A stretch of 64,000 nucleotides of DNA, from the NCBI RefSeq assembly GCF_900215215.1, contig NZ_OBDR01000003.1, positions 62,001 to 126,000 on the forward strand. Reading direction: 5' to 3'. The DNA is from Methanohalophilus euhalobius (GTDB lineage Archaea > Halobacteriota > Methanosarcinia > Methanosarcinales > Methanosarcinaceae). Under the pieces are notes generated by a model. That model searched no databases, was not told the DNA's origin, and was given only the letters and a program-made list of their open reading frames with translations. The translations under genes were made by a program, and so were the position numbers. Positions 1-64,000 of the stretch are shown piece by piece (within the stretch, counting starts at the first letter, position 1; every line of letters starts with the position of its first letter).

Positions 1-328
1 TGTGTCCTTTTTCATCGTAAACAAATCCCGATCCTCCACTTTTAAATTGATTTCCGTTTATTTCTCCCTGTACTTTTACAGAAACCACAGAGTCAATAAT
101 TTGTTGATATAATATTTTATATGTTTCACTTGAATTTTTATTGGAACTTGTTGCATATGTTACATTGTCTATACTATTTTCTCCGGCAAAATCAACAGTA
201 CTGCCTCCCTGATAAAAAAATGTCATCAAACCTACTCCAAGCACAAATCCTATCAGGAGAAATAGTACTGCTGCTAGTGGCAGCATTTTTCCTGCTTTCC
301 CTCTGAATAAAGATATTGGCTTTCTCAT
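1..328 (-). CDS. HtrA/DegP-like trypsin-type serine protease, N-terminal part (runs off left edge)
   Basis: Reading leftward from an ATG at 328, an open frame continues to the window edge without a stop (109 codons). The start reads MRKPISLFRGKAGKMLPLAA, followed by a membrane anchor around LFLLIGFVLGVGL, then SVVSVKVQGEINGNQ and GGSGFVYDEKG. The same segments occur in the complete HtrA-like protease at 36351-37526 (LFLLIGFVLG, SVVSVRAEGEINGNQ, GGSGFLYDAEG), so the two are clear paralogs. The catalytic His, Asp and Ser would lie beyond the edge, so activity cannot be judged. It is probably membrane-anchored with the protease domain outside the cell. Confidence 0.85.
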   Translation of the reverse strand, partial: MRKPISLFRGKAGKMLPLAAVLFLLIGFVLGVGLMTFFYQGGSTVDFAGENSIDNVTYATSSNKNSSETYKILYQQIIDSVVSVKVQGEINGNQFKSGGSGFVYDEKGH

Positions 329-404
329 AATAGTCCCCACTGAAGGCGATATTAATATTTTTTACGGCCAATTGCAGAATCCTTGTTATAATCTTCTTTT
401 TCAA

Positions 405-585
405 TTACCAGACTTTCTTTTTGTTTTCCTGTAAATCTCTAATAAGCATATCAGTATTATGCTTGATGGTATCCATCAGTAATGTCAATACCTCATCGCC
501 ACTATCTGTATGTTCACCATACTTTTGGCAGTTAATGTCATGCCGCATTTGCTGCAGAACCCAGCAGTTGGGCCGGTGGTGGTGT
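405..585 (-). pseudogene. remnant of a tyrosine recombinase/integrase C-terminus, frameshifted
   Basis: The minus strand encodes a zinc-ribbon-like piece (PTAGFCSKCGMTLTAKSM) in one frame. A tail (SGDEVLTLLMDTIKHNTDML, ending ENKKKVW and TAA at 405-407) lies in another frame. From memory of the family, this order (FCxKCGMxL ribbon, then a helical DEVL..LM tail) is typical of the C-terminus of methanosarcinal phage-type integrases. The frame change, the missing catalytic domain and the abutting unrelated fragment mark it as dead debris. Confidence 0.45.
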
Positions 586-806
586 CACAGAGGGGTACAT
601 TTTATAAGAATTAGTCTCTGTTTCTCATTCTCTTCATTCTCTTTCATCTCCCTTGCGATTCCAAATTCGGAGATTATGTTTAGTTTTTTGCTCACGTCCA
701 CATTTTCTGTGTAAGTTCCAGGATAAACATTGGTCGTATTGCTATAATTTGCTGCGTTTATGGCATCATGTATCGTGATGTAAGTAGTTGATCCTTGAAC
801 AGATCC
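585..806 (-). pseudogene. fragment of a NosD/beta-helix type cell-surface protein
   Basis: A minus-strand frame encodes TYITIHDAINAANYSNTTNV, then YPGTYTENVDVSKKLNIISE, and stops at TGA (585-587). This is the usual opening of a right-handed beta-helix repeat (IQDAINAA..GDTIYVYPGTYTENVDVNK.LTIISE) in surface proteins of methanogens. The GDTI segment has degenerated to SNTTN, and the sequence after IISEFG does not look like the family. No signal peptide or continuing gene is present, so this is a broken fragment. Confidence 0.5.
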
Positions 807-968
807 AGTTGGCCATCAAGTAGGTCAAGACCATTGCAGTCAACATTGGAATATCAAAATCCCAGGGGAATGACATACAACCAATTGTGTGATCTTAAGG
901 CCATGGGATATATCGAAGAAAAAGATGAGTATTCGATAACAGAGGCAGGAAAGATTGCTGTAATCTGA
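802..968 (+). pseudogene. 3' remnant of a winged-helix transcriptional regulator
   Basis: The plus-strand frame ending in TGA at 966-968 encodes MTYNQLCDLKAMGYIEEKDE followed by YSITEAGKIAVI. This is the shape of a winged-helix recognition helix and wing (L..L...GYI......Y.IT..G). No upstream part of the domain or start codon fits. It overlaps the opposite-strand surface-protein fragment, consistent with a mosaic of gene pieces. Confidence 0.35.
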
Positions 969-969
969 T

Positions 970-1382
970 TTTTTCAGCTATTAAATCGTGAATTTGTGTA
1001 AAGTCCATTTATAGCATAGGGGATGTTTAATTACCTAAAAATTAGAAAATAAAGTTATTTATATAATTTTAGCAAAAACTCAAATTTAATATCTTTATTT
1101 TCCAGTTTATCTTAAATAGATTTCAATTAATTTTAACCATGACACCTTTTCAATATGATAAGCTAGATGCATAATTAATATAACTGATTTTTTTAAACTG
1201 AATCATATAAAGTTTATTAATTTTTAGAAGTTGTGGTTTTCTAGCCTACCTATAATTCCGCATATTATTTTGTAATTGTTAGATCATAAAATACACCTAG
1301 ATGATACCAGAAAATCTTGTAAAAGACGATTTTTTCAAATTGAATCCCCATAATATATAAAGATTTAAACCAATTATACAGT
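970..1382. other. AT-rich intergenic stretch
   Basis: I see no coding region or RNA gene here. The DNA is very AT-rich, with several possible TATA-like runs. The only element I can place is the promoter just before 1383. Confidence 0.6.
1350..1362 (+). promoter_or_regulatory. TATA box of the ergothioneine-type operon; leaderless start predicted
   Basis: The sequence ATAATATATAAAG is centred about 26 bp before the ATG at 1383. Archaeal transcription usually starts 22-27 bp downstream of the TATA centre, so the transcript would begin almost at the start codon. No ribosome binding site lies between them. Confidence 0.6.
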
Positions 1383-2645
1383 ATGAGGAAAATTACAACT
1401 AAACAGTTAGCAGAAGACTTGGACTACTATAAGGTAATTGATATAAGATCCATTGACGCCTATAATGGATGGAAAGAAGGGGCAGAGGCAAGAGGCGGAC
1501 ACATAAAGGGCGCAAAGTCACTGCCCTATAAATGGCTACACTATATTGACTGGATAGAGATAGTCAGAGTTAAAGGAATCCTGCCAGAGGATTCTCTGGT
1601 AATTTATGGGTATGACAGCCAGAGAGTAGAAGAAGTAGCAAAACAGTTTGAAAGGGCCGGATACTCCGACGTAACTGTTTTCAACGATTTTTATGAATGG
1701 GCAGAAAAAGATTTGCCCATGGAGCATCTTGAAAGATATAAGCATCTGGTTTCAGCGGATTGGCTTAACCAATTGATCACAACAAATAATGCTCCCAAAT
1801 ACAATAATAATAAATTCGTGATATGTCATTCTCATTACAGGAACCCTTCGGATTATGATGAAGGCCATATTCCCGGAGCAATCCCAATTGATACAAACTC
1901 CCTTGAGTCTCCAGAGACATGGAATCGCCGCTCACCTGAGGAATTAAAGAATGCACTGGAAGAGGCAGGCATAGCACATGATACAACAGTCATACTTTAT
2001 GGAAAATTCTCTTCACCAAATAATGATGATCCGTTCCCTGGAAGCAGCGCAGGCCATCTCGGTGCAATGAGATGTGCTTTCATCATGCTTTATGCAGGTG
2101 TGAAAGATGTGCGCATACTCAATGGCGGTCTTCAGTCATGGCTGGATTCTGATTATGAAATAACTACAGTTCCTTCTAAAAACGAGAAAGTATCGTTTGG
2201 AGTTGACATCCCTCAAAAACCCGAAATTGCTGTTGACCTTGAAGAAGCAAAAGATATTCTTTCATCCCCTGACAAGAACCTGGTGAGTGTCAGAAGCTGG
2301 AAGGAGCATATTGGAGAAGTAAGTGGTTATAATTATATTGAAAAGAAGGGGAGGATTCCGGGAGCATTATTCGGTGATTGCGGAACAGATGCCTACCACA
2401 TGGAAAACTACAGGAATCTGGACCATACCATGCGTGAATACCAGGAAGTTGCAGCTAAGTGGAAGAAGATCGGAGTCACCCCCGACAAGCGCAATGCATT
2501 CTACTGTGGAACTGGCTGGAGGGGCAGTGAAGCCTTCCTTAATGCCTGGCTCATGGGCTGGAATAAAGCAGCTGTCTATGACGGCGGATGGTTTGAATGG
2601 AGCAATAATAACCTTCCTTTTGAAACCGGGGTCCCTGAAAAATGA
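1383..2645 (+). CDS. eanB: multi-rhodanese sulfurtransferase, EanB-like (hercynine to ergothioneine)
   Basis: This 420-residue protein has three rhodanese-type segments (about 1-110, 140-260 and 280-412). The first two lack the catalytic Cys: YGYDSQR and YGKFSS sit where the active loop should be. Only the third has it, in FYCGTGWRGS with Cys375. In EanB of Chlorobium limicola, as I recall, Cys412 carries the persulfide and Tyr353 acts as acid. Here Tyr316 (SGYNYIEKKG) lies the same 59 residues before Cys375. EanB replaces the C2-H bond of hercynine with C-S using polysulfide and no oxygen. The gene overlaps the methyltransferase by 4 nt and is followed by a desulfurase/SufE pair that could supply sulfur. 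Alternative: a generic thiosulfate sulfurtransferase, unlikely in this context. Confidence 0.8.
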   Translation: MRKITTKQLAEDLDYYKVIDIRSIDAYNGWKEGAEARGGHIKGAKSLPYKWLHYIDWIEIVRVKGILPEDSLVIYGYDSQRVEEVAKQFERAGYSDVTVFNDFYEWAEKDLPMEHLERYKHLVSADWLNQLITTNNAPKYNNNKFVICHSHYRNPSDYDEGHIPGAIPIDTNSLESPETWNRRSPEELKNALEEAGIAHDTTVILYGKFSSPNNDDPFPGSSAGHLGAMRCAFIMLYAGVKDVRILNGGLQSWLDSDYEITTVPSKNEKVSFGVDIPQKPEIAVDLEEAKDILSSPDKNLVSVRSWKEHIGEVSGYNYIEKKGRIPGALFGDCGTDAYHMENYRNLDHTMREYQEVAAKWKKIGVTPDKRNAFYCGTGWRGSEAFLNAWLMGWNKAAVYDGGWFEWSNNNLPFETGVPEK

Positions 2646-3604
2646 TCATAGACGATTTTATGCCCAAAGTTGGAGAAAGTTCCATCCGCGAAGAGCTCAT
2701 CAATTGCCTGAGGGGAAATCCAAAAACACTTCCTTCTATGTATTTTTACGACCATCATGGGTCTGAGTTATTTGAAACAATCACCAAACTGGACGAATAT
2801 TATCCTCCAAAGGTCGAGGTCCCATTGCTCAGGTCAACTGCTCAAAAATTGAAACATGAATTGGAAAACTGCGATCTTGTAGAGCTTGGAAGCGGGGACT
2901 GTTCAAAGATTTCTGTATTTCTTGATGAAATACCAGAAGAGATTCGCCGGACTATAGTATATTACCCGGTTGATGTATGCAAACAAGCTATAGAGAAATC
3001 TGCCTGTAATCTTCAGGACAGGTATCCTGAAATGAATATCCATGGGATTACTGCCGACTTCCTTGGGCATATTGAAAAAATCCCTGCAAAAAGGAGACGG
3101 TTCTTCTGTTTCTTCGGAAGCACAATCGGTAATCTTACTGAAGAACAAGCAATGAAATTCATGACAGACCTTGGCAAAGTCATGAATAATAACGACAGGC
3201 TTCTTCTGGGAGTGGATATGGTAAAAGATATTGACATCATCGAAAAAGCCTATAATGACAGCCAGGGGATTACTGCAAAATTCAATAAGAACATACTGAA
3301 TGTTGCAAATGATCACCTTATGACTAATTTCGATCCGGAGGAATTTGAGCATGTTGCATTCTTCAATAAAAAATATTCCCGAATCGAGATGCACCTGAAG
3401 GCAAAGAAAGACCTGGAAGTAACAAGCCCCTTCTTAAAAAATCAGATAGTATTCAATAAAGGCGAGACCATTCACACAGAGAACTCCCATAAATATACTG
3501 TTGACGGTATCAATAAAATGGCAAATGCTGCAGGACTTTCTGTGGAAAGCATCTTTAACGATGATAAGAAATGGTTCTCCCTTGTTGAAATGGTGAAACA
3601 ATGA
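2642..3604 (+). CDS. eanA: L-histidine N-alpha-methyltransferase, EgtD/EanA family
   Basis: This 320-residue SAM-dependent methyltransferase should trimethylate histidine to hercynine. Motif I is ELGSGDCSK (81-89). Residues known to bind histidine in mycobacterial EgtD (Tyr56, Asn166, Tyr206, Glu282, Ser284, from memory) have counterparts here with a constant offset of two: Tyr54, Asn164 (GSTIGN), Tyr204 (AYND), Glu280 and Ser282 (TENSHKYT). Length also matches the family. Start and stop codons overlap both neighbours in ATGA pairs, so it is translationally coupled to the EanB-like protein and the desulfurase. No EgtB/EgtC-type oxygenase gene is nearby, consistent with an anaerobic route. Confidence 0.87.
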   Translation: MIIDDFMPKVGESSIREELINCLRGNPKTLPSMYFYDHHGSELFETITKLDEYYPPKVEVPLLRSTAQKLKHELENCDLVELGSGDCSKISVFLDEIPEEIRRTIVYYPVDVCKQAIEKSACNLQDRYPEMNIHGITADFLGHIEKIPAKRRRFFCFFGSTIGNLTEEQAMKFMTDLGKVMNNNDRLLLGVDMVKDIDIIEKAYNDSQGITAKFNKNILNVANDHLMTNFDPEEFEHVAFFNKKYSRIEMHLKAKKDLEVTSPFLKNQIVFNKGETIHTENSHKYTVDGINKMANAAGLSVESIFNDDKKWFSLVEMVKQ

Positions 3605-4782
3605 CAGGTTTTGCAAAAGATTTCCCAATACTTGATAAAGAAGTCTATGGAAAACAATTGGTTTATCTTGATAACGCAGCAACAACCCAGAAACCAAACT
3701 CTGTGATTGATACCATATCTGATTTTTATAAGACAGATTACAGTAATATCCATAGGGGAGTGCATTACCTGAGTGAAAGGTCCAGTGAGAAGTATGAAGA
3801 AGCAAGGAAAAAGGTAAGTGACTTCATAGGTGCTCGCAACCCCGGTGAAGTGACATTTACTGCCGGGACTACCGATGCTATAAATCAGGTCGCACGTTCG
3901 CTTGAACCTTCCTTAAAGGGAAATGAAGTCCTGGTAACAGGTGTGGAACACCACTCAAATATCGTTCCCTGGCAGATGGCAGGAGCAAAACTAAGGGCAA
4001 TTCAGATGGATGAGGATTGCAATTTGCTGTTGGACTCTATAGATATCACAAAGGAGACAAAATTGATTGCTATAAGTCATGTCTCAAATGTTCTTGGTTC
4101 TGTAAACGATATCAAGAAGATAACTGAAATTGCAAAGGATCATGATGTCCCGGTTCTGGTGGATGCAGCCCAGTCAATACAGCATTTGCCCCTGGATGTA
4201 AAAAATATCGGTTGTGACTTTTTGGCTGCTTCGGGTCACAAGATGTATGCAGATACCGGGGTGGGAATGCTTTATACAAGCGATCGCTTCAGTGATCTCA
4301 TGCCGGCAAAAGGCGGAGGAGGTATGGTTGATAAAGTAAGTCTTGAAAAAACAACATACCAAGAGCCTCCTTTAAGATATGAAGCAGGCACACCGCACAT
4401 TGCAGGAGCAATAAGTATGGGTGCAGCAATTGATTACATGCAAAAAAGAGGTCTGGATAATATAGAAAAGCATGAGAGTGACGTTTATTCTTACGCAAGA
4501 GACAGACTGCTGGAGATGGATAATGTGACTGTTTACGGAAATACTGACCGGATGTGCGGGTCAATCTCCTTTAATCTGGATCAGGTTCACCATTATGATG
4601 CAGGTCTGATAATGGATAAAATGGGAGTAGCTGTGAGAACAGGGCATCATTGTGCCCAGCCATTGATGAGATCCTTCGCAATAGAAGGCACAGTACGAGC
4701 AAGTTTTGCATTGTATAATACAAAAGAAGATGTGGACAGGCTTATTGAAGGGATTGAAAAAGTAGAGATGATGTACACGTGA
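3601..4782 (+). CDS. sufS: cysteine desulfurase, SufS/CsdA type
   Basis: This 393-residue PLP enzyme begins with the usual YLDNAATTQKP. Lys214 in AASGHKMYADTG should bind PLP. Cys351 in RTGHHCAQPLM is the persulfide-forming residue in the short loop typical of group II (SufS) enzymes. It would convert cysteine to alanine plus a protein persulfide. It overlaps the upstream methyltransferase (ATGA) and the downstream SufE-like gene (GTGA). The fixed pairing suggests that its sulfur goes to SufE and then to the EanB-like rhodanese, although general Fe-S cluster assembly is also possible. No sufBC genes are adjacent, which favours a dedicated role. Confidence 0.9.
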   Translation: MTGFAKDFPILDKEVYGKQLVYLDNAATTQKPNSVIDTISDFYKTDYSNIHRGVHYLSERSSEKYEEARKKVSDFIGARNPGEVTFTAGTTDAINQVARSLEPSLKGNEVLVTGVEHHSNIVPWQMAGAKLRAIQMDEDCNLLLDSIDITKETKLIAISHVSNVLGSVNDIKKITEIAKDHDVPVLVDAAQSIQHLPLDVKNIGCDFLAASGHKMYADTGVGMLYTSDRFSDLMPAKGGGGMVDKVSLEKTTYQEPPLRYEAGTPHIAGAISMGAAIDYMQKRGLDNIEKHESDVYSYARDRLLEMDNVTVYGNTDRMCGSISFNLDQVHHYDAGLIMDKMGVAVRTGHHCAQPLMRSFAIEGTVRASFALYNTKEDVDRLIEGIEKVEMMYT

Positions 4783-5201
4783 CAGATGCTATCCAGGATG
4801 AAATAATAAGGGAATTTGATGGCCTTGAATGGCTTGACAGGTATGACCTCCTTATCACTTCGGCCAAAGAACTTGAACCCATGGATGAAGATTCCAGGAC
4901 CGACGAAAATACAATCAGCGGATGCCAATCCAGAGTTTGGATTCAAAGTTATAAGAGAGATGGCAAACTGAACTTTAATCTCGATAGTGATGCCATGATA
5001 ACCAAAGGGATCATGGCCCTTTTACTCAGGGTCGTAAACAATCGGCATCCTCAGGAGATTGCAAACATTGATCTTTACTTTATTGAAAGAATCGGATTGA
5101 AATCAAATCTCTCACCCGCAAGATCGAATGGATTGGAGTCAATTATCAAGAGGATAAAAGAAATCGCTAAAAATGAGTTTGACCAGAGCACCGTTCAATA
5201 A
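4779..5201 (+). CDS. sufE: SufE-like sulfur acceptor protein
   Basis: This 140-residue protein starts at a GTG that overlaps the desulfurase stop. It carries the SufE signature SGCQSRVWI with Cys49 as the persulfide-accepting residue. SufE proteins take sulfur from SufS and pass it on. Its position last in the operon supports a relay desulfurase, SufE, rhodanese. It ends with TAA followed by an AT-rich spacer before the next promoter. Confidence 0.88.
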   Translation: MTDAIQDEIIREFDGLEWLDRYDLLITSAKELEPMDEDSRTDENTISGCQSRVWIQSYKRDGKLNFNLDSDAMITKGIMALLLRVVNNRHPQEIANIDLYFIERIGLKSNLSPARSNGLESIIKRIKEIAKNEFDQSTVQ

Positions 5202-5274
5202 TGACAATATAATTTCATAATCCCGGTCATAGAGAATCTGCATTTACAATAAAAACCAAGAACACAGCCAACAA

Positions 5275-5285
5275 AAATATAAATT
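5275..5285 (+). promoter_or_regulatory. TATA box upstream of winged-helix gene
   Basis: AAATATAAATT is centred about 38 bp before the ATG at 5318, predicting a leader of about 13 nt. It separates the following small genes from the sulfur operon as a new transcription unit. Confidence 0.45.
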
Positions 5286-5317
5286 ATTAATCATTATGAA
5301 TACTAGAGGTTGAAACA

Positions 5318-5644
5318 ATGGAAGATGACTACGATGAACTCGACGATGTAATTATGCAGAAACCATCAAAAGGTGAATCTGTCAAAAAAGAGCATGACAT
5401 GTTAAATAAAGCTGCATCCCATCCATTAAGAAGGGAAATAGTCAAAACTATAGGTGCTTTTGGAATCAACACAGATGAATTATCCGCAAACATCGATGAA
5501 GAGCCTTCTGTACTGAAATACCACATCGATTTCCTGCTCAACGGGGAACTGGTCAGGATTGAAAATGATGAATACAGGCTGACAGACAAGGGCATTGAGT
5601 TACTTTCCGACTGCCAGTCCGGTAAATCAAATCCTAAATGTTAA
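5318..5644 (+). CDS. winged-helix transcriptional regulator
   Basis: The protein is 108 residues long. An acidic N-terminus (about 1-28) precedes a winged-helix domain: HPLRREIVKTIGAFG (first helix), SVLKYHIDFLLNGELV (recognition helix region) and EYRLTDKGIELL (wing). It is ArsR-like in layout but lacks an obvious metal-binding Cys/His cluster, since the only Cys residues are near the C-terminus (CQSGKSNPKC). It lies directly downstream of the ergothioneine-type operon and could regulate it, but nothing in the sequence proves that. Confidence 0.75.
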   Translation: MEDDYDELDDVIMQKPSKGESVKKEHDMLNKAASHPLRREIVKTIGAFGINTDELSANIDEEPSVLKYHIDFLLNGELVRIENDEYRLTDKGIELLSDCQSGKSNPKC

Positions 5645-5665
5645 AATTGGTTTGTAAACTTTCCA

Positions 5666-5673
5666 GATATAAA
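5666..5673 (+). promoter_or_regulatory. TATA box upstream of zinc-ribbon gene
   Basis: GATATAAA lies about 56 bp before the ATG at 5726. A strong ribosome binding site (GGAGGAG, 5715-5721) follows within the predicted leader. Confidence 0.45.
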
Positions 5674-5725
5674 TCTCCACAAACCTCTTTAACTTTAACA
5701 CCAATTGGAGTTATGGAGGAGTTTT

Positions 5726-5932
5726 ATGAGTTGTGCTATTTGCGGAGCAGAAGCAGACAGTGAATACTGCAAGAAATGTGAAAAAATCCTGGATGAAATT
5801 ATTCACCGTGTCGGTGAAAAACGCTGGAGTGCAATGGATGATTGCAGCTACATTTACCCTATGATCAAAAGAGCTGCAAAGGGGGAGCTATCGGTCAACG
5901 ATATAATTAATGCAATGGAAGTAGAAGACTAA
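5726..5932 (+). CDS. small zinc-ribbon protein
   Basis: A 68-residue protein begins MSCAICGAEADSEYCKKCEK. The two CxxC pairs (CAIC, CKKC) should form a single zinc-binding site. The rest is helical with no recognised domain. I chose the ATG at 5726 because GGAGGAG sits 4 nt upstream; an in-frame TTG at 5705 is less likely. It is followed after 25 nt by the cytochrome-b5-like gene, probably in one transcript. Function unknown. Confidence 0.7.
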   Translation: MSCAICGAEADSEYCKKCEKILDEIIHRVGEKRWSAMDDCSYIYPMIKRAAKGELSVNDIINAMEVED

Positions 5933-5957
5933 CCTCAATACAGGGGAGTGAGATTTC

Positions 5958-6197
5958 ATGAAAGAATTTACACCGGATGGTCTGGCCAAATACAATGGGA
6001 AAGACAGGGATGAAATCTATGTTGCCTATAATGGCAAGGTCTATGATGTAACAAACAGTGAGTTATGGATGGCCGGGGATCATCAGGGCATGCATGAAGG
6101 TGGCATCGACCTTACAGAAGAAATGGAAGAGGCGCCTCATGAGGAAGACGTATTCAATGAATTCGAAATAATCGGCATATTTGTGAATAATCATTGA
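5958..6197 (+). CDS. cytochrome b5-like heme/steroid-binding domain protein
   Basis: This 79-residue protein matches the archaeal b5-like fold: FTPDGLAKYNGKD at the start, then VAYNGKVYDVTNSELWMAGD. A histidine pair follows in GDHQGMHEGGIDLTEEM and would provide the axial heme ligands. A GGGGAG ribosome binding site lies 10 nt before the ATG. Proteins of this type in methanogens are soluble and uncharacterised. It sits between the ergothioneine-type and coenzyme M clusters. Confidence 0.8.
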   Translation: MKEFTPDGLAKYNGKDRDEIYVAYNGKVYDVTNSELWMAGDHQGMHEGGIDLTEEMEEAPHEEDVFNEFEIIGIFVNNH

Positions 6198-6204
6198 AAG
6201 TACA

Positions 6205-6240
6205 TCGGGGATGTTTTACCAAAAGAATCCCTTTCTTTTT
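6205..6240 (+). terminator. T-rich terminator-like stretch
   Basis: A pyrimidine-rich run ending CCCTTTCTTTTTTCC follows the cytochrome-b5-like gene. Poly-T tracts of this kind end many archaeal transcripts. The next gene has its own TATA box 35-40 bp further on. Confidence 0.35.
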
Positions 6241-6275
6241 TCCTTAAAGGAAATTCCTGCTGGCTGAAAGGACAA

Positions 6276-6284
6276 GATATATAA
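6276..6284 (+). promoter_or_regulatory. TATA box of cysteate synthase gene; near-leaderless
   Basis: GATATATAA is centred about 27 bp before the ATG at 6307, so transcription should begin within a few bases of the start codon. No ribosome binding site is visible. Confidence 0.55.
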
Positions 6285-6306
6285 GACCACCAGCAAACTC
6301 CATTAT

Positions 6307-7548
6307 ATGGACAAATACAGACTCATCTGCCCAAAATGTGGCAAAACTTATGGCAAATATGACATGCTATGCCCCCTTGATGGCTCCCTTTTAAGAACTG
6401 AATATTCAAAAAAGCAGTTCGAATCCTGTGACCTTCCCGGAATATGGAAATTCTACAATTGGTTGCCTGTGGAAGGCGTAATCAAAAAAGGTAGCAGCAA
6501 AACAAGAACCTACAAAAGTGAGAAACTTGCTGATAAACTCGGCCTTGAGAACCTTTTCATAAGCTTTAACGGTTACTGGCCTGAAAAAGAAGCCTATATG
6601 AGAACCTGCAGTTTCAAGGACCTGGAAGCATATCCCACTATGCAGAGGGTAAGCGAGCAGAAAAAAGAAAGGATACTGGTAGTTGCCTCCGCTGGCAACA
6701 CTGCCCGGGCCTTTGCACATGTATCTTCTATTACCGGACTTCCTCTGCTTCTGGTAGTACCTGAAAATGCCTTGGAAAAACTCTGGATTCCTGCAAAATC
6801 CACATCTTCCATCTGTGTTGCAGTGGTAAAAGGGGATTATTATGACGCTATCTCCATTGCCGCACAAATCACCGATAGGGAAAAATTCATGCCGGAAGGC
6901 GGTGCCAGGAACGTAGCACGCCGTGATGGCATGGGAACAGTAATGCTGGATGCAACACTGACCATGAAACATCTGCCGGACCACTATTTCCAGGCAGTGG
7001 GCAGTGGAACCGGCGGGATTGCTGCCTGGGAAGCAGCTATGCGCCTGAAAAAGGACGGCAGATATGGAGATAAATTGCCACAGTTACATCTTGCCCAGAA
7101 CTTCCCCTGTGCTCCATTGATACAGTTACATGAGGGGGTTGCTGTGGATCCGAAATGTCCAGAAGGAATGTACGACACCGTGTTGTTTAACCGCAAACCT
7201 CCGTATGCGGTGGGCGGGGGAGTGAGAGATGCCCTTGAAGCCACAGGAGGGGACCTTTACGGGATTACCAATGAAGAGGCCGAAGAAGCCAGGTTGCTAT
7301 TTGAAGAACTTGAAGGTATCGACATTATGTACTCAGCAGCTGTGGCCACAGCTGCCCTGATAAAAGCTGTCAGGAATACAAAGGTATCAAGATCAGAACT
7401 CATAATGCTCAATATCACCGGCGGAGGAGTTAAAAGAGCTTTAAAAGAACTTGCCACAATCAGGCTTGAGCCTGATCTCGTAGTATCCCCTGAAGACAGT
7501 GAAGCGCCCGCTAAAATCATACAAAAAGCTGAAGACAAATTCGAATAA
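6307..7548 (+). CDS. cysteate synthase (coenzyme M biosynthesis)
   Basis: This 413-residue PLP enzyme is related to threonine synthase. In Methanosarcinales such a paralog converts O-phosphoserine and sulfite to L-cysteate, the first step of the phosphoserine route to coenzyme M. It opens with a zinc-ribbon-like CPKCGKTYGKYDMLCPLDG. The Lys-containing segment GSSKTRTYKSEKLA should hold PLP, and AVGSGTGGIAAWEA the cofactor phosphate. Assignment over threonine synthase rests mainly on the directly adjacent comD and comE, whose substrate sulfopyruvate arises from cysteate by transamination. The gap to comD is 14 nt, so they are probably co-transcribed. Confidence 0.85.
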   Translation: MDKYRLICPKCGKTYGKYDMLCPLDGSLLRTEYSKKQFESCDLPGIWKFYNWLPVEGVIKKGSSKTRTYKSEKLADKLGLENLFISFNGYWPEKEAYMRTCSFKDLEAYPTMQRVSEQKKERILVVASAGNTARAFAHVSSITGLPLLLVVPENALEKLWIPAKSTSSICVAVVKGDYYDAISIAAQITDREKFMPEGGARNVARRDGMGTVMLDATLTMKHLPDHYFQAVGSGTGGIAAWEAAMRLKKDGRYGDKLPQLHLAQNFPCAPLIQLHEGVAVDPKCPEGMYDTVLFNRKPPYAVGGGVRDALEATGGDLYGITNEEAEEARLLFEELEGIDIMYSAAVATAALIKAVRNTKVSRSELIMLNITGGGVKRALKELATIRLEPDLVVSPEDSEAPAKIIQKAEDKFE

Positions 7549-7562
7549 AGGAATGAGGCTAC

Positions 7563-8060
7563 ATGGACCCGTCCGAGGAAGTATTCAAGGGTATAAAGGA
7601 ATCAGGTATTGATTTTGTTGTCAGCGTACCGTGTGCCAACCTCCAGAAACTCATTCCCATGGTCGACAGTGATCCGGACATAATCCACGTTCCCGCCACC
7701 CGGGAGGAGGAAGGCATAGGAATCTGCGCCGGGGCCTATATGGGAGGGAAAAAACCGGCCATAATGATGCAAAATTCCGGAATGGGAAATTCCATCAATG
7801 CCCTGGCATCTCTCAATCGCCTATACAACATCCCTTTACTGATAATTATAAGTCACAGGGGAATTGAAGGAGAGCCCATCTGCGCCCAGGTACCAATGGG
7901 TGAAAAAACACCTCACCTACTCGAAGTCCTGGATATACCTGCATACAAACCACATCTTGTACAGGCCAAAAAAACCATCGAAAAAGCCACTAAAAAAGCA
8001 TTTGAAGAAGGAAAGCAAGCAGCTATCCTGTTGAGTATAGGTTTCTGGAGGGAATCATGA
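7563..8060 (+). CDS. comD: sulfopyruvate decarboxylase, alpha subunit
   Basis: This 165-residue protein is the N-terminal, pyrimidine-binding half of a ThDP-dependent decarboxylase. It has [18 protein letters not shown], then [20 protein letters not shown] with the Glu that activates thiamine diphosphate, and [16 protein letters not shown]. With ComE it decarboxylates sulfopyruvate to sulfoacetaldehyde in coenzyme M synthesis. The ATG at 7563 follows GGAATGAGG. Its stop overlaps the comE start (ATGA). Confidence 0.92.
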
Positions 8061-8626
8061 TACGCTACGGTGCACTTGAGATTCTTGCTGAAAAAGAGGG
8101 AGATAAAGATACTCTGATCATTGCAAATATCGGATTCCCCTCAAAAGAATTATACGAAATATGTGACAGAAAGGCAAATTTCTACATGCTTGGTTCAATG
8201 GGCCTTTCTTCTTCCATCGGGCTCGGGCTGGCCCTGGCAAGACCGGACAGGAAAGTTCTCGCAATTGATGGTGATGGGTCGGTCCTGATGAATATGGGAA
8301 GCCTGGCAACAATAGCCAACCAGCATCCGGATAATTATCTCCTTGTAATCATCGATAACGGTGCATATGGCTCTACGGGCAATCAAATAACTGCGACAGC
8401 AGGATTGACAGACCTCAAAGAAGTTGCTTTGGGAGCCGGCGTACAAAATGTTGCCATGGTGTCCGATAAGTCAGACCTTAAAGAGAAACTGGATACAATG
8501 GATAGTGGTGTCCTGGTAGTAAAGACCGAACCCGGCAACAAGAAGGTGCCTGTTATCCACCTCTGTCCTGCAGATATAATTAAGCGGTTTATGGAGATAT
8601 CCTCTCCACCATCCCATTCAAGATGA
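8057..8626 (+). CDS. comE: sulfopyruvate decarboxylase, beta subunit
   Basis: This 189-residue protein is the C-terminal, pyrophosphate-binding half of the decarboxylase. It has [18 protein letters not shown] and the ThDP motif [15 protein letters not shown] with [11 protein letters not shown] at the end of the motif. It is translationally coupled to comD. Its last 38 nt overlap the 3' end of the convergent marker-16 gene on the other strand, an unusually tight arrangement. Confidence 0.92.
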
Positions 8627-9869
8627 ATGTACCGTCCTTTATACTGTCCCTTAATTTTTCAGCCATTATGAGTGCACGTTTGCGATCTGACTGGCGCACA
8701 ACAATAGGGACATCCATATTTTTCCCTTCATAATCGAATTTAAGACTGCCCAGGTCTGCCCTGAAAACATCGCTACATAGAGTGGAGCAGAGACCGCAGT
8801 TAAAGCATGTGTGCCTGTTCAGTACTACTTTGTCCCCGTTGAAATAGATTGATTCCATAGGACATTTTTTCATGGGTTCACATACATCACATCCACGACA
8901 TTTGCCGGGATTGAAAGCTACCTCAATATCTACATCTTTCCATGCATCTGCATAACTTGTTATTGCAACCTTTACCCTGCGATCAGCATCCATCACAGGA
9001 AGCGGGATTTCACCATCTGTTTGCCTTATAGCATCGAATACTGAATCATCAACTACAGGCACTGCAACTGCCCAGGAAACAATGCATTCCGGACCTGCAG
9101 ACGTAGCAAAACCTCCCATATAATCAGCCTCCATGGAATGCATATCCGCAGTTGCTATCAGATTGGGTTTTTCCGGGCTGCTACGCGTTCCTGAACCCAG
9201 GATGAAACCTTCCGCACCATTGAGAAGAATGCGACTTCCCACGCCGATACCATGGAGCTGTGGGTCGTTCTTTACAGGGTTTATTTGCCCACACCCCGAC
9301 AGGGTGGCTTCGGTGGCATCTGGTGCAAAAGTGGTTGCATGGAAAATAGTGGAAACAGTAGACGGAGAAAAATTCACAAAGGCACTGTAATTCTTAAATG
9401 CATGACGCGTTGCAAACAGCCGGGCGTATGGCATATCTTCAATGGATACTGTATCTGAATATTTCTTCCCTTCATCGGTAACTACATCGACATCCACAGG
9501 ATTACCTTCCACAATATCCCGGAAAAGGTGGCCTCCTCCGTAATTTTCCCTATCATGGCTGTGTGCAGTACCAAAAACCATCAAGTCCAGGATACCCAGC
9601 CTTTCATTGGGACATGGACCCACATGGGAATCCACTCCATTTATGGTTACAGCTGATGCGCGGGTGAATTTTTCCCCGGTTTTTACCGGAAATGAGAGGA
9701 CTGCATAAGTTCCACTCATTATCGCTCTGGTGGCAGCAGTCACCACATCAACATCCCCAAAACCAACATCATCCCCTGCATCAATTATATCACAAACTTC
9801 CTGAGAGGTGAGAACTGTTGCTTCTTTACGGTTAATTTTCTCAAGAATAGGCCCTACTTCCCGCTCCAT
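8589..9869 (-). CDS. methanogenesis marker 16 metalloprotein (DUF39 plus ferredoxin domain); probable sulfur insertion in coenzyme M synthesis
   Basis: This 426-residue protein has a DUF39-type N-terminal domain with conserved Cys sites (SHVGPCPNERLG and LSGCGQINPVKNDP). A C-terminal two-cluster ferredoxin-like part follows (CRGCDVCEPMKKCP and CFNCGLCSTLC). DUF39 proteins include the enzyme that turns aspartate semialdehyde into homocysteine. From memory, the marker-16 homolog in Methanocaldococcus has been proposed to make coenzyme M from sulfoacetaldehyde by reductive sulfur transfer. Its position against comE supports that. I chose the ATG at 9869, preceded by GAGGAA and directly after the stop of the upstream gene; an in-frame ATG at 9902 would overlap it. 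Confidence 0.82.
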   Translation of the reverse strand: MEREVGPILEKINRKEATVLTSQEVCDIIDAGDDVGFGDVDVVTAATRAIMSGTYAVLSFPVKTGEKFTRASAVTINGVDSHVGPCPNERLGILDLMVFGTAHSHDRENYGGGHLFRDIVEGNPVDVDVVTDEGKKYSDTVSIEDMPYARLFATRHAFKNYSAFVNFSPSTVSTIFHATTFAPDATEATLSGCGQINPVKNDPQLHGIGVGSRILLNGAEGFILGSGTRSSPEKPNLIATADMHSMEADYMGGFATSAGPECIVSWAVAVPVVDDSVFDAIRQTDGEIPLPVMDADRRVKVAITSYADAWKDVDIEVAFNPGKCRGCDVCEPMKKCPMESIYFNGDKVVLNRHTCFNCGLCSTLCSDVFRADLGSLKFDYEGKNMDVPIVVRQSDRKRALIMAEKLRDSIKDGTFILNGMVERISP

Positions 9870-9870
9870 A

Positions 9871-11895
9871 TTATTCCTCAGTATCTTTTGTGTTTTTTTC
9901 ACTTAGATCCGTGAAAAAGTCTCCTATTTCTTTCATATCTTCATGACTTCCCAGTAACACAAGAATATCCCCTTCCAGAATACGTATATCCCCTCCGGGA
10001 TTTGTGATAATTTCCACCCCTCTCCTAATTGCCAGGACTGTAATTCCGAATCGTTGTCTGAGGGAAAGGTCTTCAAGGGTCATCCCTACCACATCAGCCC
10101 TCTGTGGCACACGGAGAGAGACTATATTCACATCCGGGATGTCAAACTGCATTTTCTCATAACTTAAGGGGTTATGCGAAATACTGCGAAACATGTCATA
10201 TCCATCAGCTCTGACATCTTCTATAAATTTTTTTATCTGGTCCTCCGGAACAAGGTAACGTCTGAGCAGGCGGACAAATATTTCCACAGAAGTTTCAAAT
10301 TCTTCCGGTATAACCTCATTAGCCCCCTGTTCATAGAGTGGACCCATCTCCTGTAAATAACGTGTTCGTGCAATGATATGAATGTTGGGGTTCATTTTCC
10401 TTGCAAGCCAGATTACTCTGCGGGTTGCCGTTGCATCGGAGATACCAACAATCATTATTTTTGCCGAATCAATATCAGCCTTTTCGAGTACACCTTCCTG
10501 GGTCGCATCCCCATAAAAAATATTTTCTCCTTTTGAAATACCTTCTCTTACACTTTCTGGATTGGTTTCAATAACCAGATAAGGAATACCCGCTGCCTTT
10601 GCAGCTTTTGCCACTGTTTTACCATTAAAACCAAAACCTACGATGATAAGATGGGAAGACATTTTTTCCTTTTTATCGTACATCTTTGTGACATCTTTAC
10701 GGGCAAAACCGTACTTGAGCTGATGTGGTATAGGTAGTTTGAGAATATTGGCAGCCACAGAAGGAGAATAGGAAATGGAAAAGGAAGTAGCTGCCATTGT
10801 GAGAATGGAAATATCCAGAAACATTTGGTATAGGTAGTTGTCCAGGAGACCATACTCAACCCCGAAATTTGAAAGGACGAAAGAGAATTCACCCACCTGA
10901 GCAAGTGCCATACCGGTTAGAATGGAATTGCGAAGGGGATATCCCAGAACAATAGAAACAAAACCACTGACAATTCCCTTGAATAACATAACCCCAATAG
11001 TTACAAGTAATATAAGTAAGGAGTTTTCCAGAAAAAATTGTACATTAAGCAGCATTCCTATTGATACGAAAAAAATACTCAAAAAAACATCCTTAAAGGG
11101 CAGAATATTGTTCAGTGCCTGATGACTGTATTCAGATTCAGATATCACAAGGCCTGCAAGGAAAGCCCCCAATGCCAGGGACAGTCCCGCCCTGTAAGTA
11201 AGCATGGCAATAGATAGACATATGACAATCACAGACAGCAAGAACATTTCAGGATTACGGGTTTTGATAATGTGATGTAGGATATGGGGGATCAGCCATC
11301 TGGCAAAAAACATAATGAATATAATAATTGCCAGAGATTTCAGAAGAATCATAATAATTGAGTTTGCATCATTTCCACCAACCCCTGCCAAAAACGGAGT
11401 TGCCACAATCATTGCCACTACAATGACATCCTGGAACAATAATATAGAAAGGATTGTGCGACCGTGCAAGCTATGCAATTCGGCTCTTTTTTGGAGTGTC
11501 TTGAGCACAATTGCTGTACTGCTCAGAGATATCAAAAAGCCCAGGAAAAGGGATTCACTGAAACCAAAACCAAGATATGTAGCTGCAAAAAGAGTTCCAA
11601 GGGTTGTAAAAAGAACCTGAAGTCCTCCTCCAAGTATCACAGAACGCTTCATATTCCAGAGTTCTTTTAGAGATAATTCCATTCCGATGGTAAACAGCAA
11701 AAGAATAATGCCTATCTCAGCAAGGATATTGATATCATCAGGATTATTTATGAATCCCAGCCCATCAGGACCCACCAGAATACCAGTTACCAGAAACCCG
11801 ACTATAATAGAAATATGAAGTTTGTTACATATATAAAGCACAAAAATAGATATTCCAAAAACAATGATAATATCATTAAGTATAGCCAATTCCAT
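9871..11895 (-). CDS. Kef-type cation/proton antiporter with RCK (TrkA) domains
   Basis: The protein is 674 residues. The first roughly 390 form a CPA2-type antiporter domain with about 12 membrane helices (for example GFLVTGILVGPDGLGF near the N-terminus). A Rossmann RCK domain follows (HLIIVGFGFNGKTVAKAA) and then a TrkA-C domain near the C-terminus (ILEGDILVLLGSHEDMKE). It should exchange K+ or Na+ for protons under nucleotide control. It lies immediately upstream of the marker-16 gene with no gap, probably in one transcript, though a functional link is not obvious. Confidence 0.9.
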   Translation of the reverse strand: MELAILNDIIIVFGISIFVLYICNKLHISIIVGFLVTGILVGPDGLGFINNPDDINILAEIGIILLLFTIGMELSLKELWNMKRSVILGGGLQVLFTTLGTLFAATYLGFGFSESLFLGFLISLSSTAIVLKTLQKRAELHSLHGRTILSILLFQDVIVVAMIVATPFLAGVGGNDANSIIMILLKSLAIIIFIMFFARWLIPHILHHIIKTRNPEMFLLSVIVICLSIAMLTYRAGLSLALGAFLAGLVISESEYSHQALNNILPFKDVFLSIFFVSIGMLLNVQFFLENSLLILLVTIGVMLFKGIVSGFVSIVLGYPLRNSILTGMALAQVGEFSFVLSNFGVEYGLLDNYLYQMFLDISILTMAATSFSISYSPSVAANILKLPIPHQLKYGFARKDVTKMYDKKEKMSSHLIIVGFGFNGKTVAKAAKAAGIPYLVIETNPESVREGISKGENIFYGDATQEGVLEKADIDSAKIMIVGISDATATRRVIWLARKMNPNIHIIARTRYLQEMGPLYEQGANEVIPEEFETSVEIFVRLLRRYLVPEDQIKKFIEDVRADGYDMFRSISHNPLSYEKMQFDIPDVNIVSLRVPQRADVVGMTLEDLSLRQRFGITVLAIRRGVEIITNPGGDIRILEGDILVLLGSHEDMKEIGDFFTDLSEKNTKDTEE

Positions 11896-12515
11896 AAAAA
11901 TGAATTATGAAAAGATATCTAATAAAGATATTCATTTCAGAGATTTCTAAAACTGGAAGCAAGCCCATTCTAAATACTAGAAATACAGTGGTTTTGCAGG
12001 ACAAAATCCTTATGTGGCCGATGCCAAACAATCTATAGAGGATTCTGATCAACGTTCCTCTTCCAGAACTTCTATAAAATTTGTTCTTATTATCACTCTA
12101 CTAGCCTGTTTCCCGGACAATTATTCTGAAATATCTGCTTATTTTTAGATAGCTTCCGCCCTCAGTCCACCACCTTTTTTCTTTTTAACATCCTCATTTG
12201 ATGCAAATTGAAACAAAACGCCGTCACCATCATCGCATTAATTCACAGATTTAATGGGAGTTCCAAATTTTCAATCTGAAACAAAACACATTCATGACCT
12301 TTGTGTTTTTATGACCAAAATTACATTAGCAAAAAATCAATGTAATAAATAATAATATGTCAACAAGAATAAAGGGAAAGGCCCTTTACAGAGCCTAAAT
12401 TTAGCTGTTTTATATTCCTTCTCTTCATAAATTATCCTTGAACAGGTAATGGCAGGTTTAGGGGATTTTATGCAATTATCTGGCTACAGGTCTTGGTTCA
12501 GGACGCCTGTGGGCA
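11896..12515. other. non-coding stretch with a dispersed repeat and possible gene remnant
   Basis: No intact gene is visible. A short plus-strand frame at about 11990-12150 (reading NPYVADAKQSIEDSD, then TSIKFVLIITLLACFPDN and ending TAG) looks protein-like but has no start or recognisable family; it may be debris. The dispersed hairpin repeat occupies about 12241-12352. A perfect 6-bp hairpin (AAAGGG/CCCTTT, 12371-12387) may help end the aglB transcript. Confidence 0.5.
12241..12352 (-). repeat. dispersed hairpin repeat, copy A
   Basis: The minus strand of this segment aligns over about 110 bp with 31835-31946. Shared blocks include AATGTAATTTTGG, AACACAAAGG and GGAACTCCCATTA. The hairpin (12260-12282) reads GTTTCAGAT...ATTTGGAAC in this orientation, with two positions pairing as G-U on the minus-strand RNA. 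Copies B and C pair perfectly with different bases, so the fold is conserved. Confidence 0.65.
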
Positions 12516-14876
12516 TTATAATAAATCATTTCTCAGCCGGTTTCCTGAAATTACATCTTCTTCAGTAACCTCTACTTCTTTAATCATACTTGTGTTTGCA
12601 TCTGCTGTGATACTATAGTTTTCTACTTTAGCATTGTATGGTGTGCCTGTTGTTGAATATGGGAGGGTTAACTCATACCATCCAGATTCATTTGTGGTAG
12701 CTGTATTCCAGTATTCAAAAATGCGTCCATTACTCAGGGTTACATTTGTTTTTGCATGGACTTCCCTGTCAGGTCTGGCAAACCCTTCAACTGTGGCGCC
12801 GGGTACATATTCAAAAATTTTGATGTTACTGATGTTTTCATAGTTATCGATTCTGGATCCAAGATGCATACTCTGAGAAGTACTGTTGGATTCATATATC
12901 AGCCGGAGATTGCTAATTTGTGCGGTGTCTGAAATATGTAATTTTGCCAGGTTCGTATCCATGAATTGCTCACTCATGTAAAATCTTTCGAATTCATTAT
13001 TAGTAAAAGAATTACCTGTTGCAATATTCATTATATGTGTGAACTTTTCTGCAACCATTGAAGTGTCAGTGATTACATATCTTACATTTCTTTTCTTCAA
13101 TATTGATACGCATTCCGATTCATTTGAACTTGCAAAAAATCTGGCTGAATCTTTCAGTCCTGTCTGGAAATTATTGGCAACAGGCGGTCTTTCTGCCATA
13201 TAGAGAATCCAGTTCCCATAGTCCCACCAGCTTAAGACCCCGTATTCAGGTTTTTCTACAGGGTCCAGATAATATGATGTTTTTGGGCTGTTGGATTCCA
13301 GCCAGTCAAGGGATTCCTCCCAGTCAGATGGTGGAACCCCGGGGTTTGTCAGGATACTGATAGTAGGTCCAAAGAATAGCAAGCCTACAACTAAAATAAA
13401 TATTATTGAAATGCATGTGCCATACCCAATTTGCCAGAAAGAAATATTAGATGATGTGTTTTTTGACCGTTTTTTCTTTTTCTTTTTGTCCTTGTCTGAG
13501 TCATCCTTAAAAAGATCAAAGACTGCAATTATAAAGTATCCTGTTAATATTGCGATGTTTATGGAGAGCAGATATGTAAACCTTGTCTGGGATAATGCAA
13601 GTATTGTTACAATAAAGGACCAGATTATGAAGAATACCATTTCCGGGGGATATTTATCTTTGATTGCATTTCTGAGGATAAGGCTAAAACCAATTACTGC
13701 AGTTATGCTGAATATGACGAAGGTATGCCAGAGAGGGGTTAATGTAAAACCATCGTCATAGATGAGCGGCTGTGCTTCGGTGATCATTCCGAGGACTTCT
13801 CCCCATCCTAAAAGATAGAGAAGGCCTGAAGTCAGGCTTTGATATAACTCCGGTGAGATGAATGAAAGAGCCGCTGTTCCGGTACCGGCCACCATTATGA
13901 CAACCACAGGATAGTACCACCATTTCAGACCCTTTGAGCCGATAATCCAGGAGATTGCTCCAAGTACAATTATGGATGCCAATAGGACCGCCACATACAG
14001 TACGTGGAACCAGGAAAGGAACATTCCGCTGAATTCGTAACCCGGGCGGATCAGGGTGGAGATGAAAGGTGTGATAACAATAAGGGTCACCAGGTAGGTG
14101 GTGAGTGTATTGATCACAAGATATTCGGAGGATACCTTCTGCCGTAGATCTAGCATGAACTGGACCAGCGCATACAGTACAATCAGGCCGATAAATATGG
14201 GCGATCCCAGCCATGTGAATACAGAAAGAGCCAGGACGATGCCTGCGGCCCCTGCAAAAACCAGTGGTTTTGCAATTGACCTCTGTGAACCTATTTTTTT
14301 GATGCTGGAGAATGAAAGATTTGCATCCTTTCCGTACTTCAGGGAGAGCATGAAAAGGGCATATGCGGTTGTAGAGAGCAGGATTTCGGCCACGTGATGA
14401 TCGGTAGCCCCAACTCTTGAGACTGCCAGGTGCGCCGGTATAAGGGAAATTACAGCCGCACTTAAGAGGGCTGTCCTTTTATCAAAGAGGCTGGAGGCAA
14501 TAATATAGATGGGTATGATGGTCAATGCTCCCAGCAGGGCGGGAAAAATAGCACCTGCGACCTCGATAGTATGGATGTCCGGGTTCCCGAAACCAAGTAC
14601 CATAGCAAACAACGCAGCTGCCTGATCATAAAGGGGAGGCCAGCCTATATCAAAACCATATGGGTAATTAAGATATGAATCAAAGGTTAAAGTAGAGGGA
14701 AAGTTCAGAGTAGTGTATATAATTCGTCTCATGTGGTAAAAAGGATCCATCCCGGTAAAGGTTACCTTTCCATCTGCAAAAACTGTCAACGAGGAAATTG
14801 CTCTGATGGCAAAGGATGCCAGTACCAGAAATAAAAGTGTTAGTTTGCTGTGTATAATTTGGTTGCGATCGATCAT
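12516..14876 (-). CDS. aglB: oligosaccharyltransferase AglB (STT3 family)
   Basis: This 786-residue membrane protein transfers lipid-linked glycan to Asn in N-X-S/T sequons of S-layer and other secreted proteins. About 13 membrane helices precede the soluble catalytic region that holds SWWDYGNWILY near residue 550, the STT3 signature. GMDPFYHMRR near the N-terminus carries the first acidic catalytic motif. A TATA box sits at about 14918-14930. An in-frame ATG at 14918 lies inside that box, so I place the start at 14876 (MIDRNQ). It flanks the polysaccharide and glycosyltransferase region. Confidence 0.93.
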   Translation of the reverse strand: MIDRNQIIHSKLTLLFLVLASFAIRAISSLTVFADGKVTFTGMDPFYHMRRIIYTTLNFPSTLTFDSYLNYPYGFDIGWPPLYDQAAALFAMVLGFGNPDIHTIEVAGAIFPALLGALTIIPIYIIASSLFDKRTALLSAAVISLIPAHLAVSRVGATDHHVAEILLSTTAYALFMLSLKYGKDANLSFSSIKKIGSQRSIAKPLVFAGAAGIVLALSVFTWLGSPIFIGLIVLYALVQFMLDLRQKVSSEYLVINTLTTYLVTLIVITPFISTLIRPGYEFSGMFLSWFHVLYVAVLLASIIVLGAISWIIGSKGLKWWYYPVVVIMVAGTGTAALSFISPELYQSLTSGLLYLLGWGEVLGMITEAQPLIYDDGFTLTPLWHTFVIFSITAVIGFSLILRNAIKDKYPPEMVFFIIWSFIVTILALSQTRFTYLLSINIAILTGYFIIAVFDLFKDDSDKDKKKKKKRSKNTSSNISFWQIGYGTCISIIFILVVGLLFFGPTISILTNPGVPPSDWEESLDWLESNSPKTSYYLDPVEKPEYGVLSWWDYGNWILYMAERPPVANNFQTGLKDSARFFASSNESECVSILKKRNVRYVITDTSMVAEKFTHIMNIATGNSFTNNEFERFYMSEQFMDTNLAKLHISDTAQISNLRLIYESNSTSQSMHLGSRIDNYENISNIKIFEYVPGATVEGFARPDREVHAKTNVTLSNGRIFEYWNTATTNESGWYELTLPYSTTGTPYNAKVENYSITADANTSMIKEVEVTEEDVISGNRLRNDLL

Positions 14877-14917
14877 AGGCTCAGCCCAATAGCATTCTGG
14901 CTGATTATAGATCTGCA

Positions 14918-14930
14918 CATATAAATATAT
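14918..14930 (-). promoter_or_regulatory. TATA box of aglB
   Basis: On the minus strand, ATATATTTATATG lies about 45 bp before the chosen ATG (14876), predicting a leader of about 20 nt. It decides against the in-frame ATG at 14918. Confidence 0.5.
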
Positions 14931-15243
14931 TTCCAGGTCATCTAAATAATATATAACAATCTTTTAATATCTAAAATTTCATTCTCTATCTTCCCTGATG
15001 TAGGTATGTATATCTGAATAGTGGATGCAGATCTAAAAACAATAATATTATGATGGTGCAGGATTTCTCTCGCATAAATGTGGGTGGCTGTGAATGTACT
15101 GTTTAAAGAGAGATTATGAAACCAATAGTATATATTTATATAACAAAAAATATTCAATTGTGTGTAATGTGTTCCCAATCAAAAGGTAATAATTGAGTGA
15201 ATCATCAATGGATTGAGGTCATAAATATTAAAGGAGAAAATTC
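14919..15243. other. divergent promoter region between aglB and the epimerase gene
   Basis: No credible gene is present. The stretch carries the aglB TATA box at its left end, a second TATA-like run (TATATATTTATATAAC, about 15129-15144) oriented toward the epimerase gene, and an AAGGAG ribosome binding site 8 nt before the ATG at 15244. Confidence 0.5.
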
Positions 15244-16470
15244 ATGAAATGGAAAAATCGGAATGTGTTGATTACAGGTGTAAGTGGTTTTGTGGGCTCT
15301 TACCTGGCCCGGTATCTTATTGATTAGGAGGCAAATGTATACGGGCTTATCAGAAGAAAAGCAGACGGTACAATTCCAAAAAATATAAGCTACAAAAATA
15401 TCCAGAATGGAATTAATTTTGTTGAAGGAAACCTTGAGGATATCACGGGATTAGCTCATGCTCTGGATGTTTCACAACCGGATGTGATCTTCCATCTGGC
15501 AGCTCAATCCTTTGTACCCCGATCATTTTCACACCCCATTGAAACATCTCAGATTAATTCACTTGGTACACATAATTTATTAGAGGCAGTGCGAATTAAA
15601 GGAGTAAATCCTACTATTGTCTTTGCAGGATCCTCCGAGGAATACGGCCTTGTGTTTAATTCAGAAGAACATTACAGCCTTATGAAAGAAAAATATGGCA
15701 AAATATTCCCGGAACCTGAGATCCCTGAAGTCCCCATAAAAGAAACAAACCCCCTTCGTCCAATGTCTCCCTATGCTGTCAGCAAGGTATATGGTGATTA
15801 TCTGATGAGGAATTATCATTATACATATGGTCTTAACACTGTCGTATCAAGAGCATTCAATCATGAAGGAGCAGGCAGGGGTATCATGTTTGTTACATCA
15901 GTTGTGACAAACCAGGTAGCGGAATTAAAATCCGGAAATCTGGACAAAATAACCATCGGAAATGTCAATGCATTTCGTGATTGGTCTCATGTGATGGATA
16001 TAATTAATGGTTATTGTGTACTTGCTGACAAGGGCCAGTATGGGGATGTGTACAATCTGGGATCCATGCGCACAACATCTGTGCTGTCCTATATCCTCCT
16101 GAGTCTTGAAAATGCAGGTATGCCTGTTGACAGAATTGAAAGTATGAATAACAATAAAGTTATTGATAATCCAATTGATCGGGATTACTCTGAATTTTAT
16201 GGTGTAGCCTTTGAGAAAACCAACGTTGATAAAATGCTTCTTGAGGGTTCACTGGAATTCTTACTTGAGGATAAAGGGATAATTGCTCACTGCGGTGAGA
16301 AGAGGGTCCCTATTGAATTTAATCCGGAAAGATTCAGACCTTCTGAAGTTCCAATTCTCTTTGCTGATACGACAAAGGTGCAGGAACTTGGATTTAAGGC
16401 TACATACAGTGTTGAAGATATCATAAGAGACCAACTTAACTATTTTCTGGATGAGAAGAAGAGAGCATGA
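15244..16470 (+). CDS. GDP-mannose 4,6-dehydratase/GDP-6-deoxy-mannose reductase-like protein interrupted by in-frame TAG
   Basis: The extended SDR reading frame begins at an ATG after AAGGAG and encodes the NAD-binding start NVLITGVSGFVGSYLARYLI. A TAG occurs at codon 28 (15325-15327), where relatives continue without a break (LID-TAG-EANVYGLIRR). Downstream the frame is intact for 380 codons, including HLAAQSFVPRS, the catalytic SPYAVSKVYGD (YxxxK) and RAFNHEGAGRG, typical of GDP-mannose dehydratase/reductase enzymes. TAG is not a stop in any other gene here, and Methanosarcinaceae often decode it as pyrrolysine. The gene may be translated with pyrrolysine, or be a fresh nonsense mutant, or restart internally. 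It overlaps the next gene by 4 nt. Confidence 0.75.
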
Positions 16471-17549
16471 AGATAGCAATATTTCATGATTATTTCGGAG
16501 CTATTGGAGGCGGGGAAAAGGTTGTTTCCACTATCTCTGATTTATTTGATGCAGATGTAATTACTACAGACACCGACGCGGTGGATAAACTGGGTTTAAA
16601 GGGGAATGTAATCTCCCTGGGAAGTACCAGAAAAATCCCTCCATTAAAGCAGATATCTGCAACCAGGAAATTCTATTTCAGTGATTTTTCTGAAGAATAT
16701 GATTTTTCGATTTTCACCGGTAACTGGAGCCATTATGCAGCTCATACGCACCATCCGAATATGTGGTATTGCTATACTCCTGTCAGGGCCTTTTACGATC
16801 TATATGACAATTTTTTGCAAAGACAGAATTTTGTAAAAAGACAATTATTCAGAGCCTGGGTGTATGGCCACCGGCATCTGGATCAACATTCTGTGAAAGA
16901 TATTGACAATATAGTTACTATATCAGGGAATGTCCAGAGGCGAATTAAGAAATATCATAAAAGAGATTCCGAGATAATTTATCCTCCAATTGATGTTTCT
17001 ATGTTCAGGTGTGAGGAATATGGCGATTTCTGGCTTTCTGTGAATAGATTGTATCCTGAAAAAAGAATTGATTTACAAATAGAGGCTTTTAGGAAAATGC
17101 CTGATGAAAAACTTGTAATTGTAGGCGGGTATGCAAAAGGGGATCATGCGGAAAGCTATGCCAGAACCCTGTATAATGACCTTCCCGAAAATATTAAAAT
17201 AATTGGGGAAATTAAGGATGATGAACTTAGAGATCTCTATTCCAGATGCAGAGGTTTCATTTGCACTGCCATTGATGAAGATTTTGGACTAACCCCTGTA
17301 GAAGCAATGGCAAGTGGAAAGCCGGTTGTTGCAGTAAATGAGGGAGGCTTTATGGAGACGGTAACGGAGGATACAGGTCTACTGGTTGATGCAAATTATA
17401 GAAGTATCAAAGAGGCTGTACAACTCATATCGAAGGAACCTGATATGTACCGGGATGCATGCATTGAGCGTTCAAAAATGTTCGATGTATCAATCTTTGA
17501 AAAACAGATTAAAAATGTGATTAATAATGGTCTTCAAGCACCTGAATAA
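16467..17549 (+). CDS. glycosyltransferase family 4
   Basis: The protein is 360 residues with the two-Rossmann GT-B layout. The N-terminus is MKIAIFHDYFGAIGGGEKVV. The donor-binding half has SVNRLYPEKRIDLQIEAFRK, and AIDEDFGLTPVEAMASGKPV contains the E-x7-E-type nucleotide-sugar motif. It likely transfers mannose, rhamnose or a similar sugar from a nucleotide donor during surface-polysaccharide assembly. It is coupled to the GDP-sugar enzyme upstream (ATGA) and overlaps the exporter permease by 23 nt. Confidence 0.9.
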   Translation: MKIAIFHDYFGAIGGGEKVVSTISDLFDADVITTDTDAVDKLGLKGNVISLGSTRKIPPLKQISATRKFYFSDFSEEYDFSIFTGNWSHYAAHTHHPNMWYCYTPVRAFYDLYDNFLQRQNFVKRQLFRAWVYGHRHLDQHSVKDIDNIVTISGNVQRRIKKYHKRDSEIIYPPIDVSMFRCEEYGDFWLSVNRLYPEKRIDLQIEAFRKMPDEKLVIVGGYAKGDHAESYARTLYNDLPENIKIIGEIKDDELRDLYSRCRGFICTAIDEDFGLTPVEAMASGKPVVAVNEGGFMETVTEDTGLLVDANYRSIKEAVQLISKEPDMYRDACIERSKMFDVSIFEKQIKNVINNGLQAPE

Positions 17550-18306
17550 TCTTTACGCTTACAGGGAACTTATCTGGCAGCTGGCATGGAGCGAATTCAA
17601 GCTCAGATACAAGAATTCAATTTTGGGATATTTCTGGTCCCTTCTGGAACCCATGCTGATGCTTACAGTTCTATACGTAGTATTTTCCAATCTAATGAGG
17701 GTGCAGGTGGAGTATTTCCAGCTTTTCCTGCTTCTTGGTATAATTCTCTGGAACTTTTTGAGCAGGGCGACAAGTATTGGGATGAATTCCATCGTCGGGA
17801 AAGCGGATATGATTAAGAAGATCTACTTTCCCAGAGACATCTTTGTAATTTCTTCCTGTATAACAGCCCTTCTAATGAGCATATTTGAATCCCTTATATT
17901 CATTTCATTTATGGCTATCTTCAGGGTTCCGATATCTACCAATTTAATTTATGTACCATTTATCCTGATTTTCCTCTTTTTTATATCTCTGGGTCTGACC
18001 CTGGCACTTGCTGCACTGAATGTTTTCTACAGGGACGTACAGTTCATCTGGCAGGTCATTTTGCAGGCAGGATTTTTTGCGACACCTATCCTTTATACTA
18101 TAGATATATTCCCGGCATACCTGCAGAAAATAGTATTGTTGAACCCGGTTGCAATAATGATAATATCAGCCCGTCATACCATCATATATTCATCGCCTGC
18201 TACAGTCGGGAATCTGACATTCATGCTGATTTCATCAGTAATTTTCCTCATTATGGGTTATGCTATCTTTAATAGACTGGAACCAAGATTTGCAGAGGAG
18301 ATTTAA
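17527..18306 (+). CDS. wzm: ABC-2 type polysaccharide exporter permease (Wzm-like)
   Basis: The protein is 259 residues with about six membrane helices and an amphipathic N-terminus (ELIWQLAWSEFKLRYKNSIL), typical of Wzm/TagG permeases. The characteristic RDVQFIWQVILQAGFFATPI lies in the C-terminal half. It pairs with the ATPase encoded immediately downstream; stop and start share one base. Together they should move a completed lipid-linked polysaccharide across the membrane. Confidence 0.9.
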   Translation: MVFKHLNNLYAYRELIWQLAWSEFKLRYKNSILGYFWSLLEPMLMLTVLYVVFSNLMRVQVEYFQLFLLLGIILWNFLSRATSIGMNSIVGKADMIKKIYFPRDIFVISSCITALLMSIFESLIFISFMAIFRVPISTNLIYVPFILIFLFFISLGLTLALAALNVFYRDVQFIWQVILQAGFFATPILYTIDIFPAYLQKIVLLNPVAIMIISARHTIIYSSPATVGNLTFMLISSVIFLIMGYAIFNRLEPRFAEEI

Positions 18307-19520
18307 TGCCGGCAATTGAAGTTGAACATTTATACAAATCATTTCGCATTCCCCATGAAAAAAGAAACACTTTATTCGAAGCATTGACCGGTGTTTTCAA
18401 GCCTGCACCCTATGAGACATTTCAGGCGCTGAAGGATATCAATTTCACAGTTGAGGACGGAGAAGCAATCGGTATTATTGGTGAAAATGGAAGTGGTAAA
18501 AGCACTCTGTTAAAACTAATAGCCCAAATCCTGGATTCTACCAGAGGGAAGGTGAATGTCAATAGAAAGGTCACACCTTTCCTGGAGTTGGGGGTGGGTT
18601 TCCAGCCTGAACTTACAGCGGCAGAGAACGTGAAGATCTATGCCACAATTATGGGGATGCCAAAAAAAGAGATCGAGAGCAAACTGGATGATGTTCTGGA
18701 TTTTGCAGGACTTGAAAGATTCAGGGATACGAAATTGAAGAATTTTTCCTCGGGTATGCAGGTAAGACTGGCTTTCTCAACCGCTATACAGAACGACCCG
18801 GAGATCCTCCTGCTCGATGAGGTCCTGGCTGTAGGGGATATGGAATTCCAGCAGAAATGCCTGGAGGTACTAAAACAGTACAGGGAAAAAGGAGTTACAA
18901 TTGTATTTGTCTCCCATGACCTGGGTTCTGTGCGCAGGTTCTGTGACCGGACATTGCTTCTCAACCACGGAGAACAGGTGGCTCTTGATGATACTGAGAA
19001 AGTGATAGACCAGTATGTATATGGGGAAGACGCTTCTAACATGTCTAGCAGTGATACAGAAGCAGATACATCCCCTGCAGAAGAGAATTCCGAAGAAAGT
19101 ACACACCAGAGTAATAAGAAGGTGGAGATTACCGATGTTAAGTTTTACGACAAATTCGGGAATGCATCTAACAGGTTTAATTCGTCTGATCCGATGGTGA
19201 TCAGAATATTTTATAATGCCCATAAGAAGGTACTGGATCCGGTATTTGGTATTTCACTTTATTCAGAGAATGGGGAACATTTGTTCGGTACAAACACAGA
19301 GTTAAGAAAAGTATCAATCGATCATGTAGATGGCGAGGGGTATATCGATCTTGAGGTTGAGAAGATCCCGATGCTTACGGGTCAGTTCCTCCTGACAGTT
19401 GCAATACATACCCATGATCAAAAAACGTATGATTGGCATGACAGGCAATATGCATTTGATGTGATCCCGACAAGTATGGATGCAGGACTTATTGAGATTC
19501 CCTGTCAATGGAAGATATGA
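18306..19520 (+). CDS. wzt: polysaccharide ABC exporter ATPase with C-terminal Wzt-type domain
   Basis: The protein is 404 residues. The ABC domain (about 1-240) has Walker A GENGSGKST, signature KNFSSGMQVRLAF and Walker B EILLLDEVLAVGD. An acidic linker (about 245-270) leads to a C-terminal beta-sandwich domain (about 270-404: VEITDVKFYDKFGNASNRFN onward). In bacterial Wzt this domain recognises the modified chain end, so only capped chains are exported. Its presence, and the methyltransferase directly downstream, points to capped-chain recognition here. Confidence 0.9.
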   Translation: MPAIEVEHLYKSFRIPHEKRNTLFEALTGVFKPAPYETFQALKDINFTVEDGEAIGIIGENGSGKSTLLKLIAQILDSTRGKVNVNRKVTPFLELGVGFQPELTAAENVKIYATIMGMPKKEIESKLDDVLDFAGLERFRDTKLKNFSSGMQVRLAFSTAIQNDPEILLLDEVLAVGDMEFQQKCLEVLKQYREKGVTIVFVSHDLGSVRRFCDRTLLLNHGEQVALDDTEKVIDQYVYGEDASNMSSSDTEADTSPAEENSEESTHQSNKKVEITDVKFYDKFGNASNRFNSSDPMVIRIFYNAHKKVLDPVFGISLYSENGEHLFGTNTELRKVSIDHVDGEGYIDLEVEKIPMLTGQFLLTVAIHTHDQKTYDWHDRQYAFDVIPTSMDAGLIEIPCQWKI

Positions 19521-19533
19521 TGGAAGTGAGATA

Positions 19534-21048
19534 ATGGACACATTTGAAATTCACGATGATGAGATTGATGTTGAAGAGATCATGAAAAAGATCAAAGACA
19601 ATATCCGCATGAGAAAGGAAGCTGGTGTTTATCCACAAGACGGGATAGAAATGGGTCCTGCCGGGAATAGCCCTGAATGTAGCACAAATGTTCAGCGAGA
19701 CCTTGAATACATCAATGCAAACTGGGATATCCAGAACAACAGTTATTTCATCAGTTCACATCGGCCTGTTGTAGGGAAGCCTCTGGTTAAAGGGCGAGAG
19801 CTTGTTCATGGTGAGGTGAGAAGATATGTCGATCCCATTATCTGGAAACAGACCGAATTCAACGGAAGCACTGCCCGTTATCTCAACAATGTCAATGAGA
19901 AAATCAATGCTTTTGAAAATGTTATAGGTAATGAGATAGAGCAATTGAGACCTGAGATTGATGATAAGATCGAGCAGTTGAGACCCGAGATTGATGATAA
20001 GATCGAGCAATTGAGACCCGAGATTGATGGTAAGATCGAGCAGTTGAGACCTGAGATTGATGATAAGATCGAGCAGTTGAGACCTGAGATTGATGGTAAG
20101 ATCGAGCAGTTGAGGCCCGAAATAGATGGTAAGATCGATCAGTTGAGGCCCGAAATAGATGATAAGATCGATCAGTTGAGATCTGAAATCAATGATTTGA
20201 TTGAAAGTCAGGTTAGTTCCGTAATTTCTTCGATGAACTCAGACATCGAGAATAAAGCGTGGCTTGCCAATATTTTGGAAAAAAGAAATTCAGATAATAA
20301 ACCTATTAATTTTGATGATGAAATATCAAAAGAAAGTTCGATTAATTATTTTACATTCAGTGAAGAAGTAAGCAAAGCATGGACAAAAGAAGGTGGAAAA
20401 CCTATTGATGTCCCTAATATGTATGAGGACTTATTGCCTTTTTTTAACAATTGCAATAATGTATTAGAAATTGGATCGGGGACAGGTTATTTTTTACAAT
20501 TGCTCAAAAATAATGGTGTCGGAAGCTATGGTATTGATATAAATGAGGACTATGTTCTATATTGTGAAAAATTAGGGTTAAGTATTCAAAATATTGATGC
20601 ATTGAGTCATTTAATGACTATTGATGATAAATCAATAGATGGTATATTTATGGGACAAGTTGTTGAACACTTAAACATTAATGAACTATTTCAAATATTA
20701 AAATTATGTTATGAAAAATTGCAATTTGGATCATATATTGCGATGTCTATGCCAAATATATTGAGTGTTTTAGTCTCAACGAATTTGTTTAACATGGATC
20801 CTACTCATGAAACCTATATTCATCCAGAGGTAATTAAATTTTTATTAAAGTCATGTGGTTTTAGAGAGATTCAAGAGAATTTTTATCAGCCGGTACCGGA
20901 TGAAAGCAAATTAAAAAGAATCGACCCCAGTAATATTCCAAACGAGCAAATAAATAATGAAATTTTGGAAACTTTAAATTTCAATATAAATTTTTTAAAT
21001 AATTTTTTGTTTGGGTACAGGGATTATTTAGTCATTGGAAAAAAGTGA
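19534..21048 (+). CDS. SAM methyltransferase with hendecad-repeat coiled coil; candidate chain-terminating ruler
   Basis: This protein is 504 residues from the ATG at 19534 (after GGAAGTGAG); an in-frame ATG at 19480 lies inside wzt. Residues 1-130 are a conserved-looking N-terminal part beginning MDTFEIHDDEIDVEEIMKKI. Eight copies of an 11-residue unit (consensus IEQLRPEIDDK) occupy about 135-222 and should form a long coiled coil. The C-terminal part is a class I methyltransferase (VLEIGSGTGYFLQLLKNNG). In E. coli O9a, the WbdD methyltransferase/kinase caps chains and its coiled coil sets chain length. This looks like an archaeal counterpart with the coiled coil first and no kinase. Base composition drops sharply just after the repeats. 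Confidence 0.8.
   Translation: MDTFEIHDDEIDVEEIMKKIKDNIRMRKEAGVYPQDGIEMGPAGNSPECSTNVQRDLEYINANWDIQNNSYFISSHRPVVGKPLVKGRELVHGEVRRYVDPIIWKQTEFNGSTARYLNNVNEKINAFENVIGNEIEQLRPEIDDKIEQLRPEIDDKIEQLRPEIDGKIEQLRPEIDDKIEQLRPEIDGKIEQLRPEIDGKIDQLRPEIDDKIDQLRSEINDLIESQVSSVISSMNSDIENKAWLANILEKRNSDNKPINFDDEISKESSINYFTFSEEVSKAWTKEGGKPIDVPNMYEDLLPFFNNCNNVLEIGSGTGYFLQLLKNNGVGSYGIDINEDYVLYCEKLGLSIQNIDALSHLMTIDDKSIDGIFMGQVVEHLNINELFQILKLCYEKLQFGSYIAMSMPNILSVLVSTNLFNMDPTHETYIHPEVIKFLLKSCGFREIQENFYQPVPDESKLKRIDPSNIPNEQINNEILETLNFNINFLNNFLFGYRDYLVIGKK
19936..20199 (+). repeat. 33-bp tandem repeat, eight units, within methyltransferase gene
   Basis: Eight in-frame 33-bp units encode I-E/D-Q-L-R-P/S-E-I-D/N-D/G-K/L. 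Units 1-6 are nearly identical at the DNA level; units 7 and 8 diverge (IDQLRPEIDDK, IDQLRSEINDL). The low divergence implies recent expansion, and the unit length keeps the frame when copy number changes. Confidence 0.95.
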
Positions 21049-21054
21049 ATATCT

Positions 21055-22125
21055 ATGCAGATTAATCAGGTCTTACCAGCTTTGAGTTGCCATGATGCGG
21101 TGAGTAATGATGCAATTGAAATCATGAAATTCTTGCGAAAGCAAGGATTTGATTCCAATATTTATGCAAAACATACACATCCTAAAGTGTCAAAATATAC
21201 AAAATCGATAGATAAATACCATGGAAACGATCAAAACATTTTGATTTATCATTTTTCATTATATAGTGAGGATGTGACCGATTTTGTTAAAAAATTGCCT
21301 GACAAAAAAATATTACTCTATCATAACATAACTCCTCCCAAATTCTTCGATGGACTTTGTGAAACATTAAGCTATAGTTGTGCGAAAGGCTTAGACGAAC
21401 TTAAAGATTTGTTCAGACATTTCCAAGTTGGAGTTGGAGTCTCTGAATATAATCGCCTATGTCTTGAAAATTATGGCTTTAAAAATACCGATGTTTTACC
21501 CATATTAATCAATATAAACAAATTTGAATCACATAATGAAAAAAACCTTAAAAAAAGATCTTATATTGATTCTACAATTAACATTATATTTGTAGGTAGA
21601 ATTTCACCAAACAAGAAACATGAAGATATTATTAAAACATTTTATTATTATCAGCGTTACATAAATTCAAATTCAGTATTATATCTTGTTGGAAACGAAC
21701 AAATATCCAGCTATTCAGAATATCTAAGGAATCTAATCGATACATTAGGACTTAGAGATCATATTATATTTACTGGAATGGTAACAGATGAGGATCTTGT
21801 AGAATATTATAAAAAAGCACATCTCTTTTTGTGTATGAGTGAACATGAAGGATTTTGTGTTCCTCTTTTAGAAGCAATGTATTTTGAGATTCCCATTATC
21901 GCTTACAATTCCACTGGGGTTCCCTATACATTAGATAATTCTGGAATTTTGGTTAATAAAAAACAATATAATAAAATAGCAGAATTAATTAATCTTTTAA
22001 TTGAAGAAAAGGTTATTCGTGGAAGAATAATACAAAAACAAAATGAAAGACTAATGGCTTTTGATAAAGAGAAAACTGGCAAGAAGTTGATTAAGATTAT
22101 TGAAGGTTTGAATAATAAAAATTAA
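21055..22125 (+). CDS. glycosyltransferase family 4 (AT-rich block)
   Basis: This 356-residue GT-B enzyme has FVGRISPNKKHEDIIKTFYY in the donor-binding domain and SEHEGFCVPLLEAMYFEIPI as the nucleotide-sugar motif. The N-terminal acceptor domain begins MQINQVLPALSCHDAVSNDA, a form seen in GT4 enzymes that act with polysaccharide exporters. It is 6 nt after the methyltransferase stop, in the same likely transcript. Codon use is strongly A/T-biased compared with the exporter genes. Confidence 0.85.
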   Translation: MQINQVLPALSCHDAVSNDAIEIMKFLRKQGFDSNIYAKHTHPKVSKYTKSIDKYHGNDQNILIYHFSLYSEDVTDFVKKLPDKKILLYHNITPPKFFDGLCETLSYSCAKGLDELKDLFRHFQVGVGVSEYNRLCLENYGFKNTDVLPILININKFESHNEKNLKKRSYIDSTINIIFVGRISPNKKHEDIIKTFYYYQRYINSNSVLYLVGNEQISSYSEYLRNLIDTLGLRDHIIFTGMVTDEDLVEYYKKAHLFLCMSEHEGFCVPLLEAMYFEIPIIAYNSTGVPYTLDNSGILVNKKQYNKIAELINLLIEEKVIRGRIIQKQNERLMAFDKEKTGKKLIKIIEGLNNKN

Positions 22126-22154
22126 TTCAATGATATCAAATATGGTGTTATGAA

Positions 22155-24368
22155 ATGCAATATCCGTTTGTTTCTATTGTTGTTTGTACTTATAATCGTA
22201 GTAACTATTTAGATGGATGTATTAAATCATTATATAAGCAAACATATCAGAATAGAGAAATTATTGTTGTAAATGGACCCTCAACTGATGATACAGATTG
22301 TATTTTGAATAAATTTAAAGATGTTCTGGTAATTAGACAAGAAAAGTTAAATGGATTATCTTATGCAAGAAATTTGGGTATAAGTTACTCTAAAGGTGAT
22401 ATTATTGCATTTATTGATGACGATGCAACAGCTGATGAAAATTGGTTGAAATATTTAGTTGACAAATATACTAATGATTCTGTAGGAGGAGTTGGAGGTC
22501 TTGTTTATGGTCCTCAAAAGTCACATATTCAATTTGCTAATGGTGTTATCAATAAATGTGGGATACCTAATGCAGTCAGAGATGATACTAAAAAGTTAAG
22601 AAAAGGTGAGTTCCAAATACTTATGGGAACTAATTGTTCATTTAAAAAAAGTGTATTATATGAAATTGGTGGATTCGATCCATACTTTAAATATTATCAT
22701 GATGAAAGTGACCTTTGTACACGGGTAATTAATAAAGGCTATCAAATTGTGTATCAAAGAGAATCTTTTGTGATACATGATATGGTGGAAGGTCATAATA
22801 GAAAGTCACCTTATGATCTAAACTGGGCTGAAATAATAAAAAATGTTATTTATTACACAATGAAAAATTTTGGTAACACGCTTTCTTCTTATACAACACG
22901 ACCTGTTTATTCTTTATATTGTTGGATAATATATTTTGTTACACCATTCTTTAACAATGAACTTACTTTAGGTTCTATATTAAATATTTATCAACAAATA
23001 TTAAAGGGTGCGTTTCGAGGTTATAAAGATGGTTTGAGTTTGAATTTATTTGATAAAAATAAGGATATTTCATATCTCGATTTTAACATAGAAAATGAAA
23101 AGAAATCAAAAAAACATTCTATAACTGAATATCCTATTAATATTGAAGCAAATGGGTTGAGTAATAAGCTCAATATCGCATTGTTAAGCCAAGAATACTC
23201 TAAAAATTGTAATGGAGGAATATGTCGATATACACATGATTTAGCACATGGACTCGCTGACCTGGGCAACGAAGTGCATATAATTTCCAAATCTGAAAAT
23301 GATAGGGAATATGATTATATGGATGAAAATGTCTTTGTACACAAAATTAATCCTCAAAAAATAGATTTTTTACCTTTGTCACCTGAGATGGACATCTCTC
23401 ACAAAAACATTTCCTACAGCTATGAAGTATGTCTAAAATTGAATAATTTGATTGAAACCAAAAATATTCAGGTTGTTGAAGCTCCCTTGTGGGATGCAGA
23501 AGGGTTCGTTTTCTCTCTTATAAAGAACATTCCGTTAGTTGTTCGAGTTGAAACTCCATTATTCAAAGTAAGCGAAATCCAAAAATGGGATGTAAATAAA
23601 GATTTTAAGTTGGCAAATTGGATGGAAGGAGAAGCTGTAAGGCGTGCTGATCGAGTTATCGCAATCAGTAGTGCCATTGGAAAGCTAATTTGTGATCATC
23701 ACAACGTCTCCGAAAATAATATCGATGTCTCTCCTCTTGGAATCGACCTTCCTATTGAAAGTCAGGCTTTTGACGATCAAGATAACGATATTCTTGAAGT
23801 GTTGTTTGTTGGTCGTCTTGAGAAAAGAAAGGGAATTGATACATTATTTAGAGCGATTCCTGCTGTAGTCAGGCGGATTACGAATGTTCGGTTCACTATC
23901 GTGGGTAGTGATACAAAAACAGCATCATTTAATGGTTCATATAAAAAACATCTATTAAACATTCTCGATAAAAAATATCATAAATATGTATATTTTATTG
24001 GATATGTTTCTAATGATGATCTTGAAAACTATTATAGAAAATGCAATATCTTCGTAGCTCCTTCTCTTTATGAGTCATTTGGACTTATATACTTAGAAGC
24101 GATGGCGTGGGGAAAGCCTGTAATTGGATGTGATGTTGGTGGTGTACCGGAGATTATTGTTGATGGCGAAACAGGGATTATTGTTCCTCCTGATGATGCC
24201 TCATCACTTGCTGATGCAATCTTAGAGTTACTTGTCGATGAAGAGAAAAGAAAGATTTTAGGGGAATTGGCTATAATGCGGATGAAAAAAAAATATGCGA
24301 AAGATATTATGGTAATGAGTTCACTGAATATATATAATTCAATTTGCAGAAAAAGAGGAATTCTATGA
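22155..24368 (+). CDS. two-domain glycosyltransferase, GT2 fused to GT4
   Basis: This 737-residue protein joins two enzymes. Residues 1 to about 290 are a GT-A (family 2) domain: VSIVVCTYNRSNYLDGCIKS, AFIDDDATADENW with the metal-binding Asp residues, and GGFDPYFKYYHDESDLCTR. Residues from about 335 are a GT-B (family 4) domain: NIALLSQEYSKNCNGGICRY, FVGRLEKRKGIDTLFRAIPA and SLYESFGLIYLEAMAWGKPV. Such fusions usually add two sugars in turn and can polymerise an alternating repeat. A short linker (about 305-330) separates them. Confidence 0.87.
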   Translation: MQYPFVSIVVCTYNRSNYLDGCIKSLYKQTYQNREIIVVNGPSTDDTDCILNKFKDVLVIRQEKLNGLSYARNLGISYSKGDIIAFIDDDATADENWLKYLVDKYTNDSVGGVGGLVYGPQKSHIQFANGVINKCGIPNAVRDDTKKLRKGEFQILMGTNCSFKKSVLYEIGGFDPYFKYYHDESDLCTRVINKGYQIVYQRESFVIHDMVEGHNRKSPYDLNWAEIIKNVIYYTMKNFGNTLSSYTTRPVYSLYCWIIYFVTPFFNNELTLGSILNIYQQILKGAFRGYKDGLSLNLFDKNKDISYLDFNIENEKKSKKHSITEYPINIEANGLSNKLNIALLSQEYSKNCNGGICRYTHDLAHGLADLGNEVHIISKSENDREYDYMDENVFVHKINPQKIDFLPLSPEMDISHKNISYSYEVCLKLNNLIETKNIQVVEAPLWDAEGFVFSLIKNIPLVVRVETPLFKVSEIQKWDVNKDFKLANWMEGEAVRRADRVIAISSAIGKLICDHHNVSENNIDVSPLGIDLPIESQAFDDQDNDILEVLFVGRLEKRKGIDTLFRAIPAVVRRITNVRFTIVGSDTKTASFNGSYKKHLLNILDKKYHKYVYFIGYVSNDDLENYYRKCNIFVAPSLYESFGLIYLEAMAWGKPVIGCDVGGVPEIIVDGETGIIVPPDDASSLADAILELLVDEEKRKILGELAIMRMKKKYAKDIMVMSSLNIYNSICRKRGIL

Positions 24369-25207
24369 AAGAATATTTAGATATTGCATCTAAAATTTCA
24401 AGTCCTATTCAAGTGGAAAACGATATTAATATGCGACTTGTTGAAAGAAGGTCATTAAATCGTCTTTGTGATATTGGGGATTGGGAAGTAGGGGGTGCAT
24501 TAAGTCAGATTATGAGTGATTTAAAGGAAGGTAGTTACATCCATAGAAAATCTTGGGAATATGCTATGTGTATATATGGACTTGAATCCCTTGGAGTTGT
24601 AACCTCAGAAAGTCATGCAATAGCGGTAGGTGCAGGTTATGAAAGACCATTGTTTTATTTTGCAAACAAAATTGAAAAGATGGTTGCAACTGATTTGTAT
24701 AACAGTCCTTCGAATGAAGGTGATCCAAGTATGTTGACTACACCGTCAAATTTTGCACCATTCCCTTATTTAAGAGATAATCTCAAAGTTTCACAAATGG
24801 ATGGAACAAATTTAGAATTTAATAATAATACTTTTGATTTTGCATTTTCACTTTCATCTATTGAGCATTTTGGTAGTAGGGATAACATTATAAAAGCCAT
24901 GTCAGAAATGTTCCGTGTTTTGAAACCGAATGGTATTTTATGTTTGGCAACCGAATTGATTCTCAATAATGCTCACCATCCAGAATATTTTACTTTCAAT
25001 GAATTGAAAAAATATATTCTTCAATCAACTGACTTTAAACTAGTTGGAGGAGATATTGATTTCAGGATATCTAAATCTCTTCTCTTAAATCCTATTGACT
25101 TAGATTTAGAAAAGAATCTTAACATAAGTCCGCATATTGTACTTAAGCAGGGAAATGTAATTTGGACTTCTATCATTTTATTTATGGAAAAAAAGTTGGT
25201 TGATTAA
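24365..25207 (+). CDS. class I SAM-dependent methyltransferase
   Basis: The protein is 280 residues. The SAM site is AIAVGAGYERPLFYFANKI with the acidic end of strand 2 in VATDLY. Later motifs are FAFSLSSIEHFGSRDN and MFRVLKPNGILCLATE. I chose ATG 24365, which overlaps the upstream stop (ATGA) and follows GAGGAATT; an in-frame codon at 24344 is weaker. It probably methylates a sugar on the exported glycan, and could be a second capping or decorating enzyme. It is the last gene of the AT-rich block. Confidence 0.8.
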   Translation: MKEYLDIASKISSPIQVENDINMRLVERRSLNRLCDIGDWEVGGALSQIMSDLKEGSYIHRKSWEYAMCIYGLESLGVVTSESHAIAVGAGYERPLFYFANKIEKMVATDLYNSPSNEGDPSMLTTPSNFAPFPYLRDNLKVSQMDGTNLEFNNNTFDFAFSLSSIEHFGSRDNIIKAMSEMFRVLKPNGILCLATELILNNAHHPEYFTFNELKKYILQSTDFKLVGGDIDFRISKSLLLNPIDLDLEKNLNISPHIVLKQGNVIWTSIILFMEKKLVD

Positions 25208-25238
25208 TTATAAATTTGATGTGGTAGGTAGTTTAATA

Positions 25239-25304
25239 TTTGAGAATACTGGAGTAATTTCACATAAGATGGAGTAATATTTCCAGTATTTCTTATTTCT
25301 CAAA
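25239..25304. terminator. long inverted repeat between convergent genes
   Basis: Outer arms TTTGAGAA (25239-25246) and TTCTCAAA (25297-25304), and inner arms TACTGGA (25247-25253) and TCCAGTA (25282-25288), are perfect complements. It sits between the convergent methyltransferase and glycosyltransferase genes and ends in an A/T run, so it may terminate both. GGAGTAAT occurs twice in the loop. Confidence 0.5.
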
Positions 25305-25315
25305 AAAATTATATA

Positions 25316-26440
25316 TCATTCATATAGTAAAATAAGTTTTTCGTATACAATGTCCCATTCATATTTCCCGGCCTTTTGAACTGTATTTTCTACACACATT
25401 TTTTGGAATGAATCATCTAATAGTATCTTCTTTAAAACAGAATCGATCTGATCAGAATCAAGTTCTACAACAAATCCATTAACACCTTCATCAATCAGGT
25501 CCTGTGCTGCATTTCTCTTTTCACTAACAGTGATAACAGGAACCCCGCATGCGAATGCTTCTATTACGATTATTCCGAAACCTTCACGGCTTGAAGGTAG
25601 GACAAATACTCTGGAAGATTTGATCCGGGCAATGAGGGCATCATATTTCAGGAACCCGGCAAACTCAACATTATCGGCTATTTCAAGTTCCTGGGAGAGT
25701 TTTAACAGCCTGTCCTTTTCAGGCCCATCTCCGATGATGCAGCATTTAAGTTGCGGGAGGTTGGCTTTTAATCTGGCCACTGCATTTAATAGAACATCGA
25801 TATTTTTCTCTTTTATGAGCCTGCCTGCAAAAATTATGTCGCAAGTTTTGTTTGCAGGTTTTATACCTGTTATTTTCTGGAGATTGATTCCGTTCGGAAC
25901 AACCTGTATCTTTTCCGGGTCCGTTCCAATAGAGATGAGTTGTTTTTTTGTCCACTCTGAAACAGCAATATTTTCTGATGATATTTTCGCAACAATCCTC
26001 TCTATAATTTTCCCAAAAAATCCCCTCCTCCCCATATACTCATACCAGTAGTCATCCCAGACCTCATGCCATGTGAAAAAGGCCGGGGTTTTTCTGAGAA
26101 CAGATACTGTCCTTACGGTGAAGCAGGAAAAATACGGGAAGACACTTACATCAATAACATCAAATTTCTCTTTTAATAAAGGCTTGAAGAGTTTCACTGA
26201 AAAAATCAGGGCCTCAGAGATCGACCGCTTTCCATTGATATACAGTTCCCTGGCCGCACATACGCCATGGAGGGTCATACCCTCGTATTCAATAATATTC
26301 TCGCCTTCCCACCATTTGACCCCAAAAAGATGGACTTCGTCTCCACGTTCAGCAAGGCGTTTTCCGATCTCATAAATGCGCTTTTCAGCACCCCCTTTGA
26401 CCCAGGGGTATATCGCATCATAGACAAAAGCGACCTTCAA
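25316..26440 (-). CDS. glycosyltransferase family 4
   Basis: This 374-residue GT-B enzyme begins KVAFVYDAIYPWVKGGAEKR. The donor-binding motifs are IIFAGRLIKEKNIDVLLNAV and PSSREGFGIIVIEAFACGVP. I chose the TTG at 26440 because an AGGTGA ribosome binding site lies 6 nt upstream and family members start at this MKVAFVYD position; the in-frame upstream codon at 26467 lies inside the preceding gene. It is co-transcribed with the GT2 gene upstream. Confidence 0.85.
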   Translation of the reverse strand: MKVAFVYDAIYPWVKGGAEKRIYEIGKRLAERGDEVHLFGVKWWEGENIIEYEGMTLHGVCAARELYINGKRSISEALIFSVKLFKPLLKEKFDVIDVSVFPYFSCFTVRTVSVLRKTPAFFTWHEVWDDYWYEYMGRRGFFGKIIERIVAKISSENIAVSEWTKKQLISIGTDPEKIQVVPNGINLQKITGIKPANKTCDIIFAGRLIKEKNIDVLLNAVARLKANLPQLKCCIIGDGPEKDRLLKLSQELEIADNVEFAGFLKYDALIARIKSSRVFVLPSSREGFGIIVIEAFACGVPVITVSEKRNAAQDLIDEGVNGFVVELDSDQIDSVLKKILLDDSFQKMCVENTVQKAGKYEWDIVYEKLILLYE

Positions 26441-26444
26441 GAAA

Positions 26445-27575
26445 TCACCTATCAATATCGGTACCAAGAAGCATTACACTCAGGAAAATGGAACCAAAGA
26501 TCATCTGCAGTCCCAGTGCGGCAAGTACCATTACCACAATAGCGATTTCGACCTCTGACAGGGACCCATAGCCAGTGCTTGCCCAGGTATACACAATCCA
26601 AAGGCCCAATATAAAGCTCAGTATCAGCAAACCGGAGCCTATGAACAGCTCCTTTTCCAGAGAGTGGTAACTTAACATCTTCCTGAATACGTCATTCTTT
26701 TTATGGTATATGCCATGAATAAGACCATAGGCCTTCATATAGGAGCCAGTGGCGAGTATCTGTCCGCCCACAATAAGCAACATACCTCCCAGAATAAAAG
26801 AATGCAGTCGTGTTTCCACTACATTACCCTGCAGGAGAGAAAGAGCAGTAAGTAAAAAGCCTACCAGAAATACAAGAAAGCCCGGCACAAACATAAATTT
26901 CAGAGGTTGATACAGCATCATGAATCTTACATGCCGCCAGCCGTCCTGCAGCGACCGGAGTTTGGACGGGGCATAACGTACATGATAGCTGATAGGTACC
27001 TCTTTGATCCTCAGGTCATTATAGGACGCCTCTATGACCATCTCCGAGGCAAACTCCATGCCATGGGTCTTGAGTTTCATCTTATCAAGGGCTTCCCTTG
27101 TAAATGCCCGCATTCCGCAATGTGCATCCGATATATCTGTTTTAAACAATAAATTCAACATCCGGGTCAGCAAAGGATTCCCAATATACTGGTGGAGCCA
27201 CGGCATGGCCCCCTTTTGAATATTACCTCTCAACCTGCTTCCAATAACAAAATCCGCCTCTCCATTGATCAAATACTTCATAAATCCGGTTAATTCTTCC
27301 AGATCGTAGGTATTATCGGAATCCGCAATCGCAATATAATCACCTGTTGTGCTTGAGAGGCCCGCCATATAGGCATTTCCATAGCCTTCCTTGCCTGAAA
27401 TGACCCGGGCACCCATGGATGCAGCAATCTCAGGAGTCATATCAGAAGAGTTGTCAACCACGATAATCTCCCCCTCAAGGTTGCATTTTTCAAAAACCTT
27501 CTTCGCTTTTGTGATGCAGATCCCAATGGTCTTTTCCTCATTCATGGAAGGCATCACAACGGACAATTTGGGCAT
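26445..27575 (-). CDS. glycosyltransferase family 2, dolichol-phosphate-mannose-synthase-like with membrane tail
   Basis: The protein is 376 residues. The GT-A domain (about 1-225) has KLSVVMPSMNEEKTIGICIT, IVVDNSSDMTPEIAASMGAR and IAIADSDNTYDLEELTG with metal-binding Asp residues. The C-terminal third carries about four membrane helices (for example FLVFLVGFLLTALSLL). It likely loads a sugar onto a polyprenyl phosphate or starts a lipid-linked glycan. It overlaps the downstream GT4 frame only if that gene used an upstream start. Confidence 0.85.
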   Translation of the reverse strand: MPKLSVVMPSMNEEKTIGICITKAKKVFEKCNLEGEIIVVDNSSDMTPEIAASMGARVISGKEGYGNAYMAGLSSTTGDYIAIADSDNTYDLEELTGFMKYLINGEADFVIGSRLRGNIQKGAMPWLHQYIGNPLLTRMLNLLFKTDISDAHCGMRAFTREALDKMKLKTHGMEFASEMVIEASYNDLRIKEVPISYHVRYAPSKLRSLQDGWRHVRFMMLYQPLKFMFVPGFLVFLVGFLLTALSLLQGNVVETRLHSFILGGMLLIVGGQILATGSYMKAYGLIHGIYHKKNDVFRKMLSYHSLEKELFIGSGLLILSFILGLWIVYTWASTGYGSLSEVEIAIVVMVLAALGLQMIFGSIFLSVMLLGTDIDR

Positions 27576-27822
27576 GTGGATTGTTAATGAATATGTTGGT
27601 TTAAATATTTTTTTATGAACGCAAAAAGATGAATTCAGTTACCCAGAGATAATACACGTAAACTTAGTAACAATATATCTAAAGACATCTGGTAATTTCA
27701 GAATTATTGTTAGTTTCAATATTTCCTGGAATTTCGAGGATTTCTACAGAGCCATATTTGATATGCTTAACTAATTGTATCTTTCCTATCTGTTTTGCCT
27801 GTTGGATATATCCATTTCAAGT

Positions 27823-28620
27823 CAACTACCCCTCCCTTACGGCAAGGGGCTTGAATGTCAATTAAGCATTCGTCCGGGTGGCTGACAAGCACCCCTGAGA
27901 TTCCAGGATATACCTGTAATCCCGTGTTCTGTGTTCAATATTCATTGCATCTATCAGATCGGCATTGTTCTCATACCAACATCTATACCCATGAAAGTAG
28001 AAGCATCTGTTATTTGTTTATCAGGAACTTCTTTCTCCACACATAAATGGAAATAATAATCTCCGTCTTTATGTTTTACAACTTTGGATGCCTGATATTT
28101 CCATGAACCATCAAAATACTGTTTAGCGTAATCATAATTCAAAATGGAATAAGATTTTCTTCCATTAATAGTGGTTATTTTGACCGTATCTTCACTAACA
28201 GTAAAATCTCTTTTGTAAGAAAAAGTCATTGATGACGGCGAAAACTCTACTTTTTGCCCTTTTCTGTTTATGTAATGTTTTGTAACATCCTGCAACTTGT
28301 CGTGGGATATTACAACTCATCTGGGATTTTAATTTTAATATTTCACGAAGATAGAAGTAAACTTCTGTAATTTCATTGCTGGAATCGGTTTACCTTTGTC
28401 AAAAACAAATTTGGAAGCATAATTCATTCCATCCGAATATTTCTGCATAGTTTCCACCAAATCATTATCAGGATTTGCCATTTTCAGGATAACTGTTTTA
28501 GTAAGAAACATACACTACTATATTCACTTACTTATTATAAAAAATTACTTTTCTGAATATCAGGCGCATTCCTCTCCTACCTTACGGAAAGGAACTCCTG
28601 CTCGATGAGTTGAAGTTACT
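27823..28620 (-). mobile_element. relic of an IS200/IS605-type element with both end hairpins
   Basis: On the minus strand, the right end downstream of the tnpB remnant carries CCCCTTGCCGTAAGGGAGGGG, ending near TTGAC. Upstream, at about 28565-28600, a second hairpin reads TTCCTTTCCGTAAGGTAGGA. Both share the CCGTAAGG core. No tnpA gene is present. The right end would be the position of the guide (omega) RNA in active TnpB systems. Confidence 0.55.
27862..28511 (-). pseudogene. tnpB (RNA-guided nuclease family) pseudogene, internally deleted and frameshifted
   Basis: Starting at ATG 28511, the minus strand encodes MFLTKTVILKMANPDNDLVE and GKPIPAMKLQKF. After a frame change it reads YFYLREILKLKSQMSCNIPR, and after another TKHYINRKGQKVEFSPSSMT, continuing to TFMGIDVGMRTM, the first RuvC Asp motif. 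A third shift joins directly to a C-terminal piece (IEHRTRDYRYILESQGCLSA). The stretch holding the Glu and final Asp of RuvC is missing. At 650 nt it is about half the usual gene length. Confidence 0.7.
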
Positions 28621-28797
28621 TTTGACAATTCGTATTTTTGACTAACTTCGAAATTATTCAGTTTTTGAATATATCATTGAATTACTGCAATTATTCTACC
28701 AGGCAATTCCACTCCGATCATCTCTTATAGTAAAAATAATATCAATGATCAAATCATTTTGCAGCAAAAACATTAGCATTATCCGCAGGGTCGGTCC

Positions 28798-29745
28798 ATG
28801 TCAGAAAAAGCAATACAAAAGATACTGGTAACAGGTGGTGCAGGTTTTATCGGCAGCCATCTGGTAGATCGCCTGTTGTCTGAAGGTTATGAAGTCACAG
28901 TTTTTGATAACCTGAGTTCAGGGAACAAGAAATATATCGAACCCCATCTAGACAAACCAAATTTCACATTTCTGGAAGCCGACCTGCTAGATGAACCCGC
29001 TATCAACAAAGCCTGCTGTGGCATTGATATGGTCTATCATGCTGCTGCAAACCCCGATGTCCGGCTGGGTGTGGAAAATACAAAGGTACATTTCGACCAG
29101 AACATCAGGGCTACCTACAACTTGCTGGAGGCCATGCGCAAAAACGAAGTGCCAAATCTTGCCTTCACATCAACCTCCACAGTCTATGGTGAAGCAACAG
29201 TAATACCAACCCCGGAAGATTACGGCCCACTTGTCCCGATTTCCCTCTACGGTGCCTCCAAACTGGCCTGTGAGGCTCTGATTACTTCATATTCCCATAC
29301 TTTTGACATGAACTGCTGGATATTCCGTTTTGCCAATATCATAGGAAGCCGAAGTAATCACGGCATAATCTTTGATTTTATCAACAAACTTCGCGCCAAT
29401 CCAAAATCCCTTGAAATTCTGGGAGACGGTAAACAATCCAAATCCTACCTCCACGTTCCAGAATGTGTCAAGGCCATTCTCTTTGCAGTTGAGCATTCCA
29501 GAAACACAGTGAATATCTTCAACATCGGTTCAGAGGACACCCTCAGTGCTACAGAGATAGGTGAAGTTGTGGCTGAAGAGATGGGTCTGCAGGACGTTGA
29601 ATTCACTTATACAGGTGGTTCACGTGGCTGGAAAGGTGATGTGCCGAAAATGAGACTGGATGTGGCGAAGTTGAGGGAGATTGGTTGGAATGCCCGATGT
29701 ACTTCTCAAGAGAGTGTGAGGAATGCTGTGCGGGAGTTGCTGTGA
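28798..29745 (+). CDS. NAD-dependent nucleotide-sugar epimerase (UDP-glucose 4-epimerase-like)
   Basis: This 315-residue extended SDR has KILVTGGAGFIGSHLVDRLL at the N-terminus, AFTSTSTVYGE with the catalytic Ser/Thr, SLYGASKLACEAL (YxxxK) and FRFANIIGSRSNHGII. It probably interconverts glucose and galactose, or their N-acetyl or uronic acid forms, on UDP; the exact substrate cannot be read from sequence. It stands on its own promoter side next to manC and supplies precursors to the neighbouring glycan genes. Confidence 0.85.
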   Translation: MSEKAIQKILVTGGAGFIGSHLVDRLLSEGYEVTVFDNLSSGNKKYIEPHLDKPNFTFLEADLLDEPAINKACCGIDMVYHAAANPDVRLGVENTKVHFDQNIRATYNLLEAMRKNEVPNLAFTSTSTVYGEATVIPTPEDYGPLVPISLYGASKLACEALITSYSHTFDMNCWIFRFANIIGSRSNHGIIFDFINKLRANPKSLEILGDGKQSKSYLHVPECVKAILFAVEHSRNTVNIFNIGSEDTLSATEIGEVVAEEMGLQDVEFTYTGGSRGWKGDVPKMRLDVAKLREIGWNARCTSQESVRNAVRELL

Positions 29746-29751
29746 ATTAAC

Positions 29752-29764
29752 ATAATATATAAAT
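29752..29764 (+). promoter_or_regulatory. TATA box of manC
   Basis: ATAATATATAAAT lies about 65 bp before the ATG at 29823, predicting a leader of about 38 nt. It indicates that manC has its own promoter rather than only read-through from the epimerase gene. Confidence 0.55.
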
Positions 29765-29822
29765 ACACAATGCAAAATACCATAAATCAATCAAAGTAAG
29801 TAGAATCTCCAGTGATTATAAT

Positions 29823-31190
29823 ATGAAATCGATAATCCTTGCCGGTGGAACTGGCACACGTCTCTGGCCCCTGAGCCGCTCGCAGTATCCCAAACAGTTC
29901 TTGAAGTTTGGAAAACATTCCCTGTTCCAGGACACTGTATTGCGCTGTCTTGAGATATCGGATATTTCTGAAATTTTCGTGGTCACCAATTCAACTCAGC
30001 AGTTTTACATCAAGGGTCATATCCAGGAATTGGGATACGATCTGCCGGAGGAAAATCTTCTGATCGAGCCTGAAGGCAAAAATACCCTGCCAGCCATCTG
30101 TTTTGGGATGAAGGTGATCGAGAAAAAATATGGCAAATCCACTGTAGGGGTCTTTTCATCGGACCATGTAATGGCTTCCTCTGCAATGCAGATTATTGCA
30201 GAGGCAGAAATACTCGCAGAAAACCATCTGGTAACCTTCGGTGTAACTCCCACATCGCCTAACACCGGTTATGGTTATATCAAACCTGCAGAACAGATCA
30301 ATATGGGCTTCAGGGTCTCTGAGTTCAGGGAAAAGCCGGATGTTGAGACTGCAGAACATTACATTGCAGAAGGTTGTCTCTGGAATAGCGGGATGTTCCT
30401 TCTTAATACTGAAACTTTTTTCACAGAGATCAAGAAACATGCTCCAGAGTTTTATAACGCTTTTAATTCCTCGGCAAACATGCAGGAAACATACAACAAT
30501 CTTCCTTCGAAGTCGGTGGATTACGGCATAATGGAAAAATCCGACAACGTGGTCGTGGTCCAGCTTGATGCAAAGTGGAGTGATCTGGGTAATTTCTCTG
30601 CCATCTATGAAGAAATGCTAAAGGACCAGGAGGGTAACGTGATTAATGACTGTGACCAGATGAACCTGAATTCCAGTAATAACCTTATCCACTCAAAACC
30701 TGGCAAAATGGTAAGCCTCATAGACACAAATGACATGGCAGTGGTGGACACTCCTGATGCCCTTCTCATCTGTCCCAGAAACAGCAGCCATAAGGTCAAG
30801 CAGGTAGTTAACCAGCTGAAATCCAGAAACGATCCCAGAGCCAGCATCGGCCAGACTGTCTACCGGCCATGGGGGTCTTATACTGTGCTTGAATGGTCTG
30901 ATGCTCATGTAATCAAAAAGATACGGGTTTTGCCTGAGCAAAAACTCAGTCTCCAGTTACATTATCACAGGAGTGAGCACTGGGTGGTTGTGACAGGTAT
31001 GGCAGAGGTCCATGTAAACGGCGAAGAATTCTTTGTCAGGCCAGGCGAGAGTACCTTTATCCGTGCAGGAGAGAAGCACAGGCTGGGCAATCCTAGTACT
31101 ATCCCACTTGAAATCATTGAGGTACAGCTGGGAGAATATGTGGCAGAGGATGATATTGTCAGGTTTGACGATGAATATGGAAGGAATTGA
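29823..31190 (+). CDS. manC: mannose-1-phosphate guanylyltransferase/mannose-6-phosphate isomerase
   Basis: This 455-residue bifunctional enzyme makes GDP-mannose. The nucleotidyltransferase part (about 1-340) begins SIILAGGTGTRLWPLSRSQY, with FREKPDVETAEHYIAEG and WNSGMFLL further on. The C-terminal type II isomerase/cupin (about 345-455) has RPWGSYTVLEW, LSLQLHYHRSEHWVVVTG with the metal-binding His residues, and RAGEKHRLGNPS. GDP-mannose would feed the dehydratase/reductase at 15244 and mannosyltransferases in the cluster. Confidence 0.93.
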   Translation: MKSIILAGGTGTRLWPLSRSQYPKQFLKFGKHSLFQDTVLRCLEISDISEIFVVTNSTQQFYIKGHIQELGYDLPEENLLIEPEGKNTLPAICFGMKVIEKKYGKSTVGVFSSDHVMASSAMQIIAEAEILAENHLVTFGVTPTSPNTGYGYIKPAEQINMGFRVSEFREKPDVETAEHYIAEGCLWNSGMFLLNTETFFTEIKKHAPEFYNAFNSSANMQETYNNLPSKSVDYGIMEKSDNVVVVQLDAKWSDLGNFSAIYEEMLKDQEGNVINDCDQMNLNSSNNLIHSKPGKMVSLIDTNDMAVVDTPDALLICPRNSSHKVKQVVNQLKSRNDPRASIGQTVYRPWGSYTVLEWSDAHVIKKIRVLPEQKLSLQLHYHRSEHWVVVTGMAEVHVNGEEFFVRPGESTFIRAGEKHRLGNPSTIPLEIIEVQLGEYVAEDDIVRFDDEYGRN

Positions 31191-32204
31191 TTCAATCTTT
31201 CTTTAGGCTCTACATCAGGCCAAATCCTAAAATATTTGCAACAAAAATATCAGATACACTAAAATATATCGTCTGCCATTGCATCTTCATACTTAATACC
31301 CAGATTGCTTCCAAAAAAATCCATTATTCTAAAGTATTGCTAGATGATTTTACTCCTGTATATGTATTAAGCACTGATTATAACTTTCTTTTTTGGATTA
31401 CTAGGTCAATCAGTTCCAAAATATCATATACTGATATGAAATCACTTGTCTGTTTTCTATCCCCTAAAGTGGTCGGGGATTGTTTGGCCTTTATACTTTC
31501 TATGAATTTTGAGATTAGCCCCAAAGAAGGGTTAGAGGAAATCATGTTGGAGATTGTAGATATTGAAAGGACGAATACAAACTATAATAGGTATTCCAAA
31601 AGAATGGTGATACACCTAGCGTATTTTCATCAGCCAGTTTACTTACTCAGTAAGGGGATTTGAGTTTAAATATGATATCAATAAAATAATCAAGGTAACC
31701 AGTTTTTTCTTTTGTGTTTTTCGCTGGAATTACGGATAGATTAAACTTCTCTTTTTTGTTTATGATAGAAAAGGATACGTATGAATAGAAAGATTTCGGT
31801 CTCTGTAGAAACTCTTTCTTCTAACTTTCACTAATGTATTATTTATATAAGAAAAGTCCCAATGTAATTTTGGCTAAAATAAACACAAAGGGAGTGAATA
31901 TATTTTGTTCCAGATTTAAGATCTGGAACTCCCATTATATCTATAATTGAATGGCATGTCAAAAGATTAATTAAAATTTATCGATTCAGTTATGTCTGTA
32001 GCTGGAGGATCACATCTTTCGATTTAACTTCAAGAATGACACAACCTGAATGCATGGCATATGTCATGCCCTGAAAAAAAACGGATCTCATACCAGTGGT
32101 ACATTTTATTCTCAAGTATGCATCAAAAATTACTGGAATATTTCTGGGTGATTTATGCATCCGGCAGTATTCGACTCCTCAAAACCGGACAATCACAATT
32201 TACC
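31191..32204. other. 1-kb gap with dispersed repeat and one weak reading frame
   Basis: A plus-strand frame ending at 31663, possibly starting at ATG 31435, reads MKSLVCFLSPKVVGDCLAFI and later MLEIVDIERTNTNYNRYSKR. I recognise no family and see no ribosome binding site, so I do not call it a gene. The dispersed repeat copy B lies at about 31835-31946. A near-perfect palindrome (GCATGGCATATGTCATGC, about 32052-32069) lies downstream of nrdJ. Confidence 0.45.
31835..31946 (+). repeat. dispersed hairpin repeat, copy B
   Basis: It aligns with the minus strand of 12241-12352 over about 110 bp. The hairpin is perfect: GTTCCAGAT (31907-31915), loop TTAAG, ATCTGGAAC (31921-31929), followed by TCCCATTA. 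Upstream, CCAA...TTGG (around 31859-31873) may form a smaller stem that also survives, with a wobble pair, in copy A. Confidence 0.7.
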
Positions 32205-33983
32205 TCACTCACATCCGTTTTTCGTACAGGCCTTTACCGTTGCAGTGCTATCATCCCTTTTCTTCCCGGTCCCCCCGATCTCCAGCACCTGCTCTGCCTT
32301 GCTTCCATAACGGTAAGCAGCAATTCCCTTACACTTCAACCGGTAGGCCAGCATGTAGATCTCCCGGAAAGCCTCCTCCGTAGCCTCATGAGGCAGGTTC
32401 ACGGTCTTGGCAACAGCATTATCCACATGCTTCTGGAAAGCCGCCTGCATCCTCACATGCCAGCGGGGTTGGATCTCCAGGGCGGTGGCAAAAACCCGTC
32501 TGGTATTTTCCGGTATATTCGGACTGTTCTGGAGGGATCCGGTTTCGGCAACTTCCTCCATCAGCTGTGTGCTGTAGAACCCGTGTTTCCTTGCCATCTC
32601 CTCAAAAACAGGATCGATCTCTGTCAGCCGGGTTCCCATCACATTGCGCCTGTAGGTGAGGGCAAACATCGGTTCAATTCCTGAAGTGGTATTTGCAATT
32701 ATGCTCAGGCTGCCTGTGGGGGCCACGGTATTCACCGTTGCATTGCGCATTGCAGGATAATCCCTTGCAAGAGTACTCCTGTGAAAATTCGGGAAACTGC
32801 CCCGTTGCTCACCGAGTTCCACAGATTTTTGCACGGCTTCTTGCCGGATGAACTTCATCACTTCTTCCGCTGTCGCGATTCCTTCCTCACAATCATAGGG
32901 AATGCCCAGGCGTGCCAGCATGGCGGCAAATCCCATAACACCCAGGCCGATCTTGCGGTTTTGTTTTGTCCTCTGCTCGATTTCCGGCAGGGGATATTTG
33001 TTGGCATCGATCACATTATCCAGGAAATGTACTCCTGTATGGACCGTTTCCTTCAATTTCTGCCAGTCGATAGCCCCTCTCCTGACCATCCGTGCCTGGT
33101 TGATCGAGCCGAGGTTGCAGGATTCATAGGGCAAAAGAGGCACCTCTCCGCAGGGATTTGTACTCTCGATTGTGCCGACTGCACTCAGGGGATGTCTGCG
33201 GTTGATCTCATCCAGGAAAAGCAGGCCGGGATCTCCGGTCTGGCAGGCACACGTCACTATCCGGTCAAATACATCCCGCGCCTTTAATCTCTTCTCAACT
33301 TTACCGGTTCGGGGATTTACAAGGGCATAATCCCTGTCCTGGCTGACAGCCTCCATAAATTCATCCGTCACACCCACCGAGAGATTGAAATTGCGCAGCA
33401 TATCCTCCTTTTCCTTGGCCCCGATGAACTTGCAAATATCCGGATGGTCAACTCTCAGTACTCCCATATTGGCTCCCCTGCGCCTGCCGCCCTGCTTGAT
33501 CACATCCGTTGCCTTGTCAAAGATCGTCATAAAGGAAAGGGGTCCGGAAGCCACGCCTTCTGTGGAGCGCACAGGGTCTCCCTCCGGTCGCAGGTCTGAA
33601 AAGGAAAATCCTGTGCCACCGCCGGATTGATGGATGAGGCTCATATCCTGCAGGGACTTGAAGATACTTTTCAGGGAATCTTCCACAGGCAGCACAAAAC
33701 ACGCACTCAATTGCCCCAGTTCGGTGCCTGCGTTCATGAGGGTGGGGGAATTGGGAAGAAACTCCAGATCTGCCATTACCTGATAAAAATTATCTTCAGT
33801 TTTTTCCACACTGTATCCGTAGCTGCTGTCGACTCTGGCAATAGCCTTTGCAACTCTGCTGAACAACTCGTCGGGCTTTTCTGCGACTTTCCCCTTTGCA
33901 TTCCTTAAAAGGTAGCGCTTTTCCAGCAACGTTTTTCCATTGGCGGACAATTTGGATTCGATTGCTTTATCCTCTTTACCCAT
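32205..33983 (-). CDS. nrdJ: adenosylcobalamin-dependent ribonucleotide reductase (class II)
   Basis: The protein is 592 residues from the ATG at 33983, which follows GGGGG; an ATG four codons earlier overlaps that site. It reduces ribonucleotides with B12 without oxygen. Key segments are HQSGGGTGFSFSDLRPEGDP, STNPCGEVPLLPYESCNLGS with the active-site Cys, IGLGVMGFAAMLARLG, TGSLSIIANTTSGIEPMFAL and a C-terminal redox pair (ACTKNGCE). It lacks the N-terminal ATP cone and long C-terminal extension found in many class II enzymes, so it is on the short side. Confidence 0.92.
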   Translation of the reverse strand: MGKEDKAIESKLSANGKTLLEKRYLLRNAKGKVAEKPDELFSRVAKAIARVDSSYGYSVEKTEDNFYQVMADLEFLPNSPTLMNAGTELGQLSACFVLPVEDSLKSIFKSLQDMSLIHQSGGGTGFSFSDLRPEGDPVRSTEGVASGPLSFMTIFDKATDVIKQGGRRRGANMGVLRVDHPDICKFIGAKEKEDMLRNFNLSVGVTDEFMEAVSQDRDYALVNPRTGKVEKRLKARDVFDRIVTCACQTGDPGLLFLDEINRRHPLSAVGTIESTNPCGEVPLLPYESCNLGSINQARMVRRGAIDWQKLKETVHTGVHFLDNVIDANKYPLPEIEQRTKQNRKIGLGVMGFAAMLARLGIPYDCEEGIATAEEVMKFIRQEAVQKSVELGEQRGSFPNFHRSTLARDYPAMRNATVNTVAPTGSLSIIANTTSGIEPMFALTYRRNVMGTRLTEIDPVFEEMARKHGFYSTQLMEEVAETGSLQNSPNIPENTRRVFATALEIQPRWHVRMQAAFQKHVDNAVAKTVNLPHEATEEAFREIYMLAYRLKCKGIAAYRYGSKAEQVLEIGGTGKKRDDSTATVKACTKNGCE

Positions 33984-34036
33984 ACAAACCCCCATTTTAA
34001 GATTGGGCTAAGGTGCTTTATAATTACTTCGCCGTT

Positions 34037-35143
34037 TCAGGAGCAATCCTGGCATTCATCACTTTCCCTTCTCTGTATCAGGGAATAGGTGATCATTATT
34101 GCCAGGAGCAACGCAAAGAAAGTTTTCACTTCTGCAGGCAGCAGGTCACTTGCACTTCCCGCAATGGTCGTTGCCTCAATTCCCATTCTAATGTATATGA
34201 GGTCGAGCAACATCCCAAATACCAGCGCAAAGAGGGCTATCATTGCAAGATAAATGGTAACAGCCTTTTTGCCCATAAACTTCGTAACCATTGTAATGGT
34301 TGCAGCATTGGTGGCCGGCCCTGCAAGCAGGAACACAAATGCGGTACCCGGGCTCATCCCTTTGGCGATAAGGGCGGCTGCCAGGGGCGTGGAAGCGGTG
34401 GCGCAGATGTAGAGGGGAATCCCTACAAACAGCATCAGGATCATCGAACCGATCCCGCCTCCAAGGTAGCCTCCCACAATTTCCGCCGGGACAATATAGG
34501 AAATCACTCCTGCTATCAGCAGCCCCACAACAAGCCACTTTGCAATATCTCCCAGCAGTTCCACGTAAGCATATTTTATGGCATCAATGGCTCGCTCTTT
34601 CAGGCCTGCTTGGCCGCAATCATCACCGCCGCAATCACAACCCGGATTTGTTGCCTCTTCCTTTTTTGAAAGCATAGTGGGGTTTGAGAGTGTATTTGTC
34701 ACGTCCTTTTCCATAATATTGCTTGTAATTCCTGCTCCCAATGCGGTTATGAAGGTAGCAACAGGTCTGAATACTGTCATAACGGGATCAAGCAGGGCAT
34801 AGGTGATTGCGATTGAGTCAGCTCCGGTCTGGGGCGTCGATATCAAAAAGGACAGGGTGGCACCATTGTTTGCTCCTCTTTTTTTCAGGGACATTGCCGC
34901 AGGTATCACACCACAGGAACATAGGGGCAGGGGAATGCCGGCAATAGAAGCTTTGAGGACCGAACTGAATCTCCCGGCCCCGCTGCCGAGATGCCCGATA
35001 ATCTTCTCATTGGAAACCACAAGTTCCAGCAGTCCCGCAATTCCAAAACCCAGGAAAAGATAGGGTGCAGCCTCTTCGAAAAGGTACCAGGTCTCGTGTA
35101 TTATTCCGGCCAGAATTTCCATAACGTTTTGTGCAATGCTCAT
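34037..35143 (-). CDS. SO_0444/YraQ-family metal efflux permease
   Basis: This 368-residue membrane protein has about eight to ten helices in two repeats. Motifs include GIPLPLCSCGVIPAAMSLKK, with the CSCG pair, and LSFLISTPQTGADSIAITYA. A hydrophilic loop between the halves carries a Cys cluster (CDCGGDDCGQAG) suited to metal binding. Related proteins are linked to copper/zinc export, and distant ones to arsenic. It is the second gene after an ArsR regulator, overlapping it by 4 nt (ATGA), so metal-induced expression is likely. Confidence 0.85.
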   Translation of the reverse strand: MSIAQNVMEILAGIIHETWYLFEEAAPYLFLGFGIAGLLELVVSNEKIIGHLGSGAGRFSSVLKASIAGIPLPLCSCGVIPAAMSLKKRGANNGATLSFLISTPQTGADSIAITYALLDPVMTVFRPVATFITALGAGITSNIMEKDVTNTLSNPTMLSKKEEATNPGCDCGGDDCGQAGLKERAIDAIKYAYVELLGDIAKWLVVGLLIAGVISYIVPAEIVGGYLGGGIGSMILMLFVGIPLYICATASTPLAAALIAKGMSPGTAFVFLLAGPATNAATITMVTKFMGKKAVTIYLAMIALFALVFGMLLDLIYIRMGIEATTIAGSASDLLPAEVKTFFALLLAIMITYSLIQRRESDECQDCS

Positions 35144-35487
35144 CGGTATTCCTCAATAATATGCTGTCTGCATGTTTCGATCAGCAGCCTGACATGTTCA
35201 TCTGCAATGTAGTAGACCGCAAACCGCCCCTCCTTCCTGACCCTCACAAGGTCTAGCTGGCGTAGTATCCGCAGATTGTGGGATATTGCAGACTGTGAGG
35301 CTCCAAGTGCTTCACTGAGTTCACATACGCACATATCCTTTTTTTTGAGTAAGAACAGGATATTCAGGCGTGCTGATGATTGCAGTGCCTGAAATATGGC
35401 AGACATGCGCGTAATTGTTTCAGGAGGGGGAATTGTGAGTTTTTCAATCTGGTTTTTATCCATGCGTTTGCAGGCTGAATTATCCAT
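35140..35487 (-). CDS. ArsR-family metal-responsive repressor
   Basis: The protein is 115 residues with a winged-helix domain: MSAIFQALQSSARLNILFLL, then CVCELSEALGASQSAISHNL (recognition region) and VRVRKEGRFAVYYI (wing). The CVC pair at the start of helix 3 is the classic soft-metal site of ArsR/SmtB sensors. The ATG at 35487 is preferred over an in-frame GTG at 35493 because a TATA box places the transcript start at about 35488. It presumably represses itself and the permease until metal binds. Confidence 0.88.
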   Translation of the reverse strand: MDNSACKRMDKNQIEKLTIPPPETITRMSAIFQALQSSARLNILFLLKKKDMCVCELSEALGASQSAISHNLRILRQLDLVRVRKEGRFAVYYIADEHVRLLIETCRQHIIEEYR

Positions 35488-35508
35488 GAACACATAATCA
35501 ATCCTTCA

Positions 35509-35518
35509 TATATATAAA
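35509..35518 (-). promoter_or_regulatory. TATA box of arsR-permease operon; leaderless
   Basis: On the minus strand, TTTATATATA is centred about 26 bp before the ATG at 35487, so the transcript should begin at or next to the start codon. Confidence 0.55.
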
Positions 35519-35625
35519 TCTGTTTCTCTGTGGAATGGAAAAATTAACCGTAAAGTTCCTTCTCCAGTAATTATCTGAATGATTTGAGCGGAAAGTAGTA
35601 TAATTGTTATATAGGGGAGTGGATA

Positions 35626-35670
35626 ATGCAATTATTGGATATATGTTGTCTAAAGACAAGAAGGTATTAA
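35626..35670 (+). CDS. possible 14-residue leader peptide upstream of flavoprotein
   Basis: A short frame [14 protein letters not shown] ends with TAA one base before the ATG of the flavoprotein gene. It is preceded by GGGGAGTGGATA (a plausible ribosome binding site), and a TATA-like TTATATAG lies upstream (35607-35614). Two adjacent Cys codons in a leader before an iron-sulfur flavoprotein suggest possible cysteine-sensitive control, but this is only a suggestion. Confidence 0.25.
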
Positions 35671-35671
35671 A

Positions 35672-36247
35672 ATGAAGGTTGTAGCATTCAATGGAAGTCC
35701 CAGGGAAGACGGGAACACCGCAAAGCTCGTCAAAAATGTATTTTCAGAACTCGAAAGGCAGGGAATTGAGACCGAAATGATTCAGCTGGGAGGCATCCCT
35801 GTCATGGGATGTACTGCCTGCATGAAGTGTTTTGAGAACAAGGACCGCCGATGTGTCATATCCAGTGACCTGATCAATGAATGTATAGAAAAGATGATTG
35901 AGGCCGACGGGATAATTATTGCAAGCCCTACATACTTTGCCGATCTGACTACGGAAACAAAAGCCCTGATTGACAGGGCGGGTTTTGTAGGCAAAGCAAA
36001 CGATGAACTTTTCAAACATAAGGTCGCAGCAGCGGTTGTGGCTGTCAGGAGAGCAGGTGCCCTTCACGCATTTGATTCCATCAACCACTTTTTCTTGCTC
36101 TCCCAGATGGTCGTACCGGGTTCAAGCTACTGGAATATAGGAATGGGGCTTGCCCCGGGGGATGTAGAGTCTGATACAGAAGGAATGCAGACAATGCAAA
36201 ACCTTGGCCAGAATATGGCCTGGCTTATGAAAAAGATCAATGGCTGA
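35672..36247 (+). CDS. iron-sulfur flavoprotein (Isf-like), NADPH-dependent FMN reductase fold
   Basis: The protein is 191 residues. The flavodoxin-like start is [20 protein letters not shown], with FMN-phosphate binding. The compact cluster [15 protein letters not shown] (C-x2-C-x2-C-x7-C) matches the 4Fe-4S motif of Methanosarcina Isf. [20 protein letters not shown] provides further FMN contacts. Isf proteins take electrons from ferredoxin and can reduce O2 or peroxide. The AAGG ribosome binding site lies about 7 nt before the ATG. Confidence 0.88.
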
Positions 36248-36350
36248 GTGGCCACATGTTTCCTTTTTGTGGATACGTATTTCCCGTGTATGAAAATGCG
36301 TGTCCATAAACTCTCTTATTCTCCCGTCTCATCAAGTATATTTGGACAAT

Positions 36351-37526
36351 TCATTCCGGGCGTGAGCCAAGTTCCAGTTGTGTTGTCATTTTTTCCCCAT
36401 CTCTGTAATACTCAAGTTCAATCTCATCACCCGGCTGTTTCTCACTTATATGCGCTATGATCTGGTCACTGTTGTAGACTTCAACCCCGTCTACTTCTAC
36501 AATGATATCCCCGTTGATGAAGATTATTTCGTCATTGATCTTTACTTCTTCTGCACTTTTCAGCCCGGCCTCCTCGGCAGGTCCGCCTTCCACTACAACC
36601 ACGACCATTACTCCTCTGGCCGCCTCCTCATTAAGGTCCATGAAATCTGCTGCCCTGGGACTTACAGGTAGCATCTGTATACCAATCCAGGAATGATCAT
36701 ATTCTCCTTTTTCTATTATGGCATCGGCAACCATCCGGGCTTTATTGGAAGGTATAGCAAAACCCAGATTATCTCCGCTACGGGCACGGTTGACTCCGAT
36801 CACTTTCCCTGAGAGATCAATAAGCGGCCCTCCTGAATTGCCCGGGTTTAACGGTGCATCGGTCTGTATAACATTTGGGATGGAAAATCCGTTTGTTGTA
36901 GACATTGTCCTGCCCGTGGCACTGACAATTCCATGTGTTACACTTCCCTCAAGTCCGAAAGGCGTACCTATTGCCATCACCATCTGAGCAGGATTTATCC
37001 TGGATGAGTTGGCCATTGGCAGAGGATAGGGCTGGCAGGTTTCATCACAGGGGACTTCATCGACTTTTAATACCGCAATATCAGAATATACATCAGTGCC
37101 CGTGATTTCAGCATCCATTACCACTCCGTTGCTGAAATATACTTCTACGGAATCAGCACTTTCCACGACATGCTGGTTCGTTACGATATACCCTTCTGCA
37201 TCATAAAGAAATCCCGATCCGCCACTTATGAATTGGTTTCCGTTAATTTCTCCTTCTGCCCTTACGGAGACAACCGAATCAAAGACCAGATTATAGAGAT
37301 TCTCATATATTTCACCGGAACTGCCGTTGATTATTATGTTTGAAACATTGCTCTCAGGAATATCCGTAGCCGGTGTTTCCTCTCCGTAAAGTATTGTTGT
37401 TAAACTGATCCCGAGTACAAATCCGATAAGGAGAAACAATATTGCCATCAGGGGTAGTACGTTTCCTTTTTCTTCCCTGTGCAGAGAAACTGGAACTATC
37501 ATCATGGTATCCATTGTCGGTAACAT
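36351..37526 (-). CDS. HtrA/DegP-like membrane-anchored serine protease with PDZ domain
   Basis: The protein is 391 residues. An N-terminal membrane anchor (MAILFLLIGFVLGISLTTIL) is followed by a trypsin-like domain with the catalytic triad in VTNQHVVESADS (His), YSDIAVLKVD (Asp) and PLNPGNSGGPL (Ser). The last about 95 residues form a PDZ domain (RGVMVVVVEGGPAEEAGLKS region, then GDIIVEVDGVEVYNSDQI). It should degrade or refold damaged exported proteins. The start may be MLPTMD or the next Met. A paralog begins at the left end of the window. Confidence 0.9.
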   Translation of the reverse strand: MLPTMDTMMIVPVSLHREEKGNVLPLMAILFLLIGFVLGISLTTILYGEETPATDIPESNVSNIIINGSSGEIYENLYNLVFDSVVSVRAEGEINGNQFISGGSGFLYDAEGYIVTNQHVVESADSVEVYFSNGVVMDAEITGTDVYSDIAVLKVDEVPCDETCQPYPLPMANSSRINPAQMVMAIGTPFGLEGSVTHGIVSATGRTMSTTNGFSIPNVIQTDAPLNPGNSGGPLIDLSGKVIGVNRARSGDNLGFAIPSNKARMVADAIIEKGEYDHSWIGIQMLPVSPRAADFMDLNEEAARGVMVVVVVEGGPAEEAGLKSAEEVKINDEIIFINGDIIVEVDGVEVYNSDQIIAHISEKQPGDEIELEYYRDGEKMTTQLELGSRPE

Positions 37527-37620
37527 TTATTGCGTTTTCGTCTCTTAATAATCATTCTATGAAGTTCATACACAATATTACTTATACTTGTGTACTATAT
37601 TTGATTGGATTTGAGTTGGC

Positions 37621-38667
37621 ATGCATACGGAAAACAAATTCTATAAAATATGTATCTTCCTTTTTCTTTTGACTCTGCTACTATGGTTGTCTATTTTCCC
37701 TCTGAAATCCTCATTTGATACCGGAGATGTAGCTGTTGAAGGATTGTACCTGTTTTGTGCTTTACTTTCTCTTTTGATTATCTATAAATTGGATGACGCA
37801 AGGTTGGTTGCAGGCTGGTTTCTGTTTGTTTATGGTCTGTTTGTTGATTTTTTGGATGAGTTTACCCATGAACCGGATTTTCTCAGCGTTTATTTTGAAG
37901 CATTTCTCACCGCATCCGGACTTCTCATTATTGCCTCTGGTTTTTATTATCATTTGAGGGAATGGGAACAAACAAACGAACAATTGAGATATGAAATATC
38001 CTTCAAGGAAACCCTGCTGGATGTCATGCGTCATGATCTTTTGAATCTGGCAAATGTTGTAAAGGGTTATTCTGATCTCTTATCAATGACCAACCCTGAT
38101 CCCGATACAACCAGATATTTAGACAAGATCCGCAAAGGGAACGATGCCCAAATAAAGATGATCAAAGATATATCAGAACTTGCACGTTTGGAATCCGTTA
38201 CAGCAATCACATTTCAGGAGATGGATTTATCATTAATCCTGAAAGAGGCCCTGAATGAATCGGCATTCCTGTATCATGAAAGAAATATACAGATTATCAA
38301 TGAACTTGAGGGAGCCTATCCGGTCCATGCGAACAATATTCTGAAACAGGCATTTGTCAATATATTATCTAACGCTGCCAAATATTCTCCGGAGGGCAGT
38401 TCTGTCAGGATATATGCAGAAGATGTGGATGCATACTGGAGGATAAATATAGCAGATAGCGGCCCGGGTATTGCTGATGAAGATAAAGTTCATATCTTCA
38501 AACGCTTCAGCAGGGCTCATAAAGGCAGCACCAGTGGCAGTGGCATAGGCCTTGCAATTGTGTGGCACATCATCCTGTTGCATAAGGGTTCGGTGAACGT
38601 GCATGATAATCCTGCAGGTGGCTCAATATTCAGTCTGGAAATTCCTAAAGTCAATTCAGAATTTTGA
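37621..38667 (+). CDS. membrane-bound sensor histidine kinase
   Basis: The protein is 348 residues. The N-terminal about 115 residues hold four or five membrane helices and no periplasmic sensor domain. The H box is ETLLDVMRHDLLNLANVVKG, the N box QAFVNILSNAAKYSPEGSSV, and the G boxes ADSGPGIADEDKVHIF and GSGIGLAIVWHIILLHKG. The sequence HDLLN, rather than HELRT, is common in methanogen kinases. No response regulator is adjacent. The last 12 nt overlap the convergent HIT gene. Confidence 0.9.
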   Translation: MHTENKFYKICIFLFLLTLLLWLSIFPLKSSFDTGDVAVEGLYLFCALLSLLIIYKLDDARLVAGWFLFVYGLFVDFLDEFTHEPDFLSVYFEAFLTASGLLIIASGFYYHLREWEQTNEQLRYEISFKETLLDVMRHDLLNLANVVKGYSDLLSMTNPDPDTTRYLDKIRKGNDAQIKMIKDISELARLESVTAITFQEMDLSLILKEALNESAFLYHERNIQIINELEGAYPVHANNILKQAFVNILSNAAKYSPEGSSVRIYAEDVDAYWRINIADSGPGIADEDKVHIFKRFSRAHKGSTSGSGIGLAIVWHIILLHKGSVNVHDNPAGGSIFSLEIPKVNSEF

Positions 38668-39078
38668 GTGAATGACTGAAGCGAGTTGTTCGAGTTCCTC
38701 CCTGTCAGGATTGGAATCCACAATGGTATGCATTGATCCTCCGCCGTCATTTTCATAACGAGGAATTATATGCACATGGACATGGGGTACAGTTTGCCCG
38801 GCAACCAGGCCATTGTTAATCCCGATATTAACCCCCGGCGCCTCAGTAACTGCAATGACTTTTTTAGCGATCCTGTTGACAGAAGCGAATAATTCGGCTG
38901 TCTTTTCCTCACTCATTTCCAGGAAACTGGTTATGTGTTCCTTTGGCAGGACGACTGTATGTCCTCTGGATGTGGGATAGATGTCGAGGAACGCATAGGC
39001 ATGCTCATCTTCATACACTTTGTGGGAGGGAACTTCTCCGGCTATTATTTTGCAAAATAGACAATCCATGTTTTTCAC
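38656..39078 (-). CDS. HIT-family nucleotide hydrolase
   Basis: The protein is 140 residues with the histidine triad HVHVHIIPRY and the usual zinc-binding start CLFCKIIAGEVPSHKVYEDE. TSRGHTVVLPKEHITSFLEM is also typical. These enzymes hydrolyse AMP-lysine, AMP-amide or related nucleotide conjugates. A likely TATA (TTATAAAATA on the minus strand, about 39101-39110) precedes it. Confidence 0.92.
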   Translation of the reverse strand: MKNMDCLFCKIIAGEVPSHKVYEDEHAYAFLDIYPTSRGHTVVLPKEHITSFLEMSEEKTAELFASVNRIAKKVIAVTEAPGVNIGINNGLVAGQTVPHVHVHIIPRYENDGGGSMHTIVDSNPDREELEQLASVIHSKF

Positions 39079-39142
39079 CTACTTCTACTGGTTGCTTTTA
39101 TTTTATAACAATTCTGGACTCTCTATTTTAGGCAATACGAAA

Positions 39143-39156
39143 CTTTTAAATCATAT
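39143..39156 (+). promoter_or_regulatory. promoter of feo operon
   Basis: CTTTTAAATCATAT lies about 60 bp before the first feoA ATG, predicting a leader of about 35 nt that contains the inverted repeat described next. Confidence 0.4.
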
Positions 39157-39189
39157 AGAAAATATGCAGGACTATAAGTTAGGATACCC

Positions 39190-39205
39190 CAACATTAGGA
39201 TGTTG
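39190..39205 (+). promoter_or_regulatory. inverted repeat in feo leader; possible iron-regulator site or RNA hairpin
   Basis: CAACAT-TAGG-ATGTTG is a perfect 6-bp inverted repeat ending 4 nt before the feoA start codon. Just upstream, GTTAGGATACCCCAAC (39178-39193) is a second, imperfect palindrome; both contain TTAGG. DtxR/MntR-type regulators bind TTAGG-like palindromes, so an operator is plausible, but a translational hairpin is equally possible. Confidence 0.35.
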
Positions 39206-39209
39206 TGAA

Positions 39210-39455
39210 ATGAGCAATAAAACATTGGATTTATTGGATGCGGGTCAAAATGCCCGTGTAATCCAGGTAAAAGGCAAAGGTCCTTCCAGGCGGCGCCTGC
39301 TTGAAATGGGGATGGTACCGGGAGTTGTCCTTAGCGTGACAAAGAAGGCCCCGATGGGTGACCCGGTGGATTTCAAGTTGAAAGGCTACAACCTTTCCCT
39401 GCGCAAACAGGAGGCACAGATGATTGTCGTAGAGGTTACTGGAGGAGTAAAATGA
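39210..39455 (+). CDS. feoA: FeoA-domain protein 1
   Basis: This 81-residue SH3-like FeoA protein has RRRLLEMGMVPGVVLSVTKK and GDPVDFKLKGYNLSLRKQEA. FeoA proteins assist the FeoB ferrous iron transporter at the cytoplasmic face. It overlaps the second feoA by 4 nt (ATGA). Confidence 0.92.
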   Translation: MSNKTLDLLDAGQNARVIQVKGKGPSRRRLLEMGMVPGVVLSVTKKAPMGDPVDFKLKGYNLSLRKQEAQMIVVEVTGGVK

Positions 39456-39706
39456 CATCAAGGATCCCTCTTGCAATGTATCCAACCGGGCAGACATGCC
39501 GGATTTGCGATGTGTGTGCCGGAAAAGGGCTAAAAAGAAGACTCATGGAGATGGGTTTGACCCCTGAATCCATTATTCAGCCCCTGGGGTGTAACAGGGG
39601 GTCTTTTCTGGTATTGGTAAACGGTACACGTTATGCCCTGGGCAGGGGAATGGCCAATAAAATAATAGTTGAGCCAGTTTACGGGGAGGTGCCACAGTTT
39701 GGCTGA
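39452..39706 (+). CDS. feoA: FeoA-domain protein 2
   Basis: This is a second, divergent FeoA of 84 residues: KRRLMEMGLTPESIIQPLGC and NGTRYALGRGMANKIIVEPV. An N-terminal CRICDVC pair, absent from the first copy, could bind iron or an Fe-S cluster. Two FeoA genes before feoB are common in methanogens. Confidence 0.9.
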   Translation: MTSRIPLAMYPTGQTCRICDVCAGKGLKRRLMEMGLTPESIIQPLGCNRGSFLVLVNGTRYALGRGMANKIIVEPVYGEVPQFG

Positions 39707-41687
39707 AAAGATAAAAGTTGCAGTGGCAGGCAATCCCAATGTGGGTAAAACCACAATCTTCAATGCTCTTACCGGAGCACGTCAGAAGGTAGGTAACTGG
39801 CCCGGTGTGACTGTAGAAAAGAAGGAGGGCACAAAGAAACACAAAGACCATATCCTGGAAATTGTAGATCTGCCGGGTACTTACAGTTTAACGGCCTATT
39901 CGGCCGATGAAGTGGTTGCCAGGGATTACATCCTTGAAGAGAAACCCGATGTTGTTGTACAGGTCCTGGACTCCACAAATCTTGAAAGAAACCTGTACCT
40001 GACATCCCAGCTGCTTGAAATGGGTACCAATTTGGTTCTTGCCTTGAACATGTCAGATCGTGCCGAAACACGGGGGGACGATATTGATATCCGCAGACTT
40101 GAAAGCCTGTTAGGTGTTTCTGCAATTAAAACCGCGGCAAACGAAGGAAGAGGTATCAATGCGCTTCTGGATTCTATTGTGAACAAAACAGAAAGTAACC
40201 CTCCCCTTCCTCATGAAATCGGCTATGGTGGCAGAGTGGAAGAAAATATCTGTGCACTGGAGGAAATTCTGGGCAGTGATCGGGAATTATCAAAAAATTA
40301 TCCCTCTCGCTGGATGGCTGTGAAATTGCTTGAAGGGGATGAGAATGCCCTTTCCAAATTATCTTCAAGCAGCATTGAAGGAAAAGTGCAGAATTTCCTT
40401 TCGGATCTTGACCATGAAGAATACGAAGTTGAAATGGCAGATAAAAGGTATGAGTTTATAGGTACCCTGCTGCCCCAGGTCTGCACAACCTGTGCTGAAG
40501 ATGTATCTCCCTCGGATATGGTGGACAAAGTCATCACCAACAAGTATCTGGGTATTCCTATCTTCCTCACCCTGATGTGGGGTATGTTCGAACTGACCTT
40601 TGCTTTTGCCACTCCTTTTATGGAACTGATCGACATGTTCTTCGGGTGGCTGGCGGCAGCGGTTACCTCAAACATTGAAACTGTTTGGCTTGCTTCCCTT
40701 CTGGGTGATGGTATTGTTGCCGGTGTGGGATCTGTCCTGCTCTTTGTGCCCAATATTTTCATCCTGTTCTTCGTCATCGCCCTGCTTGAAAGCAGCGGCT
40801 ATATGGCAAGAGCTGCCTTCATAATGGACAGACTGATGTATACAATGGGATTGCAGGGCAAGTCATTCATTCCCATGCTCACAGGCTTTGGGTGCTCCGT
40901 TCCTGCTATAATGGCAACCCGTACTTTGGAGGATGAAAAGGACAGGCTCATCACGATGCTGGTTACGCCCTTCATGTCCTGTGGAGCCAGGTTGCCGGTG
41001 TATATTCTGCTTGCGGGAACATTTTTCAGCAGGCAGGCAGGTTCGGTAATTTTCGGTCTGTATGTATTGGGGATACTTGTGGCTATTGTTTCGGCCAAAC
41101 TCTTCCGGACATTCATCGCTAAAGGCCAGCCGTCTCCTTTCATCATGGAACTCCCTCCTTATACCAGGCCTTCACTGAAGGATTCCCTGCAACACATGTG
41201 GAATCAGGGCTACCTCTACCTCAGGAAGGTCGGGACAATAATTGTCGGTGGGGTCGTGCTCATCTGGCTGTTGGCCTACTTCCCGCAGGGGGCAGACTAT
41301 GGTAGTGCTGATAGTCTGATAGGCTCACTGGGTAAATTGATCGAACCCCTTGTAGCCCCTCTTGGATTTGACTGGAAAATAGCCGTTGCACTGGTCTTCG
41401 GATTTGTGGCCAAGGAAATTGTAGTGGGTTCCCTGGGGACCCTGTATGGTACAGGGGAAGGTGAGGCTCTGTCCTCTGCCTTGGTGGCAGACCCGGGTTT
41501 CACTCCTGCAATAGCCCTGGGGCTAATGGTGTTCACTCTGCTCTATGTGCCCTGCATAGGAGCTGTTGCAGTTATCAAGAAAGAAACGGGTTCATGGAAA
41601 TGGATGTTTTTCCAGGCGGCATATTCAACAGCAGTGGCCTGGATACTGGCACTGGTGACAATAGGTGTTGGAAATATAGTTCTTTAA
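39699..41687 (+). CDS. feoB: ferrous iron transporter FeoB
   Basis: The protein is 662 residues. The GTPase domain (about 1-165) has AGNPNVGKTTIFNALTG (G1), DLPGTYSLTAYSADEVVARD (G3) and LNMSDRAE (G4). The membrane part has about eight to ten helices with two Gate motifs, such as GCSVPAIMATRTLEDEKDR and VTPFMSCGARLPVYILL. It imports Fe2+. I chose the TTG at 39699, overlapping the upstream stop, because GGAGGT lies 10 nt upstream and family members start at AEKIKVAVAGNP; an in-frame TTG at 39669 is further from any such site. Confidence 0.92.
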   Translation: MAEKIKVAVAGNPNVGKTTIFNALTGARQKVGNWPGVTVEKKEGTKKHKDHILEIVDLPGTYSLTAYSADEVVARDYILEEKPDVVVQVLDSTNLERNLYLTSQLLEMGTNLVLALNMSDRAETRGDDIDIRRLESLLGVSAIKTAANEGRGINALLDSIVNKTESNPPLPHEIGYGGRVEENICALEEILGSDRELSKNYPSRWMAVKLLEGDENALSKLSSSSIEGKVQNFLSDLDHEEYEVEMADKRYEFIGTLLPQVCTTCAEDVSPSDMVDKVITNKYLGIPIFLTLMWGMFELTFAFATPFMELIDMFFGWLAAAVTSNIETVWLASLLGDGIVAGVGSVLLFVPNIFILFFVIALLESSGYMARAAFIMDRLMYTMGLQGKSFIPMLTGFGCSVPAIMATRTLEDEKDRLITMLVTPFMSCGARLPVYILLAGTFFSRQAGSVIFGLYVLGILVAIVSAKLFRTFIAKGQPSPFIMELPPYTRPSLKDSLQHMWNQGYLYLRKVGTIIVGGVVLIWLLAYFPQGADYGSADSLIGSLGKLIEPLVAPLGFDWKIAVALVFGFVAKEIVVGSLGTLYGTGEGEALSSALVADPGFTPAIALGLMVFTLLYVPCIGAVAVIKKETGSWKWMFFQAAYSTAVAWILALVTIGVGNIVL

Positions 41688-41700
41688 TGAGGTGAGTTTA

Positions 41701-42153
41701 ATGGAAAAAAATCATAATGGTTTGAAGTATATTTCCCTGCTGTGGGGAATACTGTATATGGCCGCAGGCCTGGTTCAGGTCGCCAAGGGAGTGGGTCTTC
41801 TGCCCGCTTCCCTTGTATCCTCCAGTCTGTTACCTGCTGAGCTGGCCGGGGGTCTTGTGCTTGTGGTAATCGGTGCGGTATTTTTCGTCGCAACCTTTGA
41901 GTTTTCAAAGGACTCCTTTGAAGGATCCGCCTATGCCTATGTGGGAATATTGCTCTGCCTGGTGTTCGGCACCCTGTATTTCCTGAGTATGGTAGCAGAT
42001 CTTATCAATGCCTATATACTTGCCATGGAAGGTTACGAAAAATGGACATTTGTTGACAGTTTCAAACCAGCATTGTATCTGGGCATTTTATCCGGGGTTG
42101 TATATGCTGTCTGGAAAAACAGGTTTAAACCGGTAAATCAGGGAGGATTTTAA
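41701..42153 (+). CDS. four-helix membrane protein in feo operon
   Basis: This 150-residue protein has about four membrane helices (around YISLLWGILYMAAGLVQVA, GGLVLVVIGAVFFVATF, AYVGILLCLVFGTLYFLSMV and PALYLGILSGVVYAVW). I recognise no family. The ATG at 41701 follows GAGGTGA. It lies between feoB and the feoC-like gene with gaps of 13 nt and 1 nt, so it is surely in the iron operon and may be a FeoB partner. Confidence 0.75.
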   Translation: MEKNHNGLKYISLLWGILYMAAGLVQVAKGVGLLPASLVSSSLLPAELAGGLVLVVIGAVFFVATFEFSKDSFEGSAYAYVGILLCLVFGTLYFLSMVADLINAYILAMEGYEKWTFVDSFKPALYLGILSGVVYAVWKNRFKPVNQGGF

Positions 42154-42154
42154 G

Positions 42155-42445
42155 ATGGTTCTGGGATACAAGTATGTATTGAAAAAAATGGCAGAAATGG
42201 ATAGAAGGGGCAGCATCTCCTTCAATGCCCTGTCTGCGGAAATGAATATGAACACCCGGCAACTGAAAGGCATGCTTGAATTAATGGAAAAAATGGGGCA
42301 TGTCAGGAAAATCGGAGACATTAATGAAAACCCCGAGCTTCTTTCCTGTGGCACCTGTAAATCCTGTGGATGCTGTAATCGTGGGATTTCCTATGGTACT
42401 ACATACCAGCTTACCGATAAAGGTCGGAGGGTGTGCAGTACCTGA
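42155..42445 (+). CDS. FeoC-like winged-helix protein with Cys cluster
   Basis: The protein is 96 residues. The N-terminal winged helix reads MAEMDRRGSISFNALSAEMN and MNTRQLKGMLELMEKMGHV, as in FeoC/DeoR-like proteins. A Cys-rich loop (CGTCKSCGCC) replaces the wing and could bind a 4Fe-4S cluster, as FeoC does. TTYQLTDKGRRVCST closes the domain. It may sense iron or oxygen to control feo transcription or FeoB stability. Confidence 0.8.
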   Translation: MVLGYKYVLKKMAEMDRRGSISFNALSAEMNMNTRQLKGMLELMEKMGHVRKIGDINENPELLSCGTCKSCGCCNRGISYGTTYQLTDKGRRVCST

Positions 42446-42582
42446 TTACTTTGATTGGTCCGGCCAGCAGTTGAATGGTATGATATCACTCCCTTTTTGC
42501 AACAGCGCCATTTCTCCGTTTGGCAAACGAGCTTCCGGCCGGATCATTCATCTTTCTTATTTAGGTCGATTGCTGAAAAGTC

Positions 42583-43545
42583 TTAATCCACAGGCCTTCT
42601 GACCAGGGAGCCGTCACGCATCTTGATCGTTATATATTTGCCTTCTTCTCCGGCTTCGTATTTATTGTAACGCAAAACCTCAAATCTGCCGGCATCTGTG
42701 AGTTTCCTTATTGTGCGTATATCTTCGTGGCCGATTTTCCCTTTTTTTGCAGGTGGGTCAATATTGGCCTTTTTCTTTGAATATATGGTCCCGCCTTTCA
42801 TGTCCGCCCCGACATGGCTGCCTGCATCATCTGCCAGCAGTATTCCGTTTTTCATATATGCACCGGCAAAGGCTTCACATTTACCCTCTACGTAAACTGT
42901 TCCGCCATTGAGATGGGCTGCAGTATTCATGCCGCTATCCCCTTTGATTAGCAACATTCCTCTTTCCATCAGCAATCCGTTTCCGTTGCCTGCATCTCCT
43001 TCTACTGTAATGCTGGCCTCACAATTGCAACGGGCTGCCAGGGTATTGCGCAGGATTCCATCATTGAGCAGGAGATTATTTCCTTCCAGTTTGTTTAGCA
43101 GCAGTTTTTCCTGCAATTCCTCGCAGACCAATTCCGTGATTGACACGAATTTGCGATATCCTTCCCTATCGGATTCAACTTCCACTATATTTCCCATGGG
43201 TTTTCCGATGTCGCCCATTATGTATAGGTTGCCGGATACCATTCCCATCCCTGCTTCAGCGCCAACATCACCGTCTATTATGATGTTGCCGGCATTTTCT
43301 GTCTTCCCGCTGCCTCCAAGGTGGGATATGCTGGTGCCCATTCCCTGAGCAAGCCGTTTTCCGACATCACCGATAATCTGTACAGTACCTGTCTTTTTGA
43401 GATGATCGACTATTTCCCTGTATGTGTACTCTGTGCCTTGCTGGTGGGGGATGACAGAATCCGGATTGAAATCACTATTCCAGCAAAAGTTGTAAGTGTA
43501 ATCGCAGAGGTTGTCCGGCGGATTTGATAGTTCGATCGTGATCAT
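42583..43545 (-). CDS. GXGXG-domain protein (glutamate synthase alpha C-terminal type)
   Basis: This 320-residue protein is built on a beta-helix of G-x-x-G repeats: AQGMGTSISHLGGSGKTENA, VGAEAGMGMVSGNLYIMGD and GNGNGLLMERGMLLIKGDSG. The domain occurs in glutamate synthase and in FwdC. I chose the ATG at 43545, preceded by GGGTGG; an in-frame codon at 43614 lies inside the upstream gene. It is the last of four linked minus-strand genes (DUF166, CGGC, ferredoxin, this). No synthase or amidotransferase domain is adjacent, so glutamate synthesis is not established. Confidence 0.8.
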   Translation of the reverse strand: MITIELSNPPDNLCDYTYNFCWNSDFNPDSVIPHQQGTEYTYREIVDHLKKTGTVQIIGDVGKRLAQGMGTSISHLGGSGKTENAGNIIIDGDVGAEAGMGMVSGNLYIMGDIGKPMGNIVEVESDREGYRKFVSITELVCEELQEKLLLNKLEGNNLLLNDGILRNTLAARCNCEASITVEGDAGNGNGLLMERGMLLIKGDSGMNTAAHLNGGTVYVEGKCEAFAGAYMKNGILLADDAGSHVGADMKGGTIYSKKKANIDPPAKKGKIGHEDIRTIRKLTDAGRFEVLRYNKYEAGEEGKYITIKMRDGSLVRRPVD

Positions 43546-43555
43546 GTTTCCACCC

Positions 43556-43945
43556 TTAACCATGAATGAGTGCAGGCAGACAGCGGGTACAGACCCAGAT
43601 GCTTTCTTTTCCATGTCTCAGGGGCATCAGGTATCTCTCATTTTCATCCCTGTCACACTTAAAGCAGTGTATTGACCCGGCTTCGGTATATTTTTCTTCA
43701 TTCTCCTGCATTTCTTTAACTGCCTGCGGATTGAAATCCATGGTCTGCCTTTCTTCAATGGATATTGCATCCTGTGGACAGACCCCGATACAGAATCCCA
43801 TGCCATCGCACAGTTCTTCAGATACGACTTTAGCTTTACCATCTATTATCCGGATGGCACCCTCGGCACAGGGGCTGACACATTTGCCACAACCATTGCA
43901 TTTTTCCTCGTCTATTTTGACTATCATCCGATTTATCATTTTCAA
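43556..43945 (-). CDS. two-cluster ferredoxin with C-terminal zinc-ribbon-like tail
   Basis: The protein is 129 residues. Ferredoxin part: CNGCGKCVSPCAEGAIRI, then CDGMGFCIGVCPQDAISI; the second lacks the second Cys of a standard cluster (CDGMGFC), so one cluster may be altered. A later segment, CFKCDRDENERY followed by VCTRCLPALIHG, supplies two CxxC pairs for zinc. It may pass electrons to the GXGXG protein encoded 10 nt downstream. Confidence 0.85.
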   Translation of the reverse strand: MKMINRMIVKIDEEKCNGCGKCVSPCAEGAIRIIDGKAKVVSEELCDGMGFCIGVCPQDAISIEERQTMDFNPQAVKEMQENEEKYTEAGSIHCFKCDRDENERYLMPLRHGKESIWVCTRCLPALIHG

Positions 43946-43953
43946 GCCTTCCG

Positions 43954-44286
43954 TTAATGATGTGTACCTTCCACAACTTCAATTCCTGTATTTTCCAGTG
44001 TCTGCCTTATTGAGTCCACATGAGGACATTCCGGATAATTTTCCATTTGCATACAGGAACTGAGATGTACTGTTTCCACTCCGTGTTTTTTCAGGGACCG
44101 GGCAAGCCTGAACACCCTTCTCCCCGGGCATCCGCCGCATGTGAAAAATGCGGTCATATCCGTATTTTCATCGTAATCACTGAAAGCGACTGTTTTTTCA
44201 TTGAATGCCTTGAAACATCCTATCCCGGGGCAGGTTTCTGCAACGATAGCACAGCGAACTACTGCTATTTTCTTGTTATCTGGCAT
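43954..44286 (-). CDS. CGGC-domain protein
   Basis: This 110-residue protein reads KKIAVVRCAIVAETCPGIGC at the N-terminus and FFTCGGCPGRRVFRLARSLK with the CGGC motif, then HLSSCMQMENYPECPHVDSI. These Cys residues are arranged to bind metal or an Fe-S cluster. The start at 44286 overlaps the end of the DUF166 gene by 11 nt; upstream in-frame codons lie inside that gene. Function unknown in the family. Confidence 0.8.
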   Translation of the reverse strand: MPDNKKIAVVRCAIVAETCPGIGCFKAFNEKTVAFSDYDENTDMTAFFTCGGCPGRRVFRLARSLKKHGVETVHLSSCMQMENYPECPHVDSIRQTLENTGIEVVEGTHH

Positions 44287-45112
44287 TTGTATTCTCCTTT
44301 TGTGCATTATCCAGTGCAGAGCCCACACTTTCCCGGACAATATAGCCTGCTTTGTGCAGTATGGTATCCCCGATTTCAGGATCATTATCCATACTTGCAG
44401 TACAGGGATATGCATGATGGGCAGAGGAAACCGTTTCCTTGAAATCTGCAGCTTCGGTATAGACAAGTTTACGGGCAACAAACCATGTGCATCCGCAGGG
44501 AGCATCCCTGATTACCCGTGCGGTTGTGATTTCCTCATTATCAAGTATTATTTCGATTTTGGGTTTCCCAAACCCTATTTCCACGAATCTGTCAATTACA
44601 TGTTGGCCTGTTTTCTCAAGGCTGCAGAAAGGCTTGGGGAAAGCATATTCGATTCCCTCTTTCTGAAGTTTTTCTGCAACCTGGCGGACAAGGCCTGCCG
44701 GGGCGTGTTTGGGATTTTCAACAGGTGCTATCACGCCTTTTGCATGTGCTTTTTTCGCAACTGTCGGCAGGCCGGCAAATAAATCCGGATGCAGATCCAT
44801 TGCAAGGAACAGATCACAGGGTTTCAGGTCAGCAGGCAGGTATTCTTCCGGCTCTTCCACAAATTCAGGCAGATCTGCGGGCAGTTCATGGATTTCTGTA
44901 AGGAACCCGGAATAGGATTTGCGTCCCTGTCGACAGTGATCGCAGGCTTCCCCGCAGGATGTGCAGAACTGATCGGAATTTATGAGATTGCCCAGCACCT
45001 TTTTCCCGAATTCCCCGCTGTACAGGACACTTATTCTTATTGGTTGCGGATCTGCTAAGGTACGACCTCCTGGATATATTTTGTATATCAGGTATATTAG
45101 TAATACTGGCAT
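44276..45112 (-). CDS. DUF166 protein
   Basis: The protein is up to 278 residues. It has ISVLYSGEFGKKVLGNLINS, CTSCGEACDHCRQGRKSY with a four-Cys cluster, ENPKHAPAGLVRQVAEKLQK and CGCTWFVARKL. DUF166 proteins are archaeal and once labelled thymidylate synthase, without proof that I know of. The start is uncertain: ATG 45112 has no ribosome binding site and sits in promoter-like sequence. GGAGGT stands 7 nt before a TTA codon (in RTLADPQPIRI), where a TTG would be expected. Confidence 0.75.
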   Translation of the reverse strand: MPVLLIYLIYKIYPGGRTLADPQPIRISVLYSGEFGKKVLGNLINSDQFCTSCGEACDHCRQGRKSYSGFLTEIHELPADLPEFVEEPEEYLPADLKPCDLFLAMDLHPDLFAGLPTVAKKAHAKGVIAPVENPKHAPAGLVRQVAEKLQKEGIEYAFPKPFCSLEKTGQHVIDRFVEIGFGKPKIEIILDNEEITTARVIRDAPCGCTWFVARKLVYTEAADFKETVSSAHHAYPCTASMDNDPEIGDTILHKAGYIVRESVGSALDNAQKENTNAR

Positions 45113-45132
45113 ATAAAGAAGGGAGTATCTAT

Positions 45133-45222
45133 TCAGATACCGCCCAATTCAGGAAGCCAGGCAATCCTGATTATGTACAGGAGAACCAGAATCAATATTG
45201 CCAGCAGGATCAATATTTTCAT
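45133..45222 (-). CDS. possible 29-residue single-helix membrane peptide
   Basis: A short minus-strand frame reads MKILILLAILILVLLYIIRI then AWLPELGGI and a TGA. It is one hydrophobic helix with a positive residue at each end. It sits between cyclophilin and the DUF166 gene on the same strand. The stop lies in a hairpin (GTATCT-ATTC-AGATAC, 45125-45140), perhaps a terminator. There is no clear ribosome binding site. Confidence 0.35.
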   Translation of the reverse strand: MKILILLAILILVLLYIIRIAWLPELGGI

Positions 45223-45298
45223 TTTGCAAAAGAAAAATCCGGCAGATTTGCCTATCCTGAATATAAAATCCATTCCCCACTATTACCACCTATTGTTT

Positions 45299-45724
45299 TC
45301 ACTCTTCCACTACACGCAGGCGGTTCATTACATCGCCGGGTTTGATTTTATATACAACGTCCATTCCATCAATGACTTTTCCAAAAACCGTGTGCATACC
45401 GTCCAGGTGGGATTGGGGGGAATGGGTTATGAAGAACTGACTTCCCCCGGTATCCTTGCCTGCATGGGCCATTGACAGGGCGCCCTTTGTATGCTTGCGG
45501 GGATTTATTTCGCATTTGATCGTGTAACCCGGCCCACCTGTTCCATCGCCCTTGGGGCATCCTCCCTGTATCACAAAATCAGGAATAACCCTGTGAAAGT
45601 TCAGGCCATTATAGAATCCCTGCTTGATAAGTTTTTCAAAATTGGCAACCGTTCGGGGTGCATCATTCTCGAATAATTCAAGCACGATGTCTCCCTTGTC
45701 TGTCTCGATAATGGCTTTTTTCAT
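45299..45724 (-). CDS. cyclophilin-type peptidyl-prolyl isomerase
   Basis: This 141-residue protein has [20 protein letters not shown], the catalytic Arg in [27 protein letters not shown] and [20 protein letters not shown]. It speeds proline isomerisation during folding in the cytoplasm. A GGAG ribosome binding site precedes the ATG. Confidence 0.95.
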
Positions 45725-46073
45725 TTTGAAACTCCGTTTTAATGTCGTTTTGAAATTTGAATAATGAGTTTATAGTTATTTCGCTGTTATTATTGTATGT
45801 GATATCGGAATCCGTCAGGTTTGTGAATCCGGACAATCTCACCCCCTGTCCCCACAACATCCGATACACCGCTTTCATCGGCCTGCAAGTATCTCCCTCT
45901 CCACATGATAAAAATCCCTGCAATGTTATACCGTAACCGTAATGTGTCCTCTTTTATATTTAAAGATACTATTAATATAGACACTGCAAGGTTTGAGAAC
46001 TAATTATAAGAGAATGCCCGGGATAAAAAAAGAATATGGAAAGGAGAGTAGATAAAAGTAATACCCGGAGGTA
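45725..46073. other. leader/promoter region downstream of thiC
   Basis: A minus-strand TATA box (TTTAAATATAAAAG, about 45951-45964) may drive cyclophilin with a long leader. A 38-codon frame (45790-45906) reads MWRGRYLQADESGVSDVVGT then GGEIVRIHKPDGFRYHIQ. It looks protein-like and could be a small protein in that leader, but I cannot confirm it. Confidence 0.35.
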
Positions 46074-47357
46074 TTACTTTGCAAGATCGTAGTTCTGGTT
46101 TACGATCTTTAAGGCACAGAAGTTTCCGCACATGGTGCATGCATCTGTGTCTTCCGGTGCACGGCTGTTCCTGACATCACGTGCAAGTTCCGGATCAAGT
46201 GCCAGACTGTACATCTTTTCCCAGTCAAGGTCACGGCGTGCCCTTGCCATTGCCAGATCCTGATCACGTTTGTTTAGTTTGACCATGTCACCAACGTGGG
46301 CTGCAATCTTGGATGTCTTTACACCTTCGATAACATCTTCCTTATTTGGCAGGGCAAGATGTTCTGCAGGAGTTACATAGCACAGGAAGTCACAGCCGGC
46401 TGCTGCGGACTGGGATGCACCGATTGCGGTGACGATGTGGTCACGTCCCGGGGCAACATCTGTGACAAGTGGTCCGAGCATGTAGAATGGCTTGTGGTCA
46501 CTCATGGATTTCATGAGTTTCACATTCATATCGATCTCGTCCAGTGGTACGTGACCGGGACCTTCTACAATAACCTGGAGGTCATATTCGTCGTGGGCCC
46601 TCTGGGCACATTCGGAGTTGATGATCAGTTCCTGGATCTGTGCACGGTCGGTTGCATCATGAACTGCGCCGGCACGCATTCCGTTACCGGTAGAAAGGGT
46701 AACTTCGTGTTCTTTGAGGATTTCACAGAGATAATCGAAGTCCTTGTAAAGGGGGTTTTCGGCTTCATTGTGGAGCATCCAGGAACTCATGAAGGCACCG
46801 CCACGGGAACAAAGTCCGCCATAGCGGCCATGGGCTTTAAGCCTGTCCAGTACGATGTTGTTGATACCGGTATGGATAGCCATGAAGTTTGTACCGAGTT
46901 TTGCCTGTTCCTCGGTTGCGTTCCACAGATCGTCTTCTGTCATGTGGACGATGGAACCGTCCCTTTTGGCTGCTGAGATAAAGGCCTGGTAGAGTGGTAC
47001 TGAACCTACAGACAGATCGATTGCGTCACAGACCTTTTTCCTGATTCCGAGGAAATCCCCGCCGGTACCCAGTTCCATAAGAGTATCTGCACCGGCTGCC
47101 TGTGCTGCCTTTGCCTTCTCGACTTCCAGTTCCTCATCGACAATATCCGAAGAAGCTCCGATGGAAGCGTTCACTTTCGTAGTGAGGCCTTCTCCAATAC
47201 CACACACTCTGATGTCCCTGTAGGGGGTAACAGGTATTACGATTCTGCCGGCTGCGACTCCACGGCGCACGAATTCAGGTTCCACGCCCTCAAATTCTGC
47301 AACCCTTTTCATCTCTTCGGTAATAATTCCGTTCTTGGCATCTGTTACGATTGACAT
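46074..47357 (-). CDS. thiC: phosphomethylpyrimidine synthase ThiC
   Basis: The 427-residue radical-SAM enzyme converts aminoimidazole ribotide to the pyrimidine part of thiamine. The C-terminal cluster motif CTMCGNFCALK (CxxCxxxxC) binds the 4Fe-4S cluster. VEGPGHVPLDEIDMNVKLMK and ATDRAQIQELIINSECAQRA are typical. It is short, as archaeal and methanogen ThiC proteins are. I see no TPP riboswitch in the upstream region; control is more likely by a DNA-binding regulator. Confidence 0.96.
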   Translation of the reverse strand: MSIVTDAKNGIITEEMKRVAEFEGVEPEFVRRGVAAGRIVIPVTPYRDIRVCGIGEGLTTKVNASIGASSDIVDEELEVEKAKAAQAAGADTLMELGTGGDFLGIRKKVCDAIDLSVGSVPLYQAFISAAKRDGSIVHMTEDDLWNATEEQAKLGTNFMAIHTGINNIVLDRLKAHGRYGGLCSRGGAFMSSWMLHNEAENPLYKDFDYLCEILKEHEVTLSTGNGMRAGAVHDATDRAQIQELIINSECAQRAHDEYDLQVIVEGPGHVPLDEIDMNVKLMKSMSDHKPFYMLGPLVTDVAPGRDHIVTAIGASQSAAAGCDFLCYVTPAEHLALPNKEDVIEGVKTSKIAAHVGDMVKLNKRDQDLAMARARRDLDWEKMYSLALDPELARDVRNSRAPEDTDACTMCGNFCALKIVNQNYDLAK

Positions 47358-47392
47358 GTTTTTACCTCGTTTTAATGATGGGAAATGGGTAC

Positions 47393-47406
47393 ATATTTTA
47401 TTTAAA
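47393..47406 (-). promoter_or_regulatory. TATA-like element of thiC
   Basis: On the minus strand, GGTTTAAATAAAAT lies about 40-50 bp before the ATG at 47357. It is AT-rich and correctly placed, but not a strong consensus. Confidence 0.35.
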
Positions 47407-47473
47407 CCTTATTAAAAAATCAAGTTGCATTGATGTAAAGTGATTTTGAGTTTGATGCATGTCCTGATTGGGC

Positions 47474-47532
47474 TGTACATGTATAATTAGTTAGCAGCAA
47501 GCAGGTATTGCTTTTGAGTGTACATGCATAAT
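47474..47532. promoter_or_regulatory. pair of 14-bp direct repeats upstream of thiC
   Basis: TGTACATGTATAAT (47474-47487) and TGTACATGCATAAT (47519-47532) differ at one base and start 45 bp apart. The core TGTACATG is nearly palindromic. They lie 117-175 bp before thiC and beyond the neighbouring gene's 3' end. They may bind a regulator. Confidence 0.3.
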
Positions 47533-47611
47533 AAGAGAATCACATATAAGTAACAAAATATTGCTTCTAAAAAGTAAAGTGAAGTTGTTTTATCCTCCCT
47601 TCTGGCAAAAA

Positions 47612-48529
47612 TCATCTTTGCTGACGGCGAAGGGTACGCATTGTTTCCCTGTGGAGGGATACTACGAGATCACTCAGCATTCCGAATATGAACATCTGGA
47701 TTCCCGAAATAATGAGCAATGCTGTCAGGGTAGTCATTGGTATATGGGTAATACCTATCATCCATTCGCTTACGACATAGATTCCCAGTAATATGCCACT
47801 AAGAGTAAGTATGGCGCCCATTATCCCGAAATAGAACATCGGATTGTGAAATTTGGCCATTTTATAAATCGTACTGCCAATCCCAAAACCATCCTTCAGT
47901 GGGTTGAGTTTCGTATCTCCTTCATCAGGACGCGGCCTGTAGGTGATTGGAACAACTTCTACGCGGTGTTCTTTTTTCATACTGTCAACAGCAATCTCGG
48001 ATTCGATCTCAAAACCCGTCTCATGAAGTTCCAGTTCCCGGATTGCCTGGTTTGTGAATCCCCTGTAGCCAGACAGGATGTCTACAAGATTTTTCCTGTA
48101 TATGACACTAAAAAATTTGTTAAGTATCTTGTTACCGATAAGATTCAGTTTTGTAAAAGCACCCGGATCAAAATCTGCAAACCGGTTGCCAATAACATGG
48201 TCCGCCCTTCCTGCTTCCAGTGGTTCAAGCATTGAATGAACATCTTTTGCAAGATAGGTTCCATCCCCGTCGATCATAATGACATAAGGGTCATCTATCA
48301 TCGCAAGGGCATCCTGGACAGCCTGACCTTTTCCTTTACCGGTCTGGGCAACAACTCTTGCACCCATTTTATTGGCAATTTCCTGTGTATCATCAGAGCT
48401 ATTGCCATCAATAACAAAAATATTCCCGAAACCTTCGGTATTAAAATCTTCAATAAGCTGGCCGATGGTGGCACCCTCATTCAATGTGGGTATGAGGATG
48501 CAAACATCTTCCCTGTAATCTTCAGTCAC
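47612..48529 (-). CDS. glycosyltransferase family 2, AglJ/dolichyl-phosphate type
   Basis: The protein is 305 residues. The GT-A domain has VCILIPTLNEGATIGQLIED, NIFVIDGNSSDDTQEIANKM and VIMIDGDGTYLAKDVHSMLE with the DxD-type metal site. Two membrane helices close the protein (around FYFGIMGAILTLSGILLGIY and MTTLTALLIISGIQMFIFGM). It probably puts the first sugar on dolichyl phosphate for N-glycans. It lies after tbp on the same strand with a 10-nt gap. Confidence 0.85.
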   Translation of the reverse strand: MTEDYREDVCILIPTLNEGATIGQLIEDFNTEGFGNIFVIDGNSSDDTQEIANKMGARVVAQTGKGKGQAVQDALAMIDDPYVIMIDGDGTYLAKDVHSMLEPLEAGRADHVIGNRFADFDPGAFTKLNLIGNKILNKFFSVIYRKNLVDILSGYRGFTNQAIRELELHETGFEIESEIAVDSMKKEHRVEVVPITYRPRPDEGDTKLNPLKDGFGIGSTIYKMAKFHNPMFYFGIMGAILTLSGILLGIYVVSEWMIGITHIPMTTLTALLIISGIQMFIFGMLSDLVVSLHRETMRTLRRQQR

Positions 48530-48539
48530 ACTTTTCCCT

Positions 48540-49091
48540 TTAAAGGAGGCCCATATTGTCCAGCTGTTGTCTTACTACTTCTACTCCTTCTTCGCAGTTT
48601 TCCGGGGATTTGCCACCGGTAACCACCAGTTTGCCGGAACTGAAGATTAGTACGACAACTTTTGGCTCATCGATCCTGTAAACGAGTCCGGGGAATTGTT
48701 CAGGTTCATATTCAATATTCTCAAGGCCGAGTCCGATTGCAATTGCATTAAGATTGAGCACAGCTTTGAGATCAGCGGATGCAACAATGTTCTGTACGGT
48801 TATATCCGGTTTTTCGAGGGTATCTATGCCAATACCGTTGAGTTTTTTGGCCATATCCGCAATTACAGTGTGTACATCATCTACGTTTTTGGCACCTGTA
48901 CAGACCACTTTCCCGGAAGTGAAAACAAGAAATGCCGCCTTTGGGTTTGATACGCGATATACGAGACCGGGGAATTTCTGCTTGTTATATTCTGCTCCTT
49001 CAAATTCAGCTTCGATCTTTGTAAGGTCGAATTCCTCGGCAAGTTTGGTGGAAGCTACCACATTTTCTATTTTAATGTTATAATCTGTCAT
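48540..49091 (-). CDS. tbp: TATA-box-binding protein
   Basis: This 183-residue protein consists of two direct repeats, each a TBP half: [20 protein letters not shown] with [20 protein letters not shown], and [20 protein letters not shown] with [20 protein letters not shown]. It binds TATA boxes to recruit TFB and RNA polymerase. It has its own TATA box. The acidic C-terminal tail seen in some archaeal TBPs is absent. Confidence 0.96.
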
Positions 49092-49133
49092 ATTCTCAGG
49101 TCCTTGGAAATTGAAGCAAATAATTCCAGATAG

Positions 49134-49144
49134 TTTATATATTC
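49134..49144 (-). promoter_or_regulatory. TATA box of tbp
   Basis: On the minus strand, GAATATATAAA is centred about 48 bp before the ATG, predicting a leader of about 22 nt with a GAG-containing ribosome binding site. It separates tbp from the upstream smc-scp genes. Confidence 0.55.
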
Positions 49145-49171
49145 TTATTGTTTCTTAATTTAAATACCTAT

Positions 49172-50287
49172 TTAAATAGCTTTACCTTCTTCTGCCTTCC
49201 GCAGACCCTTGATAACAGCATCATACTTGCTTTTGACTCTCTCTATAAGGCCACCTTCCAGGTTACGATGGCTTGGGACAAGGATATCCGCTTTTCTTCC
49301 GATTTCCTCACCAGAAGTGTTTGTTTCATAATCCGGGGCAATCAGTATTCCATCTTTTGAAACACCGATATGCAGATCTTTAACAATGCGTGCCACCATC
49401 TCGGTTTGCGGGGTGACCCTGGCACTTATGGTCATGGCTCTTGATCGGTATTCATTCTTTAGTTCCTCGAGCAGCTCCAGGGTTTCTTTTACCCTGGCCG
49501 GGTCTCCCTCGCTTTTCAGTATATTGACGGCCTCTGCAAGATCATCAAACGTAGTGGATCCGGCTTCGATAATCTCTCCTGAATAATGTTTTTCCACCTC
49601 TTCCTTATATCCCCGGGAAATAACCATTTTGTAAACCGTATCAAGGGTCTGAAGTTCTTGCTCGGTGGGATTATAAGCATCTACCATGCGGTAATCTTTG
49701 ATTCCACACATCTGTGCCAGCGATTCATACATGGGAGTAAATCCGACAAACCTGCGTCCAAGCCAGCGGTCAAGTCCTTCTTTGCCACTTTGCTGTTTTG
49801 AAAGTTCTATCATCTTGTTGCGGATAAGTTCGGGTTTATTTTTCTCAAGACCGAAATAATCTGCAAAAAGAGGGGTGGTGGAGAGCAGTTTTGTCCTGCC
49901 GTGGGGGGTACTTTCGATAAATCCCCGATCTTGCAATTCCCGGATATGATCATATGCCTTGTTGCCGCGCATATCTACAATATCCGATTGTACTACAGGC
50001 TGATGATAGGCTATCATGGAAAGGGTGCGTAGCATGGGAGAATTAAGCTCCCGGGGTGCAAAGGGACGGATAATATCGGAATACTTTGACCTGACCTGCA
50101 TGACATATCTTTCACCCAGGTCCACGATCTCCAGCCCGGATTCTCTTTTTTCATAGTCCCGGATGAGGGTTTCTACAATTTTTGTGACCTGTTTTTTATC
50201 TTTGTCAAGTATTTTCTGCAGTTTTTGTATCTCAACTGCACTACCTGCTGCAAAAAGTGCAGCTTCAACGATTTCCCTGTCGGACAT
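49172..50287 (-). CDS. scpB: condensin subunit ScpB with long C-terminal extension
   Basis: The protein is 371 residues. The first about 180 are ScpB-type tandem winged helices: EIVEAALFAAGSAVEIQKLQ, MLRTLSMIAYHQPVVQSDIV and DRGFIESTPHGRTKLLSTTP. Bacterial ScpB ends near 200 residues; here another 190 follow, helical at first (DDLAEAVNILKSEGDPARVK) and then IGVSKDGILIAPDYETNTSG. The extension is not a domain I recognise. ScpB with ScpA bridges SMC heads. It is 17 nt after scpA. Confidence 0.9.
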   Translation of the reverse strand: MSDREIVEAALFAAGSAVEIQKLQKILDKDKKQVTKIVETLIRDYEKRESGLEIVDLGERYVMQVRSKYSDIIRPFAPRELNSPMLRTLSMIAYHQPVVQSDIVDMRGNKAYDHIRELQDRGFIESTPHGRTKLLSTTPLFADYFGLEKNKPELIRNKMIELSKQQSGKEGLDRWLGRRFVGFTPMYESLAQMCGIKDYRMVDAYNPTEQELQTLDTVYKMVISRGYKEEVEKHYSGEIIEAGSTTFDDLAEAVNILKSEGDPARVKETLELLEELKNEYRSRAMTISARVTPQTEMVARIVKDLHIGVSKDGILIAPDYETNTSGEEIGRKADILVPSHRNLEGGLIERVKSKYDAVIKGLRKAEEGKAI

Positions 50288-50304
50288 TTTTCAAACCAAC
50301 CCCT

Positions 50305-51123
50305 TCAAACAGGCTGCTCTTTATTTCCATAAGAGTATATATACAATTCTTCGAAGAGTTCATCCTGTCTCAAACAGATTTTCCTCTGTGAAGCCATGAA
50401 AAGGAGGGACAGATACGTCATTACCCTTTCTGAACGGGAGGGTATGGGATCTATGATCTCAGTAAAAGTGACCGTTTCTTTCCCGTGCAGCATCTCTTCA
50501 ATTATTTCTTCCAGGTCTTCGACACGCCCCTTTATGTCTTCCTCATGAGCAATACCAAGCACATCTTCAGTGGTAGGCTCCTCTTCCATGTGGAGGACAC
50601 GTTTTTGTCGCCTCCGGGTTCTTCTGGATTCAACATTTTCTGCCTTTTTCAATTCGTTTATAAGTTCCTGCAGGGTGACAGGTCTTGTAGCAGCACGCCT
50701 AATCGGCAATTTGGGTACCGGATAGTCTTCTTCATTCTGGAATTCGAGATCATCATCAGGTATCTCTTCATCGGGTTCTTCATCTTCTTCCTGTATGATA
50801 CCTGTGGATTTCATTCTGAGGAGAATGGAAGCATAAAGCAGTGTTCTGCCTGAGATCCTGAGATCCATTATCTTCATTTCTTCTATTTTTTCCAGGAATT
50901 TATCCGTAATCTCTACAATATCAATATCCCAGGGATTGATACTTTCACTTTTTGCAAGGTTTACGAGGATCTCTACAGGTTCACAGAGCACATCATCTGA
51001 TAATTCCAGTTCTTCTTCGTCAACACCCAGTTCCTTCAAGGTTTTCAGGAATTCAGGGTCAATACCCTGTCCTATGTTTTCCAGCAACGGGATTTCATCG
51101 TTTTTTACCGATGTACTGTTCAC
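50305..51123 (-). CDS. scpA: condensin kleisin subunit ScpA
   Basis: The protein is 272 residues from a GTG that overlaps the smc stop (GTGA). The kleisin N-terminal motif is EPVEILVNLAKSESINPWDI followed by DIVEITDKFLEKIEEMKIMD. Acidic and Arg-rich linkers (about 100-190) lead to the C-terminal winged helix VMTYLSLLFMASQRKICLRQ. ScpA links the two SMC heads. The coupling fixes its dose to SMC. Confidence 0.92.
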   Translation of the reverse strand: MNSTSVKNDEIPLLENIGQGIDPEFLKTLKELGVDEEELELSDDVLCEPVEILVNLAKSESINPWDIDIVEITDKFLEKIEEMKIMDLRISGRTLLYASILLRMKSTGIIQEEDEEPDEEIPDDDLEFQNEEDYPVPKLPIRRAATRPVTLQELINELKKAENVESRRTRRRQKRVLHMEEEPTTEDVLGIAHEEDIKGRVEDLEEIIEEMLHGKETVTFTEIIDPIPSRSERVMTYLSLLFMASQRKICLRQDELFEELYIYSYGNKEQPV

Positions 51124-54100
51124 CGTATTTTCACACCCGTAATACTTGTGATATTATCCTGCTGCATTGTTACGCCTATTGTGCGCTCGGCAGCTTCTAT
51201 CATCGGTTTTCTCAAAGAGACAACTATGAACTGGGCATTGCTTGCCGCCTTTTTAACACGCCTGGCAACCCTTTCAGCATTTGCTCCGTCAAGGAACATA
51301 TCGATCTCATCAAAAGCATAGAAGGGTGCGGGACGATATTGCTGGATAGCAAATAAAAATGCAAGTGCTGTGAGACTCTTTTCTCCACCTGACATCGCTT
51401 CCAGTCGTTGCAGGGTTTTGTCCCGGGGCTGGGCTTTGAGGGTCATGCCTCCGGAGAAAGGGTCTTTTTCATTGTCCAGCACAAGTTCCCCGACACCATC
51501 GGAAAGTTCATTGAAGATTTCCTTGAAGGCATCATTAATGCCATTGTAGGTTTCCATGAATGTTTCTTTTTTAAGGTTATCATACTGGTCGATACGATCC
51601 AGGATCTGCTCTCTTTCATTGAACAGTATTGCCCTGCGGCTTTTGAGATCAACAATTCTCTGCTCTACTTCCTCATATTCATCTATTGCCCGCATATTCA
51701 CAGGTTCCAGGGCTTCCATTGCCTTTTCAATCGAAGTTATCCTTGTACGCACGGTTTCGTAACCAGGGACTTCATCAGTCTCTTCAAGGCCACGGCGTGT
51801 GATCTCTTCGCGGAGCTGTTCAATTTGTTCCTTCACGGCATCCAGTGTGGCCTCAAGTGCCATTTTCTGATTCTCTGCCTTTTCATAGCGGCTCTTGACC
51901 CTGTCAACTTCATCACGTTGGGTTGAGTAGGCCATTTCCTTATTCTTTCTTTCTCCCTGAAGCTGGCGCAGTTCACCTGTGAGTTCTTCTTCACGTTGTT
52001 TCTTTTCTTCCAGTTCGCTTTCCAGGGATGTGATCTTATTCTTGAGTTCTTCTATGCGCTCTTTTAGTGTACGCTTTTTCTCATCCATCTGGGCGATTTG
52101 TTCCCGATTTTGTTCCATTTTCTCGGTTGCGTATTTTTTATCGAGTTCAAGAGCATTGATCTGCCCGTCAATATCCCTTATTCTTCCGTCCAGGCGGCGC
52201 AGTTCCTCATCCAGGGATTCTGCCTGCTTATTGAGCTCGGGAATTTCCGAATCGGCGAGTTTTTCCTCGATCTGCGTTATGTTCTGTTGCAGGGATTGTT
52301 CCCTTTCTTCCAGATGCTCTTTCTTTTCAACGGTCTCATTCATCTCCGTTCGCATCTGCTGGCGTTCTTCCTCGATCTGCCTGAGTTCCTTATCCTTGGT
52401 ATTGAGCAACTTTTCAAGCGTCTCTCCGCGCTTACCAATCTCCTCGAATTGCATCTGTTTGCGTGCGATCTCGTTCTCATACTGCTGGATTTCCTTGTTG
52501 GTGTTTGAAATATGCCCCTCGGTAGTATCCAGTTTATTGATCGCATTGCTTCTGCGTGATTCCAGTTTGGTAAGTTCTTCGGATATCCTGACAAGTTTAT
52601 CTTTTTCAGAGGCTGCAAATGACAGGCCGGACTTGCGCTGGGAGCCACCGCTCATTGCCCCGCTTTTCTCAACAATCTCGCCTTCCAGGGTTACCATACG
52701 CAACCCGCCCATCAGTTTTCGGGCGTTTTCAAGGGTATCGACAACAAGGGTGTCCCGGAATACATACCAGAAGGCTGCTTCGAACTTCGGGTCAAAATCG
52801 ATAAGATCAATAGCATAACCTATTACACCTTCCCTGTCGGAGAGGTTTTTGTAGGGTCTGCGTGCTTCCATCTTATTCAGGGGCAGGAAGGTTGCCCTGC
52901 CCGATCTCTGGCGTTTCAGGTAAGCAATAGCCCGGGAAGCATCTTCGTCCGTATCCACCACAACAGCCTGCATTCGTCCTCCTGCAGCGATTCCCAGGGC
53001 GGTTGAATATTTCTGGTTTACTTTCCCCAGCTCTGCTATGGTGCCATAAATACCGGGCAGGCCATGTTTGTCTTTTTCCTTGATTACCGCGTCTACTGCC
53101 CTGGAATACCTGCTTGTATCCTCTGCTGCCCTCACACGGGCTTCAAGCATTGCGTAGTCCTGTTGTTTGCTGCGTATGTCACTTTCAAGGTCGTTGACAA
53201 CCTTTTTTATCTGAGAACGATTGCTTTCCAGGTCATCCAGGTCTTTTGTCAACCCTTCTATCTTTTCGTTGAGTTTGTCAATATCATACTGGACGGATTT
53301 AGTATCGCTTTCAGAGGACTTGGCCTTCTCCTTTGCCTGCCGGATCTCATCTTCTATTTCTGCTACGTCTGCGGATTTGCGACGCAGGGAATCCAGCAGC
53401 CTGTCCTCGTTACGCATGAGCTCGTTTTTCTGGGTTTTCAGTTGTTCCAGTTCTTCCTTGTTTGCAGAAAGCTCGTCCCTTGTACGGGCAAACTTTTCGT
53501 CCACATCGGCAATCCTGCTCTGCAGTAGCATTCTCTGGGTGCGTTTTTCAGAAATTTCCGATTGCAGGGTTTCCTTCTGGAAACTGTGTTCCTTAATCTT
53601 TTCCTCGATGCCATCTACCTTACCCTTTGATTCATCGATTTCCAGAAAAGACCTGCGTCTTGCGGCATCGATCTCATCGATTTCCTGGCCTGCATATTCG
53701 ATACGGTCACTGCATCCCGATATTTCCCCACGGATCTCTTCAATTCGCCTTTTTACCTCGATCTGCTCATCTTCGCCCATCTTCTGGATGCGCTGGTTAA
53801 GTAAGCGTAATTCTTCTTCCCTTTGTTCCAGGACATCTTTTTTCTGTTTAAGTTCAGAGGAGATTTCTTCCAATTTTTCCTGCTGGGCGCTGAATTCCTG
53901 CCCGACTCCTTCAAGTTCGGTTTTTGCATCCTTGAGTTTAGAAAGCAGCACGAAACCTTCAAACTTCATCTTTTCTTCCTTGAGGGACTGATACTTGACG
54001 GCCTGGTCACGTTCTCCCTGGAGCTTTTCCTTTTGCTTATCCACTTCATCTATCAGGATATCTGCCCGTTCAATGCGCTCCCTCACAACTTCAAGCTCAT

Positions 54101-54641
54101 TGAGGGCTCTCTCCTTCTTATTGTCAAACTCTGCTACCCCGGCAATCTCATCTATGATCTTGCGTCGCTCCCCGGCGGTCATTGTGATGATTCGTGTGAC
54201 ATCTCCCTGCATTACGACATTGTATCCTTCGGGGGTGACCCGGGCCTTTGCAAGATAATTGTGCACATCGCCAAGACTTACTGATTTGCCGTTGAAATAG
54301 AAATAGCTGTAGTAACCATTGTCTGTGCTACGTACCTTCCGGCTGATCACTACTTCATCGTTGTCAACAGGCAGTTCCCTGTCCTTGTTATCAAAATAAA
54401 TGGTAACCTGGGCATTGTCGGGATTTTTGCTTTTTTCCCCGTTATATATGAGGTCGGTAAGTTTTTCCGCCCTCAATGTGCGGGAGCTGGACAATCCCAG
54501 TACAAAAAGAATACCATCAATTATATTGGATTTACCACTTCCGTTGGGGCCTGAAATAGTTGTGAAATCATCAAAAAAAGGGATTTTTACTTTTTTCCCG
54601 AATGATTTGAAATTCAGAAATTCTATCTTTTTAATATACAC
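51120..54641 (-). CDS. smc: chromosome segregation protein SMC
   Basis: The protein is 1173 residues from a GTG at 54641 (after GAGG). Walker A is [20 protein letters not shown]. Long coiled coils flank the hinge (about 510-680; [20 protein letters not shown] with Gly-rich contacts). The signature is [20 protein letters not shown] and Walker B [20 protein letters not shown]. It loops and compacts the chromosome. It belongs to one minus-strand series with scpA and scpB downstream. Confidence 0.96.
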   Translation of the reverse strand: [1173 protein letters not shown]

Positions 54642-54659
54642 GCCAATCCTCTTTGGACT

Positions 54660-55373
54660 TTAGAACGATTTCTTCTTCCTGACGATTATTTCAGAGTCCT
54701 CATCTTTGTTTTCGACAGTTTCGTATTCGCACTCCTTTTTATTTTCCAGGGGTCCCTTGTCACCGGCAATTATGTATTCACAGTTCTCGTTCTGGGTTTC
54801 TGGCTTGATGGTCTTTTCCACTTTGCGATTCTCACTTTCAGCAACGATGTACTCATCTTTTTCCTCTTCAGAAACCTCATTTTCCTGATTTTTCTCAGAA
54901 GGCATCATTTTATCGACATCCCTGATCTGGAAGTGCATACGAGGTTTTCTTTTTTGCTCGGGGGAAGACCGGGATCTTTCAGGGGTATCGTTACTGGTTT
55001 CTGCAGGTTGGGGTACAGGCTCCTTTTCCTCGGTATAAGCATCCTGGCTGACTGTTCCTTCTTCATATTTGCTCCATGCATCGGACTCCCTTTCCCCGGG
55101 TTGCTGTTTGTTTGCCTGTTCCATTTCCCGGATACGCGATTTCTGGTCCAGGAGTTCCTCAAGGATTCCATTTATATTTGTAGATATTTCTTTGACCTGT
55201 TGCTCAAGTTCGGCCAGCCTCTTGTTTATATCCATATCATTTCTCAATTCTTCTCGTAGTTCCGTCATAATAGAACTCTTGAGATTTGTTTTGATATCGG
55301 ATATTTCCTCTTCTTTGTTACGGATCTGCTTTTCAAGACGTTCAATAATTAAATCTCTCTGCCCGGATTCCAT
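54660..55373 (-). CDS. coiled-coil protein between rad50 and smc
   Basis: This 237-residue protein is of unknown family. Residues 1-95 form a coiled coil (LIIERLEKQIRNKEEEISDI, then LAELEQQVKEISTNINGILE). The rest is charged and probably disordered. It contains short related motifs, DEYIVAES, CEYIIAGD and CEYETVEN, and ends in a basic tail (IIVRKKKSF). It is 18 nt upstream of smc and 90 nt after rad50. A partner of SMC or Rad50 is plausible from context only. Confidence 0.75.
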   Translation of the reverse strand: MESGQRDLIIERLEKQIRNKEEEISDIKTNLKSSIMTELREELRNDMDINKRLAELEQQVKEISTNINGILEELLDQKSRIREMEQANKQQPGERESDAWSKYEEGTVSQDAYTEEKEPVPQPAETSNDTPERSRSSPEQKRKPRMHFQIRDVDKMMPSEKNQENEVSEEEKDEYIVAESENRKVEKTIKPETQNENCEYIIAGDKGPLENKKECEYETVENKDEDSEIIVRKKKSF

Positions 55374-55462
55374 CCAATTCCTCGCAAAACGTTCATTCCC
55401 TCAATATGAATATGATTTATTTATTCTTATAAATATTCTATTTAAATTATTCTTATATGCTT

Positions 55463-58132
55463 TCATTGCGCAATAATGGAAGATATATTTGTAGTGGGAT
55501 CTTTCTGGACTTCAAATACATTATCAGCCGAATCGATAAGGGTTTCATCGTGGGATACTATCAGTATCTGGCCGACTCCCATGTCCCTCATAAGATCTAT
55601 TAACTTTAAAAGCTGGTGCACATGTCCCCTGTCCAGGAACACAGTGGGTTCATCCATGATCAGAGGGGGCATTTCATTACGGTATTCCCCGCCGGCCAGT
55701 CCTTCCGAAAGTAACCTGTAAATAGCACATCTTAAAACAAGGTTAAAGATCGCCCGCTCTCCTCCGCTCAACAATTTGGGTTCCAGGGGAGTCCCGTCCT
55801 TCTCATAGATGGTAAGCTCATAATCAGTATCCAGCTGGATATGTGAGTAGGCATTGTTGGTGTACATAAAGGAAAAGATTTCATTGAGCAATCTGTCCAG
55901 TGCATCAATATTGCGTGTACGCAGATCTGCACGCAATCTCATGTACATATCTTCCAGATTTTCTACATCACTTCTTACAGCTTTGAGGTACTTTTCCCGG
56001 TTATTGAATACTTTTAGTTTTTCCTGCAACGCTTTTTTCCTTTTGAGGTTGGTTTCTATTTGCCCTATTTCCTTTAAAAGATCCGTTTTTTGTTTGTTCT
56101 TTTCTTCAATATCCCCAATTATTTTTTGATAAGCTTGCTGGAATTCATGCAATTTCTTCTCCAGTTTTTCGATATTTTCCTTGCCAAGTTCGTTTTCAAG
56201 TTGCTTTTTATTCCTTTTTTTCTCTGCTATCTGTTCATCAATGAAACGCACATTTTCCTGAATATCCGCAATACCTGTTTTCAGGTGTTGATGATCACTC
56301 TGCATTTGTGTATGATCCTGCCTTATCTTTATCAGGTATTTTGCACTTTCAAGATTTTCTTTCATTTTCTTATGATGCTCGGTGGCAGTTTTTGCAGTTT
56401 GCTGTATTTCTTTTATTTCATCTTCGGCTCTTTTAATATCTTTTTCCAGTTCTCCTATCCTTTCTGAAAGTTCCTGTTTTTTCTTTTCATCCTCCTGGTT
56501 TTGTTTCTTCAATTCCTCATTGTAGGAGGTCAGGTTTTCCTGCTTTTGATTTATAAGCAATTGCTTCTGTCTTTTTTCATCGACCTGTTTTTTTATTTTG
56601 CCTGCCTCTTTTAGGGTGGCAATTTTCTCTTCGGTCCTTTGCGTGTCCTGGATGAGTTTTTCAAGTTGCTCCTCAAGCTCTTTTTTCTGTAATTCTTCCT
56701 CCTTAGTATCATTGACAATGGTCGAGCCCTGCAGGTCCTGTCCACATGTGGGGCAGGCTCCTTTTTCCAGCAGGTTTCTATGTTCTGTGAGTGTTTTTGA
56801 GAGCTGGTCTAGCCGGGTTCTGACTTCCTTTTCTTTTCCATGGAGATGACGTTGCTTGTTCAAAAGCAGGTCTTCCAATTCCTCCAGATTGTCCAGTTTC
56901 CTCCGATCAAAACCCATTGATTGGGCATTCTCAAGGAGTGTCCCGATCTCGTCTTCCAGCACCGAATACTCCAGGTTGATTTCCTCTATTTCCTTTAACC
57001 GATTCTTTTCCTGAGTGGATCTTTTTTTGATTGCTTCTTCCAGTGCACTGAGATTTTGTTTTGTTTCAGTCAGGCCTTTCTGTGAATTTTCCCTTTCCTG
57101 TAGTTTCAGGTCCTGTTTGTTTTTTATTTGACTGATTTTTTCATAAGCATCCCGCTCTTCTTTTTCTGTACGGGCAGTGAAATTGTCCACATCTGTGGTT
57201 TCGTCAAGTTCGAAATAATCATATAATTCCTGTATTTTGTTTTCAATTTCCAGAATGGATTTGTGGAGCCTGTCTCCCTCCTTCCTTTTACTTTCCAGGG
57301 ATGTGAGAGCTTCTTTTTTCCGTTTTTCCAGTCCGCTTATTCCCCTGTCCAGTTCATCGATCTGCTTTTGGGTTCTGGTATATTGCTCGATGTGCTGGCG
57401 ATCCTTTTCGATACGGGTGCTGGTTCTGTCTCGCATCGTCTCCAGATTCGCAACTTCCTGTTGCAATTGCTTCAAATCCGTATTCAACTGATTTTTCCTG
57501 GCCACGGGTTTGGTTGCGTCAATTGTTTCAATCTCTTCCTGCTGGTCCTTAATCCGGGCATGAGTTTCAGTGATATGTCTCCCCACACCGGTCCTGGCAC
57601 TTTTTGCCCGCTCCCGGTACTCTTCCAGTCTGCCTATTTGCAAAAGGTCATCTATCATCCTCTGCCTGTCTTTTTTGCGGGCATTGATGAGAACGTCAAT
57701 ATCTCCCTGCCTGATATATACACAGTTCTTATAGGCTTCTTCATCCATGCGCAGCAGATTTCGAATGGAATCATACGTCTGTGTGGCCTGGTTTACAACT
57801 ACTTCCCCGTCAATCTCCAGATAAGATTTGGTGGTGGAGGCTTTGCCCGTTTCGGGATTGTTGCGAAATTCCTGAATGACAGCATACTCCTGCCCCCTGT
57901 GCTCAAATTCGAGGTGAATTACAGCTTCTTCACATCCCTTGCGCACCAGGTCTGCAAGTACGAAATCTTTTGGAATCCCCCTGTGGCCGAAAAGTCCCAC
58001 AAAACAGGCTTCAAGAAGGCTGGATTTTCCACTTCCGTTGACTCCCGAAACCACAGTTACACCATCGTTGAAATCAATCTCGAGATCACTGTAACTGCGT
58101 ATGTTTTTCACTTTAAGTCGTTTAAATCTCAA
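55463..58132 (-). CDS. rad50: DNA double-strand break repair ATPase Rad50
   Basis: The protein is 889 residues. Walker A is VVSGVNGSGKSSLLEACFVG. Coiled coils flank the zinc hook CPTCGQDL (about residue 463). The signature is KLLSGGERAIFNLVLRCAIY and Walker B MPPLIMDEPTVFLDRGHVHQ. With Mre11 it binds and tethers broken DNA ends. The start overlaps the mre11 stop (ATGA). Confidence 0.96.
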   Translation of the reverse strand: MRFKRLKVKNIRSYSDLEIDFNDGVTVVSGVNGSGKSSLLEACFVGLFGHRGIPKDFVLADLVRKGCEEAVIHLEFEHRGQEYAVIQEFRNNPETGKASTTKSYLEIDGEVVVNQATQTYDSIRNLLRMDEEAYKNCVYIRQGDIDVLINARKKDRQRMIDDLLQIGRLEEYRERAKSARTGVGRHITETHARIKDQQEEIETIDATKPVARKNQLNTDLKQLQQEVANLETMRDRTSTRIEKDRQHIEQYTRTQKQIDELDRGISGLEKRKKEALTSLESKRKEGDRLHKSILEIENKIQELYDYFELDETTDVDNFTARTEKEERDAYEKISQIKNKQDLKLQERENSQKGLTETKQNLSALEEAIKKRSTQEKNRLKEIEEINLEYSVLEDEIGTLLENAQSMGFDRRKLDNLEELEDLLLNKQRHLHGKEKEVRTRLDQLSKTLTEHRNLLEKGACPTCGQDLQGSTIVNDTKEEELQKKELEEQLEKLIQDTQRTEEKIATLKEAGKIKKQVDEKRQKQLLINQKQENLTSYNEELKKQNQEDEKKKQELSERIGELEKDIKRAEDEIKEIQQTAKTATEHHKKMKENLESAKYLIKIRQDHTQMQSDHQHLKTGIADIQENVRFIDEQIAEKKRNKKQLENELGKENIEKLEKKLHEFQQAYQKIIGDIEEKNKQKTDLLKEIGQIETNLKRKKALQEKLKVFNNREKYLKAVRSDVENLEDMYMRLRADLRTRNIDALDRLLNEIFSFMYTNNAYSHIQLDTDYELTIYEKDGTPLEPKLLSGGERAIFNLVLRCAIYRLLSEGLAGGEYRNEMPPLIMDEPTVFLDRGHVHQLLKLIDLMRDMGVGQILIVSHDETLIDSADNVFEVQKDPTTNISSIIAQ

Positions 58133-59484
58133 AGATAATCCCCCAGATTGTACTGTCGTGGAACCTTTGTTTTCTGTGGTTTTTGCTCAACATCCTTGTC
58201 CACTGCATTGGTTTCCTTTTTCTTCTTCCTTGGAGGCCGGGATTTTTTATCTTCTCCCTTTTCAACGAAGACAGGCTCCTCCTTTTGGGATGGCTCTTCT
58301 TTCCGATTACTTTCAACTTGTTTTTGCCGGTGAATGTTTAAGGGAATTTCCTGACTGAAATCCATTTGTTCTATCATCGTCGCTATAGAAGCTTCTGTTT
58401 TGTGGTCGATGGTGGTTTTAGGTATGGACAGGTCCCTTATGATTTCATCAATCAACAGGCCTGCATCTGTAAGATCCATTTTCTTGATTTCTTCCCGGGC
58501 AGCAATGTCGGGATCTGAGAATATTATTTCCGGTTGATTTTCAGTCTCGTCAGGGCAATTGCTTCGCAAATCGGATATGCGACTGACCAGTACTCCCTGC
58601 TTATCAAGAAATTCTTCTATCTCACTATAGGCAATATCCACCTGTAAATTGCCTTTTAGTTCAATAAAAACGACCTTTTCCTTCACATCATATTCGCGGA
58701 TCGTATTGAAAATATCGCGGTATGCATCATTCTCATCCTTGATGTCCACTACGATGTGCAAAAATTCTCTCGTATTTATTTGTCGCCTGCCTATATCAAT
58801 GCCTTTTTGGGAAACAGTGATTAAATTATATCCTCTGGGTTCTTCTTCTGCAGCACTGTTCCTTTCTGTGCTTCCACAGTAGGTAACCCATGTATTTTCC
58901 ACCTTTGTTTTTTCATACTTGTGGTAGTCCCCGAGCAATATTGCATCCAGTGCACAGGGGAATGAATGGATTACTTCAGCCACATCCCATTCCCCGAAAG
59001 GAAACGGTTTCATTAGCTGATGCATTACAAGGATATTGTGTGTAGCTTCCCGGGCAGTTTCAAAAACGGAGTAGTCAAAAGACTGTATCTTCGGTCGGGG
59101 GATACTGTCTATACCATAAATCGCAATATTGCCTGCCATAAAAGGACTGTTGCCCAGGCGCCTGACCAGACGCATGTTTTCCAGCAGATCGAGCCACTGG
59201 GTTTGCTGTTTGCTTTCATGATTACCCACAATTCCCAGCAGGGGAATTTCGGCCGCTTTTAATTTAGACATTATCTGAATTGTTTCGAGAATGTCTTCCA
59301 GGGTGGGATTGCGGGAATCGAACAGGTCTCCTGCATGAATTACAGCATCGACTTTCATGTCAATGGCATCATCAATTACCTTTTCAAAGGCTTCCAGGAA
59401 ATCCCGGCGGCGTACATCGCTGTGATATTGCCGATAACCAATATGTGTATCAGCAGTATGTATTAACCTGATTTCTCTATCCAT
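58129..59484 (-). CDS. mre11: DNA repair nuclease Mre11
   Basis: The protein is 451 residues. Phosphoesterase motifs are HTADTHIGYRQYHSD, VIHAGDLFDSRNP, LGIVGNHESKQQ and LVMHQLMKPFPFGEWD. LGDYHKYEKT carries the last metal-binding His. A charged linker (about 375-435) ends in the conserved QYNLGDYL, probably a Rad50-binding tail. It is first in the rad50-smc series and has a TATA box (TTTTTAAATAGAG, minus strand, about 59515-59527). Confidence 0.95.
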   Translation of the reverse strand: MDREIRLIHTADTHIGYRQYHSDVRRRDFLEAFEKVIDDAIDMKVDAVIHAGDLFDSRNPTLEDILETIQIMSKLKAAEIPLLGIVGNHESKQQTQWLDLLENMRLVRRLGNSPFMAGNIAIYGIDSIPRPKIQSFDYSVFETAREATHNILVMHQLMKPFPFGEWDVAEVIHSFPCALDAILLGDYHKYEKTKVENTWVTYCGSTERNSAAEEEPRGYNLITVSQKGIDIGRRQINTREFLHIVVDIKDENDAYRDIFNTIREYDVKEKVVFIELKGNLQVDIAYSEIEEFLDKQGVLVSRISDLRSNCPDETENQPEIIFSDPDIAAREEIKKMDLTDAGLLIDEIIRDLSIPKTTIDHKTEASIATMIEQMDFSQEIPLNIHRQKQVESNRKEEPSQKEEPVFVEKGEDKKSRPPRKKKKETNAVDKDVEQKPQKTKVPRQYNLGDYL

Positions 59485-59614
59485 TACAGCATCCCGTTTT
59501 ACATAATGTCAGCCTCTATTTAAAAAGGCACTGGAGGAAAGTTTTAAATTCTTTTGTTTATTAATATTGCCGCTGGCAGCTTATAAGGGGAATAAGTCTT
59601 GAAGGAGTATGATA

Positions 59615-60346
59615 ATGTCAAATGAAATTATTTTCGGTGGGGTTGAAAGGGTACCAGATGTACGTATGCTTTATGATATGGCTGAAGTTGTTTATGACAA
59701 AAAATGGCTTGAAGGAAGGGAAAATGAAGAACTCTATTATATGTACAGGGACCTGTCCCAAAACCCTGGCGATCTTGATAAAATAAAATCACATAACCTC
59801 AGGTATGATATCACAATAATACCTCCGGCAATGTTGGGAGTGGAATATGTAAAAACAGCCGGTCATTATCATCCGCAGGTACCGGGCAGCAATCTTTCCT
59901 ATGCAGAGGTTTATCAGGTACATGAAGGCAGTGCTACCTATCTTCTCCAGAAAGTTAATGATGGTAAGGTTGAGGATGTTGTGGTTGTGGAAGCCAGCGC
60001 AATGGACGTGGTGGTTGTACCTCCCGGATACGGTCATATTACGATCAATGCATCGGATTCAACCCTCAAAATGGCCAACTGGGTGTGTCGTGATTTTTCC
60101 TCGGTGTATGAGCCTGTAAGAAACAAAAAAGGTGGTGCCTATTATTTACTTGAAGATGGCTTTATAAAAAATTCTGCATACTCGCAGGTGCCTGAAATAC
60201 GTCACGTTAAACCGATGGATGTGCCTGAATTCGGCCTTTTCAGGAGGGAGGACATGTACGGATTAGTTGAAGATCTTTCCCGGCTGGAATTCCTGACAGT
60301 GCCTGAAAAGTATACTGATATTTTCAATCAGATTATCAATGAGTAA
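59615..60346 (+). CDS. cupin-type glucose-6-phosphate isomerase
   Basis: The protein is 243 residues. The cupin motif AGHYHPQVPGSNLSYAEVYQ with the following VHEG provides His, His, Glu and His ligands for the metal, as in euryarchaeal phosphoglucose isomerase. VVVPPGYGHITINASDS is the second cupin motif. It converts glucose-6-P to fructose-6-P in gluconeogenesis. AAGGAG is 7 nt before this ATG but only 1 nt before the in-frame ATG at 59609, so I chose 59615. Confidence 0.93.
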   Translation: MSNEIIFGGVERVPDVRMLYDMAEVVYDKKWLEGRENEELYYMYRDLSQNPGDLDKIKSHNLRYDITIIPPAMLGVEYVKTAGHYHPQVPGSNLSYAEVYQVHEGSATYLLQKVNDGKVEDVVVVEASAMDVVVVPPGYGHITINASDSTLKMANWVCRDFSSVYEPVRNKKGGAYYLLEDGFIKNSAYSQVPEIRHVKPMDVPEFGLFRREDMYGLVEDLSRLEFLTVPEKYTDIFNQIINE

Positions 60347-60398
60347 ACATATAAACTATTGTGTATATTTTTCATAAAAACGATTTAAGGGTGTATCA

Positions 60399-61157
60399 AT
60401 GCAGGATAAACGTGGTGTTGTGCAGTTCACGTCTTCAAAGATCGAAGACCTTATATTCAGGACCACCCTGGACTTAAAAAGTATGGAGGGGGATATAATT
60501 GTCAACCTCTCCATTGCTGATGCGGATGATATTGTCGATGTACTGGAGTTTTTGAAGCTTACTTCCAACAGCGGCCTTTCAGTAAGTCCTTTCTTAAAGG
60601 TCCTGGAAAGCGGAGACGTTATAGGTGATCTAACCATACCGGAGGGTAAGGTAGGCATCGCTACAATGTGTAGTATGACCATAGACGGGGTCTTGCTAAA
60701 ATCGGGAATTATGACAAATCCCAAATTCGGGGGAGTTGTGCAGATCCGCAATGGTCTGCCCGTCAGATTTACTGATGTGCTGACCTATGCCAGCACCACA
60801 ATAGATCCTCTTGAAGTACTCATGTCACAGGATATTACCTCTGTAACCCGGATGCTTCAGACCGGTTCGGGTAAGATTCTTGCAAACTTAAGGGAAGTCC
60901 ATCTTGCAAAAAGGGATGAGATTAACAGTGTTCTTTCGGGAATGATGGATATTGGAATAAATGGTATTCTGGAGGTAGGGGACCCCAACAGCCGTGTACT
61001 CGATGTTCCAGTGGAACGTGACCATTTTGGTGTGGTGGTTATCGGGGGTACCAATCCAATGGCTATAATGAAAGAACAGGGAATCAATATCCGCACCAAT
61101 GCAATGTCTACACTGATGGATATCAATTCCATGGACAAAATCGAAGACTATTTCTAA
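60399..61157 (+). CDS. NrpR-type effector domain protein (DUF128) without DNA-binding domain
   Basis: The protein is 252 residues. It is a single DUF128 domain: [40 protein letters not shown] and [20 protein letters not shown]. In methanogens this domain of NrpR senses 2-oxoglutarate to control nitrogen genes. Methanosarcina species split NrpR into NrpRI (with helix-turn-helix) and NrpRII (without). This copy has none, so it fits NrpRII or a related sensor. Confidence 0.85.
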
Positions 61158-61159
61158 AT

Positions 61160-62527
61160 TTAGTTTTTCTGGAATTGGGTTCCTATTATTTCATCCAGCT
61201 TATTGAGGAATTCGTTTCTGCCCGTTGCAGGTATTGTCGCTCCTGCTGCAATGTCATGTCCTCCTCCTGCGCCGTTTACGAAGCCGGCCGCATCTGACAT
61301 TGCCTGTGATAGGTTGAGCCCCTTCCTGATAAGGTCCTGTGTTCCCCGGGCGGATACTTTTACACCATCATCTGAATCCGCAAAGGCAATTATGGGCTTG
61401 TCCCGTCTTCCGGCAGAAGTAATGCTCATACCGGCGATAATGCCGACAATCGTTTCTTTGATCTTGTTTCCTGCATCAAAATACTGTATGTGGTCCAGTT
61501 GTATAATGCCGTTTTCTTTCACAAGTTTTAGGCCGTTGACAAGATTTTGCCTGTGTTCTCCAAGAAGCTTCTTTGCATCCTCGTAAGCCTTTCCCCGTTC
61601 TCCCATGCATACGGCCAGTCCGGTCTCTGCGTGGTCATAGCGTGCTGTGGCATTGAGCAGTGTGGAAAATTCGGAAGCGTCCCGCATTTCCGTTCCTTCA
61701 CGTTCATTGAGCAGGACATAAACTTCCCCGATCAATCTCTCAACCTTGAAGGGTTGAAGCCCGGATTTGATACAGTGTTGCATGACCCCGGATATTATTC
61801 TCTGTTTTTCTGCAGATTCAAGATCAATCCAGCGTCTCCATCGTTCATCGCCCCCAAACCGGATATTCATGTCATGGAGAAAGCCTATGCATGCATCCTC
61901 GTCACCGGACAGGCCTGGCAGGAAAGGATCAGAAGAAAATTGCAGAAGTTTATAGACCGGGCGGGTTTGTTTACCAAAAAGGGTGAGATCTTTTTCGTAA
62001 CTTAGATGGCCGTTTTTCACTCCTTCTTCAAGTAGCAGGCGGTTAACACCTGTCAACTGCCCTTTTTTTAGGTGTTGCATGTCTCCGATAGCACCAACCA
62101 TGGCTATATCAACCAGATCTCTATTCTGGCCAATCTCATTTGCAAGGATGTAGGTTGTTCCGGAGCCGCTTAACTGGTATGATCCGTTAGCACCGAAAAG
62201 ATGGGGATTGAGGTGATATTTCCCTTCTCCACGAGGCTGGTGATGATCTGATACTATGGCATTGATACCCTTTGCAGTTATGCTGTCCAGCATGCCGCTT
62301 CCCAGATCTGTGAAGATTGCAAGTTCCGGATTTATATTTGCGATGTCTTCTATGATATTGTCATCCAGCTGTTTTACAAATCTCATTTCATAATTGATAC
62401 CTGCACGTTGCAGGGCTTTACATATTATTCCGGCAGAAGTCAGGCCGTCTGCGTCAATGTGGGATACCACATATACAGATTCATGTTTCTGTATTTCTGT
62501 ATTACATTCTCTTGCATGTTCTTTCAT
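61160..62527 (-). CDS. DHH-family phosphoesterase, archaeal RecJ-like
   Basis: The protein is 455 residues. DHH motifs: VSHIDADGLTSAGIICKAL, FTDLGSGMLDSI, and VSDHHQPRGEGKYHLNPHLF. The DHHA1 part ends with FVNGAGGGHDIAAGATIPAT. Archaeal RecJ-like proteins are single-strand exonucleases that can join the CMG replicative helicase (GAN). Its stop is 2 nt from that of the convergent NrpR-like gene. Confidence 0.88.
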   Translation of the reverse strand: MKEHARECNTEIQKHESVYVVSHIDADGLTSAGIICKALQRAGINYEMRFVKQLDDNIIEDIANINPELAIFTDLGSGMLDSITAKGINAIVSDHHQPRGEGKYHLNPHLFGANGSYQLSGSGTTYILANEIGQNRDLVDIAMVGAIGDMQHLKKGQLTGVNRLLLEEGVKNGHLSYEKDLTLFGKQTRPVYKLLQFSSDPFLPGLSGDEDACIGFLHDMNIRFGGDERWRRWIDLESAEKQRIISGVMQHCIKSGLQPFKVERLIGEVYVLLNEREGTEMRDASEFSTLLNATARYDHAETGLAVCMGERGKAYEDAKKLLGEHRQNLVNGLKLVKENGIIQLDHIQYFDAGNKIKETIVGIIAGMSITSAGRRDKPIIAFADSDDGVKVSARGTQDLIRKGLNLSQAMSDAAGFVNGAGGGHDIAAGATIPATGRNEFLNKLDEIIGTQFQKN

Positions 62528-62551
62528 TGATCTGAGTACTTTTTCTATATG

Positions 62552-63058
62552 TCATTCCCCCGTCTGCATCCATTTATTTTGCTTGGCCCATTTTTCAGGT
62601 TCGATATGATATGCGTCACCCTTTCTTTCAAGCTTTGAATAAAGTTTAATTTCATCAATTGTGTATTTCAGTTCTCCTGATTCGTATTTTTCCTCGATAT
62701 CTTTCCAGGGGATTATATAGGCTTGCCGGGACTTCCCGGACCCCTGTCGTAATTCAACAACCAGAAATCCGGCCCTTCCGGACCTTCTCAGGTATTCCGA
62801 TATGCGTATTACCTGATGTGCCCCATTTTTGTCTATGGTGAAATGCTGACTGAAATAAAGTGCATTGGCCCCCTTTTCAGTTGAAATACTCTTGCACTCT
62901 ATCCCTAAATAATAGTCCGGGTTCAAAGAATCTACCATTACATCCAAAAACTGGGGTGTGAAACGATGTTGTTTAATGCGGTGGGCTATCGCTTTTATAT
63001 TGCAATTCTCAAAATAATCATTGAAAGACTGCACAAGTTTCCTTTCGAATTCTGTCAT
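62552..63058 (-). CDS. Holliday-junction-resolvase-like nuclease (Hjc type)
   Basis: This 168-residue protein has the PD-(D/E)xK layout: QHRFTPQFLDVMVDS (Asp), YLGIECKSIS (E-x-K) and the basic stretch RISEYLRRSGRAGFLVVELR. The C-terminus continues past the usual Hjc length. It is 24 nt upstream of the DHH gene and likely co-transcribed with it, consistent with a recombination or repair role. Confidence 0.75.
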   Translation of the reverse strand: MTEFERKLVQSFNDYFENCNIKAIAHRIKQHRFTPQFLDVMVDSLNPDYYLGIECKSISTEKGANALYFSQHFTIDKNGAHQVIRISEYLRRSGRAGFLVVELRQGSGKSRQAYIIPWKDIEEKYESGELKYTIDEIKLYSKLERKGDAYHIEPEKWAKQNKWMQTGE

Positions 63059-63162
63059 AACAGCTCTTTACCACCTTTTCTGATACATTCCATCGGTATT
63101 ATTTTTATAGCTTGTCTTTATTTGCGTTAATTTCATGTATGAAGTTGAACATGTAAGTTTTC

Positions 63163-63342
63163 ATGAGTAAAAAGAGCATTGAAATTCTGCTGGCTGTGGG
63201 TTCAGTAACCCTTTTCGCCGTTATGCTTATTGTTGTGCATTCTCTTGGAATGGCAAACGAGGGATACGGTTATGTGGTGTCACTGATGATTTTTGTACTT
63301 GTAGTTTCAGTGGTAGGGCTTAAGCTCCCTTCACTGGGATAA
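63163..63342 (+). CDS. small two-helix membrane protein
   Basis: The protein is 59 residues: MSKKSIEILLAVGSVTLFAV, then MLIVVHSLGMANEGYGYVVS, then LMIFVLVVSVVGLKLPSLG and TAA. Two hydrophobic helices flank a short loop. A likely terminator follows. Codon pattern and the clean start after the divergent nuclease gene make it look real. Function unknown. Confidence 0.6.
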   Translation: MSKKSIEILLAVGSVTLFAVMLIVVHSLGMANEGYGYVVSLMIFVLVVSVVGLKLPSLG

Positions 63343-63370
63343 TTAGTATAAGACAGGTTAAAAAGAGAAA

Positions 63371-63407
63371 GCGTAAGACCCCTTGAAGGGATTCTTACTT
63401 CTTTTTG
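63371..63407. terminator. terminator hairpin between convergent genes
   Basis: GTAAGACCCCTTGAAGGGATTCTTAC folds as CCCTTGAAGGG within GTAAG...CTTAC and is followed by TTCTTTTTG. It lies between the small membrane protein and the convergent DUF1699 gene and can serve both. Confidence 0.65.
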
Positions 63408-63412
63408 CAGAA

Positions 63413-63814
63413 TCAGGAATTCTGCTTCATCAGGAAAGTTATGAAATCCGGGCTTAAACGGGTTTCCTTGACCATTTTGTCGATAATTTCTTCTTCGGCA
63501 AGCCCTTCTTTCCTGAATTCTTCAATACGGTCATACACACTTCTGGATACTTCAGAATACTCGTTTATGTCTTTCCTGTGTCCCCATACATCGCCTTCAA
63601 GTAAGTCAATACCCTGCATTTCAAGATACATTCTTGCAGAGCTGGATATCGTTCTTTTATAGGAGCTGGGGATGTGCAGGGCCTTTACGTTGGGACATTT
63701 CATCACAAGGGAAAAAATATCCGTATTGGATGGCCTGAATGCGAGGTGAATAATCTCCTCATTTTCATCCAGGGTCTCGATTTCTTCTTTAGAACTGACT
63801 ACTCTTATTTTCAT
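63413..63814 (-). CDS. DUF1699 family protein
   Basis: This 133-residue protein reads MKIRVVSSKEEIETLDENEE, then AFRPSNTDIFSLVMKCPNVK and IPSSYKRTISSSARMYLEMQ. It ends with a helical region (DRIEEFRKEGLAEEEIIDKM). The family is known mainly from Methanosarcinales and has no known function; the middle looks DNA-binding-like but this is not established. I chose ATG 63814 because family members start at MKIRVV; an in-frame ATG lies at 63856. Confidence 0.8.
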   Translation of the reverse strand: MKIRVVSSKEEIETLDENEEIIHLAFRPSNTDIFSLVMKCPNVKALHIPSSYKRTISSSARMYLEMQGIDLLEGDVWGHRKDINEYSEVSRSVYDRIEEFRKEGLAEEEIIDKMVKETRLSPDFITFLMKQNS

Positions 63815-63957
63815 TTTAGGTCCCTTCTTCTTTGATGTCAATTTTTCAAGCGGCATAAAATCCTTTCAAAACTGACTTATAATTGTATATACATTAGTTA
63901 TTCTATATAAATTTTGTTAGGTCGAATTTAATTTAAATTAAAGGCGGTTTGTATTAA

Positions 63958-64000
63958 TATTTCCTGATGTTTCATTTTTAAAATGAAACTCCCATTTAAT
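63958..64000 (+). repeat. dispersed hairpin repeat, copy C (cut by right edge)
   Basis: GTTTCATTT (63969-63977), loop TTA, AAATGAAAC (63981-63989) form a perfect 9-bp stem, followed by TCCCATT as in copies A and B. The stem bases differ from those of copies A and B but still pair. Upstream similarity is weak. Confidence 0.5.

Follow-up and report, generated by a model that had tools for sequence, protein, structure and literature searches.

The window, by which we mean the whole stretch of 64,000 nucleotides of Methanohalophilus euhalobius DNA analysed here (contig NZ_OBDR01000003.1, positions 62,001 to 126,000), contains three copies of a short hairpin, A on the minus strand and B and C on the plus strand, each with a 9 bp stem followed directly by TCCCATT. 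The initial annotation had described a hairpin element with TCCCATT as its tail. The copies are real, but the hairpin is one half of a two-hairpin mobile DNA unit of about 51 bp without a gene of its own, which we call E, and in all three copies TCCCATT is the 5′ arm of the second hairpin instead. The features are as follows.

12233–12283, minus strand: copy A, a complete 51 bp E (T, hairpin 1, TC, hairpin 2, CGA) with decayed stems (model match 66.7 bits; fold)
12284–12395, minus strand: what remains of an IS5-family left end (terminal repeat GGCTCTGTA..), carrying copy A (alignment with full-length and partial copies)
31798–31905, plus strand: IS5-family left end preceding copy B (alignment)
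31906–31956, plus strand: copy B, a complete 51 bp E at the leader site TTT^TGTCAA (model match 63.4 bits; empty site in L034, L040, L041 and L046)
31957–32021, plus strand: beginning of the IS5-family transposase region in decayed form, following copy B (similarity to TGTCAAGCGATTACTTAAACTTTATCGATACAGC..)
63968–64000, plus strand: copy C, a free-standing 49 bp E whose last 16 bases lie past the window end (model match 63.1 bits, contig 125969–126014)

Copy A reads TGTTTCAGATTGAAAATTTGGAACTCCCATTAAATCTGTGAATTAATGCGA on the minus strand. A whole-genome covariance-model search returns A, B and C with E-values of about 1e-13 to 1e-12, all three belonging to the set from which the model was built. 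When folded as single-stranded DNA and compared with shuffled sequences, B reaches z = −5.0 and C −7.6, whereas the decayed copy A stays at −1.2. The approximately 80 bp common to A and B, placed upstream of the hairpin in the initial annotation, are indeed shared, but they are the left end (leader) of an IS5-family element and lie outside E; they are common to both copies because A and B lie in decayed IS5-family left ends carrying the insert. Copy C is outside any insertion sequence and is conserved in five Methanohalophilus genomes; it is found at the same site in G003, G004, G006 and G007. In G001 (L377 and L380), an IS605-type element has landed inside the orthologue of copy C, apparently with loss of part of E.

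Architecture and fold of unit E

E is made up of a 5′ T, hairpin 1 (HP1), a conserved TC linker, hairpin 2 (HP2) and a 3′ YGA, with the consensus T-[GTTnC..GnAAC]-TC-[CyrTTAAATC nnn GATTTAAyr]-YGA, in which the consensus arms of HP2 are CCATTAAATC..GATTTAATGG. The length is about 51 bp (range 47–57 bp), and its ends, TGTT and YGA, do not form an inverted repeat. The boundary is fixed by a palindromic repeat of the Methanomicrobiaceae MAG UBA207, where the insert is T + 48 + GA = 51 bp with no duplication. In the 1.3 Mb of sequence scanned, HP1 and HP2 are essentially never found apart, the listed exceptions being antisense readings or pattern misses, and no split HP1 and HP2 halves flank a cargo or a gene. 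Since both hairpins occur together, E is a whole unit and not an end. The proposal that the hairpin marks the end of a single-strand transposing element thus gives way to a complete unit of 47–57 bp.

Selection on a fold, as first suggested from the three window copies, is supported by double-sided changes in an alignment of 98 distinct copies. Such changes affect 13 of the 19 pairs; double-sided compensation amounts to 198 cells compared with 48.7 in shuffles, standard pairs make up 93% of the pair cells compared with 81%, and the covariation score is 0.301 compared with 0.094 for shuffled alignments, every slid control being far lower (the best at 0.075), with the reservation that relatedness among the copies and an alignment fitted to the model push all these numbers upward. 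One pair alone occurs as UA 30, CG 29, GC 26 and AU 4 times. Within the window, the covariation claimed for the stems holds between B and C, which are compensatory at three pairs, but not between A and B, where two one-sided C-to-T changes make G–T. The G–U pairs of copy A, which had been taken as a sign of selection on the fold, are one-sided decay, each C-to-T change turning a Watson–Crick pair into G–T.

The mispairs in the alignment are G–T (36) and A–C (30) in about equal numbers. An RNA fold of one strand should favour G–U pairs and a DNA fold should not, so these numbers give no pointer to an RNA strand, and from this absence of a G–U bias we infer selection on the DNA strand. The window has no Rfam 15 match; at the positions of E there is none at E-values up to 1, and a search at a permissive threshold returned only tRNAs and two sub-threshold matches.

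Distribution and insertion sites

A covariance model built from 15 diverse copies finds 17 copies of E in the 1.94 Mb genome (E < 1e-4), not three, and detects E in 17 of 60 relatives, with up to 46 copies per genome; the search of the genome and its relatives that the initial annotation had proposed therefore did yield further copies. A scan with a degenerate pattern, covering one genome per species, returned 77 stretches, all in Methanosarcinaceae or nearby-filed MAGs, plus UBA207. The hosts are Methanohalophilus, Methanolobus, Methanococcoides, Methanosarcina, Methanomethylovorans and two bins labelled only Euryarchaeota. UBA207 (G068) carries 20 copies, largely intergenic, several of them identical in sequence, and near-identical copies stand at unrelated flanks. 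No E was found in viral contigs (pattern scan) or in phages (BLAST with the consensus unit). Plasmids gave a diverged double hairpin on a Methanohalobium evestigatum plasmid (NC_014254) and one partial, presumably chance, match; a plasmid search with the flanking region gave no match. Copies can also be paired: in G008 (L145, L253 and L255) two E-like units lie in direct tandem, the second beginning right after the YGA-or-similar end of a decayed first, and Methanococcoides seepicolus (L307) has an inverted pair at 1922–1969 (plus strand) and 2208–2255 (minus strand), about 290 bp apart.

In the M. euhalobius genome, 16 of the 17 copies lie inside insertion sequences: the IS5 leader accounts for ten, the IS5 gene for one and three other transposase genes for five. 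Used as a genome query, copy B retrieves about ten longer relatives, which are ends or miniature forms of an element of about 1.0 kb with the terminal repeat GGCTCTGTAGAAA and an IS5-family DDE transposase (PF01609, NF033579). Full-length copies of this element in related genomes (L034, L040, L041 and L046) are without the hairpin unit, whereas L003, L004 and L005 have exactly 51 bp extra at TTT^TGTCAAG, and L011 and L051 exactly 51 bp extra at GGAAAA^TACCGTC, within the transposase gene. Altogether, we identified six pairs of empty and filled sites, two in the IS5 element, three in other transposase genes and one in a palindromic repeat, and all six show an exact insertion of E without target-site duplication. 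The three other transposase genes are interrupted by further copies in the M. euhalobius genome; their E-less relatives have the following sites.

CGTAT^TTACCC: IS1634 family transposase gene
CAACAC^TTAACC: DDE transposase, weakly IS1182-like (empty relatives diverged, boundary less sharp)
GGAAAA^CCCAGG: IS5 family, NF033581 (empty copies in the same genome, 93–96% identical to the query)

The palindromic repeat is the intergenic TTCCAAACGTATTTTTGAAAA^AAGTTCAAAAAGTGACGTTCGTAAC of UBA207 (L353–L357 and L362), which has E at its centre in several copies: the empty site reads TTTTGAAAAAAGTTC (L355) and the filled site TTTTGAAAA-TGTTGC..GCGA-AAGTTC (L353). Since the E-less state encodes intact transposases, the insertion is the derived state, and E breaks transposase genes in either orientation. 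On these sequence comparisons, the mobility of E is well supported.

One position may have been used twice. A Methanococcoides copy (L308) and a copy of the M. euhalobius genome (L093) are inserted in the same IS5-type gene at exactly the same nucleotide; the host flanks are 69–70% identical, and the E units are identical at 50 of 51 positions. The simplest reading would be two separate recent arrivals at one position; exchange by recombination could be the alternative. In L051, L091 and L093, three transposase genes remain in frame across the 51 bp insert, whose HP2 adds one in-frame TAA; in L094 a 47 bp unit breaks the reading frame. We considered an in-frame 'bypassed' insert (51 = 3 × 17) and set it aside, in view of the frameshift in L094 and of the many sites in non-coding DNA.

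The IS5 element also exists in miniature forms. In L002, L006 and L008 of the M. euhalobius genome, the left leader is joined to the C-terminus of the transposase via a single E, as expected for a deletion by recombination between two copies of E. In L003 and L004 of the same genome, the E at the leader site ends in GGCA directly before TGTCAAGC, giving the junction GGC ATG TCA AGC, so that the A of an in-frame ATG start of the transposase comes from E; E-less copies have TTG.

A further context of E is the left end of IS605-type elements, where three arrangements occur.

CCTCGA^CAGCCG: G008 and G045 (E-less homologue L185)
CCCCG^TGCTGAAGACATCGGGG: Methanohalobium evestigatum (G012) and G040, beside tnpA/tnpB, E lying 36 bp after tnpA in Methanohalobium
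CCACC^GTATAAATACGGTGG: Methanolobus

The orientation of E relative to the left end is opposite in G008/G045 and in G012/G040, which implies at least two separate insertions. That E is an inherent part of IS605 left ends was rejected, given the E-less left end of matching length (L185) and the difference in orientation between lineages. It should be noted that the multi-copy contexts (the IS5 leader and the IS605 left ends) reflect the spread of the host elements, and that independent insertions are far fewer than copies. The left flanks of E differ (GGAAAA, TGTTT, CGTAT, CAACAC, TCCTGA and others), with no fixed target of 4–5 bases, and a general preference for hairpin-loop targets is not significant (mean rank 0.42, with 2 of 33 sites below 0.1). 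In Methanosarcina-like genomes (L138, L140, L141 and L242–L248), E is flanked by two other conserved hairpins, GTCCG..CGGACCTCGTGC and CCCGAAGCGAAACTCGGG, and forms a longer composite repeat with them.

Routes of movement and related elements

The empty and filled sites argue for mobility and the double-sided changes for a fold. We consider it probable that E is a gene-less two-hairpin repeat that is moved in trans as folded single-stranded DNA and has then spread as a passenger and given rise to miniature elements. By this likeliest route, E would move as a hairpin-folded single strand of DNA, which a putative enzyme, not encoded by E, would cut and rejoin in trans. E would multiply further as a passenger whenever its host insertion sequence transposes, and recombination between two copies in one insertion sequence would delete the transposase and leave a miniature element. 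A bolder proposal, which we put forward only tentatively, is that E is the founding family of a group of archaeal two-hairpin elements of about 50 bp, for which an enzyme outside the known transposase families would read two hairpins on one DNA strand and sometimes return to the same position of a host gene.

Y1 transposases are the natural candidate for the enzyme, but they fit E imperfectly. E could be a minimal PATE of the IS200/IS605 family, in which HP1 would form the left end, HP2 the right end, and a Y1 (HUH) TnpA would act in trans; we regard this as rather unlikely. The near-terminal palindromes and the absence of both terminal inverted repeats and target duplication are IS200/IS605-like, and E does lie in IS605-type left ends, close to tnpA in Methanohalobium. 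However, no fixed target tetranucleotide, or any fixed 4–5 base target, stands 5′ of E, and HP1 begins one base from the left end, without room for the guide bases that are known from IS608-type ends. Moreover, E lies inside IS605 ends, and in both orientations. Y1 transposase genes are present in G000, G012, G040 and G045, but none is found in the copy-rich UBA207 (G068), in G070 or in G002, and G008 has one truncated match, which is weak evidence as these genomes are drafts and may miss genes. In size, the PATE reading has a precedent in the 52 bp terminal-only PATEs of Haloquadratum (PMC3119063).

Movement via an RNA copy, by reverse transcription and insertion, seems less plausible still. 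It would account for the precise ends, the absence of target duplication and the low target specificity, and it has been proposed for the double-hairpin elements of Allomyces mitochondria (PMC2800124). Yet G–U pairs are not preferred over A–C mispairs, and the reuse of one exact site is unlike random insertion.

There is little to recommend the view that selection maintains E as a structured RNA or leader element with a function, whether a small RNA, as the initial annotation had suggested, or an mRNA hairpin. The strong compensation, the presence of copy C at the same place in five species and the position of E against the transposase start in L003 and L004, where it gives the A of ATG, would all suit it. 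On the other hand, exact insertions disrupt transposase genes in either orientation, no Rfam family matches, the mispairs show no strand-specific G–U signal, and copy C is, by eye, no more conserved than its flanks.

That E merely belongs to the IS5-family element, or to a miniature version of it, can be dismissed: 10 of the 17 copies in the M. euhalobius genome lie in the IS5 left end, but the four full-length elements cited above lack E, which occupies two sites of the same element as well as unrelated contexts, and the empty sites already contradict this reading. Copies A and B, together with L002, L006 and L008, are remnants or miniature forms (MITEs) of the IS5-family element, whereas E itself has neither the terminal inverted repeat of the insertion sequence nor a target duplication and is a passenger. 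An integron attC-like site was rejected by eye, as attC hairpins run AAC..GTT and E runs GTT..AAC.

Of the descriptions found, the nearest to E is that of the small mobile repeats SMR-A and SMR-B of Haloquadratum walsbyi, which are short and gene-less, cause no target duplication and occur in near-terminal palindromes of IS605-type elements (PMC3119063). E resembles them as a short, gene-less, multi-copy archaeal repeat that inserts into other mobile elements without target duplication, and like SMR-A it lies in near-terminal palindromes of IS605-type elements, in three lineages. By their descriptions the two are set apart: SMR-A is about 110 bp long with prominent terminal inverted repeats and SMR-B goes down to 80 bp, whereas E has 51 bp and two separate hairpins and is found in methanogens. 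We place E provisionally with the small mobile repeats, as a variant of that kind.

The double-hairpin elements of fungal (Allomyces) and sponge mitochondria, for the former of which the RNA route was suggested (PMC2800124), share with E two adjacent hairpins, mobility, the absence of flanking duplications, compensatory stem changes and the lack of a known enzyme. They differ in being mitochondrial and in their sequences, and units of about 50 bp give no phylogenetic signal for common descent. REP/BIME elements with RAYT transposases are likewise short palindromic repeats thought to be mobilized by a transposase in trans (PMC2817692, PMC3733652), but in the alignment of 98 copies the foot of the hairpins bears neither a GTAG nor a CGTC tag, and no E-flanked RAYT-like gene was seen.

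As far as the open-access text that we searched goes, E is undescribed. To our knowledge, few precisely bounded mobile DNA units are smaller. It offers enough empty and filled pairs, compensatory changes and cross-genus copies to make a mechanism testable, and it forms a link between the mitochondrial double-hairpin elements and the little-understood small mobile repeats of archaeal halophiles, for neither of which an enzyme is known. It also shows what a passenger of insertion sequences can do: disrupt transposases, provide a start codon and give rise to miniature elements.

Finally, a second double-hairpin family, with TTTGTAAATTGAAAATTTACAAATATCTTTAAATCTTTGATTTAAAGA and ACTCTAAAT.. variants, is present in G012 and its relative G040 (L381–L391, L132, L249 and L269). 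In tnpB elements, the TTTGTAAATTGAAAATTTACAAATATCTTTAAATCTTTGATTTAAAGA variant is located at the apex of a right-end stem (GAGAGAA/TTCTCTC), and this outer stem itself varies on both sides between copies.
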